NCBI RefSeq assembly: GCF_017792025.1
Contig: NZ_CP046956.1
Location: 620,001 to 684,000 of the forward strand
Direction: 5' to 3'
Source: Sediminibacillus dalangtanensis
GTDB lineage: Bacteria; Bacillota; Bacilli; Bacillales; Amphibacillaceae
Length of the DNA: 64,000 bases
The translations under genes were made by a program, and so were the position numbers. Shown one piece after another: positions 1 to 64,000 of this stretch; position 1 is the first letter of the stretch, and every line of letters starts with the position of its first letter. The notes below the pieces were generated by a model, which did not search any database, had not been told where the DNA came from, and worked only from the letters and a program-made list of their open reading frames with translations.

Positions 1-147
1 TTCAGCTCGTGCTGTTCCCGTAGGATTCTCCGTATTTCCTTCGCTACGTTTTCGTTGTCTGATTTCCACACGATCAAGACAAGATGAACCGTATTCTTCT
101 ATTAGCTGATAAGTATCTAAACAGGGAAGAAGACGAAAGATCAGCAT
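1..147 (-). pseudogene. Possible frameshifted gene fragment running off the left edge
   Basis: On the minus strand a reading frame with protein-like composition (hydrophobic strand, then an Asn/Glu/Lys-rich helix) is open from about 98 to the window edge, but two stop codons (99-104) lie just upstream and no start with a ribosome binding site is seen. A second frame from an ATG at 147 supplies a plausible N-terminal half ending near position 95. Joining the two frames with a one-base shift gives a continuous protein, so this may be a broken gene. I recognise no family, and only about 50 residues are visible. Confidence 0.25.
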
Positions 148-284
148 GGGGATTCCTTTATTCTTTAAAAATTGGACAATAGCATAAATAGGAAAAAGAA
201 GTAATCCTGGTTTCCATACGGCTTCGCTTTCTATCCATAACGGCAATAGGCAAAACGAAAAACACACCAGAAGAGAAGGTATCT

Positions 285-420
285 CTATCCAACGGAGAAA
301 GGTACGCAGACTTCAGCGGGATGAGCGCGAGCTGAAGATCCACATGGCAAAGCGGTATTCTTTGCCAAGTTAACGGAAGCCGTGCCCGCGGAAAGCGAAG
401 TACCTTGCCGGAGTGGGAAG
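285..420. repeat. Bacillaceae-type intergenic repeat (degenerate copy)
   Basis: GC-rich block unlike its AT-rich flanks. It begins near a CCAACGGAGAAAGGT segment and continues through AGCGGGATGAGCGCGAG and GCCCGCGGAAAGCGAAGTACC. From memory this layout matches a dispersed non-coding repeat often seen between genes in Bacillaceae. A 91-residue minus-strand ORF (158-433) overlaps it but has low-complexity, unprotein-like composition and is best ignored. The assignment rests on recall, not on a search. Confidence 0.45.
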
Positions 421-461
421 TTGCACTTTTCATAGGATAGAACGTTTTGCTTTTTGTTCAA

Positions 462-499
462 AAAACCGAAACGAAATGTGGAATCGTTCGGTTTTCATT
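462..499. terminator. Hairpin, probable terminator
   Basis: Inverted repeat AAAACCGAA-A-CGA / TCG-TTCGGTTTT (about 462-473 and 483-494) around a 9-base loop, with A- and T-rich flanks on both sides. It lies between the repeat block and the ArsR-like boxes. No intact gene is seen immediately on either side. Confidence 0.45.
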
Positions 500-691
500 T
501 AGGTCGCGATGCTTTTGTCCCAGGCTCTTTTGAAATGAATCGATGCAGGTGCCAATCGCAATGTCGTCCTCACTGCAAGGCATGAAATTTAAGAATCAAA
601 AATTTTCCGGGGATAGGGATTATAAGATTGAAAACTTATATTTTGCTCAGCCAATGTTTATTCGGAAAGAAAAGACGGGGATGAAATAATA

Positions 692-768
692 ATCAAATTA
701 ATTTGATTAAAAAGGTTGCGTTTTGAAATACTGAATAATACAATAGCTATATATCAAGAAAAATTGAT
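692..768. promoter_or_regulatory. Two ArsR-type operator boxes (ATCAA-N6-TTGAT)
   Basis: Two 16-bp inverted repeats: ATCAAATTAATTTGAT at 692-707 (a perfect palindrome) and ATCAAGAAAAATTGAT at 753-768. The ATCAA-N6-TTGAT form resembles the 12-2-12-like operators of ArsR/SmtB metal(loid) repressors. They lie about 300 bp ahead of the permease gene, and two more copies sit directly in front of it. Confidence 0.55.
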
Positions 769-1004
769 GAAAGAAAGTGTACTATCATGATATGCAAAGA
801 TTATAAACCTATGGGCCAGAAATGTTCCTTACATACGAAGCGAAATGCCAGGGTTGGTTTGTCGCAATCAAATGCCAATCTAATGAAAAGAGAAAAGATC
901 AAAACATGGAATTATCACCGTTTAACGGAAGAGGAAAGAAAGGGGGCAGCTGTCAGAAGAGTTATGTTTATTTTTCACCCTGAAAAAAATTTTTTAAGCA
1001 AAAC

Positions 1005-1042
1005 ATCAAATAATTTTGATTTATAAATCAATTTTTTTTGAT
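1005..1042. promoter_or_regulatory. Two more ArsR-type operator boxes before the permease
   Basis: ATCAAATAATTTTGAT at 1005-1020 and ATCAATTTTTTTTGAT at 1027-1042, 22 bp apart (about two helical turns) and 28 bp before the permease start codon. With the boxes at 692 and 753 this makes four sites of one pattern. It suggests metal(loid)-responsive repression, although no arsR gene is inside the window. Confidence 0.6.
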
Positions 1043-1069
1043 ATTAACAGAAGGAATGAGGAGGAGAAA

Positions 1070-1954
1070 ATGGACCATTTTATGCAGTTTTTAAAAAACT
1101 TTCTTACGCTTTTTATTGAATTAACAGTGTTATTTATTTTGATTAGCTTCTTGGTGAGCTGGTTACAGCGAAAGGTTACAGAAGATAAAATTAAAAGGGT
1201 GCTCGACCGCCCAAATAAATGGAGTGGTTACCTATATGGAACAGGGCTGGGTGCTTTGACTCCTTTTTGTTCATGCTCCACGATACCAATTTTGGCGGGA
1301 TTATTAACTTCTAAAGCACCATTTGGTCCGTCCATGTCATTCTTGATTGCTTCACCTCTCTTGAATCCAGTGATTATTATATTACTTTGGACATTACTTG
1401 GATGGGAATTAACACTTTATTACGCCGTAATCGTTGGGATGTTTTCCATTCTTATCGGAGTTGTTTGGAACGCTTTAGGTTTGAAAGAGTCAGTAAAGGA
1501 AGTAACAGTCAGAAAAATCAAGAGTGAAGGTGACAGTATTGCTGCATCTAAGTGGAAATTGGCTCTTCAAGATGCATGGTCATTCTTTTATCCACTATTG
1601 CCTTTCTTGCTGATTGGAGTTTTTATTGGAGCATTTATTCATAATTTCATTCCTCAAGATTTTATCGTTAAATATGCAGGTGGCGATAAACCATGGACGA
1701 TTCCAATAGCTTCCGTTATCGGTATTCCGATGTACATTCGTGGAGAAGCGATTTTGCCTATTGCAGATGCTTTGGTTAGTAAGGGAATGGGAATTGGATC
1801 GGTTATCGCCCTATTAATCGGTGGAGCCGGAGCAAGTATTCCCGAGGTTGTTCTATTAAGCAAGCTGTTTAAAAAGAAATTAGTCGTTGCCTTTGTGGTA
1901 TCTATATTAGTTGTTGCCATTAGTACAGGAGTTATCGTTCAAGTAATCCTTTGA
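1070..1954 (+). CDS. DUF318 / ArsP-like permease
   Basis: Predicted inner-membrane permease of 294 residues with about eight hydrophobic segments in two halves. Its hallmark is a TPFCSCSTIPIL motif near the first third and a GGAGASIPEV motif near the end, both typical of the DUF318/UPF0718 group that includes ArsP (efflux of trivalent organoarsenicals) and SO_0444-type metal exporters. The start at 1070 is chosen because GAGGAG lies 5-10 bases ahead; the longer frame from 1016 would run through the operators. A 49-residue CC-motif protein follows 14 bp later, so the two form one transcript. The ArsR-like boxes upstream support metal(loid) induction. Substrate is not certain: organoarsenical efflux is the leading guess. 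Confidence 0.8.
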   Translation: MDHFMQFLKNFLTLFIELTVLFILISFLVSWLQRKVTEDKIKRVLDRPNKWSGYLYGTGLGALTPFCSCSTIPILAGLLTSKAPFGPSMSFLIASPLLNPVIIILLWTLLGWELTLYYAVIVGMFSILIGVVWNALGLKESVKEVTVRKIKSEGDSIAASKWKLALQDAWSFFYPLLPFLLIGVFIGAFIHNFIPQDFIVKYAGGDKPWTIPIASVIGIPMYIRGEAILPIADALVSKGMGIGSVIALLIGGAGASIPEVVLLSKLFKKKLVVAFVVSILVVAISTGVIVQVIL

Positions 1955-1968
1955 GGGAGGTGATAATC

Positions 1969-2118
1969 ATGGCGGAAAAAAAGTCCGGTCTAAAAAAGTT
2001 GTTCTCGAAGCCCAAAAAAGATTGCTGCAGTATAGAAATTGAGGAAGCAAAAGCCAATGAAAGTAACGGTTGTAAAACTGCAGAACAGAAAAGTGATACA
2101 CAAAAGAAAGAAGCTTGA
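1969..2118 (+). CDS. Small Cys-rich companion protein (49 aa)
   Basis: Short Lys/Glu-rich soluble protein starting MAEKKSGLKKLFSKPKKDCC, with a CC pair at residues 20-21 and a third cysteine about 18 residues later. It has an excellent ribosome binding site (GGGAGGTGAT) and follows the permease by 14 bp, so it is almost certainly cotranscribed. Small CC-IEI proteins of this kind are, from memory, found next to DUF318 permeases in Firmicutes. Vicinal thiols could bind arsenic or copper and hand it to the permease, but that is inference. Confidence 0.65.
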   Translation: MAEKKSGLKKLFSKPKKDCCSIEIEEAKANESNGCKTAEQKSDTQKKEA

Positions 2119-2152
2119 AGAATGAACCAACCACCGTTTTCCCTGCCGCCTA

Positions 2153-2189
2153 AACAAAGGACTTTTTCAGAGAGTCCTTTGTTTGTTTT
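2153..2189 (+). terminator. Rho-independent terminator of the permease operon
   Basis: Perfect 11-bp stem AACAAAGGACT (2153-2163) / AGTCCTTTGTT (2173-2183) with a 9-base loop, followed by TGTTTT. It closes the permease-small protein operon. Confidence 0.8.
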
Positions 2190-2273
2190 CAACTAATCCA
2201 CCTTACTTGCGGTATGGTTAAAAATAAACTGTAAGACAGTGATTACATCTTCTAAACGGAAAGGAGGTACATA

Positions 2274-2483
2274 ATGGTCGTCAATCATGGAGGATCACTA
2301 ACCCCAAATTATTTTAAATCGTATATAAAATTGGTTTTAAATGCAAACGAATGTTCATTAAAAGAAGCTAAAGCCATTGTTTTTAAACATTTTTTTGAAA
2401 TGAAAGAAAGACGTTTTGGGGAAGAAACATATAAGAATTTTTTATTGGCTTATAAGGAACTGGAAAAGGATAGATACGATTAA
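2274..2483 (+). CDS. Small hypothetical protein (69 aa)
   Basis: A 69-residue basic/aromatic protein starting MVVNHGGSLTPNYFKSYIKL, with a strong AAAGGAGGT ribosome binding site 6 bp ahead. It has no transmembrane segment or recognised motif; the middle looks helical (EAKAIVFKHFFEMKE). It stands alone between the terminator at 2153 and the catalase gene. Function unknown. The 240 bases after it, up to the catalase, hold no convincing gene. Confidence 0.5.
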   Translation: MVVNHGGSLTPNYFKSYIKLVLNANECSLKEAKAIVFKHFFEMKERRFGEETYKNFLLAYKELEKDRYD

Positions 2484-2726
2484 TTTTGTTTATCTCTTGG
2501 TTGAACAGTTTGAAGACTCTGCAAAGGCGATAGGTATATGGAAAGAAAGCTTTTTTAAATGCATCATTGCCCCGAATCGGGTTCATAAAATAAGTCATTC
2601 ATTTTTGGGGGAGATTTAGAAGCCGGTTTGGATGAAGTTAGCCGGAAATTTAAATGAGATACATAAAGAATAAACTCCTCCATTAAGAGGAAAGGTAAGC
2701 GTGACTATACCTGAGGAGGTTTCAGT

Positions 2727-4376
2727 ATGGAAGAAAACAAAGATAAGAATACATCGAAGGGGAAAGACGTGGAACGCGACACGTTGACCACGCGCCAGGG
2801 CCGTCCTGTGGTTGATAATCAAAACATCCGTACGATTGGCAATCGTGGTCCGGCTACCCTTGAAAATTACCACTTCATTGAAAAAATTTCCCATTTTGAC
2901 CGGGAAGAGGTACCAGAGCGTGTCGTACACGCAAGAGGATCTGGAGCGTTTGGGTATTTTGAAACCTATGGAAAAGTCGGGGATGAGCCGGTTGAGAAAT
3001 ATACACGGGCGAAAGTGTTCTCAGGAGCTGGCAAGAAAACTCCGTTAATGGTTCGTTTTTCGACGGTAGCAGGGGCGAAAGACGCTCCGGAAACGGATCG
3101 CGATCCCCGCGGTTTTGCCGTGAAGATGTACACGGAAGACGGCAACTGGGATTTGGTAGGAAACAATTTAAAAATCTTTTTCATCCGCGACGCTATGAAG
3201 TTTCCAGATATGATTCACGCGTTTAAAGCAGATCCGGCTTCCAATATAAAAAGTCCCGAGCGGATGTTTGATTTCGTTTCCCGGACTCCGGAAGCAACCC
3301 ATATGATTACCTTCCTGTTCTCTCCGTGGGGTATTCCAGCTACATACCGCCATATGCAGGGATCAGGGGTGAACACGTATAAATGGGTGAACGATAAAGG
3401 GGAAGCAGTGCTGGTAAAGTACCACTGGGAACCGAAACAAGGGATACGAAATTTGACCCAAGAAGAAGCGAACGAGATTCAATCGAAGAACGTTGGGCAT
3501 GCGACCCAGGACTTGTATGAAGCGATTGAGCGCGGAGAATACCCGGAGTGGGAATTGTTTGTTCAAATCATGGAGGACGGGTACCACCCGGAGCTCGACT
3601 TCGATCCGCTTGACGATACCAAGCTTTGGCCGGAGGATAAATTTCCGTGGCTGCCGGTAGGGCGGATGGTGCTGGACCGTAATCCCGAGGATTTCCACGC
3701 GGAGATCGAGCAAGCGTCTTTCGGTACAGGGGTCCTGGTCGATGGGATGGATTTTTCGGATGATAAAATGCTCCAGGGTCGTACTTTCTCCTACTCTGAT
3801 ACCCAGCGTTACCGTGTAGGGGCAAACTATTTGAAGCTGCCTGTTAACGCCCCTAAGACAGGAATTCGGACGAACCAGCAGCGCGGCCAAATGGATACCC
3901 GTGATCCGCGGGAGTCGGGTGACAATCCGCATATTAACTATGAGCCTTCCATGGTCGGCGGTTTCCAAGAAGCGGACGGGTCAAAAACACCGCCGCATGA
4001 ACCCGAGTATAATGCTGCGGCAATGAGCGCACCAATCGACCGTACCAATAATTACGGCCAGGCCGGGCACACCTATCGCAGCTTTGAAGACTGGGAGCGC
4101 GACGAGCTAATAAAAAATCTCTCAGACGCCCTCGCGATATGTGATAAACGAATTCAGGATGCGATGATCGAGCACTTTACCCAAGCCGATGAAGACTACG
4201 GGCGCCGGGTAAAGGAAGGCATTGCAGCGAAAATGAAAGAAATGAAGGAAATGCAGGGATCCAGCAACGTTCCCGGCCGTAAAGCAGGAGAATCCAAATA
4301 TGGCCGAGGTTCTGTAGCGCAGCACGAAGCGACTGAAGATGCAGTGAAGAAAAGCCACGAAGCTGATCCTTATTAA
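2727..4376 (+). CDS. Heme catalase (small-subunit type)
   Basis: Splits hydrogen peroxide into water and oxygen; cytosolic or spore-associated. At 549 residues it is longer than typical clade-3 catalases (about 480) and close to the B. subtilis spore catalase KatX. The visible active site has distal His68 in VVHARG, the catalytic Asn of LVGNN (146/147), and the proximal heme ligand Tyr356 in [14 protein letters not shown] charged Lys/Glu-rich tail of about 60 residues follows the catalase core. The ribosome binding site is GAGGAGG. It is monocistronic with its own terminator. katX or katA would be guesses, so no symbol is given; enzyme identity is certain. Confidence 0.95.
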
Positions 4377-4392
4377 TTTCTTTGGAAGGATG

Positions 4393-4440
4393 CAAAAGAC
4401 TGTACAGAACAGTGTAAACTGGTCTTGCAGTCTTTTTATT
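4393..4440 (+). terminator. Terminator after the catalase gene
   Basis: Outer stem AAAAGACTG (4394-4402) / CAGTCTTTT (4428-4436) with further pairing inside, followed by a T-rich run. Lies 17 bp past the catalase stop codon. Confidence 0.7.
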
Positions 4441-4448
4441 TGACTAAG

Positions 4449-4472
4449 TATACTATACGGGGGTATAGTATA
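4449..4472. promoter_or_regulatory. CsoR operator
   Basis: A 24-bp near-palindrome with arms TATACTAT and ATAGTATA flanking a GC core ACGGGGGT. It matches the layout of CsoR operators (A/T arms around a C/G core) and lies about 25 bp before csoR. It should make csoR-copA-copZ autorepressed and Cu(I)-inducible. Confidence 0.85.
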
Positions 4473-4499
4473 CACAAAAGATAAAGGGAAGTGATTGTT

Positions 4500-4805
4500 G
4501 TGGAAGATAAATTCTTGCATGATCACCCAAGTACTCCTAGAACACAAGATGAAATGGATAAAATCATCAACCGTTTAAAACGAATAGAAGGACAGGTGCG
4601 TGGTGTCCAGAAAATGGTGGAAGAGGATCGTTATTGCATGGATATTTTAGTTCAAATCAGTGCAATTCAATCTGCATTGAAGAATGTCGGTTTTTCGGTG
4701 ACGGAACGGCATATCAACCATTGTGTCAGCGATGCCATTAAGAAGGGGGAAGGACAGGAATCGATTGAAGAGCTGATGAGTGTCCTGAAGCAATTTTCCA
4801 AGTGA
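4500..4805 (+). CDS. csoR: Copper-sensing repressor CsoR
   Basis: All-helical DUF156-family repressor that leaves DNA when it binds Cu(I). The three copper ligands are present as Cys46 (RYC), His71 and Cys75 (ERHINHC), matching the Cys-His-Cys triad of B. subtilis CsoR almost residue for residue. The GTG at 4500 is preferred over the GTG at 4491, because AAGGGAAG then has normal spacing and the length (101 aa) fits the family. First gene of the copper operon; copA starts 12 bp after its stop. The operator lies upstream. Confidence 0.95.
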   Translation: MEDKFLHDHPSTPRTQDEMDKIINRLKRIEGQVRGVQKMVEEDRYCMDILVQISAIQSALKNVGFSVTERHINHCVSDAIKKGEGQESIEELMSVLKQFSK

Positions 4806-4817
4806 GGAGGGTAGAAG

Positions 4818-7202
4818 ATGAGTGATGAAAAGCATGCCACGATTGGTGTCACAGGGATGACGTGTGCGGCCTGTTCGAATCGGATCGAGAAAGCGTTGAA
4901 CAAAATGGATGGGGTAGAAGCAAAAGTCAATTTGACGACGGAAAAAGCGACGCTGGATTATGATCCCGAGAAAACGACGATGGAAGACATTACAGAAAAG
5001 ATAGAAAATATCGGTTACGGGGTCCGGACGGAAAAAGCTGATTTGGATGTCTTCGGAATGACCTGTGCAGCTTGTTCCAACAGAATTGAAAAGGTGCTGA
5101 ATAAGCAGGAAGGGGTTTCACAGGCAGCTGTCAATTTGACAACAGAAAGTGCAACGGTTGAATACAACCCTGTACTAACAGACCCACAAGCCTTGATCGA
5201 AAAAATACGCAAAATCGGATATGACGCAAAACCAAAGGCAGAATCCGAGGAAAGACAAACGCATAAAGAAAAGGAACTGCAACAGAAAAAGACCAAGTTG
5301 ATCATCTCTGCAGTCTTGGCTGCTCCGTTATTAGTGACGATGCTCGTTCATTTATTGAACATGAATATACCGGCTATTCTGATGAATCCTTGGTTTCAAT
5401 TCGCATTGGCGACACCTGTACAGTTTGTCATTGGCTGGCAGTTTTATGTCGGTGCCTATAAAAACCTGAAAAACGGCGGGGCGAACATGGATGTGTTAGT
5501 CGCACTGGGAACGAGTGCAGCGTATTTTTACAGCTTGTTCGAAGCAGTCAGGACGATTGGCAATCCTGGGTATATGCCGCATTTATATTTTGAAACGAGC
5601 GCCATTTTGATCACCCTGATTTTATTTGGGAAGTATCTGGAAACAAGAGCCAAGAGCCAGACAACGAACGCTATTTCCGAATTGCTCAACTTACAAGCAA
5701 AAGAAGCCCGTGTTATCCGGAACGGAAACGAAACGATGATACCGGTGGAAGAAGTGATCGTGGGAGACCGTCTGGTTGTCAAACCAGGGGAAAAGATACC
5801 GGTAGACGGTATGGTCGTGAAAGGAAGGACTTCTGTCGATGAGTCGATGCTTACCGGCGAATCGATTCCGATCGAGAAGGATTCAGGAGCAAAGGTGATC
5901 GGCTCCACCATCAATAAAAATGGCTCCATTGAGATGGAAGCAACAAAAGTCGGGAAGGATACGGCGCTTGCATCGATTATAAAAGTAGTGGAAGAAGCAC
6001 AAGGATCGAAAGCGCCGATTCAACGAATGGCTGATGTGATTTCCGGCTATTTTGTGCCGATTGTAGTCGGGATTGCGCTGATAACCTTTTTGATCTGGAT
6101 TGCATTTGTGACACCCGGCCAATTGGAACCAGCCTTGGTGGCAGCAATTGCTGTCCTGGTCATCGCTTGTCCGTGTGCCCTCGGTTTGGCGACTCCGACT
6201 TCAATCATGGTCGGAACAGGAAAAGCGGCTGAAAGCGGAATATTGTTCAAGGGCGGGGAACATCTGGAAGGAACTCACCAGTTACAAGCAATCGTCCTGG
6301 ACAAAACCGGAACCATCACCAAAGGAAAACCGGAGGTGACCGATTTTTCCGGCGACGAAGAAACATTGCAGCTGCTGGCAAGTGCGGAGAAAGGATCGGA
6401 ACACCCGCTGGCGGAAGCAATCGTGTCCTATGCAGCAGAAAGAGAAGTGGATTTTGTCGAGACGGAAGATTTCACGGCCATACCGGGCCATGGTATCGAG
6501 GCGACCATTTCCGGGAAACGCATTGTGGTGGGGAACCGCCAGCTGATGGAACAACACGGAGTTGTCACAGAAGGTGCTGAAAACACCTTGGTTGATTACG
6601 AGAATAGTGGGAAAACAGCCATGCTAATCGCCATTGATGGCCATTATCGGGGAAGTATCGCGGTCGCTGACACGATGAAAGATACAGCTCCTGAAGCGAT
6701 CGAGCAGTTAAAAGCGTTGGGAATCGATGTCATCATGTTGACGGGGGATAACGAAAGAACCGCCCGGGCGATCGCGAAACAGGCAGGAATCGAGCAGGTG
6801 ATCGCCCAAGTATTGCCGGAAGAGAAAGCAGATAAAGTAAAAGAAATTCAACTGCAAGGTAAAAAGGTCGCGATGGTCGGTGATGGAGTCAATGACGCAC
6901 CCGCACTCGTCACGGCTGACATCGGCATCGCGATTGGAACCGGTGCGGAAGTGGCGATTGAAGCTGCCGATGTGACGATTCTCGGCGGGGAGCTGCTGCT
7001 GTTGCCGAAAGCAATCAACATCAGCCATGCGACGATTCGGAATATCCGGCAAAACCTTTTCTGGGCTTTCGGTTACAATACAGCTGGCATTCCCATTGCG
7101 GCAGTCGGACTGCTCGCCCCATGGGTTGCCGGTGCGGCAATGGCGTTGAGTTCGGTAAGTGTTGTTTCGAATTCCCTTCGTTTAAAACGGACGAAACTAT
7201 AG
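4818..7202 (+). CDS. copA: Copper-exporting P-type ATPase CopA
   Basis: P1B-type ATPase of 794 residues that exports Cu(I) across the membrane. Two N-terminal heavy-metal domains each carry [13 protein letters not shown] (Cys15/18 and Cys83/86). The membrane part holds the CPC metal site (Cys451-Pro-Cys453). The actuator loop has TGES, the phosphorylation site is Asp495 in DKTGT, the nucleotide domain has SEHP, and the hinge has GDGVND. The start has a GAGGAGGG ribosome binding site. It lies between csoR and copZ, as in B. subtilis. Confidence 0.97.
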
Positions 7203-7236
7203 AGAGTTAAGTTTTCCTTTAAAGGAGGTGAGAATC

Positions 7237-7443
7237 ATGGAAAAAACATTGAACGTTCAAGGCATGTCTTGTGGCCATTGCAAAATGGCGGTGGAAGGTG
7301 CCCTGAAGAACCTGGATGGCGTTTCAGCAGCTGAAGTGGATTTAGAAGCAGGCAAAGTCGATGTAACCTATGATGATGCCAAAGTTTCTTTTGAAGCGAT
7401 GAAAGAAGCAGTTGAAGAACAAGGTTATGATGTCGAGGCTTAA
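7237..7443 (+). CDS. copZ: Copper chaperone CopZ
   Basis: Cytosolic 68-residue HMA-fold chaperone that delivers Cu(I) to CopA and CsoR. The metal motif is GMSCGHCK. The ATG at 7237 has AAAGGAGGTGA at ideal spacing; the upstream in-frame start at 7228 would overlap that site. Last gene of the copper operon, followed by a terminator. Confidence 0.95.
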   Translation: MEKTLNVQGMSCGHCKMAVEGALKNLDGVSAAEVDLEAGKVDVTYDDAKVSFEAMKEAVEEQGYDVEA

Positions 7444-7460
7444 TGAGGCATTCATATACC

Positions 7461-7508
7461 AAAACCTATGAGGGTGTCATGCCGATCAGGCACACTCTCT
7501 AGGTTTTT
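7461..7508 (+). terminator. Terminator of the copper operon
   Basis: Imperfect stem AACCTA-GAG-GTGT / ACAC-TCTC-TAGGTT with loop ATGCCGATCAGG and a T run (7503-7507). The tetR gene converges on it from the other side. Confidence 0.7.
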
Positions 7509-7530
7509 AATATCCTATATTTACTTCTTC

Positions 7531-8094
7531 TTACCTGAAAAGCCCGCCATTAATAAGCTTATTGATGATCCCAGCCATTTCTTTGGGGGACTTATCCATG
7601 TCATTGTTCAGCCAGCTTTTTATCACATGAATGCTTCCGCTGATGATGAATGTGCTTAAATATTCCGAAGCGTCCTCTTCAAAATTTTTGCTGGTTGTCC
7701 AATGGTTCATAAACACGCCATGTGCGAACACCATCACTTTTTTCTGGAAGGTTGTATCGACTTTTTCGTTGAAAAGCGTCTTGCATACATCATGCTTGGA
7801 TGCGAAGTATTCAATCAGCTTTTCGATCATCGGGAGAGATTCCTCTTCTTTCTCAAAATCGTACTGGCTTAAATACCCCTTCATGTCTTCAATAATTTCA
7901 TCTTCTATTTTATCCAGCAGGTCATATTGATCAAAGTAATGGGAGTAAAAGGTGGAGCGGTTGATGTCGGCCAATCCGCAAAGCTCTTTCACGGTAATCG
8001 CCGAAATTTGTTTCTGCTTTAACAGCTGCATCAGGCTGTCTTTTAAAACCATTCGCGTGTATTTTTTTCTTCTATCCATTTTGGAAGCAGTCAT
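7531..8094 (-). CDS. TetR/AcrR-family repressor of the adjacent MMPL exporter
   Basis: A 187-residue regulator. N-terminal helix-turn-helix (residues about 20-50) with ITVKELCGLADINRSTFYSH, typical of TetR. The C-terminal domain is all-helical and of the short type common in Firmicutes regulators of MMPL/YhgE exporters. The ATG at 8094 is chosen because AAAGGGGA sits 6 bp upstream; a longer frame from 8124 lacks one. It is divergent from the exporter, and two inverted repeats lie in the shared promoter region. It likely represses both units and responds to an exported hydrophobic compound. Confidence 0.85.
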   Translation of the reverse strand: MTASKMDRRKKYTRMVLKDSLMQLLKQKQISAITVKELCGLADINRSTFYSHYFDQYDLLDKIEDEIIEDMKGYLSQYDFEKEEESLPMIEKLIEYFASKHDVCKTLFNEKVDTTFQKKVMVFAHGVFMNHWTTSKNFEEDASEYLSTFIISGSIHVIKSWLNNDMDKSPKEMAGIINKLINGGLFR

Positions 8095-8157
8095 GAATAA
8101 TCCCCTTTCTTTTTGTCTTGCCATCTGTCTTCACCAAAAATACCTACGGAAGTTTTT

Positions 8158-8234
8158 TGTTGTTATCCAACAGATTCAATCATTGTGTTGCCAAAATAAC
8201 ATATGATAATAAACTGTTTGTTGAATAGCCAACA
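8158..8234. promoter_or_regulatory. Paired TetR operators (TGTTG-N5/6-CAACA)
   Basis: Two inverted repeats in the divergent promoter region: TGTTG-TTATC-CAACA at 8158-8172 and TGTTG-AATAGC-CAACA at 8219-8234. The second overlaps the -35 element of the exporter promoter. Both are likely binding sites of the neighbouring TetR-type repressor. Confidence 0.65.
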
Positions 8235-8249
8235 CAGTGTCCATATAAT
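8221..8249 (+). promoter_or_regulatory. SigA-type promoter of the MMPL operon
   Basis: TTGAAT (8221-8226), 17-bp spacer, TATAAT (8244-8249). The -35 box overlaps the second inverted repeat, so repressor binding would block RNA polymerase. Confidence 0.7.
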
Positions 8250-8298
8250 GATAAAGTGTGCGTTGGAAAATGGCAAGAGAGGGTGAAGGAGAATAACT

Positions 8299-10347
8299 AT
8301 TGCAGCAAAAATAATAAAACATAAAAAAGCCGTTGCCTTGACGTTCATGGTTCTTACCATCCTCTGTATCCTGGCACAGTTCACCGTATCGGTGAACTAC
8401 GACATGAAGGATTACTTGCCGGAGGATGCGCCATCGACAACGGCAATGGATATTATGGACGAAGAATTTGATGGAAGTGTACCGACAAACAGGGTAATGA
8501 TGCGGGATATGACCATACAGGAAGCCCTTGCTTTCAAAGAAGATCTGGAAGCTGTCGATGGGGTATCAGAGGTCACTTGGCTGGATGATGCCATCGATAT
8601 CAAACAACCGCTCGAAATGGCAGATCAGGAGACGGTTGAATCTTACTATAAAGATGGGAAGGCGCTTTTCTCCTTCAGCATCGAAGAGGGCGAGGCTGTA
8701 GCCACTACCGATGCCATCTATGATTTGATCGGCGAAGACAATGCGATGGCCGGGGAGGATTTGAATACGGCGACCCAGCAAAAGATGGCTGGAAAAGAGT
8801 CCATGTATGCGGGTGCCTTGTTGGTTCCGATCATCATTCTTATTTTGGTGCTTGCCACGAGCTCTTGGGTCGAACCGGTATTGTTCTTGACGGCGATCGG
8901 CGTTTCGGTACTTATCAACATGGGGACCAATATTTTTCTAGGTGAAGTTTCCTTTGTTACACAGTCCGTCGCGCCAATTTTGCAGCTGGCCGTATCGTTG
9001 GATTACGCAATTTTTCTACTGCACAGTTTTTCCGATTACCGGAGGAAAACAGCTGATCCGCAGGAAGCGATGCAGCTTGCGATGAAGAAATCCTTTTCCG
9101 CGATTGCGGCAAGTGCCTCGACGACCTTCTTCGGGTTTATTGCCTTGACGTTCATGGATTTTGAAATCGGGGCAGATTTAGGCATCAATTTGGTGAAAGG
9201 GATTGTCTTGAGCTTTATCAGTGTGATGGTATTTTTACCTACGCTTACACTGTTGTGTTATAAATGGATCGATAAAACCCAGCATAAACCGTTCCTGCCT
9301 CGCATCAGGAACAAAGGAAATTTCGTGTTGAAAATGAGAATTCCGGTTTTGATTCTTGTGTTTCTTTTGATCGTGCCGGCGTTTCTCGCGCAAAGCCAGA
9401 CAAGTTTTATTTATGGAATCGGCGATCAGCCGGAGAATACCAGGGCCGGAAGCGACGCAGCGACAATTAAAGATGAATTTGGCGAAAGCACTCCGATGGT
9501 CGTGCTTGTCCCGCGGGGAGATACGGCCAAAGAGGAAGCACTGGTGGAAGACTTAGAGAAGGTTGACAAGGTTTCCAGTGTGCTTGCTTATGTGAATACC
9601 GTGAGCGCAGCGATTCCCCCCGAGTATGTAGGATCCTCCGTAACGGAACAATTTTACTCGGATAACTACAGTCGGATCATTTTGCAAACCGATACGAAAA
9701 CCGAGGGGGAAGAGGCGTTCCATTTAATTGAACAGGTACAACATACAGCGGAAGATCATTATGATGATGACGTGTATATGGCCGGCGAAAGCGTGACATT
9801 GTACGACATCAAAAATGTCGTGCAGAAAGACAACAAGCTGGTCAATCTTCTGACGATCGCCACGGTCGCTCTTGTTTTGCTGGTGACCTTTAAGTCGATC
9901 TCGATTCCGATTGTCCTGCTGTTTACCATTCAGTCGGCAGTATGGATGAATTTATCTGTTCCATACTTTACGGACTCTTCGTTGGTATATGTAGGTTACC
10001 TGCTGATCAGCATTATCCAGCTTGCTGCCACCGTAGATTATGCAATCCTTCTGATGGATGCCTATAAAGAGGATAGGAAGGAAATGTCCGCCCGTGAGGC
10101 AATAAAGAAAACGATGGACGAAAAAATCTTTGCGATCGGCATATCCGCTTCGATTTTGTCCAGCGTCGGGTTTATCTTATGGATTACGTCGTCCAACCCG
10201 ATCGTTTCCTCCATCGGGATGCTGCTGGGCCGCGGAGCATTGCTATCCTTTATCATGGTCGTTTTCTTCCTGCCTGCGATGCTGCTGGTATTTGATAAAT
10301 GGATTGCCAAAACAACCTGGAAAGCAAACTTTAAAAAGGAGAAATGA
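8299..10347 (+). CDS. MMPL/RND-superfamily exporter, probable AUU start
   Basis: Membrane exporter with two repeats, each of one transmembrane segment, a large extracellular loop and five more segments; GD-like motifs (SLDYAIFLLHSF, TVDYAILLMDAY) mark the proton-relay helix of each half. The family exports lipids or drugs. The ordinary-codon frame starts only at a TTG at 8338, inside the first transmembrane helix and without a ribosome binding site. An in-frame ATT at 8299 lies 7 bp after AAGGAG and gives the expected cytosolic head IIKHKKA; no ATG/GTG/TTG exists between the upstream stop (8284) and 8338. I therefore call an AUU start (682 aa). Next gene overlaps or abuts the stop. Confidence 0.85.
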   Translation: MAAKIIKHKKAVALTFMVLTILCILAQFTVSVNYDMKDYLPEDAPSTTAMDIMDEEFDGSVPTNRVMMRDMTIQEALAFKEDLEAVDGVSEVTWLDDAIDIKQPLEMADQETVESYYKDGKALFSFSIEEGEAVATTDAIYDLIGEDNAMAGEDLNTATQQKMAGKESMYAGALLVPIIILILVLATSSWVEPVLFLTAIGVSVLINMGTNIFLGEVSFVTQSVAPILQLAVSLDYAIFLLHSFSDYRRKTADPQEAMQLAMKKSFSAIAASASTTFFGFIALTFMDFEIGADLGINLVKGIVLSFISVMVFLPTLTLLCYKWIDKTQHKPFLPRIRNKGNFVLKMRIPVLILVFLLIVPAFLAQSQTSFIYGIGDQPENTRAGSDAATIKDEFGESTPMVVLVPRGDTAKEEALVEDLEKVDKVSSVLAYVNTVSAAIPPEYVGSSVTEQFYSDNYSRIILQTDTKTEGEEAFHLIEQVQHTAEDHYDDDVYMAGESVTLYDIKNVVQKDNKLVNLLTIATVALVLLVTFKSISIPIVLLFTIQSAVWMNLSVPYFTDSSLVYVGYLLISIIQLAATVDYAILLMDAYKEDRKEMSAREAIKKTMDEKIFAIGISASILSSVGFILWITSSNPIVSSIGMLLGRGALLSFIMVVFFLPAMLLVFDKWIAKTTWKANFKKEK

Positions 10348-10349
10348 CG

Positions 10350-12170
10350 ATGAGGAGAATAAAGAAGCTTCTGCTTGTCTTTACGATCATCCTGTTGGCG
10401 ATGCCGTCGCTGCTTGTTTCGGCTGCAAGTGACAGCAAGTCAGGGGAAGATACAACCCGGGAAAAAGGGAAAGTCTCCTCCAAGGATGAAGTTATCTATG
10501 GCAAGCTAAATGCTGCTGGGAAAAGACAAGAGCTTTACGTGGTCAACACGTTGGACGTTGAAAAAGCGGGAAAAGTCGTTGACCACGGAACGTACACCGA
10601 TCTGAAAAACCTGACAGATTTATCGCCGTTGGAACAGAAGGACGGGGAAGTGACCATCGATGCACCAGAAGGAAAGTTTTATTACCAGGGGAACATGGAG
10701 GGTCAGTCCCTGCCATGGGATATTTCGATAACCTATCTGTTGGATGGGAAAGAAATCGCCCCGGCAGATCTGGCTGGAAAAGACGGTCATGTCGAAATAA
10801 AAATAGCTACATCGGCCAATGAAAAAGTCGATCCTGTATTTTTTGAAAACTATTTATTGCAAGTCTCTCTTTCTCTCAATCTGGATAACTATCGGAACAT
10901 CAAGGCTACGGACGGAACACTTGCCAATGCGGGAAAAAACAAGCAAGTGAGCTTTACCGTGATGCCTGAAAAAGAGGAAGAACTAGTCGTGGAAGCGGAT
11001 GTAACAGACTTTGAACTGGATGGCATCGACATCTCCGCTGTTCCTTCTTCTATGCCGATTGAATCTCCGGATATAGACGAAATGACTGGGGAGATGGACA
11101 CGCTGACGGACGCCATAGCGGAAGTGAACGGTGGAGTCGCAGACCTGGAAGACGGGATTGCACAACTAAATGATGGCGCCGGGGAACTACGTGACGGTTC
11201 CATGCAATACAAAGATGGAATATCGTCACTGGCTGGTTCTTCTGCGGAGCTCGTAAACGGTTCTGGTAGCCTGAAGCAGGCACTGGAACAAATGAGCGCT
11301 TCCCTGGAAAGTGGCTCAGAAGATATGGGCCTCGGCGATTTGAAACAGCTGGAAGACGGACTTTCCCAAATGGCCGATGGAATCAATCAGTCGGCAGATG
11401 GGCTGGTTACGTTAAAAGACAACTATGCCAAAGCCTACAGCACGTTGGATGAAAAAATGGCGGCCATACCGGACTACGAGCTTTCAGAAGAGGAGTTCAA
11501 GCAGCTTTATAAAAGCGGCGCCAATCCGGAAGTTCTTGATAAATTAAAAGAAACGTACACCGCTGCGCGTACTGCCAAAGGCACTTATTCTGCTGTAAAA
11601 GAGGGATTTGATGCGGTCGGCGGAACGTTGGGGCAAGTCAGTGGTTCGCTTACTGACATGGCGGATAACCTGGAAGAGATGGCCAACCAGCTTGCCTCTT
11701 CCCGGGAAAACATGGATAGTGCCGATTCCTTTGCGCAGTTGCAAGATGGCATCCGTGAAATAGCCTCCCAGTATGCTTCCTTTCATTCCGGATTGGTGGA
11801 ATATACGGATGGAGTGAACCAGTTATCCAGCTCTTATGGAGAACTTGACAACGGTATTTCCGGCCTTGCTGAAGGACTCGGAGAAACCGAAAGCGGCGTC
11901 GGTTCGCTGCATGACGGAACAGCTGAATTGCAGGAAGCTACGAGTGACCTGCCTGACGAGATGAAAAAAGAGGTCAATGAAATGATGGATGAGTATGATA
12001 AATCAGATTTTGAACCGGTATCTTTTGTTTCACCGGAAAATGAACACATCAATTCCGTCCAATTCGTGTTGAAAACGGAAAGCATCAAGCAAGAAGAACA
12101 AGAAGAGACAGAAGAATCTGTGGAAGAAGAGAAGGGGTTCTGGGACCGGTTGATGGATTTGTTTAAGTAG
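10350..12170 (+). CDS. Secreted YhgE/Pip-like repeat protein, exporter partner
   Basis: Signal peptide at residues 1-25 (RRIKKLLLVFTIILLAMPS..VSAAS). A beta-rich domain spans about residues 30-230, and a long region with many repeated DGxxxLxxG units (about 250-560) resembles the X-heptad repeats of YhgE/Pip proteins. The acidic tail EEQEETEESVEEEKG precedes a final amphipathic helix GFWDRLMDLF that may bind the membrane. It follows the MMPL gene directly; the ATG at 10350 fits the AAAAAGGAG site better than the overlapping ATG at 10344. It probably forms an envelope-spanning export or anchoring unit with the MMPL protein. Confidence 0.75.
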   Translation: MRRIKKLLLVFTIILLAMPSLLVSAASDSKSGEDTTREKGKVSSKDEVIYGKLNAAGKRQELYVVNTLDVEKAGKVVDHGTYTDLKNLTDLSPLEQKDGEVTIDAPEGKFYYQGNMEGQSLPWDISITYLLDGKEIAPADLAGKDGHVEIKIATSANEKVDPVFFENYLLQVSLSLNLDNYRNIKATDGTLANAGKNKQVSFTVMPEKEEELVVEADVTDFELDGIDISAVPSSMPIESPDIDEMTGEMDTLTDAIAEVNGGVADLEDGIAQLNDGAGELRDGSMQYKDGISSLAGSSAELVNGSGSLKQALEQMSASLESGSEDMGLGDLKQLEDGLSQMADGINQSADGLVTLKDNYAKAYSTLDEKMAAIPDYELSEEEFKQLYKSGANPEVLDKLKETYTAARTAKGTYSAVKEGFDAVGGTLGQVSGSLTDMADNLEEMANQLASSRENMDSADSFAQLQDGIREIASQYASFHSGLVEYTDGVNQLSSSYGELDNGISGLAEGLGETESGVGSLHDGTAELQEATSDLPDEMKKEVNEMMDEYDKSDFEPVSFVSPENEHINSVQFVLKTESIKQEEQEETEESVEEEKGFWDRLMDLFK

Positions 12171-12274
12171 GAGAGTTCCATATCCTCTTTGAGCGGGGGA
12201 CTGGCGACTGACTCGTCCATTTATAGACTTTTTGAAAATGTAATGAACTTTTAAGATTCAATCAGCCTTTTAAG

Positions 12275-12308
12275 AAAAGACTCCGGCGTTTACGTCGGAG
12301 TCTTTTTA
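12275..12308 (+). terminator. Terminator of the MMPL operon
   Basis: Stem AAAGACTCCG (12276-12285) / CGGAGTCTTT (12296-12305), 10-base loop, then T run. No gene in the 240 bases between 12171 and 12410 other than this hairpin. Confidence 0.85.
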
Positions 12309-12409
12309 TTGCTATGCGGGTGTGTACGTTAGTTAGAAAATGCCCAGTTGTGAAGGATGTTGGTAACGATAGTATCCACCCTATATTCACAGGTAATAAG
12401 ATACATGTT

Positions 12410-12877
12410 CTATTCTTCTTCTGTAATAGACCAGCTATGTTCAATTTTCACACTGCCTTTCAATGTCTGTGAAACAGGACAATTCCGGTCAAATACGTGA
12501 AGCGCACGTTCTGCTTTTTCGCGTGTTCCTTTGGGGATCGTTAAATCATAATGACCTGCAATCTTTGTGATTTTTAAGACGCCCTCTGGTGCCTCAATGG
12601 TACCCTTGAAAGATCCTTTTATCTTATCTGGATATGTTGGGATTTTGCGCGCTGCCAGCGCACCTGATAATGTACCAGTAAGTCAGCCGCCAGCGGCAGC
12701 AACAATGTGATCAAGTGTGGAAGGTCTCTCAACTTCTGGAACTCTTTTATAAAAGTCTTTTACACCACCATGCATCCCATAATAGATAGGTTCTTCAAAA
12801 TCAGCAATATAGGCTCTTCGGTCTCCACCTTGATCTAGCTCTACGGTGATATTGGAAATTTCTATCGTTTCCACCAA
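12410..12877 (-). CDS. OsmC/Ohr-family protein with in-frame UGA at the catalytic Cys (candidate selenoprotein or nonsense mutant)
   Basis: The frame from TTG 12877 encodes 64 residues ending DHIVAAAGG, meets UGA at 12683-12685, then continues uninterrupted for 90 residues to TAG at 12410. The second part begins LTGTLSGAL and includes DRNCPVSQTLKG, both OsmC hallmarks. The UGA (codon 65) lies exactly where the family has its first reactive cysteine (AAAGGC-LTGTL); the second cysteine is Cys133, the normal distance away. OsmC/Ohr proteins reduce organic peroxides. A seven-pair hairpin with a GGC loop lies 26 nt after the UGA. Either the UGA is read as selenocysteine or a Cys codon mutated by one base. 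AAAGGAG precedes the start. Confidence 0.75.
12647..12663 (-). promoter_or_regulatory. Hairpin resembling a bacterial SECIS element
   Basis: In mRNA sense: GUGCGCU (12663-12657), loop GGC (12656-12654), AGCGCGC (12653-12647), giving seven pairs with one G-U. The loop starts 26 nt after the in-frame UGA and begins with G. Known bacterial SECIS hairpins sit directly after the UGA, with the apical loop roughly 16-37 nt away and a G in its first two bases. The codons (Gly-Ala-Leu-Ala-Ala-Arg) are GC-rich, so chance pairing is possible. Confidence 0.45.
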
Positions 12878-12965
12878 AAGATTACACTCCTTTCACTATT
12901 TTGCATAACATTCTATTAGGTACCAATGGAAAAAGCAATTACCCGGTCTTAGTCCTTTTTTTAAT

Positions 12966-13000
12966 AACGGACCGATTTCAGGAAGGGGGGGCGGTCCGTT
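12966..13000. terminator. GC-rich hairpin between OsmC and aldo/keto reductase genes
   Basis: Perfect 9-bp stem AACGGACCG (12966-12974) / CGGTCCGTT (12992-13000) with a G-run loop. It sits 18 bp past the reductase stop. The T-run is better on the plus strand, so function as terminator for the minus-strand reductase is uncertain. Confidence 0.5.
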
Positions 13001-13017
13001 TTCATCCACTTAACGAA

Positions 13018-14088
13018 TTAGTCTTCTATTCCCATCGACTTTGTGTATCCTTGCAGATACGGGATTTCCGATGGACTGCCCTTTTCCAGGGAATTCATGG
13101 CGCGATGCCAGTTTGGATAGAGTGGTGCGGGACGTGAGACCGATTCAATGCGATCATGCTCCTCCTGTGTCAGCTGAATATCAAAGGAAGCGATGTCTTC
13201 CTTCAACTGCTGTTCATTACGTGCTGCTATGACGATAGGGCCGACGTTCGGACGGTCTTTGACCCAGGTGTACGCAATTTGCGGTATGGTAGCATCGTGA
13301 TTGGCCGCGACTTCTTCCAGTGCATCGATTACTTGATAAAGACGTTCATGATCCTGCACCCAAGGCTCTGGCCAGCCGCCTCCCTGACGGGTGTCTTCCG
13401 GAGCAGTTTTATTGCGACCGATTTTTCCATTAAGCAGTCCTTCGCCGAGCGGACTCCAAATCATGGAGCCGATGCCAAGCTCGTTTGCTGCCGGCAGTAG
13501 TTCATATTCCGCTTCACGCGCTTCTGGCGTATAGTAAATCTGCTGGGTGATCGGCGGAATATAGCCGGACCGCTCTGCAATGGAGAAAGTCCTTGCAAGC
13601 GCCCAGCCGCTGTAGTTGGAAACACCCCAATAGCGTATTTTGCCGGACTTAACGAGATTGGTCATCGTTTCTACCGTTTCCTCGATCGGCGTTTGACCAT
13701 CCCATAAGTGGACGAAATACAAGTCGAGATAGTCTGTACCCAGTCTCTCCAAAGAACGGTCGATGGAAGTTTCGATGTTGATGCGGGAAGCACCACCGTC
13801 GTTTGGGTTGTCCCCCAATTGAAAGCCAGTTTTCGATGTGAGCAGCACTTCGTCCCGGCGTCCCTGGATGGCAGCTCCGAGTACGCGTTCCGCATCTCCT
13901 TTTGAATAGAGATTTGCTGTATCAAACATGTTGATTCCTGCTTCTAAAGCGATATCGACCATTTTGCGTGCATCGTCTTCCTTTATATTGCCGGTCGCTT
14001 CAAAACCATTCGTTCCGCTGAACGGAATGGTTCCAAGTATATATTTGGGAACCCGCAGACCGGAATTCCCCAGGTTGATGTATTCCAT
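13018..14088 (-). CDS. Aldo/keto reductase
   Basis: Soluble NAD(P)H-dependent oxidoreductase of 356 residues with a TIM-barrel fold. The catalytic tetrad is visible: Asp56 and Tyr61 (NMFDTANLYSKGDAE), Lys86 (LTSKTG) and His127 (LYFVHLWD). The nucleotide-binding region near the C-terminus reads VIAARNEQQLKEDI. The ATG at 14088 follows GGAGGG. Single gene with no cofactor-specific clues; the natural substrate cannot be told from the sequence. Confidence 0.9.
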   Translation of the reverse strand: MEYINLGNSGLRVPKYILGTIPFSGTNGFEATGNIKEDDARKMVDIALEAGINMFDTANLYSKGDAERVLGAAIQGRRDEVLLTSKTGFQLGDNPNDGGASRINIETSIDRSLERLGTDYLDLYFVHLWDGQTPIEETVETMTNLVKSGKIRYWGVSNYSGWALARTFSIAERSGYIPPITQQIYYTPEAREAEYELLPAANELGIGSMIWSPLGEGLLNGKIGRNKTAPEDTRQGGGWPEPWVQDHERLYQVIDALEEVAANHDATIPQIAYTWVKDRPNVGPIVIAARNEQQLKEDIASFDIQLTQEEHDRIESVSRPAPLYPNWHRAMNSLEKGSPSEIPYLQGYTKSMGIED

Positions 14089-14186
14089 GATATCCCTCCA
14101 ATAAATTACATTATTTTATTTTGATACCCGGAACATTGGATTGGTTAAACAGTTTTAAGAAATCTCGTCCTTTTATCCGCCCGATA

Positions 14187-14229
14187 AGTGACAAATCTCA
14201 CATAGTCACGAAAACGCCCCTGCTATAAT
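14187..14229 (+). promoter_or_regulatory. Fnr/Crp-type promoter of the small membrane protein gene
   Basis: AGTGA-CAAATC-TCACA at 14187-14202 matches the TGTGA-N6-TCACA Fnr box at nine of ten positions. A perfect TATAAT follows at 14224-14229. The box centre lies about 41.5 bp before the expected start site, the standard position for a class II activator, and no good -35 hexamer is present. Confidence 0.55.
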
Positions 14230-14258
14230 GAAACCACATCAGCAGGGAAGGGTGTTGA

Positions 14259-14435
14259 ATGACGATGAATAAAAGATATATAAAAGTGTTGGGACTATAC
14301 ACATTATCTACTTTGATACCAGCGGTGATTTTTTCCGAAGAAGAGAGCGCCACGAACTGGGCTGCAAAGACGGCGGCTGGATATGGGATATTTGCTTATG
14401 GTTTGAAGGTGATGACTAAGAGAAAAAACGCTTAA
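14259..14435 (+). CDS. Small membrane protein (58 aa)
   Basis: Begins MTMNKRYIKVLGLYTLSTLI, with a hydrophobic segment at about residues 9-22, an acidic loop FSEEESATN, a second weak hydrophobic stretch (AAGYGIFAYGL) and a basic end. GGGAAGGGTG serves as the ribosome binding site; ATG at 14265 is an alternative start. No family recognised. A TATAAT promoter with an Fnr-like box lies directly upstream, suggesting oxygen- or redox-controlled expression. Confidence 0.6.
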   Translation: MTMNKRYIKVLGLYTLSTLIPAVIFSEEESATNWAAKTAAGYGIFAYGLKVMTKRKNA

Positions 14436-14620
14436 TTAAATTGGTGACATTCACAGGGCTGGATGGAGAAAGATGGCTTCATGTTTTTTCACCATCACAG
14501 CCTTTTGTTTTTTTGCTTTAGAACTATACACATGTTCGACAATGATAAAGTACAACTCATACATAAAACCCTCCTCTATGGAAAATATAAGCACGAATCC
14601 ATAAAGCAGGAGGTCATCGT

Positions 14621-15244
14621 ATGGCTAAAAATCAAAATCAAATGCAGGGCGGTACGCAAATGCCGCAAAATATGGCGAACCAGGCCATGAATCACGGAGC
14701 GCATGAAATGCTGGACTCCCATGAATTGATCGGCTGTTTGATCGGTGTGTTGGAGCAATATCAATTGTACGACCAACATATCCAGGATCCGGAATTGAAG
14801 GGGATTCTGCAGCGCCAGTCCGCCTTCTTGACGCAGACGTATAATACCGTGGTTGACAGCTTTCAAACAGGGCAGGACCCGAACGTGCCGACTCAACAGT
14901 ATAAAATGGAGCAAAGCAACGAAATAACTTATGGGTTGAACGCAGGGCAACCGAAGAAACCGAAACAGTCTGTGGGGGAGCTTACGGACGAATGTTATTC
15001 TTCATTCATGCTGAGCCAGACAAAAGCTGCCGCCTCCACATTCACCATGGCCGCGGCCGAAATGAACAATCCGGTTCTTCGCCGTGTTGTTGCTGACAGT
15101 GTGCCGAACATGATTGAAATGGGCTACGAGCTATTTCTTTATCAAAACAAGCATGGTTACTATCAGGTGCCGCAGCTGAAAGAACAGGATATGAACACGA
15201 TGCTGCAGGCTTATACGATAGCCCCGCAACAAGGTATGCATTAA
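14621..15244 (+). CDS. CotF-family spore coat protein
   Basis: A 207-residue protein with a Gln/Met/Asn-rich head and two helical bundles. The helices DSHELIGCLIGVLEQYQLYD and LTDECYSSFMLSQTKAAAST are typical of the CotF (spore coat, ferritin-like) family. The C-terminal half is Gln/Met-rich, as in many coat proteins. GCAGGAGGTCATC precedes the ATG. Monocistronic; expected to be made in the mother cell during sporulation, although I could not identify a convincing SigE/SigK promoter. Confidence 0.85.
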   Translation: MAKNQNQMQGGTQMPQNMANQAMNHGAHEMLDSHELIGCLIGVLEQYQLYDQHIQDPELKGILQRQSAFLTQTYNTVVDSFQTGQDPNVPTQQYKMEQSNEITYGLNAGQPKKPKQSVGELTDECYSSFMLSQTKAAASTFTMAAAEMNNPVLRRVVADSVPNMIEMGYELFLYQNKHGYYQVPQLKEQDMNTMLQAYTIAPQQGMH

Positions 15245-15251
15245 ACAGTGA

Positions 15252-15290
15252 ATGCAGGAACAAGAGTACTTCTCTTTTTCCTGCATTTTT
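15252..15290 (+). terminator. Terminator of the cotF-like gene
   Basis: Stem ATGCAGGAA (15252-15260) / TTCCTGCAT (15278-15286) followed by TTTTT. Confidence 0.75.
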
Positions 15291-15365
15291 CCTTGCCACT
15301 ATTAAAAAGGAACTCTGTTACGGTAAAATATACACATACATAGCAAAACGGATGGCAGGTGTTAA

Positions 15366-16079
15366 TTGGTGGCAACAAAACAGGAAATACGAGAAAAGAA
15401 ATGGGACTATTTAACGGAACATAAACTGGGCAGGTTCCCTTTTCCTTTGCAAAATCGCATCCCGAATTTTAAAGGAGCCGAACAGGCAGCTCAATTCGTC
15501 ACGACCATTCCTGCCTACCAGGAAGCGAAGGTCATTAAAGTAAACCCGGACGCGCCTCAGTTACCGATCCGAGCACAAGTGTTACGTGATGGAAAGGTGT
15601 TGCTTGTACCGACTCCAAGGCTTAAGGCGGGTTTTATCATGGTGAAACCGGAGTGGGTTCCGGATGGCGAAGAAAGGAAGGGGGCAAGCCTGTCCCATAT
15701 AAAATCCTATGGCAAAGAAATTCCGCTTGCAGAGATTCCGGTTATCGGTCTGTTTTTCGTCGGTTCTGTGGCATTGCATCGAGACGGCAGAAGAGTAGGC
15801 AAAGGAGCAGGGTATGCGGACAGGGAATATGCCATTATCCGGGAACTGGGAAATCCGGATGTCCCAATCGTCGGTACGATTCATAGTGCGCAGCTTACCG
15901 ATGAAGACATACCCAGGGACCCCTTCGATTTGACGGTTGACTGGATTGCGACGGAAACAGAATTGATCAAGATTAATTCCGAGTATGAAAAGCCAGGCGG
16001 GATACAGTGGGACCTTGTGACAGAGGAAGAATTGGAAGACATGCCGGTGCTCAGGGAGCTGCTTGAACGAAAAAAGTAA
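15366..16079 (+). CDS. 5-formyltetrahydrofolate cyclo-ligase-like protein
   Basis: Member of the 5-FTHF cyclo-ligase superfamily (237 aa), related to MTHFS-domain proteins. It shows the core pattern of nucleotide/folate binding strands: QLPIRAQVLRDGKVLLVPTP, then GSVALHRDGRRVGKGAGYADRE, matching the family GxRxGKGxGYYDR-type loop. True cyclo-ligases make 5,10-methenyl-THF from 5-formyl-THF with ATP; this longer variant may have another acyl substrate. Start TTG at 15366 or GTG at 15369; the site GGCAGGTG precedes both. Single gene. Confidence 0.75.
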   Translation: MVATKQEIREKKWDYLTEHKLGRFPFPLQNRIPNFKGAEQAAQFVTTIPAYQEAKVIKVNPDAPQLPIRAQVLRDGKVLLVPTPRLKAGFIMVKPEWVPDGEERKGASLSHIKSYGKEIPLAEIPVIGLFFVGSVALHRDGRRVGKGAGYADREYAIIRELGNPDVPIVGTIHSAQLTDEDIPRDPFDLTVDWIATETELIKINSEYEKPGGIQWDLVTEEELEDMPVLRELLERKK

Positions 16080-16199
16080 AGGAATGTTCTCAAGAAAAGG
16101 TGAGTGCAGGTACGTAAAGGGTAATATAGCCGTTCCTACCGCGTATCAAGTTATTTTGACATAGACACTATACGAACAAGGACAGACTGGAGTGAAACG

Positions 16200-17153
16200 A
16201 TGTTACTCAGATTTGGCTACGTCTCCATTGCGCTTTCTTTATGGGAAGCTTCTCCTTCCCATACCCTAACGTTCACCAATTGGAAAAAGATGGACAAGGA
16301 TAGCAGGAAGGAAAAGCTTCACCATCTGACCGAGCAGAATTTAACCAATACGCTCCGAGCCCTTCATTATAACATTGCTCACGGCATCGACATTTACCGG
16401 ATGTCGTCTTCTCTCGTACCGCTTGCCACCCATCCGGAGGTGAAATGGGATTTTGTCACTCCTTTTCGATGTCTTTTTGAAGAAATTGGGGATTTGGTTA
16501 AAAAGCATAAACTGCGCGTCAGCTTTCATCCGAATCAATTCACCTTGTTTACTAGCCCACAGGATCATGTTACAGCTAATGCGATCCTTGATATGACCTA
16601 CCACTATGAGATGCTGGAAGCAATGGGCTTACATAAGGAAGCAACGATGAATATCCATGTTGGCGGAGCTTACGGCAATAAGCAGGAAGCAATCGAACGG
16701 TTTAACCAAAACTTTATCAAGCTTGAGGAAGATATCCGCCGGCAAACCACACTTGAAAATGATGATAAGACCTACACGGCAGAAGAAACTTTGCAAATTT
16801 GTGAAACGCACAGCGTTCCCTTTGTTTTCGATTATCACCACCACTGGGCGAACCCGGGAGAGGGAGATTACCGAGAGCTGCTGCCCAGAATCTTTGCCAC
16901 ATGGGAAGGAACTGGTAAGCCGCCTAAGTTTCACTTGTCTTCTCCTAAGTCAAAAAAGTTGTTCCGGGCACATGCTGATTATGTGGAAAAAGATTTTGCG
17001 ATGGAATTTATCAACGCGTTAAAGAATCACGGAGATTCAGCAGATATTATGATTGAAGCTAAAGCGAAGGATAAAGCAGCTTTGAAGCTGGTGGAAGAGT
17101 TGGCCAAAGTCCGTGGATTTAAGCGGGTGAAGGGAGCGGCGTTAGAGATATAA
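16200..17153 (+). CDS. uvsE: UV DNA damage endonuclease UvsE
   Basis: TIM-barrel endonuclease (317 aa) that nicks DNA 5' to UV photoproducts and abasic sites without ATP. Family signatures: N-terminal LRFGYVSIALSLWEASPSHT, RMSSSLVPLATHPEV, the metal-binding HPNQF, MNIHVGGAYGNK, VFDYHHHW and the C-terminal IMIEAKAKDKA. These carry the conserved His/Glu metal ligands. The start ATG follows TGGAGTGAAACG. UvsE fits a spore former exposed to sunlight. Monocistronic. Confidence 0.93.
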   Translation: MLLRFGYVSIALSLWEASPSHTLTFTNWKKMDKDSRKEKLHHLTEQNLTNTLRALHYNIAHGIDIYRMSSSLVPLATHPEVKWDFVTPFRCLFEEIGDLVKKHKLRVSFHPNQFTLFTSPQDHVTANAILDMTYHYEMLEAMGLHKEATMNIHVGGAYGNKQEAIERFNQNFIKLEEDIRRQTTLENDDKTYTAEETLQICETHSVPFVFDYHHHWANPGEGDYRELLPRIFATWEGTGKPPKFHLSSPKSKKLFRAHADYVEKDFAMEFINALKNHGDSADIMIEAKAKDKAALKLVEELAKVRGFKRVKGAALEI

Positions 17154-17260
17154 ACAAGGTGATGAAATGTTACAGAGTGCAATCCTTGGATCACACTCTC
17201 GTTTCCGGGGATGAATAGGAGTGGGATTCGGCTTTTTTGTCAAAGGAGATAACTGTCCAG

Positions 17261-17695
17261 TTAATTTTCATCCTCGTTCAAATCGATTGTTATCGTATTT
17301 GTATCTTCTTCAGGCGTAATGTTGATTGTTTTTAGCAGCGTCGTCGCATTCTTTGCAGCTCCGTTCACCCTATTCAAGGCCGGTTCATCTGTGTCATTGA
17401 ACTCGGTTCCCGTTACGTTAATTGTATAGTCGGTTAGGGTATGTAGAACTTCTTTTACTTCGTCTTTCTCGTCCATCACGAAGGATTTAGCTTGTGGAAA
17501 CACAGCGAAATTCCCATGTTGACTCCCGGCAGTTAAAATCTTGATTAAATAATCCTGCCCTTCCTTCCTACCCTCGATTTTCAGCGTTACTACCAGTGCT
17601 TTCGATTTAACGGTTTGGTTGGAATGACTTTCTACAGAACCGCTAAGCGAAAATACTATCAGACAACAAATAAATAAGCAGACAAAGCGTTTGAT
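17261..17695 (-). CDS. Small exported protein with no ordinary start codon (probable AUC start)
   Basis: The open frame gives a classic signal peptide (IKRFVCLFICCLIVFSLSGS) followed by a roughly 120-residue exported domain with beta-rich N-terminal half (VTLKIEGRKEGQDYLIKIL) and Thr/Asp-rich end (TITIDLNEDEN). No ATG, GTG or TTG lies between the upstream in-frame stop and the signal peptide. An ATC at 17695 lies 9 bp after GGGAG and would start exactly at IKRFVC. A GTG at 17503 would cut away the signal peptide. The gene may use AUC or may have lost its ATG. No family recognised; lies alone between uvsE and the response regulator. Confidence 0.55.
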   Translation of the reverse strand: MKRFVCLFICCLIVFSLSGSVESHSNQTVKSKALVVTLKIEGRKEGQDYLIKILTAGSQHGNFAVFPQAKSFVMDEKDEVKEVLHTLTDYTINVTGTEFNDTDEPALNRVNGAAKNATTLLKTINITPEEDTNTITIDLNEDEN

Positions 17696-17873
17696 GACCT
17701 GACTCTCCCTACTGTTTTTTTTACTATTAATCCATTACTAGATAGAACGTGCATTTTCCTCTATTCAAAGGGAAAAGCAGAACTTTTTTGTTTTGTTCCG
17801 CTTATAATCTGCGCTATTGACATCGCTTCTTTTTCCGTGAATGATAAGGGTAGAAATGGACGGGGTGAAAAAA

Positions 17874-18566
17874 ATGGAGGATTCAACCAACATATTAGTC
17901 ATAGAAGATGATGAAGATATCAATCGACTGCTTTGTGGCATTATCCAAAATAGCGGATATACAGCGAAATCTGCTTATTCCGGAACGGAGGCAGTCATTT
18001 ATCTGGATAGCGAAGAATGGGACTTGATCCTGCTGGACTTGATGCTGCCCGGCAAGTCAGGGGAAGAAATACTGGATAAAGTATCGCAGGAAAGCGATGT
18101 TCCGGTAATCATTATTTCCGCAAAGCTGGAGAAGCAAGTGAAGATTGACGCGTTGCGAACCGGAGCGGACGATTACATAGCAAAACCATTTGATAATGAG
18201 GAGGTGTCCGCCCGGATTGATTCGTGCCTGAGAAGGTATCGGCGAATGGCGGATAAACCGGCTGTGCCTGAGCTCCGCCACAAAGACCTTGTACTCAACA
18301 CGGAAGCAAAAACAGCGTCCGTGAGCGGACACGTGTTAAAGTTGACTGCAAGGGAGTACCAGATATTGTATCTTTTGCTATCCTCTCCGCAAAAGGTCTT
18401 CACCAAAGCGAACCTATTTGAGAGCGTATGGAACGAGGAATACTATGGAGATGATAATACCATCAACGTCCATATGAGCAATATAAGAAGCAAGCTGTCC
18501 CAGGCGAATCCGGCTGAAGACTATATCGAAACCATTTGGGGGATGGGGTATCGGCTGAAAAATTAA
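17874..18566 (+). CDS. OmpR/PhoB-type response regulator
   Basis: Receiver domain (residues about 5-118) with the acidic pair EDDED, phosphorylation site Asp in LILLDLMLPGKSG and the Lys switch in YIAKPF; winged-helix DNA-binding domain (about 135-230) with LTAREYQILYLL and the recognition helix region NTINVHMSNIRSKL, ending GMGYRLKN. The ATG at 17874 is chosen because GGGGTGA precedes it at normal spacing. It heads a module with an ABC transporter and histidine kinase; three 11-bp repeats after it are its probable binding sites. Confidence 0.92.
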   Translation: MEDSTNILVIEDDEDINRLLCGIIQNSGYTAKSAYSGTEAVIYLDSEEWDLILLDLMLPGKSGEEILDKVSQESDVPVIIISAKLEKQVKIDALRTGADDYIAKPFDNEEVSARIDSCLRRYRRMADKPAVPELRHKDLVLNTEAKTASVSGHVLKLTAREYQILYLLLSSPQKVFTKANLFESVWNEEYYGDDNTINVHMSNIRSKLSQANPAEDYIETIWGMGYRLKN

Positions 18567-18570
18567 GCTT

Positions 18571-18617
18571 TTCTTAAGATTTATCTTAAGCCTTTCTTAT
18601 GTTTTCCTCCTTATAGT
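18571..18617 (+). promoter_or_regulatory. Promoter of the ABC operon with three 11-bp response-regulator repeats
   Basis: Three tandem 11-bp units, TTCTTAAGATT (18571), TATCTTAAGCC (18582) and TTTCTTATGTT (18593), precede a TATAGT -10 element (18612-18617). The third unit overlaps the expected -35 position. Direct repeats at one helical turn abutting or replacing -35 are the normal layout for OmpR/PhoB activators. Confidence 0.6.
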
Positions 18618-18660
18618 AAAAGTGTGTTCATGAACAGGAAAAGATAGGGAGGCAAACCGG

Positions 18661-19584
18661 ATGAGTGACTATATATTGAAAACCAATCATTTATCAAAAA
18701 AATACCACGGCAAAATGGCGCTCGACAAAGTGGATATGGCTATTGCTAAAGGATCGATTTACGGCTTTATCGGGCAAAACGGAGCCGGGAAATCAACGTT
18801 TATTCGCTTGATAACCGGTCTCGCCAGTCCGACGGCGGGATCGTTCGAACTGTTCGGACAGAATAGTGAACAAGGTTTGATAGAAGCGAGGAAGCGTATC
18901 GGAACGATCATTGAAGGTCCTGCTTTATATTCGCACATGACAGCGGCTGAAAATCTCGAAGCGCACAGACTGTTAAAGGGTATTCCTGGCAAAGAATGCA
19001 TCGGCAAAACCCTGTCGCTGGTAGGCTTACAGGACACCGGCAGAAAAAAAGCCAAAAACTTCTCGTTAGGGATGAAGCAGCGTCTCGGACTTGCCATTGC
19101 TTTATTGGGAGATCCCGAATTTTTGATCCTCGACGAACCGATTAACGGACTCGACCCGATGGGCGTCATCGAAATTAGGGAACTGTTGAAAAAACTCAAC
19201 CAGGAGCATGACATCACCATGCTGATTTCCAGTCATATTTTGAGCGAACTTCATTTGTTGGCTACCCATTATGGCATCATCCACGAAGGGAAATTGCTGG
19301 AGCAGTTATCGGCAAAAGAATTGAATGAAAAATGTCAGCAATACCTGCACATAAAGGTCGATCGACCAAATAAAGCGGCAACCGTGTTGGAGAGACAACT
19401 GGAAACAAGCGAATTTGAAGTCATGGCGGACGGCTCCATCAAGCTGTTTGCCTATACAGCTACACCAGGCAAAGTATCCAAAACACTGACAGACGAAGGG
19501 TTGATTTTGGAACAATTCATGCCAATGGGAGAAGAATTGGAAGCATACTTTACCCATCGCATCGGGGGTGTGCAGCATGGGTAA
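18661..19584 (+). CDS. ABC transporter ATPase, BcrA/LanF-like
   Basis: ATP-binding subunit of 307 residues. Walker A GQNGAGKST (about 38-46), Q-loop near IIEGPALYSH, signature FSLGMKQRLG, Walker B FLILDEPINGLD, switch His in SSHILSEL. The C-terminal 90 residues form the small domain typical of BcrA/lantibiotic-immunity type ATPases. Works with the permease whose gene overlaps its end by 8 bp. Flanked by a response regulator and kinase, which points to peptide-antibiotic sensing and resistance. Confidence 0.9.
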   Translation: MSDYILKTNHLSKKYHGKMALDKVDMAIAKGSIYGFIGQNGAGKSTFIRLITGLASPTAGSFELFGQNSEQGLIEARKRIGTIIEGPALYSHMTAAENLEAHRLLKGIPGKECIGKTLSLVGLQDTGRKKAKNFSLGMKQRLGLAIALLGDPEFLILDEPINGLDPMGVIEIRELLKKLNQEHDITMLISSHILSELHLLATHYGIIHEGKLLEQLSAKELNEKCQQYLHIKVDRPNKAATVLERQLETSEFEVMADGSIKLFAYTATPGKVSKTLTDEGLILEQFMPMGEELEAYFTHRIGGVQHG

Positions 19585-20320
19585 CTTGATGAAGACTGAG
19601 TGGTTCAAGTTGAGAAATGATCGTTCCTTATGGGTGCTTACTGGGATAATCTTTGCGTATGCTGTTCTCCAGACAATGCTGGACCGCTTAGATGGAGGAG
19701 AACTCACTCCGCTTAATGATTATTATCAGTATTATGCACTAAGCTTCAATGAGCAAATCGTTTCCTACATCCCTTGTATTCTAGCCGGATTTTTTATTAC
19801 AAGTGAATATTCACGGGGAACGATGAAGTCTCTCGCTTCTTCGGGGAATAGCCGGATCAGGATTTACCTTGCCAAGCTGATCATGTTCTCGACAGGAGCA
19901 ATTATCATCTCGCTCACGATGCCGGTATCTATGACTGTCATCAGTGCAATCGTTGGTTTTCCCGGCAGTTTAGACTGGCCTTATTATCTCCAGACAATAG
20001 GACTCACGATCCTTTATGCGGCAGTTTTTGCCTCGATCATGGCGGTGTTTTCGATCATGTTTACTGACAGCGGAAAAACGATTGGGTTTTTATTGCTGTT
20101 CTTCATGCTGATAGATACCATGTTGGGGATGATCAGTTCCAAGCTGACGTTTTTGAAACCTGTCCATGACAATTCTGTTTTTCAATTGTCAAAAAAAATC
20201 ATTGAGATCAACCAAGTGGGCGGTACGGAAATGATCAAGCTGATCGTGATTCCCATCGTGACCTTCCTGGTATTCGGGATGGCGGGCAGTCTAATTTTTA
20301 AAAAGAAAGAAATCAAGTAG
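19577..20320 (+). CDS. ABC-2-type permease
   Basis: A 247-residue membrane protein with six predicted helices, of the ABC-2 / lantibiotic immunity (LanE/LanG, BcrB) kind. The N-terminal cytosolic lead is KTEWFKLRNDRSLWVL; the first extracellular loop carries LTPLNDYYQYY. The ATG at 19577 overlaps the ATPase stop by 8 bp and lies after GGGGGTG, consistent with translational coupling. It is expected to form the transmembrane half of a BcrAB-like exporter. Confidence 0.85.
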   Translation: MGNLMKTEWFKLRNDRSLWVLTGIIFAYAVLQTMLDRLDGGELTPLNDYYQYYALSFNEQIVSYIPCILAGFFITSEYSRGTMKSLASSGNSRIRIYLAKLIMFSTGAIIISLTMPVSMTVISAIVGFPGSLDWPYYLQTIGLTILYAAVFASIMAVFSIMFTDSGKTIGFLLLFFMLIDTMLGMISSKLTFLKPVHDNSVFQLSKKIIEINQVGGTEMIKLIVIPIVTFLVFGMAGSLIFKKKEIK

Positions 20321-20340
20321 GAAAGGTGGCGGGTGAGTAT

Positions 20341-21246
20341 ATGTTATATGGTGCGATCATCTTAACGGGATTGCTTGTTGTTTACCTGCTCGCCCGTCAG
20401 TACTTATTAAAAAAGGAAATCAAACGCATAGCCGGCCAGTTGCGTGATGTCAATGAACAGGTTACGGAAAAGAAAGTGGACATTCGTTTTTTTGATAACG
20501 ATGTAGAAAAACTGGCAAAGGAAATCAATAACCAAATCGACCGGACAAAACATGCCAAAGCGGATAAGCGAAAGACGGAAAATGAGTTGAAGCAGGCGGT
20601 ATCCTATATCTCACACGACATCCGCACCCCGATGACGACAATATCAGGATATCTTCAGTTTTTGGAATCCGATCAATTAAGCGCCGAGGAAAAAAAGGAA
20701 TACATCGAGACCATAAAGAAAGGTGTAAAAAGATTGAAGGTCCTGCTGGAAGACTTCTTCGAGCTTTCTATCATCGAACAAGCTGATTATCCGATAAAAC
20801 CGGATAGAGTAAAATTGAATCCGCTTCTTACCGAAGTATTGGTAGGTTTTTATGAAGAATTTAGTAAAAGAAAGATAGAGCCGAAAATGGACAGGACGGA
20901 AGAAGAAGTCATGGTAATGGCAGATCCGTCTGCTATTAAACGGGTGCTGGAAAACTTGGTGATCAATGCAATCAGGCATTCGAGCGGGGAGGTGGCTGTC
21001 CAACTTGAACAGACCTCTTCATCCGTCCGTTTGACTGTCAGCAATTCGGTCGACCGTTTAAGCGAAGCGGATTTGGCCCATTTATTCGACCGTTTTTATA
21101 AAGCGGATCAGACAAGAACGGGAAAAGGTACAGGGCTGGGACTGCCGATTGCCAAGAGCCTGATGGAAAAGATGAATGGCAGCCTCACCGCCGAGTTTGT
21201 TGGAGACCAATTGATGATGAAGTGCCAATGGAAAAGGTCAAAGTGA
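20341..21246 (+). CDS. Sensor histidine kinase
   Basis: About 301 residues with one N-terminal membrane helix (LYGAIILTGLLVVYLLARQ) and no large extracellular sensor. A HAMP-like/coiled linker leads to the H-box SYISHDIRTPMTTISGYL, N-box LENLVINAIRH, a short D-box region LFDRFYKAD and G-box GTGLGLPIAKSLM. Kinases without a sensor domain next to an ABC transporter often detect antibiotics through the transporter. ATG at 20341 seems better than the GTG at 20326, which is almost inside its own ribosome binding site. Confidence 0.88.
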   Translation: MLYGAIILTGLLVVYLLARQYLLKKEIKRIAGQLRDVNEQVTEKKVDIRFFDNDVEKLAKEINNQIDRTKHAKADKRKTENELKQAVSYISHDIRTPMTTISGYLQFLESDQLSAEEKKEYIETIKKGVKRLKVLLEDFFELSIIEQADYPIKPDRVKLNPLLTEVLVGFYEEFSKRKIEPKMDRTEEEVMVMADPSAIKRVLENLVINAIRHSSGEVAVQLEQTSSSVRLTVSNSVDRLSEADLAHLFDRFYKADQTRTGKGTGLGLPIAKSLMEKMNGSLTAEFVGDQLMMKCQWKRSK

Positions 21247-21271
21247 AAATATCATAAGTTTTTCTTGTGAT

Positions 21272-21310
21272 GAAAAAATCCCCTCCGATTAAAAAGGAAG
21301 GGGATTTTTC
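21272..21310. terminator. Bidirectional terminator between kinase and MFS genes
   Basis: Stem AAAAAATCCCCTCC paired with GGAAGGGGATTTTT (21273-21286 / 21296-21309), with a run of T on either strand after the stem. It serves two converging genes. Confidence 0.85.
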
Positions 21311-21328
21311 TAATACCAGTAAACAGGT

Positions 21329-22798
21329 TTAACTTTCTGCCAATTCTTCTTCCGGCGCCTGTTTGACACGCTTTATCCAAAAGGATAGTACAAGACTGAT
21401 TACCCCGAAGAGAAGCATAACGAAATAAGCGTCACTGATTCCCTGGATAGAAGCTTCCATGGTCATGTGTGCCCGTGTTTCACCGTTTGCTGCACCTTGG
21501 GCCGCGATATCCTGCAGATGGGTTTTCGTTCTGCTAGTCATAATCGTGACGATCAAGGAAGTGCCAATCGCACCGGCTACTTGCCGTGCCGTATTGGAAA
21601 TAGCCGTTCCGTGTGCGTTCAGGCTGGACGGCAGCTGGTTCAGCCCGGCCGTTTGCAGCGGCATCAAGAATAATGCCATTCCGATGCGGCGTCCTGTGTA
21701 CATCATTATAAGGAACGTATAGCTTGTCGCATCGCTCAGGTTTGCGAAGCTGTAGGTGGTTGCGAGAATGATGGTAATCCCGATAATGGCCAGCCATTTC
21801 ACACCGTAGCGGTCGAATAGTTTTCCGACAACCGGACTCAATAATCCCATCAAAAGCGCGCCTGGAAACATGAGAACGCCAGCTTCCAAAGCGGTAAAGC
21901 CTCGGGCGTTTTGCAAATAGAGCGGCAGTAAAATCATATCGGCATACATCACAACCGTAATCACACAGTTGATGATTGTCGTCAAGGAAAACATGTTGTA
22001 GCGGAATGCCTTCAAGTCAAGAAATGGCTTGCCGGAAGTCAATTGGCGCCAGGTAAACAGCCCGATCGTCAGTACCCCTATGCTGAGAGCAATCACCACT
22101 TCGGTATTGGACCAACCCTCATTTCCAGCTTCACTAAAGCCGTACAAGAGGGCGCCGAATCCGATGGTGGAAAGAATCAGACTGACCAGGTCAAGCTTAC
22201 TTTTAGTGGTTTCTGAGACGTTTTTCAAAAAGATGAAGCCACAAATAATGATCACGACCACAAACGGCACCATGCCATAAAACAAGACTTGCCATGGAAA
22301 AGCATCTAGAATATACCCCGTAAGCGTCGGCCCGATGGCAGGGGCGAAAATAATCGCAAGCCCGACCGTACCCATTGCGGCTCCGCGCCTTTCCGGAGGA
22401 AAAAGCGACAGAACGACGTTCATCAACAGCGGCATCATAATCCCGGTGGATGCTGCCTGGATGAGCCGCCCGGTGAGCAGGACAGGGAAGTTCATGGCCA
22501 TGGCGGAGACAAGCGTCCCGATCAGGAAAATGATCATCGCGGTTTGGAACAGCTGGCGGGTCGAAAAGCGCAGCATCAAAAATCCCGTGACCGGAATCAG
22601 TACACCGTTCACCAACATATATCCTGTCGTCAGCCATTGTCCGGTAGCTGCTTCAATGTTGAATTCCTCCATCAATGTCGGAAGGGCAACCGTCATGGTA
22701 GTTTGGTTGAAAATAGCAAAGAAAGCGCCCAAAATCATGATCGTCAAGACCGGACCCTTTCTGATCGCACTGCTGTCTGTTGTCTCGTTGGAAGCCAA
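21329..22798 (-). CDS. DHA2-family multidrug MFS exporter (EmrB/QacA, LmrB-like)
   Basis: Drug:proton antiporter of 489 residues with 14 predicted membrane segments. Motif A between helices 2 and 3 is degenerate; motif C (antiporter) appears as GLAIIFAPAIGPTLTGY. Conserved start: FFAIFNQTTMTVALPTLMEEF. Its length and layout resemble B. subtilis LmrB. It is divergent from a TetR gene with an inverted repeat between them. It probably exports hydrophobic drugs; the true substrate is unknown. Confidence 0.9.
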   Translation of the reverse strand: MASNETTDSSAIRKGPVLTIMILGAFFAIFNQTTMTVALPTLMEEFNIEAATGQWLTTGYMLVNGVLIPVTGFLMLRFSTRQLFQTAMIIFLIGTLVSAMAMNFPVLLTGRLIQAASTGIMMPLLMNVVLSLFPPERRGAAMGTVGLAIIFAPAIGPTLTGYILDAFPWQVLFYGMVPFVVVIIICGFIFLKNVSETTKSKLDLVSLILSTIGFGALLYGFSEAGNEGWSNTEVVIALSIGVLTIGLFTWRQLTSGKPFLDLKAFRYNMFSLTTIINCVITVVMYADMILLPLYLQNARGFTALEAGVLMFPGALLMGLLSPVVGKLFDRYGVKWLAIIGITIILATTYSFANLSDATSYTFLIMMYTGRRIGMALFLMPLQTAGLNQLPSSLNAHGTAISNTARQVAGAIGTSLIVTIMTSRTKTHLQDIAAQGAANGETRAHMTMEASIQGISDAYFVMLLFGVISLVLSFWIKRVKQAPEEELAES

Positions 22799-22839
22799 TG
22801 ATTGTCATCCTTTCCTCGGTGTTTCAGTAATTTTATAAA

Positions 22840-22857
22840 TTGTAGTATAATTTACAA
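22840..22857. promoter_or_regulatory. TetR operator before the MFS gene
   Basis: Inverted repeat TTGTA-GTATAATT-TACAA (18 bp). On the minus strand it contains TATACT, a likely -10 element of the MFS gene 42 bp before its start. It should be the binding site of the divergent TetR protein. Confidence 0.6.
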
Positions 22858-23016
22858 CATATAAATTAAATTATAGATAGGAAAATAGAAGGGTTCAACA
22901 TACAATTTTTCTTGATGTGTCTATTAATTTACAAGTGTGGAGGTATTGTAGCTTAAAGATGGGGAACTCAGCAGATTCTTGAAAAATTGTTGTATAGAAA
23001 GAAAGGGGAAAGGGAG

Positions 23017-23598
23017 ATGGAGGAAAAGAAAAAAACGGATCCACGGATTGTTCGGACACGTCGATTATTGAAGGATGCGTTTGTCGAACTGATTCAGGAA
23101 ATCGATATCCAAAAACTGTCGGTAAACCGTCTTGCAGAACGGGCGACGATCAACCGGGTCACCTTTTACCTGCACTACCGGGACATACCGGATATGCTGG
23201 AAAAGATGGCGGATGAAATGATGAGCGATCTCACGGAAGTATGGAAGGAAGCGAGAGCAGAACGAAACGCAACAGCAGAAACCGAAAAATGGCATGTGAT
23301 GGATAGGGTACTGCATCATATCGCCGACAATGCAGCTTTTTACAAAGTCGTTTTCACCTCTAAGCGGATGCCGATTTTTCGAGACCGGCTGTTGGCATTT
23401 TTGACAGAGCGGATCATTTCGAGGGTGGAACGGAAAGGAGAAGAGTCCAGCGTACATAAAGACATTGTGATTTGGTACGATTCCGCAGCCTACATGGGCA
23501 CAATCGTGGCCTGGCTGCAAAATGGTATGCCTTACACGCCGTCTTATATGGCGAAGCAAATTTATCAGCTTCGCCACCGAGAGATGGGGGAGAGGTAG
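23017..23598 (+). CDS. TetR/AcrR-family regulator of the MFS exporter
   Basis: A 193-residue repressor. The N-terminal DNA-binding domain has VRTRRLLKDAFVELIQEIDI followed by the helix-turn-helix LAERATINRVTFYLHY; the C-terminal domain is helical, with TSKRMPIFRDRLLAFL. The ATG at 23017 has GAAAGGGAG just upstream. It is divergent from the drug exporter and a paralogue in type, though not close in sequence, of the regulator at 7531. Ends at a strong terminator. Confidence 0.88.
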   Translation: MEEKKKTDPRIVRTRRLLKDAFVELIQEIDIQKLSVNRLAERATINRVTFYLHYRDIPDMLEKMADEMMSDLTEVWKEARAERNATAETEKWHVMDRVLHHIADNAAFYKVVFTSKRMPIFRDRLLAFLTERIISRVERKGEESSVHKDIVIWYDSAAYMGTIVAWLQNGMPYTPSYMAKQIYQLRHREMGER

Positions 23599-23620
23599 AT
23601 GGATTAGATGTTTTTTGGTG

Positions 23621-23659
23621 AAAAAGACGATTTCCTTTTATTTAGGAATCGTCTTTTTA
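23621..23659. terminator. Bidirectional terminator (TetR / AraC genes)
   Basis: AAAAAGACGATTTCCT (23621-23636) pairs with AGGAATCGTCTTTTT (23644-23658) over about 15 bp with one mismatch; T runs on both strands. Shared by the converging tetR and araC genes. Confidence 0.85.
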
Positions 23660-23672
23660 ATGGCTTGATCAA

Positions 23673-24575
23673 TTATCTATTCGAAAATCCTATTGGTTCT
23701 TCTGCAGGTTCTTTCACTTTTCTATAACGAGATGGCGTACAGCTTTTAAATCGTTTAAACGTCCGGATGAAATAACTTTGATTGTCAAAACCGACGTCCA
23801 ATGCAATGGTGAGTATTTTTCGATCGGTTTCCCGCAGTAATTTCGCTGCATGATTGATACGGATGGTATTGATATATTCTACCGGTGTCATCCGTACGAT
23901 CGACTTGAAGAAACGGTTGAAATGCCCCTCACTCATTTGGACAAGGCAGGCTAAATCTTTAATTCTGATTTTTTCCTGGAAATGGTCCTCGATATATAAG
24001 AGGACTTTTTTGATTTGGTCTGTTTTTTCATTATGGACCGCTTTGTCGGGAATCGGATAGTTCCCCAGCCATTCCGCCATCACTTCGAACAACAATCCCT
24101 TGATCGCCAGTTCATAGGCTGGCGGTCTGTTTTGTTCATAGTGGATGATGCGGGAAAGGGAGTATAAAATCGATTGCTCCCAGTCGGTGTTTGGTTTGAT
24201 GATGAGAGGCTGGGACGTTTCAAGCTGTTCCAAACGATCTACATAATGGGACTCTATTTGGTCATATGCAAAGCTGCGGAGGAAATTAAGATGAAAGACG
24301 ATAGCGGTTATCTGAAAATCGTTTTGTTGTAAAGGATACGCTGCATGCAGCTGGCCGCTCGGAATCAGGACCGCTTCACCTGGTTCTAGGATGACACTGG
24401 AGGAACCAATCTGAAAAATGGCCGGTCCTTTTTCCAGCAGGGTAAATTCCATTTCGTAATGCCAGTGCAAGCCAAAAATAACCCCATTGGAATCGAGTTT
24501 ATTTTCTGTGTATGTTCTCAAAGGAAACATCGGATCTCCATGATTTCTGTCTTCCATCAAACGGTTTTTATCCAC
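23673..24575 (-). CDS. AraC-family regulator of the glycoside-use operon
   Basis: A 300-residue activator with an N-terminal cupin (residues about 35-110; LHWHYEMEFTLLEKG, EPGEAVLIPSGQLHA) that binds sugar, and two helix-turn-helix motifs at the C-terminus (IRIKDLACLVQMSEGHFNRF and ILTIALDVGFDNQSYFIRTF). GTG start after AAGGGGG. It is divergent from the binding protein-GH31 operon and likely activates it when the right oligosaccharide is present. Confidence 0.85.
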   Translation of the reverse strand: MDKNRLMEDRNHGDPMFPLRTYTENKLDSNGVIFGLHWHYEMEFTLLEKGPAIFQIGSSSVILEPGEAVLIPSGQLHAAYPLQQNDFQITAIVFHLNFLRSFAYDQIESHYVDRLEQLETSQPLIIKPNTDWEQSILYSLSRIIHYEQNRPPAYELAIKGLLFEVMAEWLGNYPIPDKAVHNEKTDQIKKVLLYIEDHFQEKIRIKDLACLVQMSEGHFNRFFKSIVRMTPVEYINTIRINHAAKLLRETDRKILTIALDVGFDNQSYFIRTFKRFKSCTPSRYRKVKEPAEEPIGFSNR

Positions 24576-24637
24576 TTGTCATTCCCCCTTATCTTTCAAT
24601 ATATCAGAATTGTGTTATAAATTGCGAGAATTAATAA

Positions 24638-24651
24638 AGAAAACGCTTACT
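24638..24651. promoter_or_regulatory. Candidate cre (catabolite-response) box
   Basis: AGAAAACGCTTACT matches the cre consensus TGWAANCGNTNWCA at all but its first and last bases. It lies in the divergent region between araC and the sugar operon. A weaker variant, TGAAAGCGGTTAAC, lies at 24767-24780. CcpA would repress the operon in glucose. Confidence 0.5.
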
Positions 24652-24845
24652 AATATCACTATTATTTTAATTAAGCATTTCCCTCTCCCTTATTAGGCAT
24701 CTCGACAAAGCAAAAACGATCAAACTGCGAATTTAAATGGACAGGGTCTTTATTTTTTATCAAATAGTGAAAGCGGTTAACAAAGCGTTGCCGCCAGACA
24801 AAAATGGGAGAATGCGATTTTACAAGAAAAGAAGGGGTGTTGTTG

Positions 24846-26090
24846 TTGAAGAAAGGATGGCTGTTGTCTTTTACTAGTTTGTTGCTTACCTTCATGCTGA
24901 CAGCTTGCGGCGGTGGTTCGAGTATTACGGAAGAATCCGGTACGGACACGGAAACCGCAGATGGGAAGCAGGAAATTCTCTTGTGGCACTATTATACCGG
25001 ATCGGAAGAATTCTTGACAGAACTGTTGGACAAATTTAATCAGTCACAGGATGAAGTGCATGTGAAAAGTGAATACGTGCCGTTCAGCGATATCAAAAAG
25101 CAATTATCCATCGGATCTGCCGGCGGCAATCTTCCTGATATTATTATCTCCGACACCGTCGATAACGCTTCTTTGGCATCAATGGGTGTACTGGCCGACA
25201 TTACCGATAAAGTGGAGGGTTGGGAACAAACAGAGAACTTTTTGGATTCTCCGCTGCAATCGACTGTCTATGAAGGCAAACATTACGGCATGCCTCTGAC
25301 GAGTAACGCGTTAGGTCTGTTTTACAACAAAGGCATGTTCGAAGAGGCAGGAATGGAACCGCCTAAAACATGGGAGGAGCTGAAGAAAGCTGCTGCAGAA
25401 TTGACGACTGAGGATCGCAAAGGACTGGGCGTATCCGCGGTTAAGTCAGAAGAAGCCACCTTTCAATTTTATCCGTTCCTTTATTCAGCGGGCGGAGATT
25501 ATCAGCATTTAGACTCGGAAGAAGCGAACGATGCTTTATCGCTTATCAAAGACATGCTGGATAACGATTATATGAGCGAGGATATACTCAGCTCAACTCA
25601 GGATGACTTGGCGACGAAATTTTCCTCCGAGCAATTGGCGATGATGGTCAATGGCCCCTGGATGATCGAACGCCTGCAGGAAGCCAACCCGGACATGGAA
25701 TTCGGCATCGTGCCAATTCCGAAAGATAAACAAGTCTCCTCCGTGCTTGGCGGTGACAATATTGAAATCACCAAGGAAGCCAATGTGGATGCGGCCTGGG
25801 AGTTTCTGACGTGGCTGCTGGCTCCTGAGCAAATCGAAGGCTTTACCAAGAATACAGGGTATTTTCCACCAAGACAGGATGTTCTGAATGATTCGGATTA
25901 TTGGAAGAACGATGACTATTTACAAGCGTTTATCCCGATTATGGAAGTGGCAGAAGCACGCGGGCCATCACCGGATTGGCCGAAAATTTCGGAAGCGATT
26001 CAAATCGCCATCCAGGAATCTCTGACAGATTCGAAACCAGTGGATGAAGCATTATCCGATGCGGCCGCGAAGGTAGAGGAAGTAGAATAA
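24846..26090 (+). CDS. Sugar-binding lipoprotein 1 (ABC transporter)
   Basis: Family 1 extracellular solute-binding protein, membrane-anchored. Signal peptide with lipobox LTAC (cysteine near residue 20). Mature part starts with a Gly/Ser/Thr linker; the binding-protein core holds LLWHYYTGSEEFL, YGMPLTSNALGLFYN and MMVNGPWMIERL. TTG 24846 is chosen because GAAGGGGTG lies at proper distance. It is clearly paralogous to the protein at 28202 and has no permease of its own directly downstream. It heads the operon. Confidence 0.87.
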   Translation: MKKGWLLSFTSLLLTFMLTACGGGSSITEESGTDTETADGKQEILLWHYYTGSEEFLTELLDKFNQSQDEVHVKSEYVPFSDIKKQLSIGSAGGNLPDIIISDTVDNASLASMGVLADITDKVEGWEQTENFLDSPLQSTVYEGKHYGMPLTSNALGLFYNKGMFEEAGMEPPKTWEELKKAAAELTTEDRKGLGVSAVKSEEATFQFYPFLYSAGGDYQHLDSEEANDALSLIKDMLDNDYMSEDILSSTQDDLATKFSSEQLAMMVNGPWMIERLQEANPDMEFGIVPIPKDKQVSSVLGGDNIEITKEANVDAAWEFLTWLLAPEQIEGFTKNTGYFPPRQDVLNDSDYWKNDDYLQAFIPIMEVAEARGPSPDWPKISEAIQIAIQESLTDSKPVDEALSDAAAKVEEVE

Positions 26091-26123
26091 CGGATTACTG
26101 CTAAGTTGGAGGGTGCAGGAGAT

Positions 26124-28121
26124 ATGAACGATGTTTTCAGAAAACAGGGCAACCGACTGATACGAGAATATGATAGTGAAAAGCTTTGGATAGAACCGTG
26201 GGGAGAAAACAGCTTGCGTGTCCGCTCGACGTTCCATGCAGAAATGGAGCCGCAGGACTGGGCTCTGCTTGAAACGGAAGAGAGGACAGCCGAGATTACG
26301 ATCGGAGAGGAGAAAGCCGTCGTTCAAAATGGCAAAATCAGGGCCGAGCTGACAAGTGCCGGCAAACTTACTTTCTATAACCAAAAGAATGAAATTTTGC
26401 TGGAAGAATATGTCCGCAACCGCAAGAACATCAAAGCGTTTTGCAGTGCGTTGAAAATCGATGCCCGTGAGTTTCAGCCCCACTTGGGCGGGGATTACCA
26501 ACTGACGTTAAGATTTGAATCCAATCCGGAAGAAAAACTTTATGGGATGGGGCAATACCAGCAGCCGATATTGGATCTGAAAAATTGCACGCTCGAACTA
26601 GCCCAGCGAAATTCACAGGCGACCGTTCCATTTGCGTTATCCAGTCTCGGCTACGGGTTTCTCTGGAACAATCCTGCAGTGGGGCAAGTGACGTTTGGCA
26701 AAAACATCACCGAGTGGAAAGCCGAGTCGACCAAGCAATTGGACTATTGGATTACGGCCGGAGACACTCCCGCAGAAATTGAAGAAGCATATGCCAAGGC
26801 AACCGGGACGGTGCCGATGATGCCGGATTACGGAATGGGCTTTTGGCAGTGCAAGCTGCGCTACCAGACACAGGAGGAATTGCTGGAAGTAGCACGGGAG
26901 TATAAACGTCGCGGTTTGCCGATTTCGGTGATTGTCATCGATTATTTTCATTGGCCAAAGCAGGGGGATTGGCGGTTTGATAAGGATTATTGGCCAGACC
27001 CGGAAGCGATGGTCAAGGAACTGAAAGACATGGGAATCGAGCTGATGGTGTCGATTTGGCCGACAGTCGATAAGGAAAGCGAAAACTATGAAGAAATGCT
27101 GCAAAAAGGCTATTTGACGCGGACAGATCGCGGCATCCGTATTAACCACGACTTTCTGGGCAACACGCTCTATTTTGACACCACCCATCCAGGGGCCAGA
27201 GAGTATGTCTGGAACAAAGCGAAACAAAACTATTATGACTACGGGATCAAAACCTTCTGGCTTGATGAAGCGGAGCCGGAATACAACGTCTATGATTTTG
27301 ATAATTACCGTTATCACATTGGACCGAATGTCCAGGTCGGAAATATTTATCCGACCATGTACTCGAAAGCGTTTTACGATGGGATGACCGCCGAAGGCCA
27401 GGAGAACGTGGTCAATCTTGTCCGCTGTGCCTGGGCCGGAAGCCAGCGGTATGGTGCGCTCGTATGGTCGGGAGATATCGACTCCAGTTTTGCTTCACTG
27501 CGCAATCAGTTTGCCATTGGCTTGAACATGGGACTTGCCGGCATACCATGGTGGACGACGGATATCGGCGGTTTTCATGGCGGCAATCCGGATGACCCGG
27601 CGTTTCGAGAATGCATGGTCCGCTGGTTCCAATATGGTGCATTTTGTCCCGTTTTCCGTCTGCATGGCGACCGTGAACCGCACCAGGAACCGTTGGGAAC
27701 CAGCGGTGGCGGTTTATGCCCGAGCGGCGCAGACAATGAAGTGTGGAGCTACGGCGAGGAAGCTTATGAGATTTTCAAAAAATATATGGGAATACGTGAA
27801 CGGCTTCGTCCATATATAGCCGAATTGATGGAAGCGGCACACGAAAAAGGGACTCCACCGATGCGACCATTGTTTTACGACTTCCCGGAAGATCAGGAGG
27901 CGTGGAATGTAGAGGATGCTTATATGTTCGGACCCGACCTGCTGGTGGCTCCTGTGTTACAGGGAGGCACGGAAAGCCGTTCGGTTTACCTGCCTCAAGG
28001 GGAAACATGGAAGGATGCGAACAGCGGCGAACTTCACGAAGGCGGTCAGCGGGTGACCTGCGAAACGCCGCTTGAAACCATTCCGCTGTTTGTTAGAGGA
28101 GACGCGGAACTGCCTCTATAG
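26124..28121 (+). CDS. GH31 alpha-glycosidase (alpha-xylosidase/glucosidase group)
   Basis: Cytosolic glycoside hydrolase of 665 residues, with an N-terminal beta-sandwich, TIM barrel and C-terminal beta domains. The nucleophile is Asp381 in FWLDEAEPE; the acid/base is Asp451 in VWSGDIDSSFASLRNQ. No signal peptide, so it works on imported oligosaccharides. The WLDEAEPE form differs from the KTDFGE form of the YicI-like enzyme downstream, so the two likely cleave different alpha-links. Substrate could be xylosyl or glucosyl residues of xyloglucan-type or other alpha-linked oligosaccharides. Placed between the two binding-protein genes. Confidence 0.88.
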   Translation: MNDVFRKQGNRLIREYDSEKLWIEPWGENSLRVRSTFHAEMEPQDWALLETEERTAEITIGEEKAVVQNGKIRAELTSAGKLTFYNQKNEILLEEYVRNRKNIKAFCSALKIDAREFQPHLGGDYQLTLRFESNPEEKLYGMGQYQQPILDLKNCTLELAQRNSQATVPFALSSLGYGFLWNNPAVGQVTFGKNITEWKAESTKQLDYWITAGDTPAEIEEAYAKATGTVPMMPDYGMGFWQCKLRYQTQEELLEVAREYKRRGLPISVIVIDYFHWPKQGDWRFDKDYWPDPEAMVKELKDMGIELMVSIWPTVDKESENYEEMLQKGYLTRTDRGIRINHDFLGNTLYFDTTHPGAREYVWNKAKQNYYDYGIKTFWLDEAEPEYNVYDFDNYRYHIGPNVQVGNIYPTMYSKAFYDGMTAEGQENVVNLVRCAWAGSQRYGALVWSGDIDSSFASLRNQFAIGLNMGLAGIPWWTTDIGGFHGGNPDDPAFRECMVRWFQYGAFCPVFRLHGDREPHQEPLGTSGGGLCPSGADNEVWSYGEEAYEIFKKYMGIRERLRPYIAELMEAAHEKGTPPMRPLFYDFPEDQEAWNVEDAYMFGPDLLVAPVLQGGTESRSVYLPQGETWKDANSGELHEGGQRVTCETPLETIPLFVRGDAELPL

Positions 28122-28201
28122 GTCTGTCTATTTATCTTCTATCCGTGTAAAGTTGATGATGTTCTAACAAAAAATGCGTTTATATTAGGAGAGTGAAAAA
28201 G

Positions 28202-29464
28202 TTGAAAAGGATTAGTGGTTTGTTATTGGCAATTGTTTCATTCGTACTGGTTTTATCCGCGTGCAGCGGCGGTACTTCCATTACCGATGACGAGCAATCG
28301 GGTGGTGAGGGAGAAGCAGCGGAAGCTTCCAAGGATGTTACTATCTGGTTCCATTACACAGGAAAACAGCAGGAAGAGTTTTTAAGTCTGATAGATGCGT
28401 ACAACGAGTCGCAGGATCAGTATGAGGTGGAAGGAGAATACGTTCCGTTTGCCGATGTAAAAAAGCAGCTTTCTGTCGGTGTGGCCGGCGGTACGCTGCC
28501 TGACATGGCTTTGATGGATGTGGTCGACAATGCAGCCTTTGCCGAACAGGGGGTTTTGGAGGATATTACCTCGAAGGTCGAAGAGTGGGGGGAAATCGAT
28601 AACTTTTACGAAGGTCCTGTGGAATCGGCTACGTATGATGGCAAGTACTATGGATTGCCTGTCGGCAGTAATGCGCTTGGACTGTTTTACAACGAAGATT
28701 TACTGAAGGAAGCTGGCATCGAAGAGCCGCCAACTACCTGGGACGAATTGAAGGAAGATGCAAAGGCACTGACAAACGATGATACGAAAGGTTTTGCTGT
28801 TTCGGCTGTTAAATCGGAAGAAGGTGCTTTCCAATTCTATCCTTTCCTTCGTTCTGCAGGAGCCGATTATGATTCGCTTGATTCGGAAGGTGCTGTGGAG
28901 GCGATGACGTTACTTACAGATATGATTGAGGAAGGATCGATGGGCAGCGATGTGGTCAATGCTACACAGGATGACTTAGCAAGACAATTTGCCGCAGGAA
29001 AACTGGCTATGATGGTCAACGGTCCTTGGAATATCGAGCGCCTGAAAGAAGAAAGCCCGGACATGAATTTCTCCATCAGCCAGATTCCTAAGGATGAACA
29101 ATATGCTTCCGTCTTAGGCGGGGAGAACTTAACCATCATCAAAGACGGAAACGTCGATGGCGCTTTTGATTTCTTAACCTGGTTCCTGGAGCCGGACCGT
29201 CACGAGACATTTACGTACGAAACGGGTGTCTTCCCGGCAAGAAAAGATGTGTTGGAAAACTCGGATCATTGGACAGAGGATCCGTATTTGAGCGGTTTTG
29301 TGCCGATCATGGATGGAGCTGTACCGAGAGGACCTTCTCCGCAATGGCCGGAAATTTCCGAATCGATCCAAATCGCAATCCAGGAATCGTTGACCGGAAC
29401 AAAATCACCGGAAGAAGCATTGAACAAGGCCTCAGAGTCCGTCAGCGAAACGGTTGACCAGTAA
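28202..29464 (+). CDS. Sugar-binding lipoprotein 2 (ABC transporter)
   Basis: Paralogue of the protein at 24846: same lipobox form (LSACSGG), the same SIT(D/E) start of the mature part and many shared motifs (FHYTGKQQEEF, GLPVGSNALGLFYN, MMVNGPWNIERL). TTG 28202 has TAGGAG 10 bp upstream; the GTG at 28193 is too close to the site. It directly precedes the two permeases, with a stable hairpin between. Two binding proteins for one permease pair suggest a broadened substrate range or a change of affinity. Confidence 0.87.
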   Translation: MKRISGLLLAIVSFVLVLSACSGGTSITDDEQSGGEGEAAEASKDVTIWFHYTGKQQEEFLSLIDAYNESQDQYEVEGEYVPFADVKKQLSVGVAGGTLPDMALMDVVDNAAFAEQGVLEDITSKVEEWGEIDNFYEGPVESATYDGKYYGLPVGSNALGLFYNEDLLKEAGIEEPPTTWDELKEDAKALTNDDTKGFAVSAVKSEEGAFQFYPFLRSAGADYDSLDSEGAVEAMTLLTDMIEEGSMGSDVVNATQDDLARQFAAGKLAMMVNGPWNIERLKEESPDMNFSISQIPKDEQYASVLGGENLTIIKDGNVDGAFDFLTWFLEPDRHETFTYETGVFPARKDVLENSDHWTEDPYLSGFVPIMDGAVPRGPSPQWPEISESIQIAIQESLTGTKSPEEALNKASESVSETVDQ

Positions 29465-29468
29465 TGAA

Positions 29469-29495
29469 CAAAGCCCCTTGTCATGAGGGGCTTTG
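29469..29495 (+). terminator. Hairpin between binding-protein and permease genes (partial terminator or RNA stabiliser)
   Basis: Nine-bp GC-rich stem CAAAGCCCC (29469-29477) / GGGGCTTTG (29487-29495) directly after the binding-protein stop. The following CCCTT is not a strong T run, so read-through is expected. Such hairpins commonly keep binding protein mRNA in excess over permease mRNA. Confidence 0.6.
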
Positions 29496-29542
29496 CCCTT
29501 AAAGCGCAATCAAGAATACAGGGAAAAAGGAGACAAATCGGT

Positions 29543-30424
29543 ATGAAAAAAGGCAGATGGGGAGAATATTTGTTTATTTACCCGGCAGTGATTTTCATGC
29601 TGCTGTTAATCGGCTATCCCCTGATTTATAACATCATTTTAAGTTTCCAAGACGTAGACCTTAACAGCCTGGCGACCGGTGATAAACATTTTGTCTGGTT
29701 CGACAATTATAAAGCATTGGCCGATCAGGACGGTTTCGGGATTTCGGTCTGGAACACGATTGTATACACACTCGGAAGTGTCGTATTCCAGGTCGTGATC
29801 GGGTTTCTGCTTGCGCTGTTTTTCAGCATGAAATTCAAGCTGGCTTCATTCTTGCGCGGTGTCGTGATGATTAGCTGGCTGATTCCACTGACGATCACGG
29901 CGCTGCTGTATAAGTTTATGATGGGATCCGGCGAAGGGATTTTCAATCAGATGCTGATGGGCATCGGCTTTATCGATGATCCAATTCAATGGTTGTCGAA
30001 TCCGGATATTGCGCTTTGGAGTGTCATCATCGCCAACATCTGGGTCGGAATTCCATTCAACATGCTGTTGTTGTCGACTGGCTTGAGCAACCTGCCGGAG
30101 GATGTCTACGAAAGTGCGAGTCTGGATGGCGCAAATTGGTTTCAGAAACTATTCAAAATAACGATTCCGTTATTGCGTCCGGTACTCCTCGTCGTATTGA
30201 TGCTTGGATTTATTTATACATTCAAAGTATTTGATCTGGTGTTTGTCATGACAGGCGGCGGACCGATCAATTCGACCGAAGTGTTGTCCACCATTGCTTA
30301 CCGGCTTTCGTTTAATGAGTTCCAATTCAGCCTTGGCGCCGCGGCTGCGAACATTTTGTTTTTAATCTTGCTGGTAGTCAGTGTCATCTACCTGTACATG
30401 ATTAACAAGGATGAGGAGGCTTAA
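29543..30424 (+). CDS. ABC sugar permease, MalF-type
   Basis: Inner-membrane permease of 293 residues with six membrane segments. The EAA loop that binds the ATPase reads YESASLDGANWFQKLFKITI-like (residues about 197-216). ATG 29543 follows AAAAAGGAG at normal spacing; the longer frame to 29483 crosses the intergenic hairpin. Pairs with the next gene. No ATPase gene is in the operon, so a shared MsmX-type ATPase elsewhere is expected, as for other Bacillus oligosaccharide importers. Confidence 0.9.
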   Translation: MKKGRWGEYLFIYPAVIFMLLLIGYPLIYNIILSFQDVDLNSLATGDKHFVWFDNYKALADQDGFGISVWNTIVYTLGSVVFQVVIGFLLALFFSMKFKLASFLRGVVMISWLIPLTITALLYKFMMGSGEGIFNQMLMGIGFIDDPIQWLSNPDIALWSVIIANIWVGIPFNMLLLSTGLSNLPEDVYESASLDGANWFQKLFKITIPLLRPVLLVVLMLGFIYTFKVFDLVFVMTGGGPINSTEVLSTIAYRLSFNEFQFSLGAAAANILFLILLVVSVIYLYMINKDEEA

Positions 30425-30426
30425 GC

Positions 30427-31245
30427 ATGCAAAAGAGAAAAGAATGGATCTTGAATATATTAGGAATCCTTTTCGTATTGATCTTTTTATTTCCCGTCTA
30501 TTGGATGATCATTACGGCTTTTAAGAGCCAATCCGAAATCTTTCAATCTACGCCGACGTTTTGGCCAAAAGATTTTCAGTTCACCAGTTTCATCGATATT
30601 TTCAAAGACAACGTCGGGCAGTATTTCCTGAACAGTTTTATGATCGCCGGTTTGGCTACCATTCTAGTATTGGTGCTGGCTGTGCCTTCTGCGTATGGGT
30701 TGGCAAGATTCAAAGTAAAAGGGAAGAATCCCATGATTTTGTTATTCCTCGTCACGCAAATGCTGCCGGCGACCGTCATTTTGACGCCGTTGTTCATCGT
30801 TTTTAACAACCTAAGTCTCCTAAACACGTATTGGGGGCCGGTGCTGACATGTGCCACATTAGGTGTGCCGTTTTCCGTATTGATTTTGCGGACCTTTTTC
30901 CTCGGGATTCCGAAAGAATTGGAGGAAGCGGCAAGCATCGATGGCTGCGGTCGGTTCAGAACCTTTATTCGTGTAATTGTGCCGATATCATATCCGAGTA
31001 TCGTGGTATGTGCTGCTATATCTTTCTTCTTTTCCTGGGGGGATTTGATCTTCAGCATGACATTTAACCGGAACCAGGACTTATGGCCGTTGACGGCAGG
31101 GATATACAATGCGATCGGGCGTTATGGAATCGAGTGGAATGACTTGATGGCTTTTGCTACCGTATCGGTACTGCCGGTCATCGTGATCTTTGTCATCCTG
31201 CAGAAACAACTTGTGAAAGGCTTGGTCAGCGGCTCGATCAAATAG
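30427..31245 (+). CDS. ABC sugar permease, MalG-type
   Basis: A 272-residue permease with six membrane segments and an EAA loop LEEAASIDGCGRFRTFIRVI near residues 158-177. Starts 2 bp after the stop of the MalF-type partner, so coupled translation is likely. Together they form the transmembrane pore for the two binding proteins. Confidence 0.92.
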   Translation: MQKRKEWILNILGILFVLIFLFPVYWMIITAFKSQSEIFQSTPTFWPKDFQFTSFIDIFKDNVGQYFLNSFMIAGLATILVLVLAVPSAYGLARFKVKGKNPMILLFLVTQMLPATVILTPLFIVFNNLSLLNTYWGPVLTCATLGVPFSVLILRTFFLGIPKELEEAASIDGCGRFRTFIRVIVPISYPSIVVCAAISFFFSWGDLIFSMTFNRNQDLWPLTAGIYNAIGRYGIEWNDLMAFATVSVLPVIVIFVILQKQLVKGLVSGSIK

Positions 31246-31277
31246 AGCAATCAATGCAGTTAGGAGTGTAGAAACAG

Positions 31278-33590
31278 ATGAAGTTTACCAATGGATTTTG
31301 GCTTACCAGAGAAGGATATGACATCAACTTTCCCAGAATGGTCCGTGACGTGAAAATCGAGGATAAAACAGTGACCCTTTTTGCCCCTTGCAAGGAAATC
31401 AACCACCGTGGGGATACATTGAATATCCCTTCGCTGACAATCCAGTTGACTGCGCCAGTAGAAAATGTCATCCGCGTAAAAGCCTGGCACCATAAAGGAG
31501 AAGTGCACCGGGGACCCGACTTTGACATAATCCCTGAAGAAATATCCTTGAGAACAGAAACCACCCAGGAGGAGGTGCTCGTTTCCAATGGATCTCTGCA
31601 AGTGAGGATTCAACGCAATCCATTTCGTATTCAATTTTTACACGGTCAAACCATGCTGACGCATATGGAGCCGAACGGGCTTGCCTGGATCCAAGGGCCG
31701 GAAAAGGAAAGCTATATGCGCGCCCAGTTAAATCTCGGTGTCGGGGAAAGCTTGTATGGGCTGGGGGAGCGGTTTACGCCGTTTGTGAAAAATGGGCAGG
31801 TTGTCGAAACGTGGAACAAGGATGGGGGAACCAGCTCGGAGCAGTCCTACAAAAACGTCCCTTTTTACCTAAGTAACCGCGGTTATGGTGTGTTTGTCAA
31901 TCACCCGGAAAAAGTCAGCTTCGAACTTGGCTCCGAAGCGGTGTCCAAAACCCAATTCAGTGTGGAAGGAGAGCTGATGGATTACTACATGATCAACGGC
32001 CCAACTACGAAAGAAGCACTGGGCCGTTACACCGAACTGACTGGAAAACCGGCACTGCCCCCAGCCTGGTCGTTCGGCTTATGGCTGACCACCTCGTTTA
32101 CGACCGATTATAACGAGGAAACGGTCAATCATTTTGTAGACGGGATGGCAGAACGTGATATTCCATTAAGCGTGTTCCACTTCGACTGTTTTTGGATGAA
32201 AGAATTCGAATGGTGCAATTTTGAATGGGATCGGGATTGTTTCCCAGAACCCGGAGCCATGCTGCAGCGCTTGAAGGCAAAAGGACTTAAAATATGTGTT
32301 TGGATCAATCCGTATATCGCGGAAAAGTCTCCCTTATTCGATGAAGCGGCCGCCAATGGCTTTTTGTTGAAAAAGGAGAATGGCGATGTCTGGCAATGGG
32401 ATTTATGGCAGGCGGGGATGGGGATTGTCGATTTCACCAACCCGGACGCTTGTCAATGGTATGCCGGTAAATTAAAAGCATTACTCGATATGGGAGTCGA
32501 CACCTTCAAGACAGACTTCGGCGAGCGCATACCGACCGATGTGGTGTATTTTGACGGTTCGGATCCAAAGCGCATGCACAATTACTACGCGTACAAGTTC
32601 AACAAAGTGGTGTTCGACTTATTGAAACAGGAAAGAGGGGAAGGCGAGGCAGTTGTTTTTGCACGAGCAGCCACAGCCGGAGGCCAGCAGTTCCCGGTCC
32701 ACTGGGGCGGTGACTGTGATGCGACGTATGAATCGATGGCAGAAAGCCTGCGCGGTGGACTTTCCCTTACCCTTTCCGGTTTCGGGTATTGGAGCCACGA
32801 TATCGGCGGCTTTGAAAACACGGCGACACCGGATTTGTTTAAACGCTGGACGGCATTTGGACTGTTATCAAGCCACAGCCGCCTGCACGGCAGTAAGTCC
32901 TATCGGGTGCCATGGCTTTTTGATGAAGAAGCGGTGGAAGTGACCAGGTATTTTTCTCAGTTGAAAAACCGCCTGATGCCGTATTTGTTTGCGAAAGCAG
33001 TAGAAAATCATCAGTCTGGTGTTCCGGTGATGCGGCCGATGCTGCTGGAATTCCCCGACGACCGCAACAGTCATGTGCTCGATCAGCAATACATGCTGGG
33101 GGATTCCCTGCTTGTGGCTCCGATTTTTAATGAAGAAGGAATCGCTTCCTATTACTTACCGCATGGCAAATGGACCCATTTGCTGACGAACGAAGTAGTC
33201 GAGGGTGGTTCCTGGCACCAGGAACACTATAACTATATGAGTCTGCCGCTGTTCGTAAAGGAAAACACCATCCTGCCGATGGGAAAAACCAACGACCGTC
33301 CGGATTATGACTATTCGGAGGATGTATCCTTTGTCATTTACCAGTTGAATGATGGAGAAACGACAAGTGCTGTCGTGACCGATTCAACTGGCAGAAGCAA
33401 AGGGAAAATCGAGGCAACCCGTAAAGAGAGCCAAATAACCATCACAACAGACATGGAGTCACTTTCCTATTCCGTTGTCTTGAAAGGAATTGACTCTTTA
33501 ACATCCGTTTCTTCTGGTGATTTGGAAAAACTAGCGGACGGTATGTGCATCCGCCTGAAAGATTCAAAGGAGGTGGTGCTCACTCTCTAA
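31278..33590 (+). CDS. yicI: GH31 alpha-xylosidase, YicI-like
   Basis: Cytosolic alpha-xylosidase of 770 residues. The nucleophile is Asp413 in FKTDFGERIP and the acid/base is Asp479 in WGGDC; their distance (66 residues) equals that of E. coli YicI Asp416/Asp482. Other YicI-type blocks: GGQQFPVHW, SFGLWLTTSFTTDY, SSHSRLHGSKSYRVPW. YicI-like enzymes remove alpha-1,6-xylose from isoprimeverose and xyloglucan oligosaccharides. Last gene of the importer operon. The symbol is by similarity in motif layout. Confidence 0.93.
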   Translation: MKFTNGFWLTREGYDINFPRMVRDVKIEDKTVTLFAPCKEINHRGDTLNIPSLTIQLTAPVENVIRVKAWHHKGEVHRGPDFDIIPEEISLRTETTQEEVLVSNGSLQVRIQRNPFRIQFLHGQTMLTHMEPNGLAWIQGPEKESYMRAQLNLGVGESLYGLGERFTPFVKNGQVVETWNKDGGTSSEQSYKNVPFYLSNRGYGVFVNHPEKVSFELGSEAVSKTQFSVEGELMDYYMINGPTTKEALGRYTELTGKPALPPAWSFGLWLTTSFTTDYNEETVNHFVDGMAERDIPLSVFHFDCFWMKEFEWCNFEWDRDCFPEPGAMLQRLKAKGLKICVWINPYIAEKSPLFDEAAANGFLLKKENGDVWQWDLWQAGMGIVDFTNPDACQWYAGKLKALLDMGVDTFKTDFGERIPTDVVYFDGSDPKRMHNYYAYKFNKVVFDLLKQERGEGEAVVFARAATAGGQQFPVHWGGDCDATYESMAESLRGGLSLTLSGFGYWSHDIGGFENTATPDLFKRWTAFGLLSSHSRLHGSKSYRVPWLFDEEAVEVTRYFSQLKNRLMPYLFAKAVENHQSGVPVMRPMLLEFPDDRNSHVLDQQYMLGDSLLVAPIFNEEGIASYYLPHGKWTHLLTNEVVEGGSWHQEHYNYMSLPLFVKENTILPMGKTNDRPDYDYSEDVSFVIYQLNDGETTSAVVTDSTGRSKGKIEATRKESQITITTDMESLSYSVVLKGIDSLTSVSSGDLEKLADGMCIRLKDSKEVVLTL

Positions 33591-33642
33591 TGAATGCTGA
33601 ACGATCTTTATCTGACAAGAGCTAGACAACAAGAATAGCTGG

Positions 33643-33703
33643 CCACCGTTTTCAACGAATAAAAGACCCCCTCTTTTAGAAAATTGGAAACGGTGGTTTC
33701 TTT
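33643..33703 (+). terminator. Terminator of the importer operon
   Basis: Long stem CCACCGTTTTCAA (33643-33655) / TTGGAAACGGTGG (33684-33696), loop of about 28 bases, then TTTCTTTATT. It separates the importer operon from the GH3 gene. Confidence 0.7.
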
Positions 33704-33788
33704 ATTACTTGGCTTTCATTCTATTCATTTAGAGAAACAGAATGTTCTCCCAGATAGAAGGAGGTGGTCCGAGAATAAAACATATAAA

Positions 33789-33802
33789 TGAAAGCGATTT
33801 CT
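33789..33802. promoter_or_regulatory. cre box before the GH3 gene
   Basis: TGAAAGCGATTTCT fits the cre consensus except for its last base. Located 38 bp before the GH3 start codon, so CcpA would repress the secreted enzyme in rich sugar. Confidence 0.6.
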
Positions 33803-33840
33803 AGTAGGTTTGTCTATTAATCCAGAAGAGGAGGCTTTAT

Positions 33841-36800
33841 ATGAATTGGAAGAAATGCTGGAAAGTCGGTCTTAGTCTATTGCTTATCCTGGTGGTTGTT
33901 GTGCAAGGATTTTCCGCAGATAAAACGGACACCGTTCATGCGGCAAATCCAGTCTATGAATATCCTTTTCACAATCCTAACCTGTCATTGGAAGAAAGGG
34001 TGGACGACCTACTAACCAAGTTGACATTGGATGAAAAAGTTTCTTTGCTGCACCAATACCAACCCGCCATCCCAAGGTTAGGAATAAAATCGTTCCGAAC
34101 GGGTACAGAAGCGCTGCACGGGGTATCCTGGCTTGGCGAAGCGACAGTATTCCCCCAGGCAACTGGTTTGGCCAATACATGGGACAAATCATTAATAGAG
34201 GAAGTTGGATCTGCGGTTGGCGATGAAGTCCGTGCCTTTCACAAAAAGTATCCGGAAGATGTAGGCTTATCGGTTTGGGCGCCTGTTGTCGACTTACAGC
34301 GTGATCCGAGAGCCGGAAGAAATGAAGAAGGGTACGGGGAGGATCCGTATCTAGCTGGACAAATATCAACTGCCTATTCCAATGGACTGAAAGGCTCGGA
34401 TTCGTTTTATGTGAAAACCATTCCGACCTTAAAACATTTTCTTGGTTATAACAATGAGGAAAACCGGGGAGCGAGTTCTTCCAGTCTGGATCCGAGAAAT
34501 TTATATGAATACCAGATGAAGTCGTTTGAATATGCGATTGAATCAGGGGCAGCATTGTCCATGATGCCTGCTTATAACGCGATTAATGGAAAGCCGGCCA
34601 ACTTAAGCCCCCTAATTAATGATGTTGTAAAAGACGAATGGGCAGATGATTTCTTTGTCGTAAGTGATGCAGGAGATATCTCTGGTCTGGTCAATGATCA
34701 TCAGTATGTCGACACGTATGCAGAAGCGGCGGCTTTGTCGATAAAGGCGGGTGTAGACAGTTTTACCGACCAGGATGACAATTCGGAGATTGTCACAGGA
34801 TGGATTCATGATGCATTAGATCAAGGCCTGTTGGCCGAATCCGATATCGACAAAGCTGTCCGAAATATTTTGACGGTGCGGTTCCGGACAGGCGAATTTG
34901 ACGGTCCTGAGCTTGATCCATACGCATCCATCGATGAAGATGTAATCAACAGTGAAGCACATCAACAGCTGGCATTGGAAACCGCCCGCGAACAATTGGT
35001 GCTGTTGAAAAATGACCAGCAAGCACTCCCGCTGAACAAGGATGGGGGAGAAAAAGTCGCCGTGATCGGTCCGTTGGCCGACCAGGTTTTTAATGATTTT
35101 TACAGCGGTACGCTCCCTTACACCGTATCGACCCTTGACGGGGTAAAAGAAAAAGTCGGGAACGACCGAGTAAACTTTTCGCGCGGGATTGATCAAATTG
35201 CGCTTCAATCGAAGGCAACTGGCCAATACGTAACCGCATCACCTAATGGAGATGTGAACCTGGCAGCAAATGCGGACGAGATTGGCAAAAATGAAACCTT
35301 TTCCCTGTATGATTTCGGATGGGATCAATATTTGCTCCGTTCCCATGCAAATGATAAATATGTGGCCAATAAAAATGGTTCTCCCGATGTCGTGAATAAT
35401 GAAACATCGCCGGGACGACAGGAAAAACGGCCAGGAACACAGGACTGGTTCACCTATCAAAATTATAACTATGAAAAACAGGAAGATGGAAGCTTCGCGC
35501 TTTACAACTACCAGACAGGTCACTGGGATACCGGGCTTGAAGGCGGCAGGTATGTCACAGTTGGAGAAGAAGCACCCCATGCATTGACAGCAGCCAAGCA
35601 ATCCGTGACAGGAGATACGGAAAAGTTTGAGCAAACGGTCGTGGTGGATGGTGAAACAGAGGCACAACATGCGGCGGAGGATGCCGAAGCGGCGATTGTC
35701 GTAGTCGGGGATCAGCCGATGTTGAATGCCCGTGAAACGATCGACCGTGAAGACATTATCCTCCCGCCGTCCCAAAAAGAATTAATTGAAAAAGTGGCTG
35801 CGGTGAACGAAAATACGATCGTTGTACTGGTTTCCAGTTATCCGATGGCGATGCCGGAAATTGAAAACAATCCAAATGTAAAAGCTATCCTTTACTCTGC
35901 GCATGGCGGACAGGAAGAAGGAAGTGCGATAGCGGATGCGCTGTATGGCGATTACGCACCTGCCGGCAGGTTGAACCAGACTTGGTATGAAAGCGTAGAC
36001 CAGCTTCCGGATATTATGGAGTACGATATTATCAAAGGAGAAAGAACATATCAATATTTTGAAGGGGAACCACTTTACTCATTTGGGCATGGTCTTACGT
36101 ATACAGACTTCGAGTATAGTAACTTGCGTCTGAGCTCCCATCACATCAAAGATGATGGCGACGTTACCATTCGGGCCGATATTACAAACACGGGATCAAT
36201 TGCAAGCGATGAAGTTGCTCAGTTATATGTACATGACAAAAAGGCGAGCGTTAAACGGCCAATAGAAGAGCTGAAAGGTTTTGAACGCATTCACCTGGAA
36301 CCGGGGGAGACAAAAACCGTCACATTTACATTGCCAGCCAGCGAATTGGCATTCTGGGATGTATCTCAGGATAAATATGTCGTGGAATCCGGTACCTTCG
36401 ATATCATGGTCGGCAGATCTTCCGCAAACATCCAATTGACAGAAACCTTGAAAGTTGATGGGGAAAAGATCGCGCCGAGAGATTTGACTGAGGTAACTAA
36501 TGCGGAAAACTACGATGACTACAGCGGCGTCAAGATTGTTGAGGAATCAAAATCAGGATATGAAGCTGTCGGTGAAATAGATAACGGAGATTGGATTGCC
36601 TTTCAAAATGTTAAGTTTTCTAAAGGAATTTCCCAGTTGGAGGTGCGTGTTGCAAGCAAGAAAGCCGGCGGTACCATTGAACTGCGTCTCGATGATCCGG
36701 AGAGCGGAAAGCTGGCAGGTACAATCGTTATGCCTAAAACCGGTGGATTGCAGAATTGGGAAACGATCACAACAGATGTGAGGAAATTGGCTGGAAAACA

Positions 36801-36858
36801 TGATGTTTATCTAACCTTTAACGGGAATTTCCGTCTTGATACGCTCCAGTTGAAATAA
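33841..36858 (+). CDS. Secreted GH3 beta-glycosidase with fascin-like insertion and CBM6
   Basis: A 1005-residue exported enzyme. Signal peptide about 1-35 (CWKVGLSLLLILVVVVQGFS). GH3 N-domain with RTGTEALHGVSW and the nucleophile Asp276 in VVSDAGD; GH3 C-domain split by an insertion at about 450-600 with beta-trefoil-like repeats (IALQSKATGQYVTASPNG, YLLRSHANDKYVANKNG), where PA14 domains are usually found; then a FnIII-like domain ending PLYSFGHGLTYT onward, and a C-terminal CBM6-like module (about 885-1005; GDWIAFQNVKF, GTIELRLDDPESG). Expected to cleave beta-linked glucose or xylose from plant-wall glycans outside the cell and feed the nearby importer. Confidence 0.9.
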   Translation: MNWKKCWKVGLSLLLILVVVVQGFSADKTDTVHAANPVYEYPFHNPNLSLEERVDDLLTKLTLDEKVSLLHQYQPAIPRLGIKSFRTGTEALHGVSWLGEATVFPQATGLANTWDKSLIEEVGSAVGDEVRAFHKKYPEDVGLSVWAPVVDLQRDPRAGRNEEGYGEDPYLAGQISTAYSNGLKGSDSFYVKTIPTLKHFLGYNNEENRGASSSSLDPRNLYEYQMKSFEYAIESGAALSMMPAYNAINGKPANLSPLINDVVKDEWADDFFVVSDAGDISGLVNDHQYVDTYAEAAALSIKAGVDSFTDQDDNSEIVTGWIHDALDQGLLAESDIDKAVRNILTVRFRTGEFDGPELDPYASIDEDVINSEAHQQLALETAREQLVLLKNDQQALPLNKDGGEKVAVIGPLADQVFNDFYSGTLPYTVSTLDGVKEKVGNDRVNFSRGIDQIALQSKATGQYVTASPNGDVNLAANADEIGKNETFSLYDFGWDQYLLRSHANDKYVANKNGSPDVVNNETSPGRQEKRPGTQDWFTYQNYNYEKQEDGSFALYNYQTGHWDTGLEGGRYVTVGEEAPHALTAAKQSVTGDTEKFEQTVVVDGETEAQHAAEDAEAAIVVVGDQPMLNARETIDREDIILPPSQKELIEKVAAVNENTIVVLVSSYPMAMPEIENNPNVKAILYSAHGGQEEGSAIADALYGDYAPAGRLNQTWYESVDQLPDIMEYDIIKGERTYQYFEGEPLYSFGHGLTYTDFEYSNLRLSSHHIKDDGDVTIRADITNTGSIASDEVAQLYVHDKKASVKRPIEELKGFERIHLEPGETKTVTFTLPASELAFWDVSQDKYVVESGTFDIMVGRSSANIQLTETLKVDGEKIAPRDLTEVTNAENYDDYSGVKIVEESKSGYEAVGEIDNGDWIAFQNVKFSKGISQLEVRVASKKAGGTIELRLDDPESGKLAGTIVMPKTGGLQNWETITTDVRKLAGKHDVYLTFNGNFRLDTLQLK

Positions 36859-36866
36859 GCTTATGA

Positions 36867-36900
36867 GAAAGCCTGATCTGTTTAAAGATCAGGCTTTTTC
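36867..36900. terminator. Terminator of the GH3 gene (possibly bidirectional)
   Basis: Stem AAAGCCTGATC (36868-36878) / GATCAGGCTTT (36887-36897) followed by TTTTC. Lies between converging genes. Confidence 0.85.
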
Positions 36901-36913
36901 AAGGTCTTTCATT

Positions 36914-38131
36914 TTAATTTGCTTTAGAACCTGTTTCAACAGATGGGAATTTTTTCAAAGCCGAACTTTCCTTTTTGCCATGCATGAAATAGTAAATCGC
37001 CGTCGTCACTATCACCAACAATCCCATCATAATATACAGGTTGCGGTAGCCGGATAACGGGATGATCAAACCAAGTACATACGGTCCGAAACCGAGCCCT
37101 GCATCGAGGGCGATATAGTAGGTGGAAGTCGCTAATCCGATCCGGTGTGTCGGTGTTACTTTTACTGCGATGGCTTGGGTCGTCGATTGCATGTTACCAA
37201 AGCCAAGACCGATCAGAACACCGGCCAGTAGCAAAATAAAACTGTTACCTGCTGTGCTTAACAGAAGCAATCCTGCTGCAAATAAAGCAAACGTCGGGTA
37301 CATCACCCAGTTGGCACCTTTCACGTCCATCAAACGACCGGTGAAAGGACGGGATACGAGGATAGCCACAGCATAGACAACAAAAAACAGGCTGGCTACT
37401 TGCACCAGATCGATTTCAATCGCATAGAAATTGATGAAGGACAGCACGCTGGAATAGCCAAGTGATAACAACAGCACAACCAGTGCGATCGGCAAGGCTT
37501 TTGGCTCGATGAAATGCGACAGTTTGAAGCCTGTTTTTTCTGCTGCTTTCTCCGGTTTTTTCACTACCGGCACACGGACAAACAGGGCGATCAGGAAGCT
37601 GATGACGCCCAGCGCCAGGCAAAAAACGAATATCGTTTGGAAGCTCGTATGTTCGCTCATATACAGCCCGATGAAAGGCCCGATTGCCGTTGCCAGGGTG
37701 ATACTCATGCTGTAAAAACCGATTCCTTCGCCTTTTCGCTCTTCCGGAATGACTTCCGCGACAATCGTGCCGGTAGCGGTACTCGCCATTCCCAAGGCAA
37801 CCCCGTGCAATAAGCGCGTAATAAGCAGAAAGGTAATGCCGGTATTAATAAAATACAAGGCAGAGGTCAAAATAAAAAAGATCAGGCCTGCATACAACAT
37901 CCTTTTGTTGCCTATTTTGGTGATCATTCTTCCTAAAAACAGCCGGCCGATTAGCGTTCCGATGATAAATACGCCAGTCACAAGCCCTGCCTGGCTTTCC
38001 GAAACGCCAAACTGTTCGACCGCATAAACGGCCATGGTCACCAACAATAAATAAAAGACTAGATATAAGAAAAAGTTTGCTGAAGATACAATGGTAAAAT
38101 CTTTCGTCCATAATTTTGCTTTTGAGTTCAC
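36914..38131 (-). CDS. DHA1-type MFS transporter
   Basis: A 405-residue transporter with 12 predicted membrane helices. Motif A GRLFLGRMITKIGNKRML-like loop between helices 2 and 3, second-half GRLMDVKG. The stop of the upstream MarR gene is 12 bp before its start, so both are one operon under MarR control. It probably exports a small toxic compound. The substrate is not readable from the sequence. Confidence 0.88.
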   Translation of the reverse strand: MNSKAKLWTKDFTIVSSANFFLYLVFYLLLVTMAVYAVEQFGVSESQAGLVTGVFIIGTLIGRLFLGRMITKIGNKRMLYAGLIFFILTSALYFINTGITFLLITRLLHGVALGMASTATGTIVAEVIPEERKGEGIGFYSMSITLATAIGPFIGLYMSEHTSFQTIFVFCLALGVISFLIALFVRVPVVKKPEKAAEKTGFKLSHFIEPKALPIALVVLLLSLGYSSVLSFINFYAIEIDLVQVASLFFVVYAVAILVSRPFTGRLMDVKGANWVMYPTFALFAAGLLLLSTAGNSFILLLAGVLIGLGFGNMQSTTQAIAVKVTPTHRIGLATSTYYIALDAGLGFGPYVLGLIIPLSGYRNLYIMMGLLVIVTTAIYYFMHGKKESSALKKFPSVETGSKAN

Positions 38132-38143
38132 GATTTTTTCTCC

Positions 38144-38572
38144 TTACTTTATTATGTTATTTCGTATTTGTTCCATAATACGAATTGTCTCCTGCTGTTC
38201 TTCTTCGGAAATGCCGTCTAGAATCTCCTGTTCGAATTGATCAATGGTGCCCCGGACTTCCTCGTAAACAGTGGTACCGAGCTCTGTTAGCTGCATGGGC
38301 TTTTCGCGTTTATCCTTGCCGGCCACCTGTTCCACATATCCGGATTCCTCCAAGCGTGCGATTGTCCTGGTCACCGTAGGTTTCTCGACGCCTTGATAGT
38401 GGGAAATCTCGACAGCAGTTGAAGCGCCGTGATTATATAAGTAGTACAAAATCGTCCACTGGGAGCGATGCAGCTGATGTTTGCTGAGCTGCACGTTCAA
38501 ATGATTTTCAAAAGGGCGGTACAATAAAATCAGTTGATGAAAAAACTTTTGGGCAGATTTTATGGGAAACAC
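38144..38572 (-). CDS. MarR-family regulator
   Basis: Winged-helix repressor of about 142 residues with HRSQWTILYYLYNHG, recognition region EKPTVTRTIARLEESGYVEQ and wing AGKDKREKPMQLTELG, as in MarR proteins. GTG 38572 is favoured because GGAGAG lies just upstream and the operator then sits ahead of the gene; the ATT-to-ATG frame to 38593 is an alternative. First gene of the marR-MFS operon. Confidence 0.85.
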   Translation of the reverse strand: MFPIKSAQKFFHQLILLYRPFENHLNVQLSKHQLHRSQWTILYYLYNHGASTAVEISHYQGVEKPTVTRTIARLEESGYVEQVAGKDKREKPMQLTELGTTVYEEVRGTIDQFEQEILDGISEEEQQETIRIMEQIRNNIIK

Positions 38573-38595
38573 CTCTCTCCAAATGGTTATCAAGG

Positions 38596-38629
38596 GTAAT
38601 GATTACTAAGAGTAACTATATAAGGTTAC
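38596..38629. promoter_or_regulatory. MarR operator region
   Basis: Two inverted repeats in front of marR: GTAAT-G-ATTAC (38596-38606) and GTAAC-TATATAAG-GTTAC (38612-38629). They lie at the expected promoter and probably bind the MarR dimer. Confidence 0.55.
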
Positions 38630-38696
38630 CAAATATCACAAGTGCTGTCCAGTGGCTGAAGGAGGACGGGGAGCGAGATGTCAGCCATAGAGGAAA

Positions 38697-38729
38697 GAAA
38701 AAAAGTAAGAAGAATCTGATCATTCTTCT
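38697..38729 (-). terminator. Terminator of the phage-like regulator gene
   Basis: Eight-bp stem AGAAGAAT / ATTCTTCT (38708-38729) followed on the minus strand by TACTTTTTTTC. Confidence 0.75.
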
Positions 38730-38744
38730 CCTATGCGAACCATG

Positions 38745-39191
38745 CTAATTGATTTTCCTTGTTTCTTCGGGTAATTCTGTGAACATCAGCCCGCCCATGC
38801 TAATAATAAGCTTATCCATTGCCTGATTCCGTATTGTGAAAAGGGCTTTATCATTATAGCCAATTTCCATGGCGGATTTATTAATCGACCAATTGTTAAA
38901 ATAACGGTATTTTATGAATTCCTTTTCAACGGGGGACAACTCCGCAACAGCCCGCTCTATCGATTCCATTAAAACTTCCACTTCCGCTAATTCATTCTCC
39001 AATTTTTTAAAGCTGTCAGTGGGGTAATCCATTTTTGTGCTTTCCGTACTTCTTTGTGTGGGCAACAGACGCTCTATCTGTTCTTTTATGTTAATGGCCG
39101 CCACCTTATAATTGTTGTAGTTCTTCAGGTGTTTTTCGATGATTTTGATTAGTTTTTTTCTTTCTTGTTTGTCTAAATTAATGAAAAACAT
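38745..39191 (-). CDS. Phage-type sigma-like/ArpU-like regulator
   Basis: A 148-residue protein with a helical N-terminal half, an acidic coiled stretch and a C-terminal sigma region 4-like helix-turn-helix (LSPVEKEFIKYRYFNNWSIN... KSAMEIGYNDKALFTIRNQA). This layout is typical of phage late-gene regulators (ArpU/RinA group). ATG 39191 has AAAGGGGAT just upstream. It stands alone and no other phage structural gene is near, so it may be a domesticated prophage relic. The 357 bases up to the lipoprotein gene hold divergent promoters at most; I see no further gene there. Confidence 0.6.
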   Translation of the reverse strand: MFFINLDKQERKKLIKIIEKHLKNYNNYKVAAINIKEQIERLLPTQRSTESTKMDYPTDSFKKLENELAEVEVLMESIERAVAELSPVEKEFIKYRYFNNWSINKSAMEIGYNDKALFTIRNQAMDKLIISMGGLMFTELPEETRKIN

Positions 39192-39548
39192 ATAAAATCC
39201 CCTTTCTTTCATCCAGTTTTTGGTGTATATAAATTAGAGAAGCGATTTGTTTAATTTTGTAAACTACTTTTCGGATTTTTTACGTTACTTCTGGAAATGA
39301 TGAAATAAATTGTTATGGGTTAAACGAAATGAGAAGTGACCCAAACGGAAGCCCTTCAATCCCTTTCTCCATCTAAATGGTAATTTAAGTAATTCTGCTT
39401 ATAGCTTTCTTACCTACTTAATTGTTAAACTAAAGATATAGTAAAAATCGACCTATTCTGCATGTAATAGAAAATTCACGACTTGCGAATAGATAGAATG
39501 CCTTGGTTTATTAGACTAAGGGACATAGAACGGGAGGAAAAATACATA

Positions 39549-40187
39549 ATGAAGAAAATGAAGTTCTTTTTTGGAGTTATGATGGCGGCACTATTGCTGA
39601 TTTCACTAGGAGCTTGTTCCAAAGCAAATGACGAAACGTCTTCAACCACTGATACATCAACGAAGGAAGAAACTGTGGACTCCTCCAGCTCAACCGATAA
39701 GGACTCAGGTGATTCGGAAAGCAACAAACAAGAAGAAGCTGGAGACGAACCGGGAAACGAGGATGAAAAAGAGCAGAACACTTCAGAAGCTGATCATGAG
39801 TCAGACACTGAAACAGCAGATGAACAAACGAATACAAATACGGATGGGTCTGATGGGAAAAAAGAAGACCTTGATGTGGAAGAGTACTTAAATGAAAATT
39901 ATGCGATCAAAAACACGCATTATGAAACAGAAACCTGGGAAAATGAAGACACCGGAGAAACAGAATGTATGGTCAAAATACTTCCCGATACCAAGGAAAG
40001 TGACGAAGAGATCACTGGTGCCCTTAAAAATGGAGAGAACAATGAAAGAATTGACACGATGATGAATCTGGCAGAAAAGATAATGGATGATTTGACCGAA
40101 AAAAATAACAACATTCATGTCGATTCTGTTAATTATGTATCTTACGATGGAGACTATGGTTTGACTTTAATCCAAGATTATAGATGA
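39549..40187 (+). CDS. Lipoprotein with long acidic linker
   Basis: Signal peptide with lipobox LISLGAC (cysteine near residue 22), then about 90 residues of Ser/Thr/Asp/Glu/Asn low-complexity linker, then a globular C-terminal domain of about 85 residues (VEEYLNENYAIKNTHYETE ... VNYVSYDGDYGLTLIQDYR). The ATG at 39549 follows GGGAGG. The acidic linker probably spans the cell wall. The end domain is not recognised. Confidence 0.7.
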   Translation: MKKMKFFFGVMMAALLLISLGACSKANDETSSTTDTSTKEETVDSSSSTDKDSGDSESNKQEEAGDEPGNEDEKEQNTSEADHESDTETADEQTNTNTDGSDGKKEDLDVEEYLNENYAIKNTHYETETWENEDTGETECMVKILPDTKESDEEITGALKNGENNERIDTMMNLAEKIMDDLTEKNNNIHVDSVNYVSYDGDYGLTLIQDYR

Positions 40188-40192
40188 AGAAT

Positions 40193-40233
40193 GAGAAACA
40201 AGGACAAGATGCGCTATGTTCTTGTTTCTTTTT
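40193..40233 (+). terminator. Terminator of the lipoprotein gene
   Basis: Stem GAAACAAG-GAC / GTT-CTTGTTTC followed by TTTTTC (40194-40233). Confidence 0.7.
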
Positions 40234-40330
40234 CATGATAGCAGAGAGATAGTCGGCGAAATTCATCAATTCATCTTTTGTTTTTTGAGTATCAAAATTC
40301 GGACCAATTGTGGGTAGTTCGAGGATTTTT

Positions 40331-40376
40331 TTGCGATTTTTTCAGGATAAATTTGTTAGTTTATTGCGATTTTTTC
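40331..40376. repeat. Direct repeats TTGCGATTTTTTC, 33 bp apart
   Basis: Identical 13-mers at 40331-40343 and 40364-40376, three helical turns apart, in the promoter region of the amidase gene. Possible activator sites. Confidence 0.5.
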
Positions 40377-40400
40377 CATTAATTCCCCATGTAAGATGGA

Positions 40401-40420
40401 TTTGTAAAAGCTTTTACAAA
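40401..40420. promoter_or_regulatory. Perfect 20-bp palindrome before the amidase gene
   Basis: TTTGTAAAAG followed by its exact complement CTTTTACAAA; 28 bp before the start codon, 11 bp before the ribosome binding site. Likely repressor operator; TTTTACAA recurs just after it (40425-40432). Confidence 0.55.
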
Positions 40421-40447
40421 ACTATTTTACAAGGAGTGTTATGGAAT

Positions 40448-43147
40448 ATGGTAAGTATCACCAGACAGATTTCGCAATACAATTTTTCCAGTCGTAATGG
40501 GAGCACGGTAGATTATATTGTCGTTCACGATGTGGGAATACCAGGCCAGACAGCCAAAAATAATGCAGATTACTTTGGGGGCGGTGACAGACAATCATCG
40601 GCACACTACTTTGTCGACAGAACATCTATTTATCAAGTAGTAGAAGAAACAAATAGTGCGTGGCATTGCGGAGATGGAAATGGTGTGTACGGAATTACCA
40701 ACGCAAATTCCATCGGCGTCGAAATGATTGTCGAAAGCGGAGAGTATATTCATGAAGAAACCATTAGGAATGCAATTGGTCTGATCAAAGAGCTCCAGGA
40801 CAGATATAATGTATCGCTTGAAAATGTTGTTCGTCATTATGACGCAAGTCGAAAAAACTGCCCGCAATTCTTGAATAAAGATGGCGATTGGGCGGGTTGG
40901 TTTCGTTTCAGAGAACAATTGGCTGAAGGAACTGCACCCCAACCAAATGAACCTGCCTATCCTTCAAGAAATGGTTATACGGAAGAACAAATTGATAATG
41001 TGGAAATTATTACAGAGTATTTTAAGGAGAAGGGTTGGACAATTGCAGCAATTTCCGGTCTTCTTGGAAATATGGAACAAGAATCATACATCATGCCGGA
41101 TATTTCTGAAATATCCAATGGCCGTGGATATGGATTGGTTCAATGGACAAGTAGCGAGGACCGTTCTGAATTAGGAGTTGACTATATTCAGCGATTGCTT
41201 CAAGATGCTGGCATAGAAGGCGACTATCGCAGTATTTATACGCAATTGGAGCTGCTTAATTGGCAAATGTATAGTGGCACCCAATATTATGAAAAACCGG
41301 AATATCCGTATTCACCTGAGGAATTCACACAATTGCAAGATCCTGCTTTAGCGGCAAGAGCATTTGAAAGAAATTTTGAACGGCCTAGAGATCTCCACCC
41401 GGAGCGTGCTGATATGGCTATAGGTTGGTATAACTATTTAACTGGTAATGGAAATGAAGATGGTAATTCCGGTGGCTCCGACGGTGGTGGGGCCAGCACT
41501 TATACCGTGCAATCCGGGGACAACTTAAGTTCGATCGCCGTGAGATTTGGAGTGACCGTTGCACAATTGCAGGAATGGAATAATATCAGTGATCCAGATT
41601 CGATTCAAATCGGCCAGGTATTACGGGTGAAAGCCCCAACAGATGGTGGCGGAAGCGGAGCGAGCACCTATACGGTACAATCCGGAGACAACTTGAGTTC
41701 GATCGCCGTGAAATTCGGGGTGACCGTTGCACAGTTACAGGAGTGGAATAATATCAGTGATCCAGACGCGATTCAGATTGGCCAGGTATTGCAGGTGAAA
41801 GCCCCGGCAGACGGAGGCGGAAGCGGAGCAAGCACCTATACGGTACAGTCCGGAGACAACCTAAGTTCCATCGCCGTAAAGTTCGGAGTAACCGTTGCAC
41901 AGTTGCAGGAGTGGAATAATATTAGTGATCCAGATTCGATTCAAATCGGCCAAGTATTGCAAGTAAAAGCGCCGGCAGATGGAGGTGGAAGCGGAGCGAG
42001 CACCTATACGGTACAGTCGGGAGATAACCTAAGTTCCATCGCCGTAAAGTTCGGAGTAACCGTTGCCCAGTTACAGGAGTGGAATAACATTAGTGATCCA
42101 GATTCGATTCAAATCGGCCAAGTATTGCAAGTAAAAGCGCCGGCAGATGGAGGCGGAAGCGGAGCGAGCACCTATACGGTACAGTCAGGAGACAACTTGA
42201 GTTCGATCGCCGTGAAATTCGGGGTGACCGTTGCCCAGTTACAGGAGTGGAATAACATAAGCGACCCGGATTCTATCCAGATTGGCCAGGTATTAAAAGT
42301 AAAAGCCCCGGCAGACGGGGGAGGAAGCGGAGCGAGCACTTATACGGTACAGTCGGGAGATAACCTAAGTTCCATCGCCGTGAAATTCGGAGTGACCGTT
42401 GCACAGTTACAGGAGTGGAATAATATTAGTGATCCAAATTCAATTCAAATCGGCCAAGTATTGCAAGTGAAAGCTCCAACAGATGGAGGCGGAAGCGGAG
42501 CAAGCACCTATACGGTACAGTCTGGAGATAACCTAAGTTCCATCGCCGTGAAATTCGGGGTGACCGTTGCACAGTTACAGGAATGGAATAACATTAGTGA
42601 TCCAAATTCAATTCAAATCGGCCAAGTATTGCAAGTGAAAGCCCCGACAGACGGTGGCGGAAGCGGAGCGAGCACCTATACGGTGCAGTCGGGAGACAAC
42701 TTGAGTTCGATTGCCGTGAAATTTGGTGTGACGGTCGCGCAATTACAGGAATGGAATAACATTAGTGATCCAAATTCAATTCAAATCGGCCAAGTATTAC
42801 AAGTGAAAGCTCCAACAGACGGAGGCGGAAGTGGAGCAAGCACCTATACGGTACAGTCAGGAGACAACTTGAGTTCGATCGCCGTAAAATTCGGGGTGAC
42901 CGTTGCACAGTTACAGGAGTGGAATAACATTAGTGATCCAAATTCAATTCAAATCGGCCAAGTATTACAAGTGAAAGCTCCAACAGATGGTGGCGGAAGC
43001 GGAGCGAGCACTTATACGGTACAGTCCGGAGACAACTTGAGTTCGATCGCCGTAAAATTCGGGGTGACCGTTGCACAGTTACAGGAGTGGAATAACATTA
43101 GCGATCCCAATGCAATCCAGATTGGCCAAGTATTAATAGTAGGTTAA
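40448..43147 (+). CDS. Amidase-lysozyme with ten LysM repeats
   Basis: Cell-wall hydrolase of 899 residues. The N-terminal amidase_2 domain (about 1-160) cuts MurNAc-L-Ala; Zn ligands are His in YIVVHDVG, His in VVRHYDAS and Cys in KNCPQFL. Next is a phage-tail-lysozyme-like domain (about 180-325; GLLGNMEQESYIMPDISE, GYGLVQWTS) and then ten LysM units of 56 residues (TYTVQSGDNLSSIAV) joined by GGGSGAS linkers. No signal peptide is present, so release needs lysis, a holin or a non-classical route. ATG 40448 follows AAGGAG. It resembles an endolysin more than an autolysin; the nearby phage-like regulator agrees. Confidence 0.9.
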   Translation: MVSITRQISQYNFSSRNGSTVDYIVVHDVGIPGQTAKNNADYFGGGDRQSSAHYFVDRTSIYQVVEETNSAWHCGDGNGVYGITNANSIGVEMIVESGEYIHEETIRNAIGLIKELQDRYNVSLENVVRHYDASRKNCPQFLNKDGDWAGWFRFREQLAEGTAPQPNEPAYPSRNGYTEEQIDNVEIITEYFKEKGWTIAAISGLLGNMEQESYIMPDISEISNGRGYGLVQWTSSEDRSELGVDYIQRLLQDAGIEGDYRSIYTQLELLNWQMYSGTQYYEKPEYPYSPEEFTQLQDPALAARAFERNFERPRDLHPERADMAIGWYNYLTGNGNEDGNSGGSDGGGASTYTVQSGDNLSSIAVRFGVTVAQLQEWNNISDPDSIQIGQVLRVKAPTDGGGSGASTYTVQSGDNLSSIAVKFGVTVAQLQEWNNISDPDAIQIGQVLQVKAPADGGGSGASTYTVQSGDNLSSIAVKFGVTVAQLQEWNNISDPDSIQIGQVLQVKAPADGGGSGASTYTVQSGDNLSSIAVKFGVTVAQLQEWNNISDPDSIQIGQVLQVKAPADGGGSGASTYTVQSGDNLSSIAVKFGVTVAQLQEWNNISDPDSIQIGQVLKVKAPADGGGSGASTYTVQSGDNLSSIAVKFGVTVAQLQEWNNISDPNSIQIGQVLQVKAPTDGGGSGASTYTVQSGDNLSSIAVKFGVTVAQLQEWNNISDPNSIQIGQVLQVKAPTDGGGSGASTYTVQSGDNLSSIAVKFGVTVAQLQEWNNISDPNSIQIGQVLQVKAPTDGGGSGASTYTVQSGDNLSSIAVKFGVTVAQLQEWNNISDPNSIQIGQVLQVKAPTDGGGSGASTYTVQSGDNLSSIAVKFGVTVAQLQEWNNISDPNAIQIGQVLIVG
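41494..43143 (+). repeat. Ten tandem 168-bp LysM-coding repeats
   Basis: Ten copies with exact 168-bp period, the first near 41494, the last ending at 43143. Repeats 2-9 are nearly identical in protein; variation is mostly silent or D/N and A/T changes (e.g. PADGG in copies 2-5, PTDGG in 6-9). The blocks of shared variants indicate recent unequal exchange. Confidence 0.95.
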
Positions 43148-43183
43148 AGTATAGAACAAGAAAAAAGTTTATAGAAACGAGTT

Positions 43184-43210
43184 AAGGCATCTCTTGTAGG
43201 TGCCTTTTTT
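43184..43210 (+). terminator. Terminator of the amidase gene
   Basis: Stem AAGGCATC (43184-43191) / GGTGCCTT (43199-43206) with one G-U pair and a following T run. Confidence 0.8.
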
Positions 43211-43341
43211 CTATCTGTCCAGGGACTGCTGCTATTTTTCTATATTTAAGCTTCTCCAATCTTGTACTAATGAAATTCATGATGAATGGGTCTCATAGAT
43301 ATTGACACCATTTAGGAGATGTGATATTTATTTGTTAGGCA

Positions 43342-43368
43342 TTAGCACTCTGAAGCGTCGAGTGCTAA
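43342..43368. promoter_or_regulatory. CIRCE element (HrcA operator) before htpG
   Basis: Perfect TTAGCACTC-N9-GAGTGCTAA. Located 48 bp before the htpG start. A TTGACA hexamer (43312-43317) lies upstream, so HrcA would block the transcription start. In B. subtilis htpG is not an HrcA target, so the arrangement differs from the model organism. Confidence 0.95.
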
Positions 43369-43415
43369 AATAAATGAATGCATACTAAAAACTTCATCTA
43401 AAAGGGGCTGTAAAA

Positions 43416-45293
43416 ATGGGAAAAAGAAAATTCAAGGCAGAATCCAAACGGTTGCTAGACTTAATGATTAACTCTATCTACTCACAGCGTGAAGTGTTTT
43501 TGCGGGAGTTGATTTCCAACGCTAGCGATGCCATCGATAAAATTTATTACAGAGCACTGACCGATGAAAATCTCACCTTTAACCAAAGTGATTACTACAT
43601 AAAGATTGAGGCGGATAAGGAAGCTCGTACGCTGACACTCCTCGATACCGGAATCGGCATGACCCAGGAAGAACTTGAGAAAAACCTGGGAACCATCGCA
43701 AAGAGCGGATCGTTGAACTTCAAAAATGAAAACGAAGTAAAAGACGGGCACGATATTATCGGCCAGTTCGGAGTAGGATTTTATGCGGCATTCATGGTTG
43801 CCGATGTGGTGACTGTAACGAGTAAGGCACTTGGCAGTGACGAAGCCTTCAAATGGGAGTCAAAAGGCTCCGACGGTTATACCATTGAACCGGTGGATAA
43901 AGAATCAACCGGTACGGTGATTACCTTGAAGCTCAAAGAGAACACAGAAGATGAAAACTATGATGAATTCCTGGAAGAGTATCGCTTAAAAGAAATCGTC
44001 AAAAAGTATTCAGACTTTATCCGCTATCCGATCAAAATGGATGTAACCAAGAGCAAGAAAGAAGAAGACGGCGACGAGTATGTTGAATATAAAGAAGAAG
44101 AAACCATCAATAGCATGGTGCCGATCTGGAAAAAGAATAAAAACGAGCTAAGCGATGAAGATTACGAGAATTTCTATCGGGAAAAGCGTTATGGGTTTGA
44201 CAAGCCGCTGAAGCACATTCATTTGAGTGTGGACGGTACGATCCGTTACAACGCGATGCTGTTCATTCCGGAAAGCCGTCCGTTTGATTACTATACACAA
44301 GAGTATCAAAAAGGGCTGGAGTTGTATTCCAATGGCGTTCTGATCATGGAAAAATGTGCCGACCTGATTCCGGATCACTTCAGTTTCGTAAAAGGACTGG
44401 TAGATTCCGAAGATCTTTCTTTGAACATCTCCCGGGAAATGTTGCAGCATGACAGACAACTGAAGCTGATCGCCAAAAACATTAACAAAAAAATCAAGTC
44501 GCAGCTTCTCAGCCTGCAAAAGGACGACCGGGAGCAGTACGAGAAGTTTTATAACGCCTTCGGCAGACAGATTAAGTTTGGCGTTTATAACGAATTCGGC
44601 GCCAATAAAGATGTGCTGAAAGACCTGCTATTGTTCTATTCTTCGAAAGAGAAGAAGCTCGTCACTTTGGCTGAATATGTATCGAGAATGCCGGAGGACC
44701 AAAAGTATATTTATTATGCGACAGGAGAATCGATCGACCGAATCGACAAGCTGCCGCAAACAGAGCTCGTAGCCGATAAAGGATACGAAATCCTTTATTT
44801 CACGGAAGAAATCGACGAATTCGCCATCCGCATGCTGGCAAGCTATGAAGAAAAAGAATTCAAGTCTGTTTCCAGCAATGATCTGGGATTAGGGGACGAA
44901 GAAGAGAAGACAGAAGGCGATGAAAAAGAACATCAAGAACTGTTTGATTATATGAAAGAGCAGCTGAACGGGAAAATTAAACAAGTGCGGGTATCCAAGC
45001 GCTTGAAAACCCACCCGGTTTGCTTGACGGCAGACGGCGAGATTTCCATCGAAATGGAAAAAGTCATCAATGCCATGCCGGACAATCAGCATATTTCTGC
45101 GGACAAAGTGTTGGAAATCAATCCAACCCACGAGGTTTTTGGGATTTTGAAGGATGCTTTTGAAAAGGATAAAGATAAACTAAATCTTTATACAAACATT
45201 CTGTATAACCAAGCCCTGTTAATCGAAGGACTGCCGGTTGATGATCCGGTTGAGTTTTCCAATAACATGTGCAAGGTGATGGTGACGGCTTAA
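43416..45293 (+). CDS. htpG: Molecular chaperone HtpG (Hsp90)
   Basis: Cytosolic ATP-dependent chaperone of 625 residues. Hsp90 signatures: [28 protein letters not shown] and [13 protein letters not shown] in the N-terminal ATPase; the middle domain has [14 protein letters not shown]; the C-terminal dimerisation domain follows an acidic linker ([15 protein letters not shown]). Start ATG after AAAAGGGG. Single gene, CIRCE-controlled. Confidence 0.97.
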
Positions 45294-45328
45294 GTCAATT
45301 GGCTTTAGCGGTCATCTGGAAACGGAAC

Positions 45329-45379
45329 CAAGCTGCGACTGTAAGTGACCGTCTGGTCCTTGCTTCGCAGCTTTTTTTA
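45329..45379 (+). terminator. Terminator of htpG
   Basis: Stem AAGCTGCGA / TCGCAGCTT (45330-45338 / 45365-45373), then TTTTTTATT. Confidence 0.8.
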
Positions 45380-45436
45380 TTGTATAGGAAATTATAAATT
45401 TAACTGTCTGTGGATCATTATTGGCTGAACCAGCCA

Positions 45437-45567
45437 CGTCCAGCTCCAGCGCCTACCCCCTCGAGGTCTTAAGCCCACCCTCTGTGTGGCAAAAAGCGCC
45501 ACGCCGAGGCTGTTCTTAAGCTTGTCGGGGGTGAGCAAGGCGCTTGCGCTTTTGTCCTTGTCCAGTG
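45437..45567. repeat. Bacillaceae intergenic repeat (second family)
   Basis: GC-rich block starting CAGCTCCAGCGCCTACCCC and ending GGCGCTTGCGCTTTTGTCC, with internal inverted parts (AGCGCC..GGCGCT; AAGCCCACC..). From memory it matches a frequent non-coding repeat with the TGTCCAGCTCCAGCGCC end. It fills most of the 398-base gap between htpG and the GntR gene. Confidence 0.55.
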
Positions 45568-45616
45568 TTAAAAACTAGGTAATAAGAAGTAGTTGACAGA
45601 AAATTGTAAAAAAACA

Positions 45617-45669
45617 TTGAAAAGAGAAAGAAATAGCTCTATAATAACTACCATATTAGTATAATTAAT
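45617..45669 (+). promoter_or_regulatory. Promoter and probable auto-operator of the GntR gene
   Basis: TTGAAA (45617-45622), 17-bp spacer, TATAAT (45640-45645). Just after, at 45653-45669, lies ATATTAGTATAATTAAT, whose complement (ATACTAAT core) recurs in front of the binding-protein gene at 46485. It is the likely GntR site on the start point. Confidence 0.65.
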
Positions 45670-45691
45670 CTGCAAGAGAGGGGGGAGGGTT

Positions 45692-46366
45692 ATAACACCA
45701 AAAACCGAAATAAAAGGTTCTGTAAGGGACTATGTTTATCAAAGCATCAAACAGCAAATCGTCAATTTAGAGCTCGAGCCGGGCAGGAAAGTTTCCGAAA
45801 AAGAAATGGCTGAAAGGCTGCAAGTCAGCAAGACACCTGTAAGAGAAGCGTTTCTGCGGCTGGCCCAGGAGGAACTGATCGGTGTCATCCCACAGAGTGG
45901 GACCACGATTATGAAGATTGACTTATCGCTTGTGGAAGAAGGTCGTTTCGTACGCGAAAATATTGAAAAAGCCGTCGTGAAAGAAGCCTGCAGGAACTTC
46001 GATGCAGAGCAATTATTCCAAGTGGAGAGCAATATTGCATTACAGCTTTTATGTTTGGAAAAAGGATCTTACCAACGGCTGTTCGAGCTTGACGAAGCGT
46101 TCCACCGGTTGTTGTTCGAAGGTTGCCGTAAACTCCGTACATGGAATCTGATCCGGCAAATGAATACCCACTTCGACCGGCTTAGAGTACTGCGCCTTGC
46201 TGCCAACCCGGAATGGGAGGTGGTCGTTTCCCAGCATAAAGCGGTTTTCGATTGCATTGCCAATCATGATGAAGAAGGGGCTGAGGAGAAGATGTCCATC
46301 CATTTGAAACTGGTCAACTTCGAAAAAGAAGAATTGAAGGCGGCATACCCGGGATTTTTTCAATGA
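45692..46366 (+). CDS. GntR/FadR-type regulator, probable AUA start
   Basis: A 224-residue regulator. The winged helix begins SVRDYVYQSIKQQIVNLELE and holds EKEMAERLQVSKTPVREAFLRL; the C-terminal FCD domain has the His/Asp/Glu/Arg-rich core (FELDEAFHRLLFEGCRKLRT). An ATG at 45806 lies inside the DNA-binding domain and cannot be the start. Upstream to the in-frame stop at 45662 there is no ATG, GTG or TTG; an ATA at 45692 lies just after GGGGGAGG. I therefore call an AUA start. It likely controls the sugar ABC operon that follows. Confidence 0.8.
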   Translation: MTPKTEIKGSVRDYVYQSIKQQIVNLELEPGRKVSEKEMAERLQVSKTPVREAFLRLAQEELIGVIPQSGTTIMKIDLSLVEEGRFVRENIEKAVVKEACRNFDAEQLFQVESNIALQLLCLEKGSYQRLFELDEAFHRLLFEGCRKLRTWNLIRQMNTHFDRLRVLRLAANPEWEVVVSQHKAVFDCIANHDEEGAEEKMSIHLKLVNFEKEELKAAYPGFFQ

Positions 46367-46376
46367 AGGGCATGAT

Positions 46377-46406
46377 TTCTTTTCCTTATTGAAATAAGGA
46401 AAAGAA
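46377..46406 (+). terminator. Perfect hairpin after the GntR gene
   Basis: Fourteen-bp stem TTCTTTTCCTTATT / AATAAGGAAAAGAA with a two-base GA gap (46377-46406), 11 bp past the GntR stop. No long T run follows, so termination may be partial. Confidence 0.5.
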
Positions 46407-46484
46407 TGCTGATTGAAGGGGATTTGGCTTGATTTATTTTGTATAACCGCTTGATTGACTAATTAAAAGGAGGAATAAACCCAA

Positions 46485-46558
46485 ACTAATATACTAATTA
46501 TAATAGTCGATTAATAAGCAAGATACTATTTTTTTAATCCATAATGAAAGCGTTAACA
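46485..46558. promoter_or_regulatory. GntR-like motif and cre box of the second sugar operon
   Basis: ACTAATATACTAATTATAAT at 46485-46504 shares the ATACTAAT core with the GntR gene promoter. TGAAAGCGTTAACA at 46545-46558 is a full match to the cre consensus, so CcpA repression is expected. These fill the 304-base gap before the binding-protein gene. Confidence 0.65.
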
Positions 46559-46670
46559 TATTTTGCGGGAGGTGGTATGGGACGATTGCCTGGGACAGGT
46601 AAAGGGATGGGCTGGTCAGAAGTTCGCTAGGAGCGTGGCGTTTGGATTTTTATCAAATAGGAGGGTGAAT

Positions 46671-47960
46671 ATGAACAGGATTAAAAAGCAATACCTTATT
46701 TTTGTCTCGGTGATTATGTCGCTCGGATTAATATTGGCGGGATGCAGCAACAGTTCATCGGAGGCATCAGGAGATGAAGCCGTCAATATAAAATTTTCCT
46801 GGTGGAGTAACCCGCATCGAACGGAAATAACAAAGCAAGCCATCGAAATGTTTGAAGAGAAGTATCCGGACATAGATGTAACGATGGAATACTACTCCTG
46901 GGATAGTTACTGGCAAAAGCTTGCAACAGAAGCAGCGGGGGGAGGAGCACCGGATGTCATGCAAATGGATGGTTCACGGTTGAAGGAATATGTGAGCAAA
47001 GAACAATTAATGGATTTGGCCGAGACGGATATTGATATCTCGGGAATACCAGATAATACAGTAGAGTTGGGGAAGGTAGATGGAAAGTTATACGGCCTGA
47101 CTACTTCAGTCAATGCACAACTCCTGATTTCCAATCCGGATATTCTCAAAAAGGCTGGTGTTAGCTTTCCGGAGGAAAATTATACGTGGGAAGATTTCGC
47201 CGATTTATGTGTGAAAATCTATGAAGAAACAGGAGTACACGGAACGCCAAATGAAATGGAACAGCCTGCGTTTCTGGATTACTTTGCAAGAACCAAGGAG
47301 GAAAACCTCTATGCACCCAATGGCTCATCCGTAGGCCTTTCCAAAGAGACATTGACTGCCTGGTTCCAATATTGGCTGGATTTGCAAGAGAAGGGCGGTG
47401 TCCCGAGTGCTGAGGATAATGCGGCATATCAGCATAATGATCACTCAGCTAGTCCGTTTATTGAAGAAAAGACAGCGTTCAACTGGTTATTCCTTGGGAC
47501 TGGCGGCGAGTTTGAAAAGAATCTGGGGAAACCGATTGAAAGGGTTTTACTTCCGGAATGGGGAAATGAAAATAAACCATATCCTTTACATGCGGCTATG
47601 TTTTGGACGATGTCTTCTAAAACAGAACATCCGGAGGCTGCGGCCAAGCTGATTAACTTCCTGGAAAACGATCCGGAAGTAGCCAAGATTTTTGAAAATG
47701 ACCGTGGTATTCCGGCAAATTCGGAAAATATGAAGTTAGTGGCAGAAAATACAAATGATGATACCGTTCAAAGGCAAAATGAATTCATGGAAAAAGTAGA
47801 AGAAGTTGCAACTCCGAACGATTTAGCCCCTATTAATTCCAGCAGTACTGGAGACATCTTGAAAAACATTGCCCATGAAGTGACATTTAAGAAGCTGACC
47901 CCGAGTGAAGCGGCAGATAAGTTTATCAACGAGGTAAACGAGGCATTATCAGCAGGCTAA
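46671..47960 (+). CDS. Sugar-binding lipoprotein 3 (ABC transporter)
   Basis: Family 1 binding protein of 429 residues. Lipobox LILAGC about residue 25. Typical blocks: KFSWWSNPHRTEITKQAIEM, APDVMQMDGSRLKEY, FNWLFLGTGGEFEK. It is not close to the pair at 24846/28202. ATG 46671 follows AGGAGGGTGAAT. First gene of the second ABC operon. SWWSNP-type binding proteins often bind oligosaccharides of plant origin, but the ligand cannot be told. Confidence 0.88.
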   Translation: MNRIKKQYLIFVSVIMSLGLILAGCSNSSSEASGDEAVNIKFSWWSNPHRTEITKQAIEMFEEKYPDIDVTMEYYSWDSYWQKLATEAAGGGAPDVMQMDGSRLKEYVSKEQLMDLAETDIDISGIPDNTVELGKVDGKLYGLTTSVNAQLLISNPDILKKAGVSFPEENYTWEDFADLCVKIYEETGVHGTPNEMEQPAFLDYFARTKEENLYAPNGSSVGLSKETLTAWFQYWLDLQEKGGVPSAEDNAAYQHNDHSASPFIEEKTAFNWLFLGTGGEFEKNLGKPIERVLLPEWGNENKPYPLHAAMFWTMSSKTEHPEAAAKLINFLENDPEVAKIFENDRGIPANSENMKLVAENTNDDTVQRQNEFMEKVEEVATPNDLAPINSSSTGDILKNIAHEVTFKKLTPSEAADKFINEVNEALSAG

Positions 47961-47975
47961 TCTTACTACTTATAG

Positions 47976-48012
47976 TTGACATGATGCCATCTGTTGGGTG
48001 GCATCATGTCAA
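47976..48012 (+). terminator. Strong hairpin between binding-protein and permease genes
   Basis: Perfect 14-bp stem TTGACATGATGCCA (47976-47989) / TGGCATCATGTCAA (47999-48012), directly before the AAAAGGAGG site of the permease gene. No T run follows. As in the first sugar operon, it is placed to raise binding-protein mRNA over permease mRNA. Confidence 0.6.
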
Positions 48013-48027
48013 AAGGAGGTTTTTTGG

Positions 48028-48981
48028 ATGGAGGCACCCGTTCAGGTAATAGAGACAAAGCGGAAGCAAAACCAGAACAAGGATCCTAAAAAAAGACGTT
48101 CTCGTTTGGAGACGCCTTTACAACGGAATTTGACTGCTTATGGTTTTTTAGCACCATGGCTTATCGGCATGCTGTTTCTCACGGTCGGTTCCATGATGTT
48201 CACGTTTTATTTGGCTTTTACAGACTACGACTTGTTGACGTCCCCAACTTGGACTGGAATGGATAATTTTTCGAATATATGGAGTGATGCCAATTTTTGG
48301 GACTCCATTCGGGCGACATTGGTTTATGTGGTCCTATCCGTTCCTGCAAGATTGATAGCATCTTTGTTGATTGCCTTACTTCTTTTCAAAGAAGTAAGGG
48401 GAATAGGGCTTTACCGCGCTTTAATTTATTTGCCTTCTTTAATCGGCGGAAGCGTAGGGGTATCGATAGGATGGAAGAAGCTGTTTGCGACGGATGGGCC
48501 CATTAACTCCTTCGTCGGGATTTTTGGAGTCGAAGGTCCGAATTGGATTGGAAATCCGTCAACGGCCATCATGGTATTAATCCTGTTAAGTGTATGGCAG
48601 TTTGGATCGGAGATGGTTATTTTCCTGGCTGGTTTAAAGCAGATTCCGACTTATTTATATGAAGCTGCAACGATCGACGGAGCTTCCAGGATTAAAAGCT
48701 TTTTCAGTGTGACACTGCCAATGTTGTCGCCGATTGTATTTTTTAATTTGCTGATGGGGACTATTTCTTCCTTCATGGTCTTCACACAGGTTTACATTAT
48801 TACTGGCGGCGGTCCGATGAATTCTACACTTTTTTATGTCTACTATCTCTATCAGCAGGCTTTTACCTATTACAACATGGGATATGCTGCTGCGTTATCT
48901 ATCATTTTGCTCGTGATTATCGCTGCTTTTTCGGGATTCATTTTTTTGACGTCCAAATACTGGGTTAACTACGATGTATAG
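48028..48981 (+). CDS. ABC sugar permease, MalF/UgpA-type
   Basis: A 317-residue permease with a basic cytosolic head (RKQNQNKDPKKRRSR) and six membrane segments. EAA loop LYEAATIDGASRIKSFFSVT. ATG 48028 follows AAAAGGAGG. Pairs with the next gene. Confidence 0.9.
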   Translation: MEAPVQVIETKRKQNQNKDPKKRRSRLETPLQRNLTAYGFLAPWLIGMLFLTVGSMMFTFYLAFTDYDLLTSPTWTGMDNFSNIWSDANFWDSIRATLVYVVLSVPARLIASLLIALLLFKEVRGIGLYRALIYLPSLIGGSVGVSIGWKKLFATDGPINSFVGIFGVEGPNWIGNPSTAIMVLILLSVWQFGSEMVIFLAGLKQIPTYLYEAATIDGASRIKSFFSVTLPMLSPIVFFNLLMGTISSFMVFTQVYIITGGGPMNSTLFYVYYLYQQAFTYYNMGYAAALSIILLVIIAAFSGFIFLTSKYWVNYDV

Positions 48982-48998
48982 GGTGGTGTGCAAGAATC

Positions 48999-49838
48999 AT
49001 GAATAAAAAATCTTCGAGAAAAGTGTTGCGGCATCTCTTGCTGATCATTGTATCTTTTATCATGCTCTATCCAATTTTGTGGATGTTTTTTTCCTCTTTT
49101 AAGCCGGACACTGAAATATTTTCAACTTCCAGTTTATGGCCGGAAACCTGGACGTTGGAGCATTATCTTTCTGGCTTCGGCAATGATGCGCCGATGAACT
49201 TTGGACCCATGTTTTTTTATTCCTTTTTGGTATCGGTCGTTGTGGTAATCGGAACAGTCCTCAGTTCAACGCTGACCGGTTTTGCTTTTGCAAGGCTCCA
49301 TTTTACACCGCGGCGATTCTTTATTGGCTTTATGTTTGCAACCATGATGCTGCCAGCACAGGTTGTCATGATTCCTCAATACATCATTTTTCATAAGGTC
49401 GGCTGGGTGAATACATTTATTCCCCTGATGCTGCCAAGTTTTCTCGGCACCGTGCCGTTCTTTATCTACTTAATGGTACAATTCGTTCGCGGAATTCCGA
49501 AAGAGCTGGACGAAGCAGCCTTGATTGATGGCTGCAGTAAGTGGCGTCTGTACCGCTCTGTTATTTTACCGCTTTCCCAACCGGCGATTGTCACCATGTC
49601 AATTTTTGCTTTTTATTGGACGTGGAATGACTTCTTCGGTCAACTAATCTACTTATCCAATCCGGAACTTTATACGGTATCCCTTGGGTTGAGCATGTTC
49701 ATGACAAACATGGGCGAAACCCAGTGGGGGAATTTATTTGCCATGTCAATTTTGTCTGTAATTCCCGTATTTATTATCTTCTTGGTTTTCCAGCGCTACT
49801 TGGTGGAGGGAATTGCGACCCATGGGTTAAAAGGATGA
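48999..49838 (+). CDS. ABC sugar permease, MalG/UgpE-type
   Basis: A 279-residue permease with six membrane segments and EAA loop LDEAALIDGCSKWRLYRSVI. It follows its partner by 17 bp. As in the first cluster no ATPase gene is present, implying a shared ATPase. Confidence 0.9.
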   Translation: MNKKSSRKVLRHLLLIIVSFIMLYPILWMFFSSFKPDTEIFSTSSLWPETWTLEHYLSGFGNDAPMNFGPMFFYSFLVSVVVVIGTVLSSTLTGFAFARLHFTPRRFFIGFMFATMMLPAQVVMIPQYIIFHKVGWVNTFIPLMLPSFLGTVPFFIYLMVQFVRGIPKELDEAALIDGCSKWRLYRSVILPLSQPAIVTMSIFAFYWTWNDFFGQLIYLSNPELYTVSLGLSMFMTNMGETQWGNLFAMSILSVIPVFIIFLVFQRYLVEGIATHGLKG

Positions 49839-49871
49839 CGGTGGTCATCTTGTAAAAAGGAGGTGATCAGG

Positions 49872-50666
49872 ATGACGGTAACCGTCCAACATGTCATCAA
49901 TCAGCTAAGCGAACTAGCAGAACCAATGGAAGATACGGTAGACAGACTTGAATTCGGCAATCCGAAGACGGAGGTCACTGGTATCGTGACGGCGTTTATG
50001 GCGACGTACCGGATCATACAAGCCACGGTCGAGTCAGGGGCCAACCTGCTTCTCACGCATGAGGGCACCTTTTACAGTCACAAAGGCAGCACCAGTATGT
50101 TGGAAAACGATCCGATTTACCAGCAAAAAAGGCAATTGGTTGAACAATCCGGCCTGGCTATTTACCGGCTTCACGACACGATTCACCGGTACAGCCCGGA
50201 TGGGATTACAAAAGCCTTAGTGCGCCTGCTGGATTGGGAGGAGGCGGTGGCTGAGTATCTGACCGCAAGCGCCGTCGTTGATCTTCCTCCCGTCCGGCTT
50301 AAAGATGTAGCTGGATATTTAAAGGAAAAGTTGCGGCTGCCATTTGTACGCATCATGGGCGACCCGTCGACGCGTTGCAGCCGGGCGGGGGTTTTTGTTG
50401 GCTATCGTGGAGGCGGTGACTCTGTCATTCCCGTTATGCAAGCGAAAGATTTGGACGTGGCAATCATCGGGGAAGGACCGGAATGGGAGACGCCGGAATA
50501 TATCAGGGATGCCATCTGCCAGGGGAAAAACAAGGCGCTGATCGTCATCGGACATGCAGAAAGCGAAAAACCAGGAATGGAACTCCTTGCCGGAAATCTG
50601 CAAGCCAGTTTTCCGACGGTACCCGTTCAGTTTTTCGACGAGGAAGCGCTCTACCATCTAGTTTGA
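49872..50666 (+). CDS. NIF3-like dinuclear-metal protein
   Basis: A 264-residue member of the NIF3/DUF34 family, with conserved N-terminal LLLTHEGTFY, LAIYRLHDTIHRY and C-terminal GEGPEWETPEYIRDA, ALIVIGHAESEKPGME; the His/Glu residues in these blocks match the family metal ligands. Such proteins form hexamers of unknown enzymatic function, though a GTP cyclohydrolase-like role was proposed. ATG 49872 follows AAAGGAGGTGA. Its place as the last gene of a sugar ABC operon is unusual and suggests a hydrolytic step in use of the imported compound. Confidence 0.85.
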   Translation: MTVTVQHVINQLSELAEPMEDTVDRLEFGNPKTEVTGIVTAFMATYRIIQATVESGANLLLTHEGTFYSHKGSTSMLENDPIYQQKRQLVEQSGLAIYRLHDTIHRYSPDGITKALVRLLDWEEAVAEYLTASAVVDLPPVRLKDVAGYLKEKLRLPFVRIMGDPSTRCSRAGVFVGYRGGGDSVIPVMQAKDLDVAIIGEGPEWETPEYIRDAICQGKNKALIVIGHAESEKPGMELLAGNLQASFPTVPVQFFDEEALYHLV

Positions 50667-50684
50667 TGATGTTTTTCTGATGAA

Positions 50685-50744
50685 TGAAACGAAACGATGA
50701 GGCAAAGAGAGGATGACTCTTGCTTCGCTGTTTCGTTTTTTTTC
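50685..50744 (+). terminator. Terminator of the second ABC operon
   Basis: Stem-loop with AACGAAACG pairing TGTTTCGTT and inner AAGAG / CTCTT, followed by TTTTTTTT. Separates the ABC operon from the sigma-54 activator gene. Confidence 0.75.
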
Positions 50745-50871
50745 GTGCAGGAATATGCCTGATTCCAATCCTAAAAAATCCGCTTTCTTATTGGAAACCC
50801 TTCCATCCATGCTGTTCTCTATTGTATAGTGATTTTAATGTAAAGGTTTTCTTTTAAGGAGGAGGAGAAGG

Positions 50872-52677
50872 ATGATTCAAGACTTTGTGGCAGATGCCAG
50901 CATGGATATAAACAAGCAGGAATGGCTGAAAGTTGAAAAATGGATGACGGGATCCCCCGCCTATATAACGAAAGAAAGAACGTTAAAAGAAGCAGGCGAA
51001 AAGATGCTGGATAACCATATCGATTTTTTGCCGGTGTTAGACGAAAGCAGGAGACCGATGGGAGTGGTGACCCTGTATGAGGTTTTCCGGCATCTTGCAG
51101 TTGGAAGAGCGGGTGCATCCCTTTTGGAGGACTGTCTGGCAGAACAGCCGATCATTCTCCCTGCTGACAGTCTGATTGATATAAGTTCCCAACGGGGCCG
51201 TTACTTTTTAGTTGTCAATGAGAAAGGACAACTGACCGGAACATTGACCCGCCATGACATGGAAAAAGCCTTCAGGCATTATATCGAAACATCGAATCAG
51301 AAAAGGCATGCGGCTGAAGCGCTTGCGGTGATTCTCGAAACGGCGTACGAGGGAATAGCTGTCGTAGATGAACAGGCCAAAATCCTTGAGTTCAATGAGG
51401 CGTACAGTCGCTTTACCGGTATTCCCAGGGAAGAGGCAATTGGAAAGCAGGTCCAGGAAGTAATCGATAATACCAATTTGCACAATACGGTCCGGACAGG
51501 AATGACGGAGCGAGGGGTCGTCCAGTACATCCAAGGGGAAGCAATGATTGTCCACCGGATACCGATTTGGAAAGAGGATCGTCTCGTCGGCGCCATCGGC
51601 ATGTTGATTTTCGAAGGGGTCGGGGAGGTATATCGCATCTATGAAAAACTGCGGAGAAATGTTCACGAACCTCAATCGGTACAGAAGAGCGTATCGGCTT
51701 CTCCGCAAGGCGGCCGTCTGACTTCACTGGACCAGATTATAGGCAAAAGTACCAGCATCTCTATCATCAAGCAATTGGTACGGAGAGTATCCAAAACAGA
51801 CGCCACCATTTTGATTTCCGGCGAAAGCGGAACTGGTAAAGAACTGTTTGCCCAGAGCGTCCATCAATTGAGCGGCCGGTCGCAAGGTCCGTTTATTAGT
51901 TTGAATTGCGGGGCTGTGCCCGAGCAATTGTTTGAGTCGGAGTTATTCGGCTATGAAGCGGGAGCTTTCACCGGAGCGAACCGGGAAGGGAAGCCGGGAA
52001 AATTTGAGTTGGCTCAAAACGGCACATTGTTTTTGGATGAAATAGGCGAAATGCCTTTGCTTATGCAGACAAAATTGCTCCGGGTCCTCCAGGAAAAAGA
52101 GGTAGAACGTGTCGGCGGTACGAAAAAATATAAAATAAATACACGGATTATTGCCGCCACCAACCGGGACTTAAAAGCCATGGTAGAGGCGGGGAAATTC
52201 CGTAAAGACCTTTATTACCGGATTCAGGTCATTGAACTAACCGTCCCTCCCCTAAGAGAGCGGCCGGAGGACATCCCGTTATTGCTTTCTCATTATATGA
52301 ATGAGATTTGCAACAAATATCGCCTCCCCCCGAAAACGATGACAAAGGATGTCATGGCTGTCCTGTCCCGTCGTCATTGGGAAGGAAATGTGAGAGAGCT
52401 GATCAATGTGCTGGAAAAACTGCTTATTTTGGTAGAAGGGGATACGATTGAAGTGAAGCACCTCGCCTTTCTGGGTGAAGACAAAGAAAAAACACCGACA
52501 GCATCCCATGAGAACAATCAAGCCAGGCTGATGGATAATGTGAAGGCGCAGGAAAAACATTTAATAGAAAAAGTGCTGGCAGAATCCGGCGGAAATAAGA
52601 CGAGAGCAGCAAAGGAACTTGGCATTCACCGGACAACCTTATATCAAAAAATGAAAAAATATCACATCGACGATTAG
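50872..52677 (+). CDS. Sigma-54-dependent activator with CBS and PAS domains
   Basis: A 601-residue enhancer-binding protein. N-terminal CBS pair (about 22-135; WMTGSPAYITKERTLKEAGE and FLVVNEKGQLTGTLTRHDM), PAS domain (about 150-255; AYEGIAVVDEQAKILEFNEA), AAA+ domain (about 287-515) with Walker A GESGTGKE (317-324), the sigma-54 contact loop GAFTGA (364-369) and Walker B TLFLDE (385-390), then a Fis-type helix-turn-helix (NKTRAAKELGIHRTTLYQKM). CBS pairs sense adenosyl ligands; PAS may sense the hydroxy-acid or redox state. The two UAS repeats follow its stop codon. ATG after AGGAGGAG. Confidence 0.95.
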   Translation: MIQDFVADASMDINKQEWLKVEKWMTGSPAYITKERTLKEAGEKMLDNHIDFLPVLDESRRPMGVVTLYEVFRHLAVGRAGASLLEDCLAEQPIILPADSLIDISSQRGRYFLVVNEKGQLTGTLTRHDMEKAFRHYIETSNQKRHAAEALAVILETAYEGIAVVDEQAKILEFNEAYSRFTGIPREEAIGKQVQEVIDNTNLHNTVRTGMTERGVVQYIQGEAMIVHRIPIWKEDRLVGAIGMLIFEGVGEVYRIYEKLRRNVHEPQSVQKSVSASPQGGRLTSLDQIIGKSTSISIIKQLVRRVSKTDATILISGESGTGKELFAQSVHQLSGRSQGPFISLNCGAVPEQLFESELFGYEAGAFTGANREGKPGKFELAQNGTLFLDEIGEMPLLMQTKLLRVLQEKEVERVGGTKKYKINTRIIAATNRDLKAMVEAGKFRKDLYYRIQVIELTVPPLRERPEDIPLLLSHYMNEICNKYRLPPKTMTKDVMAVLSRRHWEGNVRELINVLEKLLILVEGDTIEVKHLAFLGEDKEKTPTASHENNQARLMDNVKAQEKHLIEKVLAESGGNKTRAAKELGIHRTTLYQKMKKYHIDD

Positions 52678-52727
52678 TGTAGTGTCTTCCCTACAATAAC
52701 AAGTGACAGTGTAGCATTATCGCTACA
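52678..52727. promoter_or_regulatory. Paired upstream activating sites (TGTAG-N8-CTACA)
   Basis: Two inverted repeats of one form: TGTAG-TGTCTTCC-CTACA (52678-52695) and TGTAG-CATTATCG-CTACA (52710-52727). Their centres are 32 bp apart (three turns) and about 107 and 75 bp before the expected start site. They begin right after the activator stop codon. Confidence 0.8.
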
Positions 52728-52766
52728 TTGTATTTTTTTGAAGCCCTTTCAAAACGGTTTTCAAAG

Positions 52767-52782
52767 TTGGCATGATTTTTGC
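52767..52782 (+). promoter_or_regulatory. Sigma-54 (-24/-12) promoter
   Basis: TTGGCATGATTTTTGC matches the TTGGCAY-N5-TTGC consensus, with GG and GC at the exact spacing. It drives the dehydrogenase-permease-MmsA operon. rpoN itself is encoded 4.4 kb downstream. Confidence 0.88.
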
Positions 52783-52820
52783 GTGTAAAAGGGTGAAGAC
52801 ATGATAGGGGGTGCAAGCAA

Positions 52821-54017
52821 TTGGAAAAATATGCAGGGTTTCAAGTGCCACAAACCATAAATTATGGGAGAGGTGCTTTTGAAAAACTAGGCAAGGAAGC
52901 AGCAGATAGAGGATCGAAGGCGCTGATCATTAGCGACAAAGTGATGGATAGTCTTGGATACGTGCGTGATGGGCAGGAATATCTGTCGGCCGAGCATGTA
53001 AGGTCTGTCGTTTACCTTGGAGTGGAGTCAGAACCAACAGATGTGTATGTGGAAGAAGCTTTAATCTTATTTAAAAAAGAACAATGTGATGTGGTGATTT
53101 CGCTTGGCGGAGGAAGCTGTATCGATACAGCAAAAGCGGTAGCCGTATTAGCGACAAACGAAGGCTATATCGGGGATTACATGGGCAATAAAAAAATTGC
53201 CAGACGCACACCGATTCCTCATATTGCGATTCCGACGACGGCTGGAACAGGATCCGAGGCCACGGATGTAACCGTTATCACGAATACGGGCAACGAAGTC
53301 AAAATGATGATTAAACAGCCACCATTTATGCCGACGGTCGCGATTGTCGATCCGATGCTGACGATATCATCACCTCCCCACGTCACAGCGGCAACGGGAG
53401 TGGATGCCTTAAGCCACGCCATTGAAGCGTTTATATCAAAACGATCACATCCGATGACCGATTTGATCGCCAAGAATGCGATGAAATTGATCATCGATAA
53501 CATCCGGACAGCTTATTCGAGTCCGAAAGACATCGATGCCCGTGAAGCCATGTCCATAGGGGCGCTGCAAGGAGGAATCGCGTTTACCAATTCTTCCGTT
53601 TGTCTGGTCCATGGCATGTCACGGCCGATTGGCGCCTTGTTCCATGTGCCGCATGGGTATTCGAATGCCATGCTCTTGCCAGCCGTTTTGGAGTTCAGCC
53701 AAGATTATGCGTTGAAGCGGCTGGCGGTAGTCGGGAGGATTTTCTCTCCTGAAGCGGAGAATCTTCCGGACAGTGAGGCCGCCGAGCTGGCAGTGTTGTC
53801 GGTGAAAAAATTATGTGGGGATTTAGGCATCCCGAATTTAAAGGGATGGGGAATTAACGAGCAGGAATTTGAAATCGCTATCAACAAAATGGCTGAGGAT
53901 GCGTTGGCAAGCGGAAGTCCGGCCAACAATCCAAGAGTGCCTGAGAAACAAGAAATAGAATCGCTTTACCATGTTTGTTTTGATTACGACTTTTCTTCGG
54001 TAAGCAAAGTCAGGTAA
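52821..54017 (+). CDS. Iron-containing alcohol dehydrogenase (hydroxy-acid dehydrogenase)
   Basis: A 398-residue group III alcohol dehydrogenase. Nucleotide-binding loop VISLGGGSCIDTAKA; metal ligands Asp and His in TGVDALSHAIEAF, then His in CLVHGMSRP and His in HVPHGYSNAM. TTG start after GGGGGTG. First gene of the sigma-54 operon. Its MmsA partner acts on malonate or methylmalonate semialdehyde, so this enzyme most likely oxidises 3-hydroxypropionate or 3-hydroxyisobutyrate to that semialdehyde. Confidence 0.88.
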   Translation: MEKYAGFQVPQTINYGRGAFEKLGKEAADRGSKALIISDKVMDSLGYVRDGQEYLSAEHVRSVVYLGVESEPTDVYVEEALILFKKEQCDVVISLGGGSCIDTAKAVAVLATNEGYIGDYMGNKKIARRTPIPHIAIPTTAGTGSEATDVTVITNTGNEVKMMIKQPPFMPTVAIVDPMLTISSPPHVTAATGVDALSHAIEAFISKRSHPMTDLIAKNAMKLIIDNIRTAYSSPKDIDAREAMSIGALQGGIAFTNSSVCLVHGMSRPIGALFHVPHGYSNAMLLPAVLEFSQDYALKRLAVVGRIFSPEAENLPDSEAAELAVLSVKKLCGDLGIPNLKGWGINEQEFEIAINKMAEDALASGSPANNPRVPEKQEIESLYHVCFDYDFSSVSKVR

Positions 54018-54033
54018 GAGGATACGGAGGGGT

Positions 54034-55383
54034 ATGATGGAGTTTCTGGGGATAGTTGGGTTAATTCTCTCACTGGTTCTGTTGATTTACTTGACGATGA
54101 AGGGCATTAACATCATCATCGGAGCCATTTTAAGTTCGGTTCTTATCGCACTGACGGGAGGACTGAACTTAGAAACAGCCATGCTGGACAATTACATGAC
54201 CGGTTTTACCGATTATTTTTCCTCATGGTTTTTAGTTTTCCTGCTTGGGGCGATTTTTGGAAAGGTGATGCAGGAAACGAAATCGGCAGAAAGCATTGCA
54301 CAATGGATTAAAAAGACATTGGGGGAAAAAAGAGCAGTATTTGCGGTTGTAGCGGCGGCAGCGATCATGACTTATGGCGGCGTCAGCCTGTTCGTCGTTG
54401 GTTTTGCTGTCTATCCTATCGCCGTATCGCTTTTCCGAGCAGCGGACCTGCCGCACCGGTTCATCCCTGCGGCTTTGGTGTTTGGATCGATTTCTTTTAC
54501 CATGACGGCGCCGGGTTCTCCCGAAATTCAAAACATCATTCCGACCGAACACTTCGGAACGTCACCGACGGCCGGCGGATTTATCGGATTGATTAGTGCG
54601 CTAATGGTCATGGTCGCCGGAGGGCTTTGGCTTGGCCGGATGGTGAAAAAGGCATCGGACAACGGAGAAAGGTTTTCGCTGCCTAACAGCACGCTTGCGG
54701 CAGAAGAAGAAACAGCAGCGGCTTTGCTAAAAGAGGAAGTGGAAGCCGGGCCAGAAAAGAAATCACTGCCGCATATTGTCATGGCTGTCCTGCCGCTGAT
54801 CGTCGTTATTGGTTTGTTGAATATTTTGGGTCAATTCATGAATCCGACCGTGGCCTTGTTGATTGCATTGACGACAGGTATTTTCCTGACGTGTACAATG
54901 ATGTATAAGTACTTGAATGAATTTTGGGGTTCTCTTTCGGAAGGGACACAAAATGCTTTGGTCGCTCTCGCCAATACGTGTGCGGTGGTCGGATTTGGGA
55001 GCGTGGCTGCTCAAGTAGCTGCCTTCGACAGTATCGTCGATGGGCTGGTTAACATGCCTGGGCCGCCGCTCATCGGGCTGGCGATTGGCGTCACCGTCGT
55101 TTGCGGCATAACAGGATCGGCTTCTGGCGGGCTTGGCATCGCGTTGCCAATCTTAGCGCCGATTTATATGACACAAGGACTGGATCCCGGTGCCATGCAC
55201 AGAGTGTCGGCTTTAGCCTCCGGAGGGATTGATTCCCTGCCGCATAATGGCTATGTCGTCACGACAGTCCGCGCTATTTGCGGAGAGTCCCACAGGCGGG
55301 CTTACAAACCGATTTTCATGATCAGTGTGATTGTTCCATTGATCGTCATGTTCATTGCAGCGATCTTATTTTCGATTCTTTAA
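54034..55383 (+). CDS. GntP-family permease (hydroxy-acid importer)
   Basis: A 449-residue transporter of the gluconate:H+ symporter (GntP) family with about 12-14 membrane segments: GIVGLILSLVLLIYLTMKGI at the start, FGSISFTMTAPGSPEIQN, and GITGSASGGLGIALPILAPI. ATG 54034 or 54037 after GGAGGGG. Placed between a dehydrogenase and an acylating aldehyde dehydrogenase, it probably imports the short hydroxy acid that they oxidise. Confidence 0.85.
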   Translation: MMEFLGIVGLILSLVLLIYLTMKGINIIIGAILSSVLIALTGGLNLETAMLDNYMTGFTDYFSSWFLVFLLGAIFGKVMQETKSAESIAQWIKKTLGEKRAVFAVVAAAAIMTYGGVSLFVVGFAVYPIAVSLFRAADLPHRFIPAALVFGSISFTMTAPGSPEIQNIIPTEHFGTSPTAGGFIGLISALMVMVAGGLWLGRMVKKASDNGERFSLPNSTLAAEEETAAALLKEEVEAGPEKKSLPHIVMAVLPLIVVIGLLNILGQFMNPTVALLIALTTGIFLTCTMMYKYLNEFWGSLSEGTQNALVALANTCAVVGFGSVAAQVAAFDSIVDGLVNMPGPPLIGLAIGVTVVCGITGSASGGLGIALPILAPIYMTQGLDPGAMHRVSALASGGIDSLPHNGYVVTTVRAICGESHRRAYKPIFMISVIVPLIVMFIAAILFSIL

Positions 55384-55402
55384 TTAATGAGGAGGATGTA
55401 CG

Positions 55403-56863
55403 ATGACACAAGTAAAACAAAAGGTACTGAAGAATTATATTGGCGGCGAATGGGTGGAAGCCAAAACCGATCAGTCGGAAACAGTGTATAACCCGGCAAC
55501 AGGCGAAGCGCTAGCGGAGGTCCCGATTTCATCGACAAAAGACGTGGATGACGCTGTCCGTGTGGCGGCTGAAGCATTTCAAACGTGGAAAGAAGTGCCT
55601 GTACCTAAGCGGGCTCGTATCCTGTTTAAATACCAACAGCTGCTCGTCGACCATTGGGATGAGCTTGCAGAGATCGTGACAAAAGAAAACGGAAAAAACC
55701 TGGCAGAAGCAAAAGGGGAAGTGCAGCGAGGCATAGAAAACGTAGAATTTGCAGCCGGGGCGCCTTCTTTAATGATGGGTGAGCAGCTCCCTTCCATTGC
55801 GACCGGGCTGGAATCAGGCGTTTACCGCTATCCGATTGGCGTCGTCGGCGGCATTACGCCATTCAACTTCCCAATGATGGTTCCTGCGTGGATGTTCCCG
55901 ATGGCGATTGTCACGGGCAACACCTTTGTTCTTAAACCGTCCGAGCGCACGCCTTTGCTTGCCATCCGTTTAGCGGAACTGCTGGAAGAGGCCGGCTTGC
56001 CGAAAGGTGTCTTCAACATTGTTCACGGCGCGCATGATGTAGTCAACGGCTTGTTGGATCACAAAGATGTCGCGGCGATTTCCTTTGTCGGTTCTCAGCC
56101 GGTAGCCGAATATGTCTATAAGCGTGGAACAGAAAACCTTAAACGCGTGCAAGCATTAGCCGGCGCGAAAAACCATTCCATTGTATTGGGCGATGCCAAC
56201 CTGGATAATGCGACGACTCAAATCATGAACGCAGCGTTCGGTTCCGCTGGAGAACGTTGTATGGCGGCATCCGTCGTTGCAGTCGAAGAGTCGGTTGCAG
56301 ATAGTTTTATTGAACAGCTAGTAACAAAGGCGAATGAAATCAAAATCGGAAATGGACTCGATGAAGGAGTATTCCTCGGGCCGGTTATCCGGGATGCGCA
56401 CAAGGAACGGACCTTGCAGTATATATCCAAGGGAGTAGAAGAAGGAGCGACACTCGTCCGTGACGGTCGAAATGATGAGGATGCACAAAGAGAAGGGTAC
56501 TTTGTCGGCCCTACCATCTTTGATCATGTCACTTCGGAAATGAAAATATGGCAGGATGAAATTTTTGCACCGGTACTGTCAATTGTCCGGGTAAAAGATC
56601 TTGATGAAGCGATTGATCTTACCAATCAATCAAGGTTTGCTAATGGCGCTTGTATTTTCACTAAGAGCGGAGGAAGCGTCCGCCAATTCAGGGAAACGAT
56701 TGATGCAGGTATGCTCGGTGTCAACATCGGCGTTCCGGCACCTATGGCCTTCTTCCCGTTCTCCGGCTGGAAGGATTCCTTCTACGGCGATCTCCATGCC
56801 AACGGAAAAGATGGCCTGGCGTTCTATACCCGTCAAAAAGTCGTCACTGCCCGCTGGGTATAA
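55403..56863 (+). CDS. mmsA: CoA-acylating (methyl)malonate-semialdehyde dehydrogenase
   Basis: A 486-residue aldehyde dehydrogenase of the MmsA/IolA group. Catalytic Cys286 in [12 protein letters not shown]; the block [20 protein letters not shown] is the MmsA hallmark and lacks the usual general-base Glu, as CoA-acylating members do. NAD binding: [12 protein letters not shown] and GSQPVAEY. It converts malonate or methylmalonate semialdehyde with CoA to acetyl- or propionyl-CoA plus CO2. ATG after GAGGAGG. Last gene of the sigma-54 operon; no iol genes are near, so a role in inositol use is less likely. Confidence 0.93.
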
Positions 56864-56868
56864 TAAAC

Positions 56869-56909
56869 ACGCAAAAAGAGCTGTCAGCAATCTGGCAGCT
56901 CTTTTTGTG
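56869..56909 (+). terminator. Terminator of the sigma-54 operon
   Basis: Stem ACACGCAAAAAGAGCTG-CAG / CTG-CAGCTCTTTTTGTGT (56868-56910) with a T-rich end. Confidence 0.85.
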
Positions 56910-56976
56910 TCTGAATAAATGCTGTTTTTCTAGCAACTGCATGGTGAATATGACTGCTGCCACTATATCTGGATTA

Positions 56977-57118
56977 TGATCATCTTTAGAGCTTAATTGA
57001 TCCTCTTTTCCTGGCTTTTGATCTTCTTTTCTGGAAGAGTGATCTTCTTTGGAGTGGAAATGATCCTCATAGCCAGAATTTTGATCTTCTTTGGGTCAAA
57101 AATGATCTTCTTTTCTAG
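56977..57118. repeat. Seven 21-bp tandem units beginning TGATC
   Basis: Units start at 56977, 56998, 57019, 57040, 57061, 57082 and 57103, exactly 21 bp apart. Consensus TGATCTTCTTTTCTGG; each unit holds GATC, most also TGATC(T/C)TC. On the minus strand they read as a heptad repeat rich in KK and I (frame 56993-57190, 65 residues, starting MWKHLVGFRHGAFFCEGEEF), which has no clear ribosome binding site. Both readings are possible: a protein-bound DNA array or a small repeat protein. It lies in the 339-base gap between mmsA and rpoN. Confidence 0.8.
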
Positions 57119-57147
57119 TTTCGTAGCAAAAAATTCTTCCCCTTCAC

Positions 57148-57186
57148 AGAAAAAAGCACCATGCCGGAATCCGACAAGGTGCTTCC
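57148..57186 (-). terminator. Terminator of rpoN
   Basis: On the minus strand AAGCACC / GGTGCTT with inner pairing around CGGATTCCG, then TTTTTTC. 17 bp past the rpoN stop. Confidence 0.75.
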
Positions 57187-57202
57187 ACATTTCTAAATCA
57201 TC

Positions 57203-58510
57203 TTATTCACTTATTGGATACTGTTTTTTACTTTTTCGCCTGGTTGTGGACGGGATGTGAAGCTGTTCACGATATTTGGCGACGGTACGTCTCGACAGGA
57301 GGATGCCTTCCTTGTTTAAGAGGGCTGTTATTTTTTGATCAGACAACGGCTTAGTGGGATTTTCCTCTTGAATAATCGCTTTTATTTTTTGCTTAATGAA
57401 GTGGGCGGAAACCGCATTCCCATCCTGTAGCTGAATGCCGGAACTGAAAAAATACTTCAGCTCGAAAATGCCATGCGGTGTATGCACATACTTGTCTTTG
57501 GTAGCCCTGCTGACAGTGGATTCATGGACAACACACCGGCTGGCTATCTCTTTGATGGTCAGGGGGAGCAAAGGGCTCCCCGTTTTAAAAAACGCCTGCT
57601 GTTTTTCGATGATCGCCTGCATGATCTTTTGCAGGGTATGCCGGCGTTGGTCTATGCTTTTGGAAAGCCATAATGCTTTTTTATACTTTTCCATTACATA
57701 CGATTTAACCTCTGTGTCTCCCGCTTGCAGGAGATCATTATAATCGTCGGAAATTCGTATCGTGGGCAACAGCCAGTCGTTAGTTTGCATGAATAACTGG
57801 CCCTGTTCCATTTTTACATATAAATCCGGCATAATGGCAGGGGTGTTAATTCGTTGGTCAAAGCTGGCGCCTGGTTTTGGGTTTAACGATTTTATAATTT
57901 CAACTAAGTCGATAACATCTTGTTCAGATAGTTGAAGCGCATCGGCAATGGCCGGCCAGTTCCTTTGTGCGACGTCTTCTAAATGGTCGGTTACGATTAC
58001 TTTGGCGTTTGTTTCATTCGGAAAACGGCGATCCAACTGAAGTGCAAGACACTCGCCAAGGCTGGTGGCGGCTACACCTGCAGGCTCCAATCCTTGAACG
58101 AGGGCAAGCAAGTGTTGAAAAGCAGACAAAGAAACATCCAGTCGGCTTGCTGTCTCCACAGGATCCTCTCTAAAGTAACCGCTTTCATTCAGCGAAAAAA
58201 TAATATAATGAACGACCTTTTCTTCCTCCGCTGATAAGGAATGGAGGGACAGCTGATCCAACAGATAATCTGACAACGTTTCTGAACGATCGTGCAAGAA
58301 ATCCAGCGGGTTTTTGGCCTGTTCTTTATTGTGTTTTCCCGCAATTGCCATTTTCGGCGGTTCTAACTCAATCAGTGGATTTTCCAGGGCTTCCTTTTGG
58401 ATGTATTCGGCCAAGTCCGCAGTCGAATAACGCAACACCGTGATCGCCTGTTTCATTTCAGGTGTCATGGCCACCTTTTGTTTTTGCTGTTGATAAAGTC
58501 CCAACTTCAT
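57203..58510 (-). CDS. rpoN: RNA polymerase sigma-54 factor (SigL/RpoN)
   Basis: A 435-residue sigma factor. N-terminal Gln-rich activator-interacting region (GLYQQQKQKVAMTPEMKQAI), core-binding region with LNPKPGASFDQRINTPA, the helix-turn-helix near CVVHESTVSRATKDKYV, and the RpoN box SRRTVAKYRE near the C-terminus. ATG 58510 follows TTGGAGGG; the earlier TTG would overlap that site. It recognises -24/-12 promoters and needs an ATPase activator such as the one at 50872. Here it sits next to one of its own target operons. Confidence 0.95.
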   Translation of the reverse strand: MKLGLYQQQKQKVAMTPEMKQAITVLRYSTADLAEYIQKEALENPLIELEPPKMAIAGKHNKEQAKNPLDFLHDRSETLSDYLLDQLSLHSLSAEEEKVVHYIIFSLNESGYFREDPVETASRLDVSLSAFQHLLALVQGLEPAGVAATSLGECLALQLDRRFPNETNAKVIVTDHLEDVAQRNWPAIADALQLSEQDVIDLVEIIKSLNPKPGASFDQRINTPAIMPDLYVKMEQGQLFMQTNDWLLPTIRISDDYNDLLQAGDTEVKSYVMEKYKKALWLSKSIDQRRHTLQKIMQAIIEKQQAFFKTGSPLLPLTIKEIASRCVVHESTVSRATKDKYVHTPHGIFELKYFFSSGIQLQDGNAVSAHFIKQKIKAIIQEENPTKPLSDQKITALLNKEGILLSRRTVAKYREQLHIPSTTRRKSKKQYPISE

Positions 58511-58619
58511 GGAAAGACCCTCCAAAGGTAGACTTAATGGTGAAAGATTGATGATGGCTATTACAAAAATTATAGCACATTGCTTTCGTGAGGTGATAAC
58601 GGTTTAAGGAAATTCATAC

Positions 58620-58901
58620 TTGGAATGGCCATCGGGTGGTTATTCCCATGAAAAATTCATGGAGATCACCTGTGTCATCAACCGCCGAGAGGAAAGCAAG
58701 CATAATGAAATTGACATCACTGCCTTTGTCGAAGTATATGATATGGTAGAAGTGAAGGGCGTAAATTTCAATAAGAGTGATAAGCCATATGTAATGAAAT
58801 TACCCTTTAAAAAGAAGTTAAAAGGTAATTTTCTTTTTATAAAGAATAGTAAAGTGGGTGGAGCTGTCCCGGCGTTTCATCTGGTACGGACAAAAAGATA
58901 A
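58620..58901 (+). CDS. Hypothetical protein (doubtful)
   Basis: Open frame of up to 93 residues. The section MEITCVINRREESKHNEIDI onward has natural protein composition, but there is no convincing ribosome binding site for TTG 58620 or ATG 58659, the frame runs through a terminator-like hairpin (58797-58838), and its end nears the acetyltransferase start. It may be a decayed gene. Confidence 0.3.
   Translation: MEWPSGGYSHEKFMEITCVINRREESKHNEIDITAFVEVYDMVEVKGVNFNKSDKPYVMKLPFKKKLKGNFLFIKNSKVGGAVPAFHLVRTKR
58797..58838 (+). terminator. Terminator-like hairpin
   Basis: AAATTACC (58797-58804) / GGTAATTT (58824-58831) with TTT and CTTTTT behind. It lies between the doubtful ORF at 58620 and the acetyltransferase gene, and could insulate the latter. 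Confidence 0.55.
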
Positions 58902-58920
58902 ATCGGCGGAGTTGAATCGA

Positions 58921-59478
58921 ATGATAGACTTTAGCAACAAACCAACGTTTACAGGAGAAAAAATCACCCTGAGACCGTTTCACGTTGAAGAGGACTTTTC
59001 CTATTTGGAAGAATGCTTGGAAGACCCGGAGGTTTTGAAACTGACGGGAAGTGATCCCGGTTTTGACCGGGAAGAGGTGCTGAAATGGTATCAAAGCCGG
59101 AACGAGCAATCCGACCGGCTGGACCTTGCCATTGTCGATAAAGAGCAAAATATCCTGGTCGGAGAAGTGGTGGTCAATTTATATGAGGGAACCGATCACA
59201 GCATGAACTTCAGGATTTTAATCGGTCCAAGAGGGAGGAACCGCGGATTTGGCACCGAAGCGACCCGGTTAATGGTCGACTATGTTTTCACCCATACCGA
59301 TCTTAACCAGCTGACATTGAGTGTGTTTGCCTTTAATCCGAGAGCCAGGAAGGTTTATGAAAAAATCGGCTTTGTTTTTGACAGTGTCGACAAAGATGAT
59401 TTGCAATTTGAAGGAGAATGGATTGATTCGATCAATATGAAATTGAGCAGGGAAGACTGGGAGAAGCAAAGGGAGTGA
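58921..59478 (+). CDS. GNAT-family N-acetyltransferase (RimJ/RimL type)
   Basis: A 185-residue acyl-CoA transferase. Start MIDFSNKPTFTGEKITLRPF, typical of RimJ/RimL-like proteins; acetyl-CoA-binding loop about GPRGRNRGFGTEATRLMVDY; end pattern VFAFNPRARKVYEKIGFV. CGGAGTTGA precedes ATG 58921. The substrate may be a protein N-terminus, an antibiotic or another amine. Followed 8 bp later by a small membrane protein gene, probably cotranscribed. Confidence 0.85.
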   Translation: MIDFSNKPTFTGEKITLRPFHVEEDFSYLEECLEDPEVLKLTGSDPGFDREEVLKWYQSRNEQSDRLDLAIVDKEQNILVGEVVVNLYEGTDHSMNFRILIGPRGRNRGFGTEATRLMVDYVFTHTDLNQLTLSVFAFNPRARKVYEKIGFVFDSVDKDDLQFEGEWIDSINMKLSREDWEKQRE

Positions 59479-59485
59479 CGGCAAT

Positions 59486-59899
59486 ATGAGAAAGCTCGTA
59501 CCAGCCATTCTTCTTCTTGGAGTTGTGGCTGGCGTTTGGATTTTCCTGAGCAGAGAAGAGCCCGTTTCACTTGGCGAATTAATGGAGAATGATCAAGTAA
59601 CGGAAATTTTTATCGAAGACGTATCGACTGACAAAACCGTTCGAATAAAAGATGAAAAACTAATCGATAAAATGGTGGAAGAAAGTTCTCCCATGATACT
59701 GAAAAAGACAGAGGATCCTCCTGAAGATATTCACTACTCACTAGTTTTCCATCGAAAAGATTATAAGCAAACCTCCATCCTTTTAGGAGAAAAGCACTTG
59801 GATATTTGGCATTTAGGTCAAGGAAAGGAAGGTGGTTATTTCGAAAATAAAGGGGATAATATCCTATTTGAATTGATAGAGCATGAACTTCTTGATTGA
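59486..59899 (+). CDS. Membrane-anchored hypothetical protein (137 aa)
   Basis: One N-terminal membrane helix (KLVPAILLLGVVAGVWIFL) followed by an extracellular domain of about 110 residues (VTEIFIEDVSTDKTVRIKDE, FHRKDYKQTSILLGE, LDIWHLGQGKEGGYFE). GGGAGTGACGG precedes the ATG. It resembles small exported Bacillus proteins with a beta-rich domain. No function can be given. Confidence 0.65.
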   Translation: MRKLVPAILLLGVVAGVWIFLSREEPVSLGELMENDQVTEIFIEDVSTDKTVRIKDEKLIDKMVEESSPMILKKTEDPPEDIHYSLVFHRKDYKQTSILLGEKHLDIWHLGQGKEGGYFENKGDNILFELIEHELLD

Positions 59900-59919
59900 A
59901 GCGCGCCATAAACGAAGAA

Positions 59920-59946
59920 AATCAACTTCCAATTAGGAAGTTGATT
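59920..59946. terminator. Bidirectional hairpin between converging genes
   Basis: AATCAACTTCC (59920-59930) / GGAAGTTGATT (59936-59946), a perfect 11-bp stem with ATTTTC behind on the plus strand and TTTTCTTC behind on the minus strand. Confidence 0.75.
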
Positions 59947-59981
59947 ACATTTTCACGGACAAAGTCAATATGACAACCAAA

Positions 59982-60719
59982 TTATTTGTCCTCTTCTTCA
60001 AATGGAACGGCACAGCTGTCATCCGTACAAACAGCTCCGTTTCCACCATCGAGGGAAAGATCCTGGAACTTTGGTTTCGGATTCTCTTCTTGCCAAATCT
60101 TTTCAAGTGCCCCTTTAAAGGTTTCTAAAGGCTGGGCACCAGAAATGGAATATTTCTGACTCACCACAAAGAAAGGAACTCCAGTCGCTCCGATTTGCTG
60201 AGCCGTTCTCTCTTCGGTTCGCACTTCATCCGCGAATGCCGTTTCATCGTTTAGTACTTCCAGTGCCTTGTTTCTGTCTATTTCCGTGGATTCTGCGATA
60301 TCCGCAAGGGTCTCTGTATCTCCGACGTTTTTCGAGTCGGTAAAGTAAGCGTGCAGCAAGTTTTCGGTAAGTTCTTTTTCCTTGCCCAGTGTCCGGGCGA
60401 ATTTTGCCAAACGGTGCGCATCGAAGGTATTAGTCGGTTTCATGTCATCGTAATTATAGGTCAGCCCGATCTCAGCAGCCTGTTCAATGAGCCCTTTGTT
60501 CATTTCACGTACTTGCGCTTCGCTCGACTGGAATTTCGCAGCCAATGCTTCGTAAATGCTTTGATCGGTATATTTAGGAGCGGTTGGATCAAGTTCAAAG
60601 CTCCTATATTCCACCTCTACTTCATCTTTATGCGGAAATTGTTCAAGCGCCATCTCTAAGCGCCGCTTGCCAATATAGCAAAACGGACAGACAAAGTCGG
60701 ACCACACTTCTATTTTCAA
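59982..60719 (-). CDS. DsbA-family oxidoreductase, FrnE-like
   Basis: Cytosolic thioredoxin-fold protein of 245 residues. Active site CPFC in VWSDFVCPFCYIGKRR, helical insertion, and cis-Pro loop GATGVPFFVV. The C-terminal tail holds a second Cys pair, CTDDSC (CX4C), as in FrnE proteins of the type found in Deinococcus, where the two motifs exchange disulfides. TTG 60719 is chosen because AGAGGTG is 6 bp upstream and the family starts MKIEVWSD. Probably helps redox balance; single gene. Confidence 0.87.
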   Translation of the reverse strand: MKIEVWSDFVCPFCYIGKRRLEMALEQFPHKDEVEVEYRSFELDPTAPKYTDQSIYEALAAKFQSSEAQVREMNKGLIEQAAEIGLTYNYDDMKPTNTFDAHRLAKFARTLGKEKELTENLLHAYFTDSKNVGDTETLADIAESTEIDRNKALEVLNDETAFADEVRTEERTAQQIGATGVPFFVVSQKYSISGAQPLETFKGALEKIWQEENPKPKFQDLSLDGGNGAVCTDDSCAVPFEEEDK

Positions 60720-60889
60720 AAGAAACACCTCTGTTCGGTTAGTTTAACGTCATTGTAGCACAGGGACTGTAAAAAACTTGATTATCCTGCTCACGGGCCG
60801 CTCATTCTGAAATTTATTGCGAAAAAACGGAGTAGGCGCAATAAATTTTGGAAAAGCTAACAGGTAGAAAATACAGAGGGGGTCAACGA

Positions 60890-61183
60890 ATGCCTATTCA
60901 AAATGATTATGAAATTCAGCAATTAGTGGAAGTGTCCCAGAGATTGGAACAGGCCGCCAACCAGGCGAAAAACAGAGCGGACCTGGAAGCGATTGAACAG
61001 CTTCAAAATCAACTCCATGAAATTCAGGGAAAAATCCAGGATGCACGGGGAAGAGCGATCAACGGAAGCGGAACATCAAGCGAGCCATTGTTTGAAGCCC
61101 AGCTACGCGTTGAAGAGACGCAGCATCAGATGGCGAGGGCGATGAGTAATTTGAGTGCTGTGGATGATGAGGTGCAGCCATAG
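60890..61183 (+). CDS. Small coiled-coil protein (97 aa, YtzC/DUF2524-like)
   Basis: Soluble, Gln/Glu/Ala-rich protein with two long helices (EIQQLVEVSQRLEQAANQAK and AQLRVEETQHQMARAMSNLS). The composition and length suggest the DUF2524 group of small Bacillus proteins, but this is a weak match by eye. ATG 60890 follows GAGGGGG. Strong terminator behind. Confidence 0.6.
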   Translation: MPIQNDYEIQQLVEVSQRLEQAANQAKNRADLEAIEQLQNQLHEIQGKIQDARGRAINGSGTSSEPLFEAQLRVEETQHQMARAMSNLSAVDDEVQP

Positions 61184-61190
61184 TGAAGGG

Positions 61191-61225
61191 GCCAATTACT
61201 TATCTGAGTAATTGGCTTGTTTTTA
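61191..61225 (+). terminator. Terminator after the coiled-coil gene
   Basis: GCCAATTACT (61191-61200) / AGTAATTGGC (61207-61216), then TTGTTTTT. The 110 bases after it hold no gene. Confidence 0.85.
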
Positions 61226-61338
61226 TAAAGCTCATTTAACTCCTCTAAAACTAAGTAAATCATGTCACTGTAAGGGCTATATTCAAGTTAAATATCCACC
61301 TATAAAAGGTATTTAATCTAATAACTTTATAGTGGACC

Positions 61339-62109
61339 CTATCTGATATCCACCCCTAATAACCAAATGGGTACTTTTAATATATTACTATATTTATCTA
61401 TTATTTCCTCGGCCTTATAATAATTCACAGTACCATCACTAATTTCTTGATTCAATTCACCAGAAGCAGTTACATAAATTAACAAGTCCAAATCTACTAA
61501 GTTATCTAAATGTAAAACCTTTAATAAATCATAAGATAATAAGCCCCAATTACCGAATTGCACTTCCCCGATTATCGTGGGCTTATATTTAGGATGCGTG
61601 ATGTCCTCCCCTTTTTGATTATTATTAAGAAGGTTTAGTCTATTTGCTATATCGGCCCATTCTTCTCGTTTAAGTAATTCATTATCCCAAACTTCCTGTC
61701 CGTTATATACAGCTCTTCTACCGAAACAATAGTTTCTGAAGTTAACTAAATTATGTTCTTCATCGTATAACGCAAAATCAAATCCCCCAGTTTTTGGAGA
61801 ATCAAGTAGAGTTCCTTCTTTATATTCGACTTCGAATTTTATATCACTTATTCTACTTAAATTATTCTTAATTGATTTATTCAAAGAATCTGCCTTAATT
61901 CTTTTGAAAAACTTGTTATTTTTTTTAGTTACATAATACTTAATGTTTTCAACCTCTTTAGTTAAAGAGAGGCTTACTTGATTTTTTAAATCAGGAAAAT
62001 TTGATAAAAAGAGTTCTGCGTTTCTATGGAATTTTTCATTGGATATAAAGAGTTTTCCATTTTTCCTAGACTTCCAATCATTAATTTTATTTGAAGGTAT
62101 CTCAATCAA
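61339..62109 (-). CDS. BglII/BstYI-like type II restriction endonuclease
   Basis: A 256-residue protein whose C-terminal half follows the BglII/BstYI layout: IIGEVQFGNWGLLSYD carries the E-x-Q active site (Glu182, Gln184) special to this family; an Asp in GGFDFALYD (Asp111) fits the remaining metal ligand; then DLDLLIYVTASGEL and VPIWLLGVDI match the core strands. BglII cuts AGATCT and BstYI RGATCY, so a GATC core is likely. TTG start after AAAGGAG. AT-rich relative to neighbours, suggesting transfer. No methyltransferase is in the window. Confidence 0.7.
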   Translation of the reverse strand: MIEIPSNKINDWKSRKNGKLFISNEKFHRNAELFLSNFPDLKNQVSLSLTKEVENIKYYVTKKNNKFFKRIKADSLNKSIKNNLSRISDIKFEVEYKEGTLLDSPKTGGFDFALYDEEHNLVNFRNYCFGRRAVYNGQEVWDNELLKREEWADIANRLNLLNNNQKGEDITHPKYKPTIIGEVQFGNWGLLSYDLLKVLHLDNLVDLDLLIYVTASGELNQEISDGTVNYYKAEEIIDKYSNILKVPIWLLGVDIR

Positions 62110-62292
62110 GTAAATTCTCCTTTAATGTTCCCAGCTATGTTTCACCTTTAATAGGTATTCACATAATAGATTATAGTGTTAAAAACAAAACAGCTATCCT
62201 TTATTTTAAATAATTGCTAAGTTATTATCAACTTTTCCAAAAAATATTGTAGAATATAAATAAAAGAATATATTAGAATTGGAGGGGTTAAG

Positions 62293-62472
62293 GTGAAGAT
62301 TCACTGCAAAATCTGCAGAAAAATTTTCCGGGATACTGACAAAGTAATGTTAGATGAATTTAATACGATAACACATCTTTATTGCAATAAAGATGTGCGA
62401 TTTCCTATAAAAGACTATGGACTTTATGGTGAATTGGTTGAGGATTATGAGATGTTTAAGGAAAAATATTAA
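62293..62472 (+). CDS. Small zinc-ribbon-like protein (59 aa)
   Basis: Starts with MKIHCKICRKIFRDTDKVML and has a third cysteine in HLYCNKD, giving a CxxC-N20-C pattern with a nearby His that could bind zinc. GTG start after TTGGAGGGG. It lies between the two nuclease genes but on the other strand. Possibly a controller or accessory of the restriction locus; no family recognised. Confidence 0.5.
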   Translation: MKIHCKICRKIFRDTDKVMLDEFNTITHLYCNKDVRFPIKDYGLYGELVEDYEMFKEKY

Positions 62473-62502
62473 ATTTAGACTGAGTTTTTATAAGTACAGA
62501 TA

Positions 62503-62530
62503 AAGGTTCTCTTAAAAGAGAGAGAACCTT
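62503..62530. terminator. Hairpin between small gene and Sau3AI-like gene
   Basis: AAGGTTCTCT (62503-62512) / AGAGAACCTT (62521-62530). It lies at the ends of converging genes; no strong T run, so activity is uncertain. Confidence 0.5.
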
Positions 62531-62534
62531 GGAT

Positions 62535-63920
62535 TCATAGCCTTTTAATAATATCTCCAATATATGCCCTATCCAACCAAAAAGCCTGTTTTGTTATATA
62601 GCGTCCATCTGGGAGTGGAACTTTATCTTTGCCGTCCCTAGCTTTGGGCCTTATATGGCATATTCCATTATGGCCTGGTTTGGGTAGGTTATTTTCTACA
62701 ATTCTACGATTTTTTTGTTCGACAGGGTTTAGCTCTATACCTTTTATGATTTTATCTTGAACAGTTTTCCAAAATTCCTGCAAAGATTCATTGATGTCCT
62801 GAAATGGCATATTCCAAAGTGTGATACCGTTAAAGTAAAGTTGTCGAGTTGGGTTTTCAGCTTTTGTTTCTTTGTAATGAAACACTACAAATAAGAATTT
62901 TGTTTCCTCGAAGTAATTTTTCAACCAGCTGTTTTCCCAATCCTGAGTGGCCCAATCATAGAAATCAATGTTTCTGAAGGACATATGCTCTTTAGGTAAG
63001 CCGTCAGGTTCTAAACGAATAGTCTTGATTTCAATATTCGCTTTTGCAAATTCTTCAATTTGATTAAGCTTAGTTCCTCTTATTCCTAAAAGTTCACTAA
63101 CGAAAGATTGTAAGAAATTTTTTGATTTGCTATTGATTCGCAAACCTTTTTCCTTCGCAATTTCTTCAAGCGTATTTCCGATATAGGGATTAAATCTTTC
63201 TGAAAGCAATTCAAACAAGGATTTTTTTCTTAACTCATCAGGTTTAGCAAAACGGACTAAATCCTCTTGTTTGATTTCTTTCCGAACCAATGCTGTCATA
63301 TAGCTTTGTTTAAGGGAATAGGCTCTTTGCATTGCTTCAATATCGCTATATGGTTGAGATCTAAGCGAATTTTTATTGGCTCCTTTGGTACAGGCGGCCA
63401 AGTAATTTGTATCGGCTTCTGATAACTCGTGGGCCCGCCCTTCTTTAATTTTACCAACAATGATTTCCCAATCCTGTTTAATGATTTCCAGGTCTTCTTC
63501 GGGATATTGAAGTAAGTGGGCCTTAATCAACTTGTAATCTGCTCTATGCGATTTAGGAATCCACTCATAAAAAAGAATCAAAGGTTTTTTGTTTTTTTTC
63601 CAAAAACTAGACGTTTCAAATGTGGTCAATACTTCTTTTTGATAGTTGATTATGTTCAGTACTAATCTTTCCTTAGCCGACAAAGTGCCATTTTTATTCT
63701 TTTTAATAGGGGTGACTTTTAGTTCAATTTCCAAATTGGCAAAGTCTGCTTCGCTTTTAGAATTTATTTGATAATTGAAGAAGCTTTCCTCTATTATTTG
63801 ACCGAGTTGCCCCTTTGCTTTTTTGTTTTTGATACGACCACTTTTGTCTATTTCCCCGAAGGTTTTCCCTTCTGCTTGTTTGGCTTTATATAATAATTCC
63901 TCTTCGGTTTTGTATAGCAT
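62535..63920 (-). CDS. Sau3AI/MutH-family type II restriction endonuclease
   Basis: A 461-residue protein with the two-domain build of Sau3AI (about 490 aa). The N-terminal MutH-like domain has KGQLGQIIEESFF and the D-x6-E-x-K active site: Asp59 in DFANLEIELK, Glu66 and Lys68. The C-terminal half repeats the fold without an active site (RGTKLNQIEEFAKANIEIKT), serving as the allosteric DNA-binding domain, and ends DGRYITKQAFWLDRAYI. Sau3AI cleaves GATC. The GAGAGGAG site lies upstream of the ATG. A cognate GATC methyltransferase should be nearby, perhaps right of the window. The last 80 bases hold only its promoter region. Confidence 0.85.
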   Translation of the reverse strand: MLYKTEEELLYKAKQAEGKTFGEIDKSGRIKNKKAKGQLGQIIEESFFNYQINSKSEADFANLEIELKVTPIKKNKNGTLSAKERLVLNIINYQKEVLTTFETSSFWKKNKKPLILFYEWIPKSHRADYKLIKAHLLQYPEEDLEIIKQDWEIIVGKIKEGRAHELSEADTNYLAACTKGANKNSLRSQPYSDIEAMQRAYSLKQSYMTALVRKEIKQEDLVRFAKPDELRKKSLFELLSERFNPYIGNTLEEIAKEKGLRINSKSKNFLQSFVSELLGIRGTKLNQIEEFAKANIEIKTIRLEPDGLPKEHMSFRNIDFYDWATQDWENSWLKNYFEETKFLFVVFHYKETKAENPTRQLYFNGITLWNMPFQDINESLQEFWKTVQDKIIKGIELNPVEQKNRRIVENNLPKPGHNGICHIRPKARDGKDKVPLPDGRYITKQAFWLDRAYIGDIIKRL

Positions 63921-64000
63921 TTATTCGGTGGATACTCCTCTCGAAAAATGATGTTTTGCTATATTTTAACATAAATAATATAAAAAGCTGATACTTTTGT

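Follow-up and report, generated by a model that had tools for sequence, protein, structure and literature searches.

An in-frame UGA and a near-invariant hairpin in an OsmC-family gene of Sediminibacillus dalangtanensis: a very likely selenoprotein gene of Bacilli

Does a UGA codon inside an otherwise undamaged OsmC-family gene of Sediminibacillus dalangtanensis betray a broken gene, or is it the site at which selenocysteine (Sec) enters the protein? The gene lies on the minus strand at positions 12410..12877 of the window, as we term the entire 64,000-nt stretch of DNA analysed, which is part of a 4.10-Mb single-contig genome. An initial annotation made from the sequence had set Sec decoding against a single Cys-to-UGA mutation as its main alternative. 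The comparisons described here argue that this is very likely a genuine selenoprotein gene in which UGA codon 65 is decoded as Sec (probability about 0.96): relatives keep the same UGA and the same hairpin and possess the Sec machinery, which makes a working Sec-containing stress protein very probable. An apparent pseudogene would thereby become a conserved selenoprotein gene, held by 46 of the 397 genomes sampled from the host's order.

The reading frame and its predicted product

The OsmC-family frame (minus strand, 12877-12410) comprises 155 codons plus a stop, contains a single TGA at 12683..12685 (minus strand; codon 65, read as Sec), and reaches a TAA-type end after residue 155. It opens at an apparent TTG, with a GTG one codon later as a possible alternative start, and an RBS-like AAAGGAG (12887..12893, minus strand), which may serve as the Shine-Dalgarno sequence, stands 9 nt upstream of the TTG. 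The read-through product, in which the residues AAAGG-U-LTGTL surround codon 65, matches the Pfam OsmC model at 53.7 bits against a cut-off of 27.5; its scores with the two NCBIfam OsmC models that it touches, TIGR03562 and TIGR03563, stay under their cut-offs. Besides this gene, five TGA-interrupted frames are listed for the window, one of them at 447-689, and a scan of the other four gave no Pfam match.

An AlphaFold model of the read-through protein adopts the OsmC fold, and its top structural matches are OsmC and YhfA; among solved sequences YhfA (1ml8), entered just as a hypothetical protein, is the closest. Codon 65 lies in the central helix of this fold (residues 54-76). Sec65 and Cys133, the presumed resolving cysteine (codon at 12479..12481, minus strand), align to both cysteines of the solved OsmC and YhfA chains and are invariant in 23/23 aligned rows, with the spacing that is normal for the OsmC superfamily. 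Three features described in the initial annotation thus stand: the frame is intact around a lone UGA, as judged by translation and the Pfam match; the UGA occupies the first reactive cysteine position of OsmC/Ohr proteins, as judged by column alignment with solved chains and Cys homologues; and the second cysteine follows at residue 133, at normal distance. Also invariant in the 23 rows is Asp56, which lies near Sec in the AlphaFold model and near the Glu of YhfA, and no invariant Arg was found in the N-terminal part of these rows.

The UGA, the hairpin and the decoding machinery

Species genomes were scanned with peptide words that spared the hairpin codons, and 58 named loci were recovered. 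Codon 65 is TGA in all 60 loci obtained when the window's own gene and one congener are included, and in 90/90 after the addition of 30 loci from whole genomes; neither TGC nor TGT occurs, and the hairpin behind the codon is likewise conserved. Many of the loci L081-L110 repeat contigs of L023-L080; duplicates were therefore set aside and conservation was assessed on the distinct sequences, 70 in all, or 69 once L080, which bears a hairpin deletion, had been left out of the conservation and pairing counts. A further 20/20 rows, some of which repeat earlier genes, have the TGA and the same hairpin. Among these rows is L152, a locus from outside the host's class whose product shares 36% identity with the window protein.

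The putative bacterial SECIS hairpin, GUGCGCU-GGC-AGCGCGC, occupies 12647..12663 on the minus strand (5' arm 12663-12657, loop 12656-12654, 3' arm 12653-12647). It forms seven pairs around a GGC loop, starts 19 nt past the UGA and places its loop 26 nt past it, exactly as first reported. Folded alone it reaches -9.3 kcal/mol. The limits for bSECIS elements given in a recent review (loop of 3-9 nt with G in its first two positions, stem of 4-16 bp, distance of 16-37 nt from the UGA, MFE <= -7.5; PMC13188914) accommodate the window hairpin in every respect, so that the earlier judgement that it fits bacterial SECIS rules is sustained on these published terms. Fold energy as such was discarded as proof of a SECIS, since 97/2000 random synonymous recodings are at least as stable and the energy is therefore weakly unusual.

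The stronger evidence comes from synonymous conservation. Codons 73 (GCG), 74 (CTG) and 76 (GCG) of the hairpin are the same in 69/69 distinct sequences, despite the four codons available for Ala and the six for Leu. In the hairpin region (codons 72-77, 5 usable columns) the mean relative synonymous entropy is 0.14; the 78 usable columns in the rest of the gene average 0.87, and the lowest values among these belong to codons 64 (0.31) and 66 (0.47), both of which flank the UGA. Together with the uniform TGA, these frozen codons place the hairpin signal far above chance, unlike the energy alone. At the stem base, codons 72/77 read GGC/CGU in 49, GGU/CGC in 14 and GGC/CGC in 5 of 68 sequences; GGU/CGU, which would put two wobble pairs together, occurs in none (Fisher 9e-11, a value that is no true probability because the sequences are related). 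The helix is paired in 96.2% of cells among 19 sequences, and one-sided GU/GC exchange is seen among relatives. In those 19 sequences no pair has changed on both sides, so that support for the hairpin takes the form of sequence constraint, not of classical covariation. The consensus GGYGCGCUGGNNGCGCGY is nearly frozen to the letter in genes whose proteins range in identity from 99% to 36%, which suggests that the element may be read by its sequence besides its shape and offers a clean substrate for defining what the SelB of Bacilli recognises.

A search of the whole host genome for selA, selB, selC and selD found all four, clustered at about 1.517-1.523 Mb. The tRNA-Sec gene (C1:1519107-1519199) scores 66.5 bits in the family search, where the gathering score is 47, and is identified by ARAGORN as tRNA-SeC (anticodon tca); the family search is loose, with matches in 14/14 control genomes and 5 of them over the cut-off, so the cut-off and the anticodon carry the call. 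SelB scores 387 bits (cut-off 242), SelD 423 bits (cut-off 125) with one in-frame TGA, and SelA 477 bits in Pfam. By the proposed mechanism, whose decoding step and Sec position have good comparative support, SelB and tRNA-Sec would decode UGA codon 65 as Sec under the direction of the hairpin directly behind it; the resulting protein would be full-length, adopt the OsmC fold and carry Sec at the first (peroxidatic) cysteine position, with Cys133 as its partner.

Several other features of the selenium locus were observed. The in-frame UGA of selD (GGUG) is codon 40 (L009 10806-10808 = C1:1517806-1517808), with hairpins behind it. Between selB and selA lies a SelW/Rdx-like frame (L009 14735-14980, about C1:1521735-1521980; Pfam Rdx 67.6 bits) with the motif C-M-Q-U and, behind its UGA, a hairpin with a GUU loop at -7.5 kcal/mol; it is a candidate selenoprotein gene. 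An Rfam Bacillaceae-1 RNA (62.7 bits) is found at L009 1999-2065.

Database homologues bear on how else the codon might be read. Among 128 of them, comprising the best 120 of 886 profile matches and those of a first search, the Sec column holds Cys in 73, Trp in 13 and Gly in 1, and is absent from 41 short C-terminal proteins; by a pattern count, 34 of these 41 begin at the codon directly after the UGA. Entries of this kind, named for example 'OsmC family protein' and coming from Mesobacillus and Halobacillus, imply that many database records of the Sec-OsmC gene are C-terminal halves only. In a tree of 21 TGA rows, the 13 Trp rows, 26 of the 73 Cys rows and the Gly row, the TGA rows and 8 Trp rows form one clade (29 rows, support 100/98) with the Cys rows outside. 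This placement of 8 of the 13 makes it probable that the Trp rows are UGA codons which gene callers translated as Trp. Four more distant homologues from metagenomes (P0034, P0036, P0044, P0053), also with Trp in the Sec column, form a small clade of their own, possibly a second Sec branch whose UGA was taken for Trp.

That the gene is an ordinary Cys gene struck by a recent nonsense mutation or a sequencing error is exceedingly improbable: distant homologues do have Cys, and a single substitution turns TGC or TGT into TGA, but a UGA shared down to the 36%-identical protein outside the class is old, which rules out the recent mutation once ranked as the main alternative, and the agreement of independent assemblies excludes a sequencing error in practice; the frozen hairpin and the Sec machinery stand against this reading as well. 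The first argument drawn from the undamaged remainder of the gene, that the UGA is either recent or functional, accordingly survives in its second half, through conservation, and fails in its first. A standard residue such as Trp, inserted by near-cognate decoding or under a changed code, could account for the Trp entries, of which the eight inside the TGA clade fit gene calls with UGA as Trp; against it, no Trp is found among the others in the Cys clade, and Cys is the commonest residue at the column among the 128 homologues. The hairpin, moreover, fits the SECIS model, and a SelB match (E <= 5e-98) is present in 46/46 genomes with a full-length copy, 41 of them over the cut-off and five (G057, G068, G073, G139, G379) taken by E-value; insertion of a standard residue is thus very improbable, if marginally less so than a damaged gene. 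The public annotation, in which translation stops at the UGA and the C-terminal half starts alone, is echoed by the 34 database proteins that start there. It would require initiation at a codon that is CTN in the loci, no usual start, and would split the OsmC fold within its central helix, and the six-frame list holds no ATG/GTG/TTG frame of at least 50 aa for the C-terminal half; a pair of separate products therefore has hardly any probability. Sec insertion remains the reading that these observations favour.

Known OsmC families and possible chemistry

The occurrence of OsmC-like selenoproteins in bacterial surveys, invoked in the initial annotation, is documented for marine metagenomes: three Sargasso Sea sequences were described first, in 2005 (PMC1088965), and five GOS sequences in 2008 (PMC2398784), both sets with the motif UxxT, and such a protein also figures in the lists of PMC9312934 and PMC13188914. 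These marine proteins resemble the window protein in belonging to the OsmC family (COG1765/PF02566) and in having one Sec, a downstream SECIS and Cys homologues. They differ in motif, since the window clade carries U-L-[TV]-G-T (the third place being T or V, also I or S), with T at +4 and not +3. The window's U-L-T-G-T thus departs from UxxT, the published motif being the basis of comparison, and the protein is classed as a variant and not as the same family. They differ too in that they are few metagenome sequences, whereas the window clade occurs in many named Bacilli. In the literature searched, which partly covers newly found selenoprotein families, neither a Sec-OsmC of named Bacilli nor a large Bacilli clade with U-L-x-G-T is described; a 2006 survey counts three selenoproteins in Bacillales (PMC1794560), and OsmC is absent from the 18 complete rows of a 2016 top-20 table (PMC5029168).

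Cys homologues of the subfamily (e.g. P0101, from an Acidobacteria MAG) share the pattern P-[ST]-T-L-D-x-x-V-x-A-x-x-[GS]-C-L-T-G-T-L, with Cys at the Sec column, and differ in having Cys for Sec, at 37-48% identity. No full-length Cys version of the branch was seen in the Bacilli samples (397 genomes of the order, 398 of the class), and to judge from these sequences the Bacilli clade is apparently Sec-only. The YhfA/OsmC/Ohr peroxiredoxin-like families have the same fold and the same two reactive positions; the window protein has Sec in place of the first Cys, and 'PSTLD' where Ohr has 'NPE'.

What such a protein would do can be approached through its fold. Sec is often used in peroxidases, and Ohr/OsmC hydroperoxide reductases employ a catalytic Arg and Glu. 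In an OsmC-type peroxidase cycle the Sec65 selenol would attack the peroxide, a selenenyl-sulfide would form with Cys133, and a cellular thiol would recycle it. We consider this chemistry moderately probable, given that the protein has an OsmC fold with both reactive positions in place and Asp56 near Sec, and that Sec is frequent in peroxidases. A smaller yet substantial probability attaches to a protein that receives Sec but is no hydroperoxide reductase, acting instead on another substrate or as a thiol/selenol oxidoreductase or sensor. The uninformative name of its nearest solved relative is compatible with such a role, and the Ohr-type Arg is not invariant, which leaves a peroxidase role open. 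The host genome also holds four further OsmC-family genes, all without stops; the two that were translated (L111, L113) both have Cys, and L113 carries an Ohr-like NPEQLFAAGYAAC motif, so that the classical role against organic hydroperoxides may fall to these other genes.

Retention, loss and transfer

The 46 genomes of the order with a full-length gene hold 47 copies, each with exactly one TGA; the remaining matches are decayed pieces (G089, G353, G269 and shorter) or generic OsmC genes, at <=46 bits and without stops. The initial annotation had regarded Sec decoding as uncommon in Bacillaceae, which is not what the order presents: SelB exceeds its cut-off in 179/397 genomes, a share far above expectation for these bacteria. 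Against that background, SelB in every one of the 46 gene-bearing genomes corresponds to a hypergeometric value of 3e-18, ignoring kinship. Full-length copies also occur in 13/398 genomes of the class sample, 10 of them outside the order and all with one TGA, and in 5/398 genomes of the phylum sample (the host's own and four others).

The Bacilli in question are mostly aerobic. Should an OsmC-type peroxidase of theirs indeed use Sec, organisms that are easy to grow would allow a direct test of why Sec survives under oxygen. The host genome yielded no match for the formate dehydrogenase alpha subunit. It is conceivable, although we regard it as doubtful, that these Bacilli run a previously undescribed Sec-only OsmC branch, with a SECIS perhaps read by both sequence and shape, and that this branch, alongside a Sec-containing SelD and the SelW/Rdx-like protein and in a genome without formate dehydrogenase, is a main reason for keeping Sec decoding. 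Such a situation would run counter to the view, expressed in a 2026 review, that selenoproteins are rarely retained in aerobic bacteria (PMC13188914).

Within the host genus the gene is found in 2/5 genomes, both with TGA, and SelB in 5/5, so the gene can apparently be lost without loss of Sec decoding. The three genus genomes that lack it, together with the decayed copies G089 and L080, indicate that it is dispensable. The copy of Cytobacillus oceanisediminis CGMCC 1.10115 (L080 3001-3451) has suffered a short deletion between the GCGCG repeats of the hairpin and a frameshift, and this strain retains SelB despite the decay; in C. oceanisediminis 15_TX (L076) the hairpin is intact. Litchfieldia salsa carries two Sec-OsmC copies in one genome (L023, L096), and L023, which encodes a protein with 88% identity to that of the window, lies between flanks that do not match those of the window, which suggests horizontal transfer. 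No tblastn match for the gene was obtained in plasmids.

In the seven genomes of genus g69 that carry the gene, counting the decayed copy G089, the distance to selB is about 7-9 kb, an arrangement taken as synteny and not as proof. The osmC-selB interval of a Mesobacillus-type locus (L144) encodes methyltransferases, Nudix and HIT proteins, a DnaN-like protein and others, and no selenium gene was recognised among the frames scanned; for loci L145 to L148 the frames were listed and one, from L146, was scanned. Two records, titled Chryseobacterium sp. ISL-80 (L037) and Pseudomonas sp. ISL-84 (L075), carry genes of the Bacilli type and are probably misnamed.
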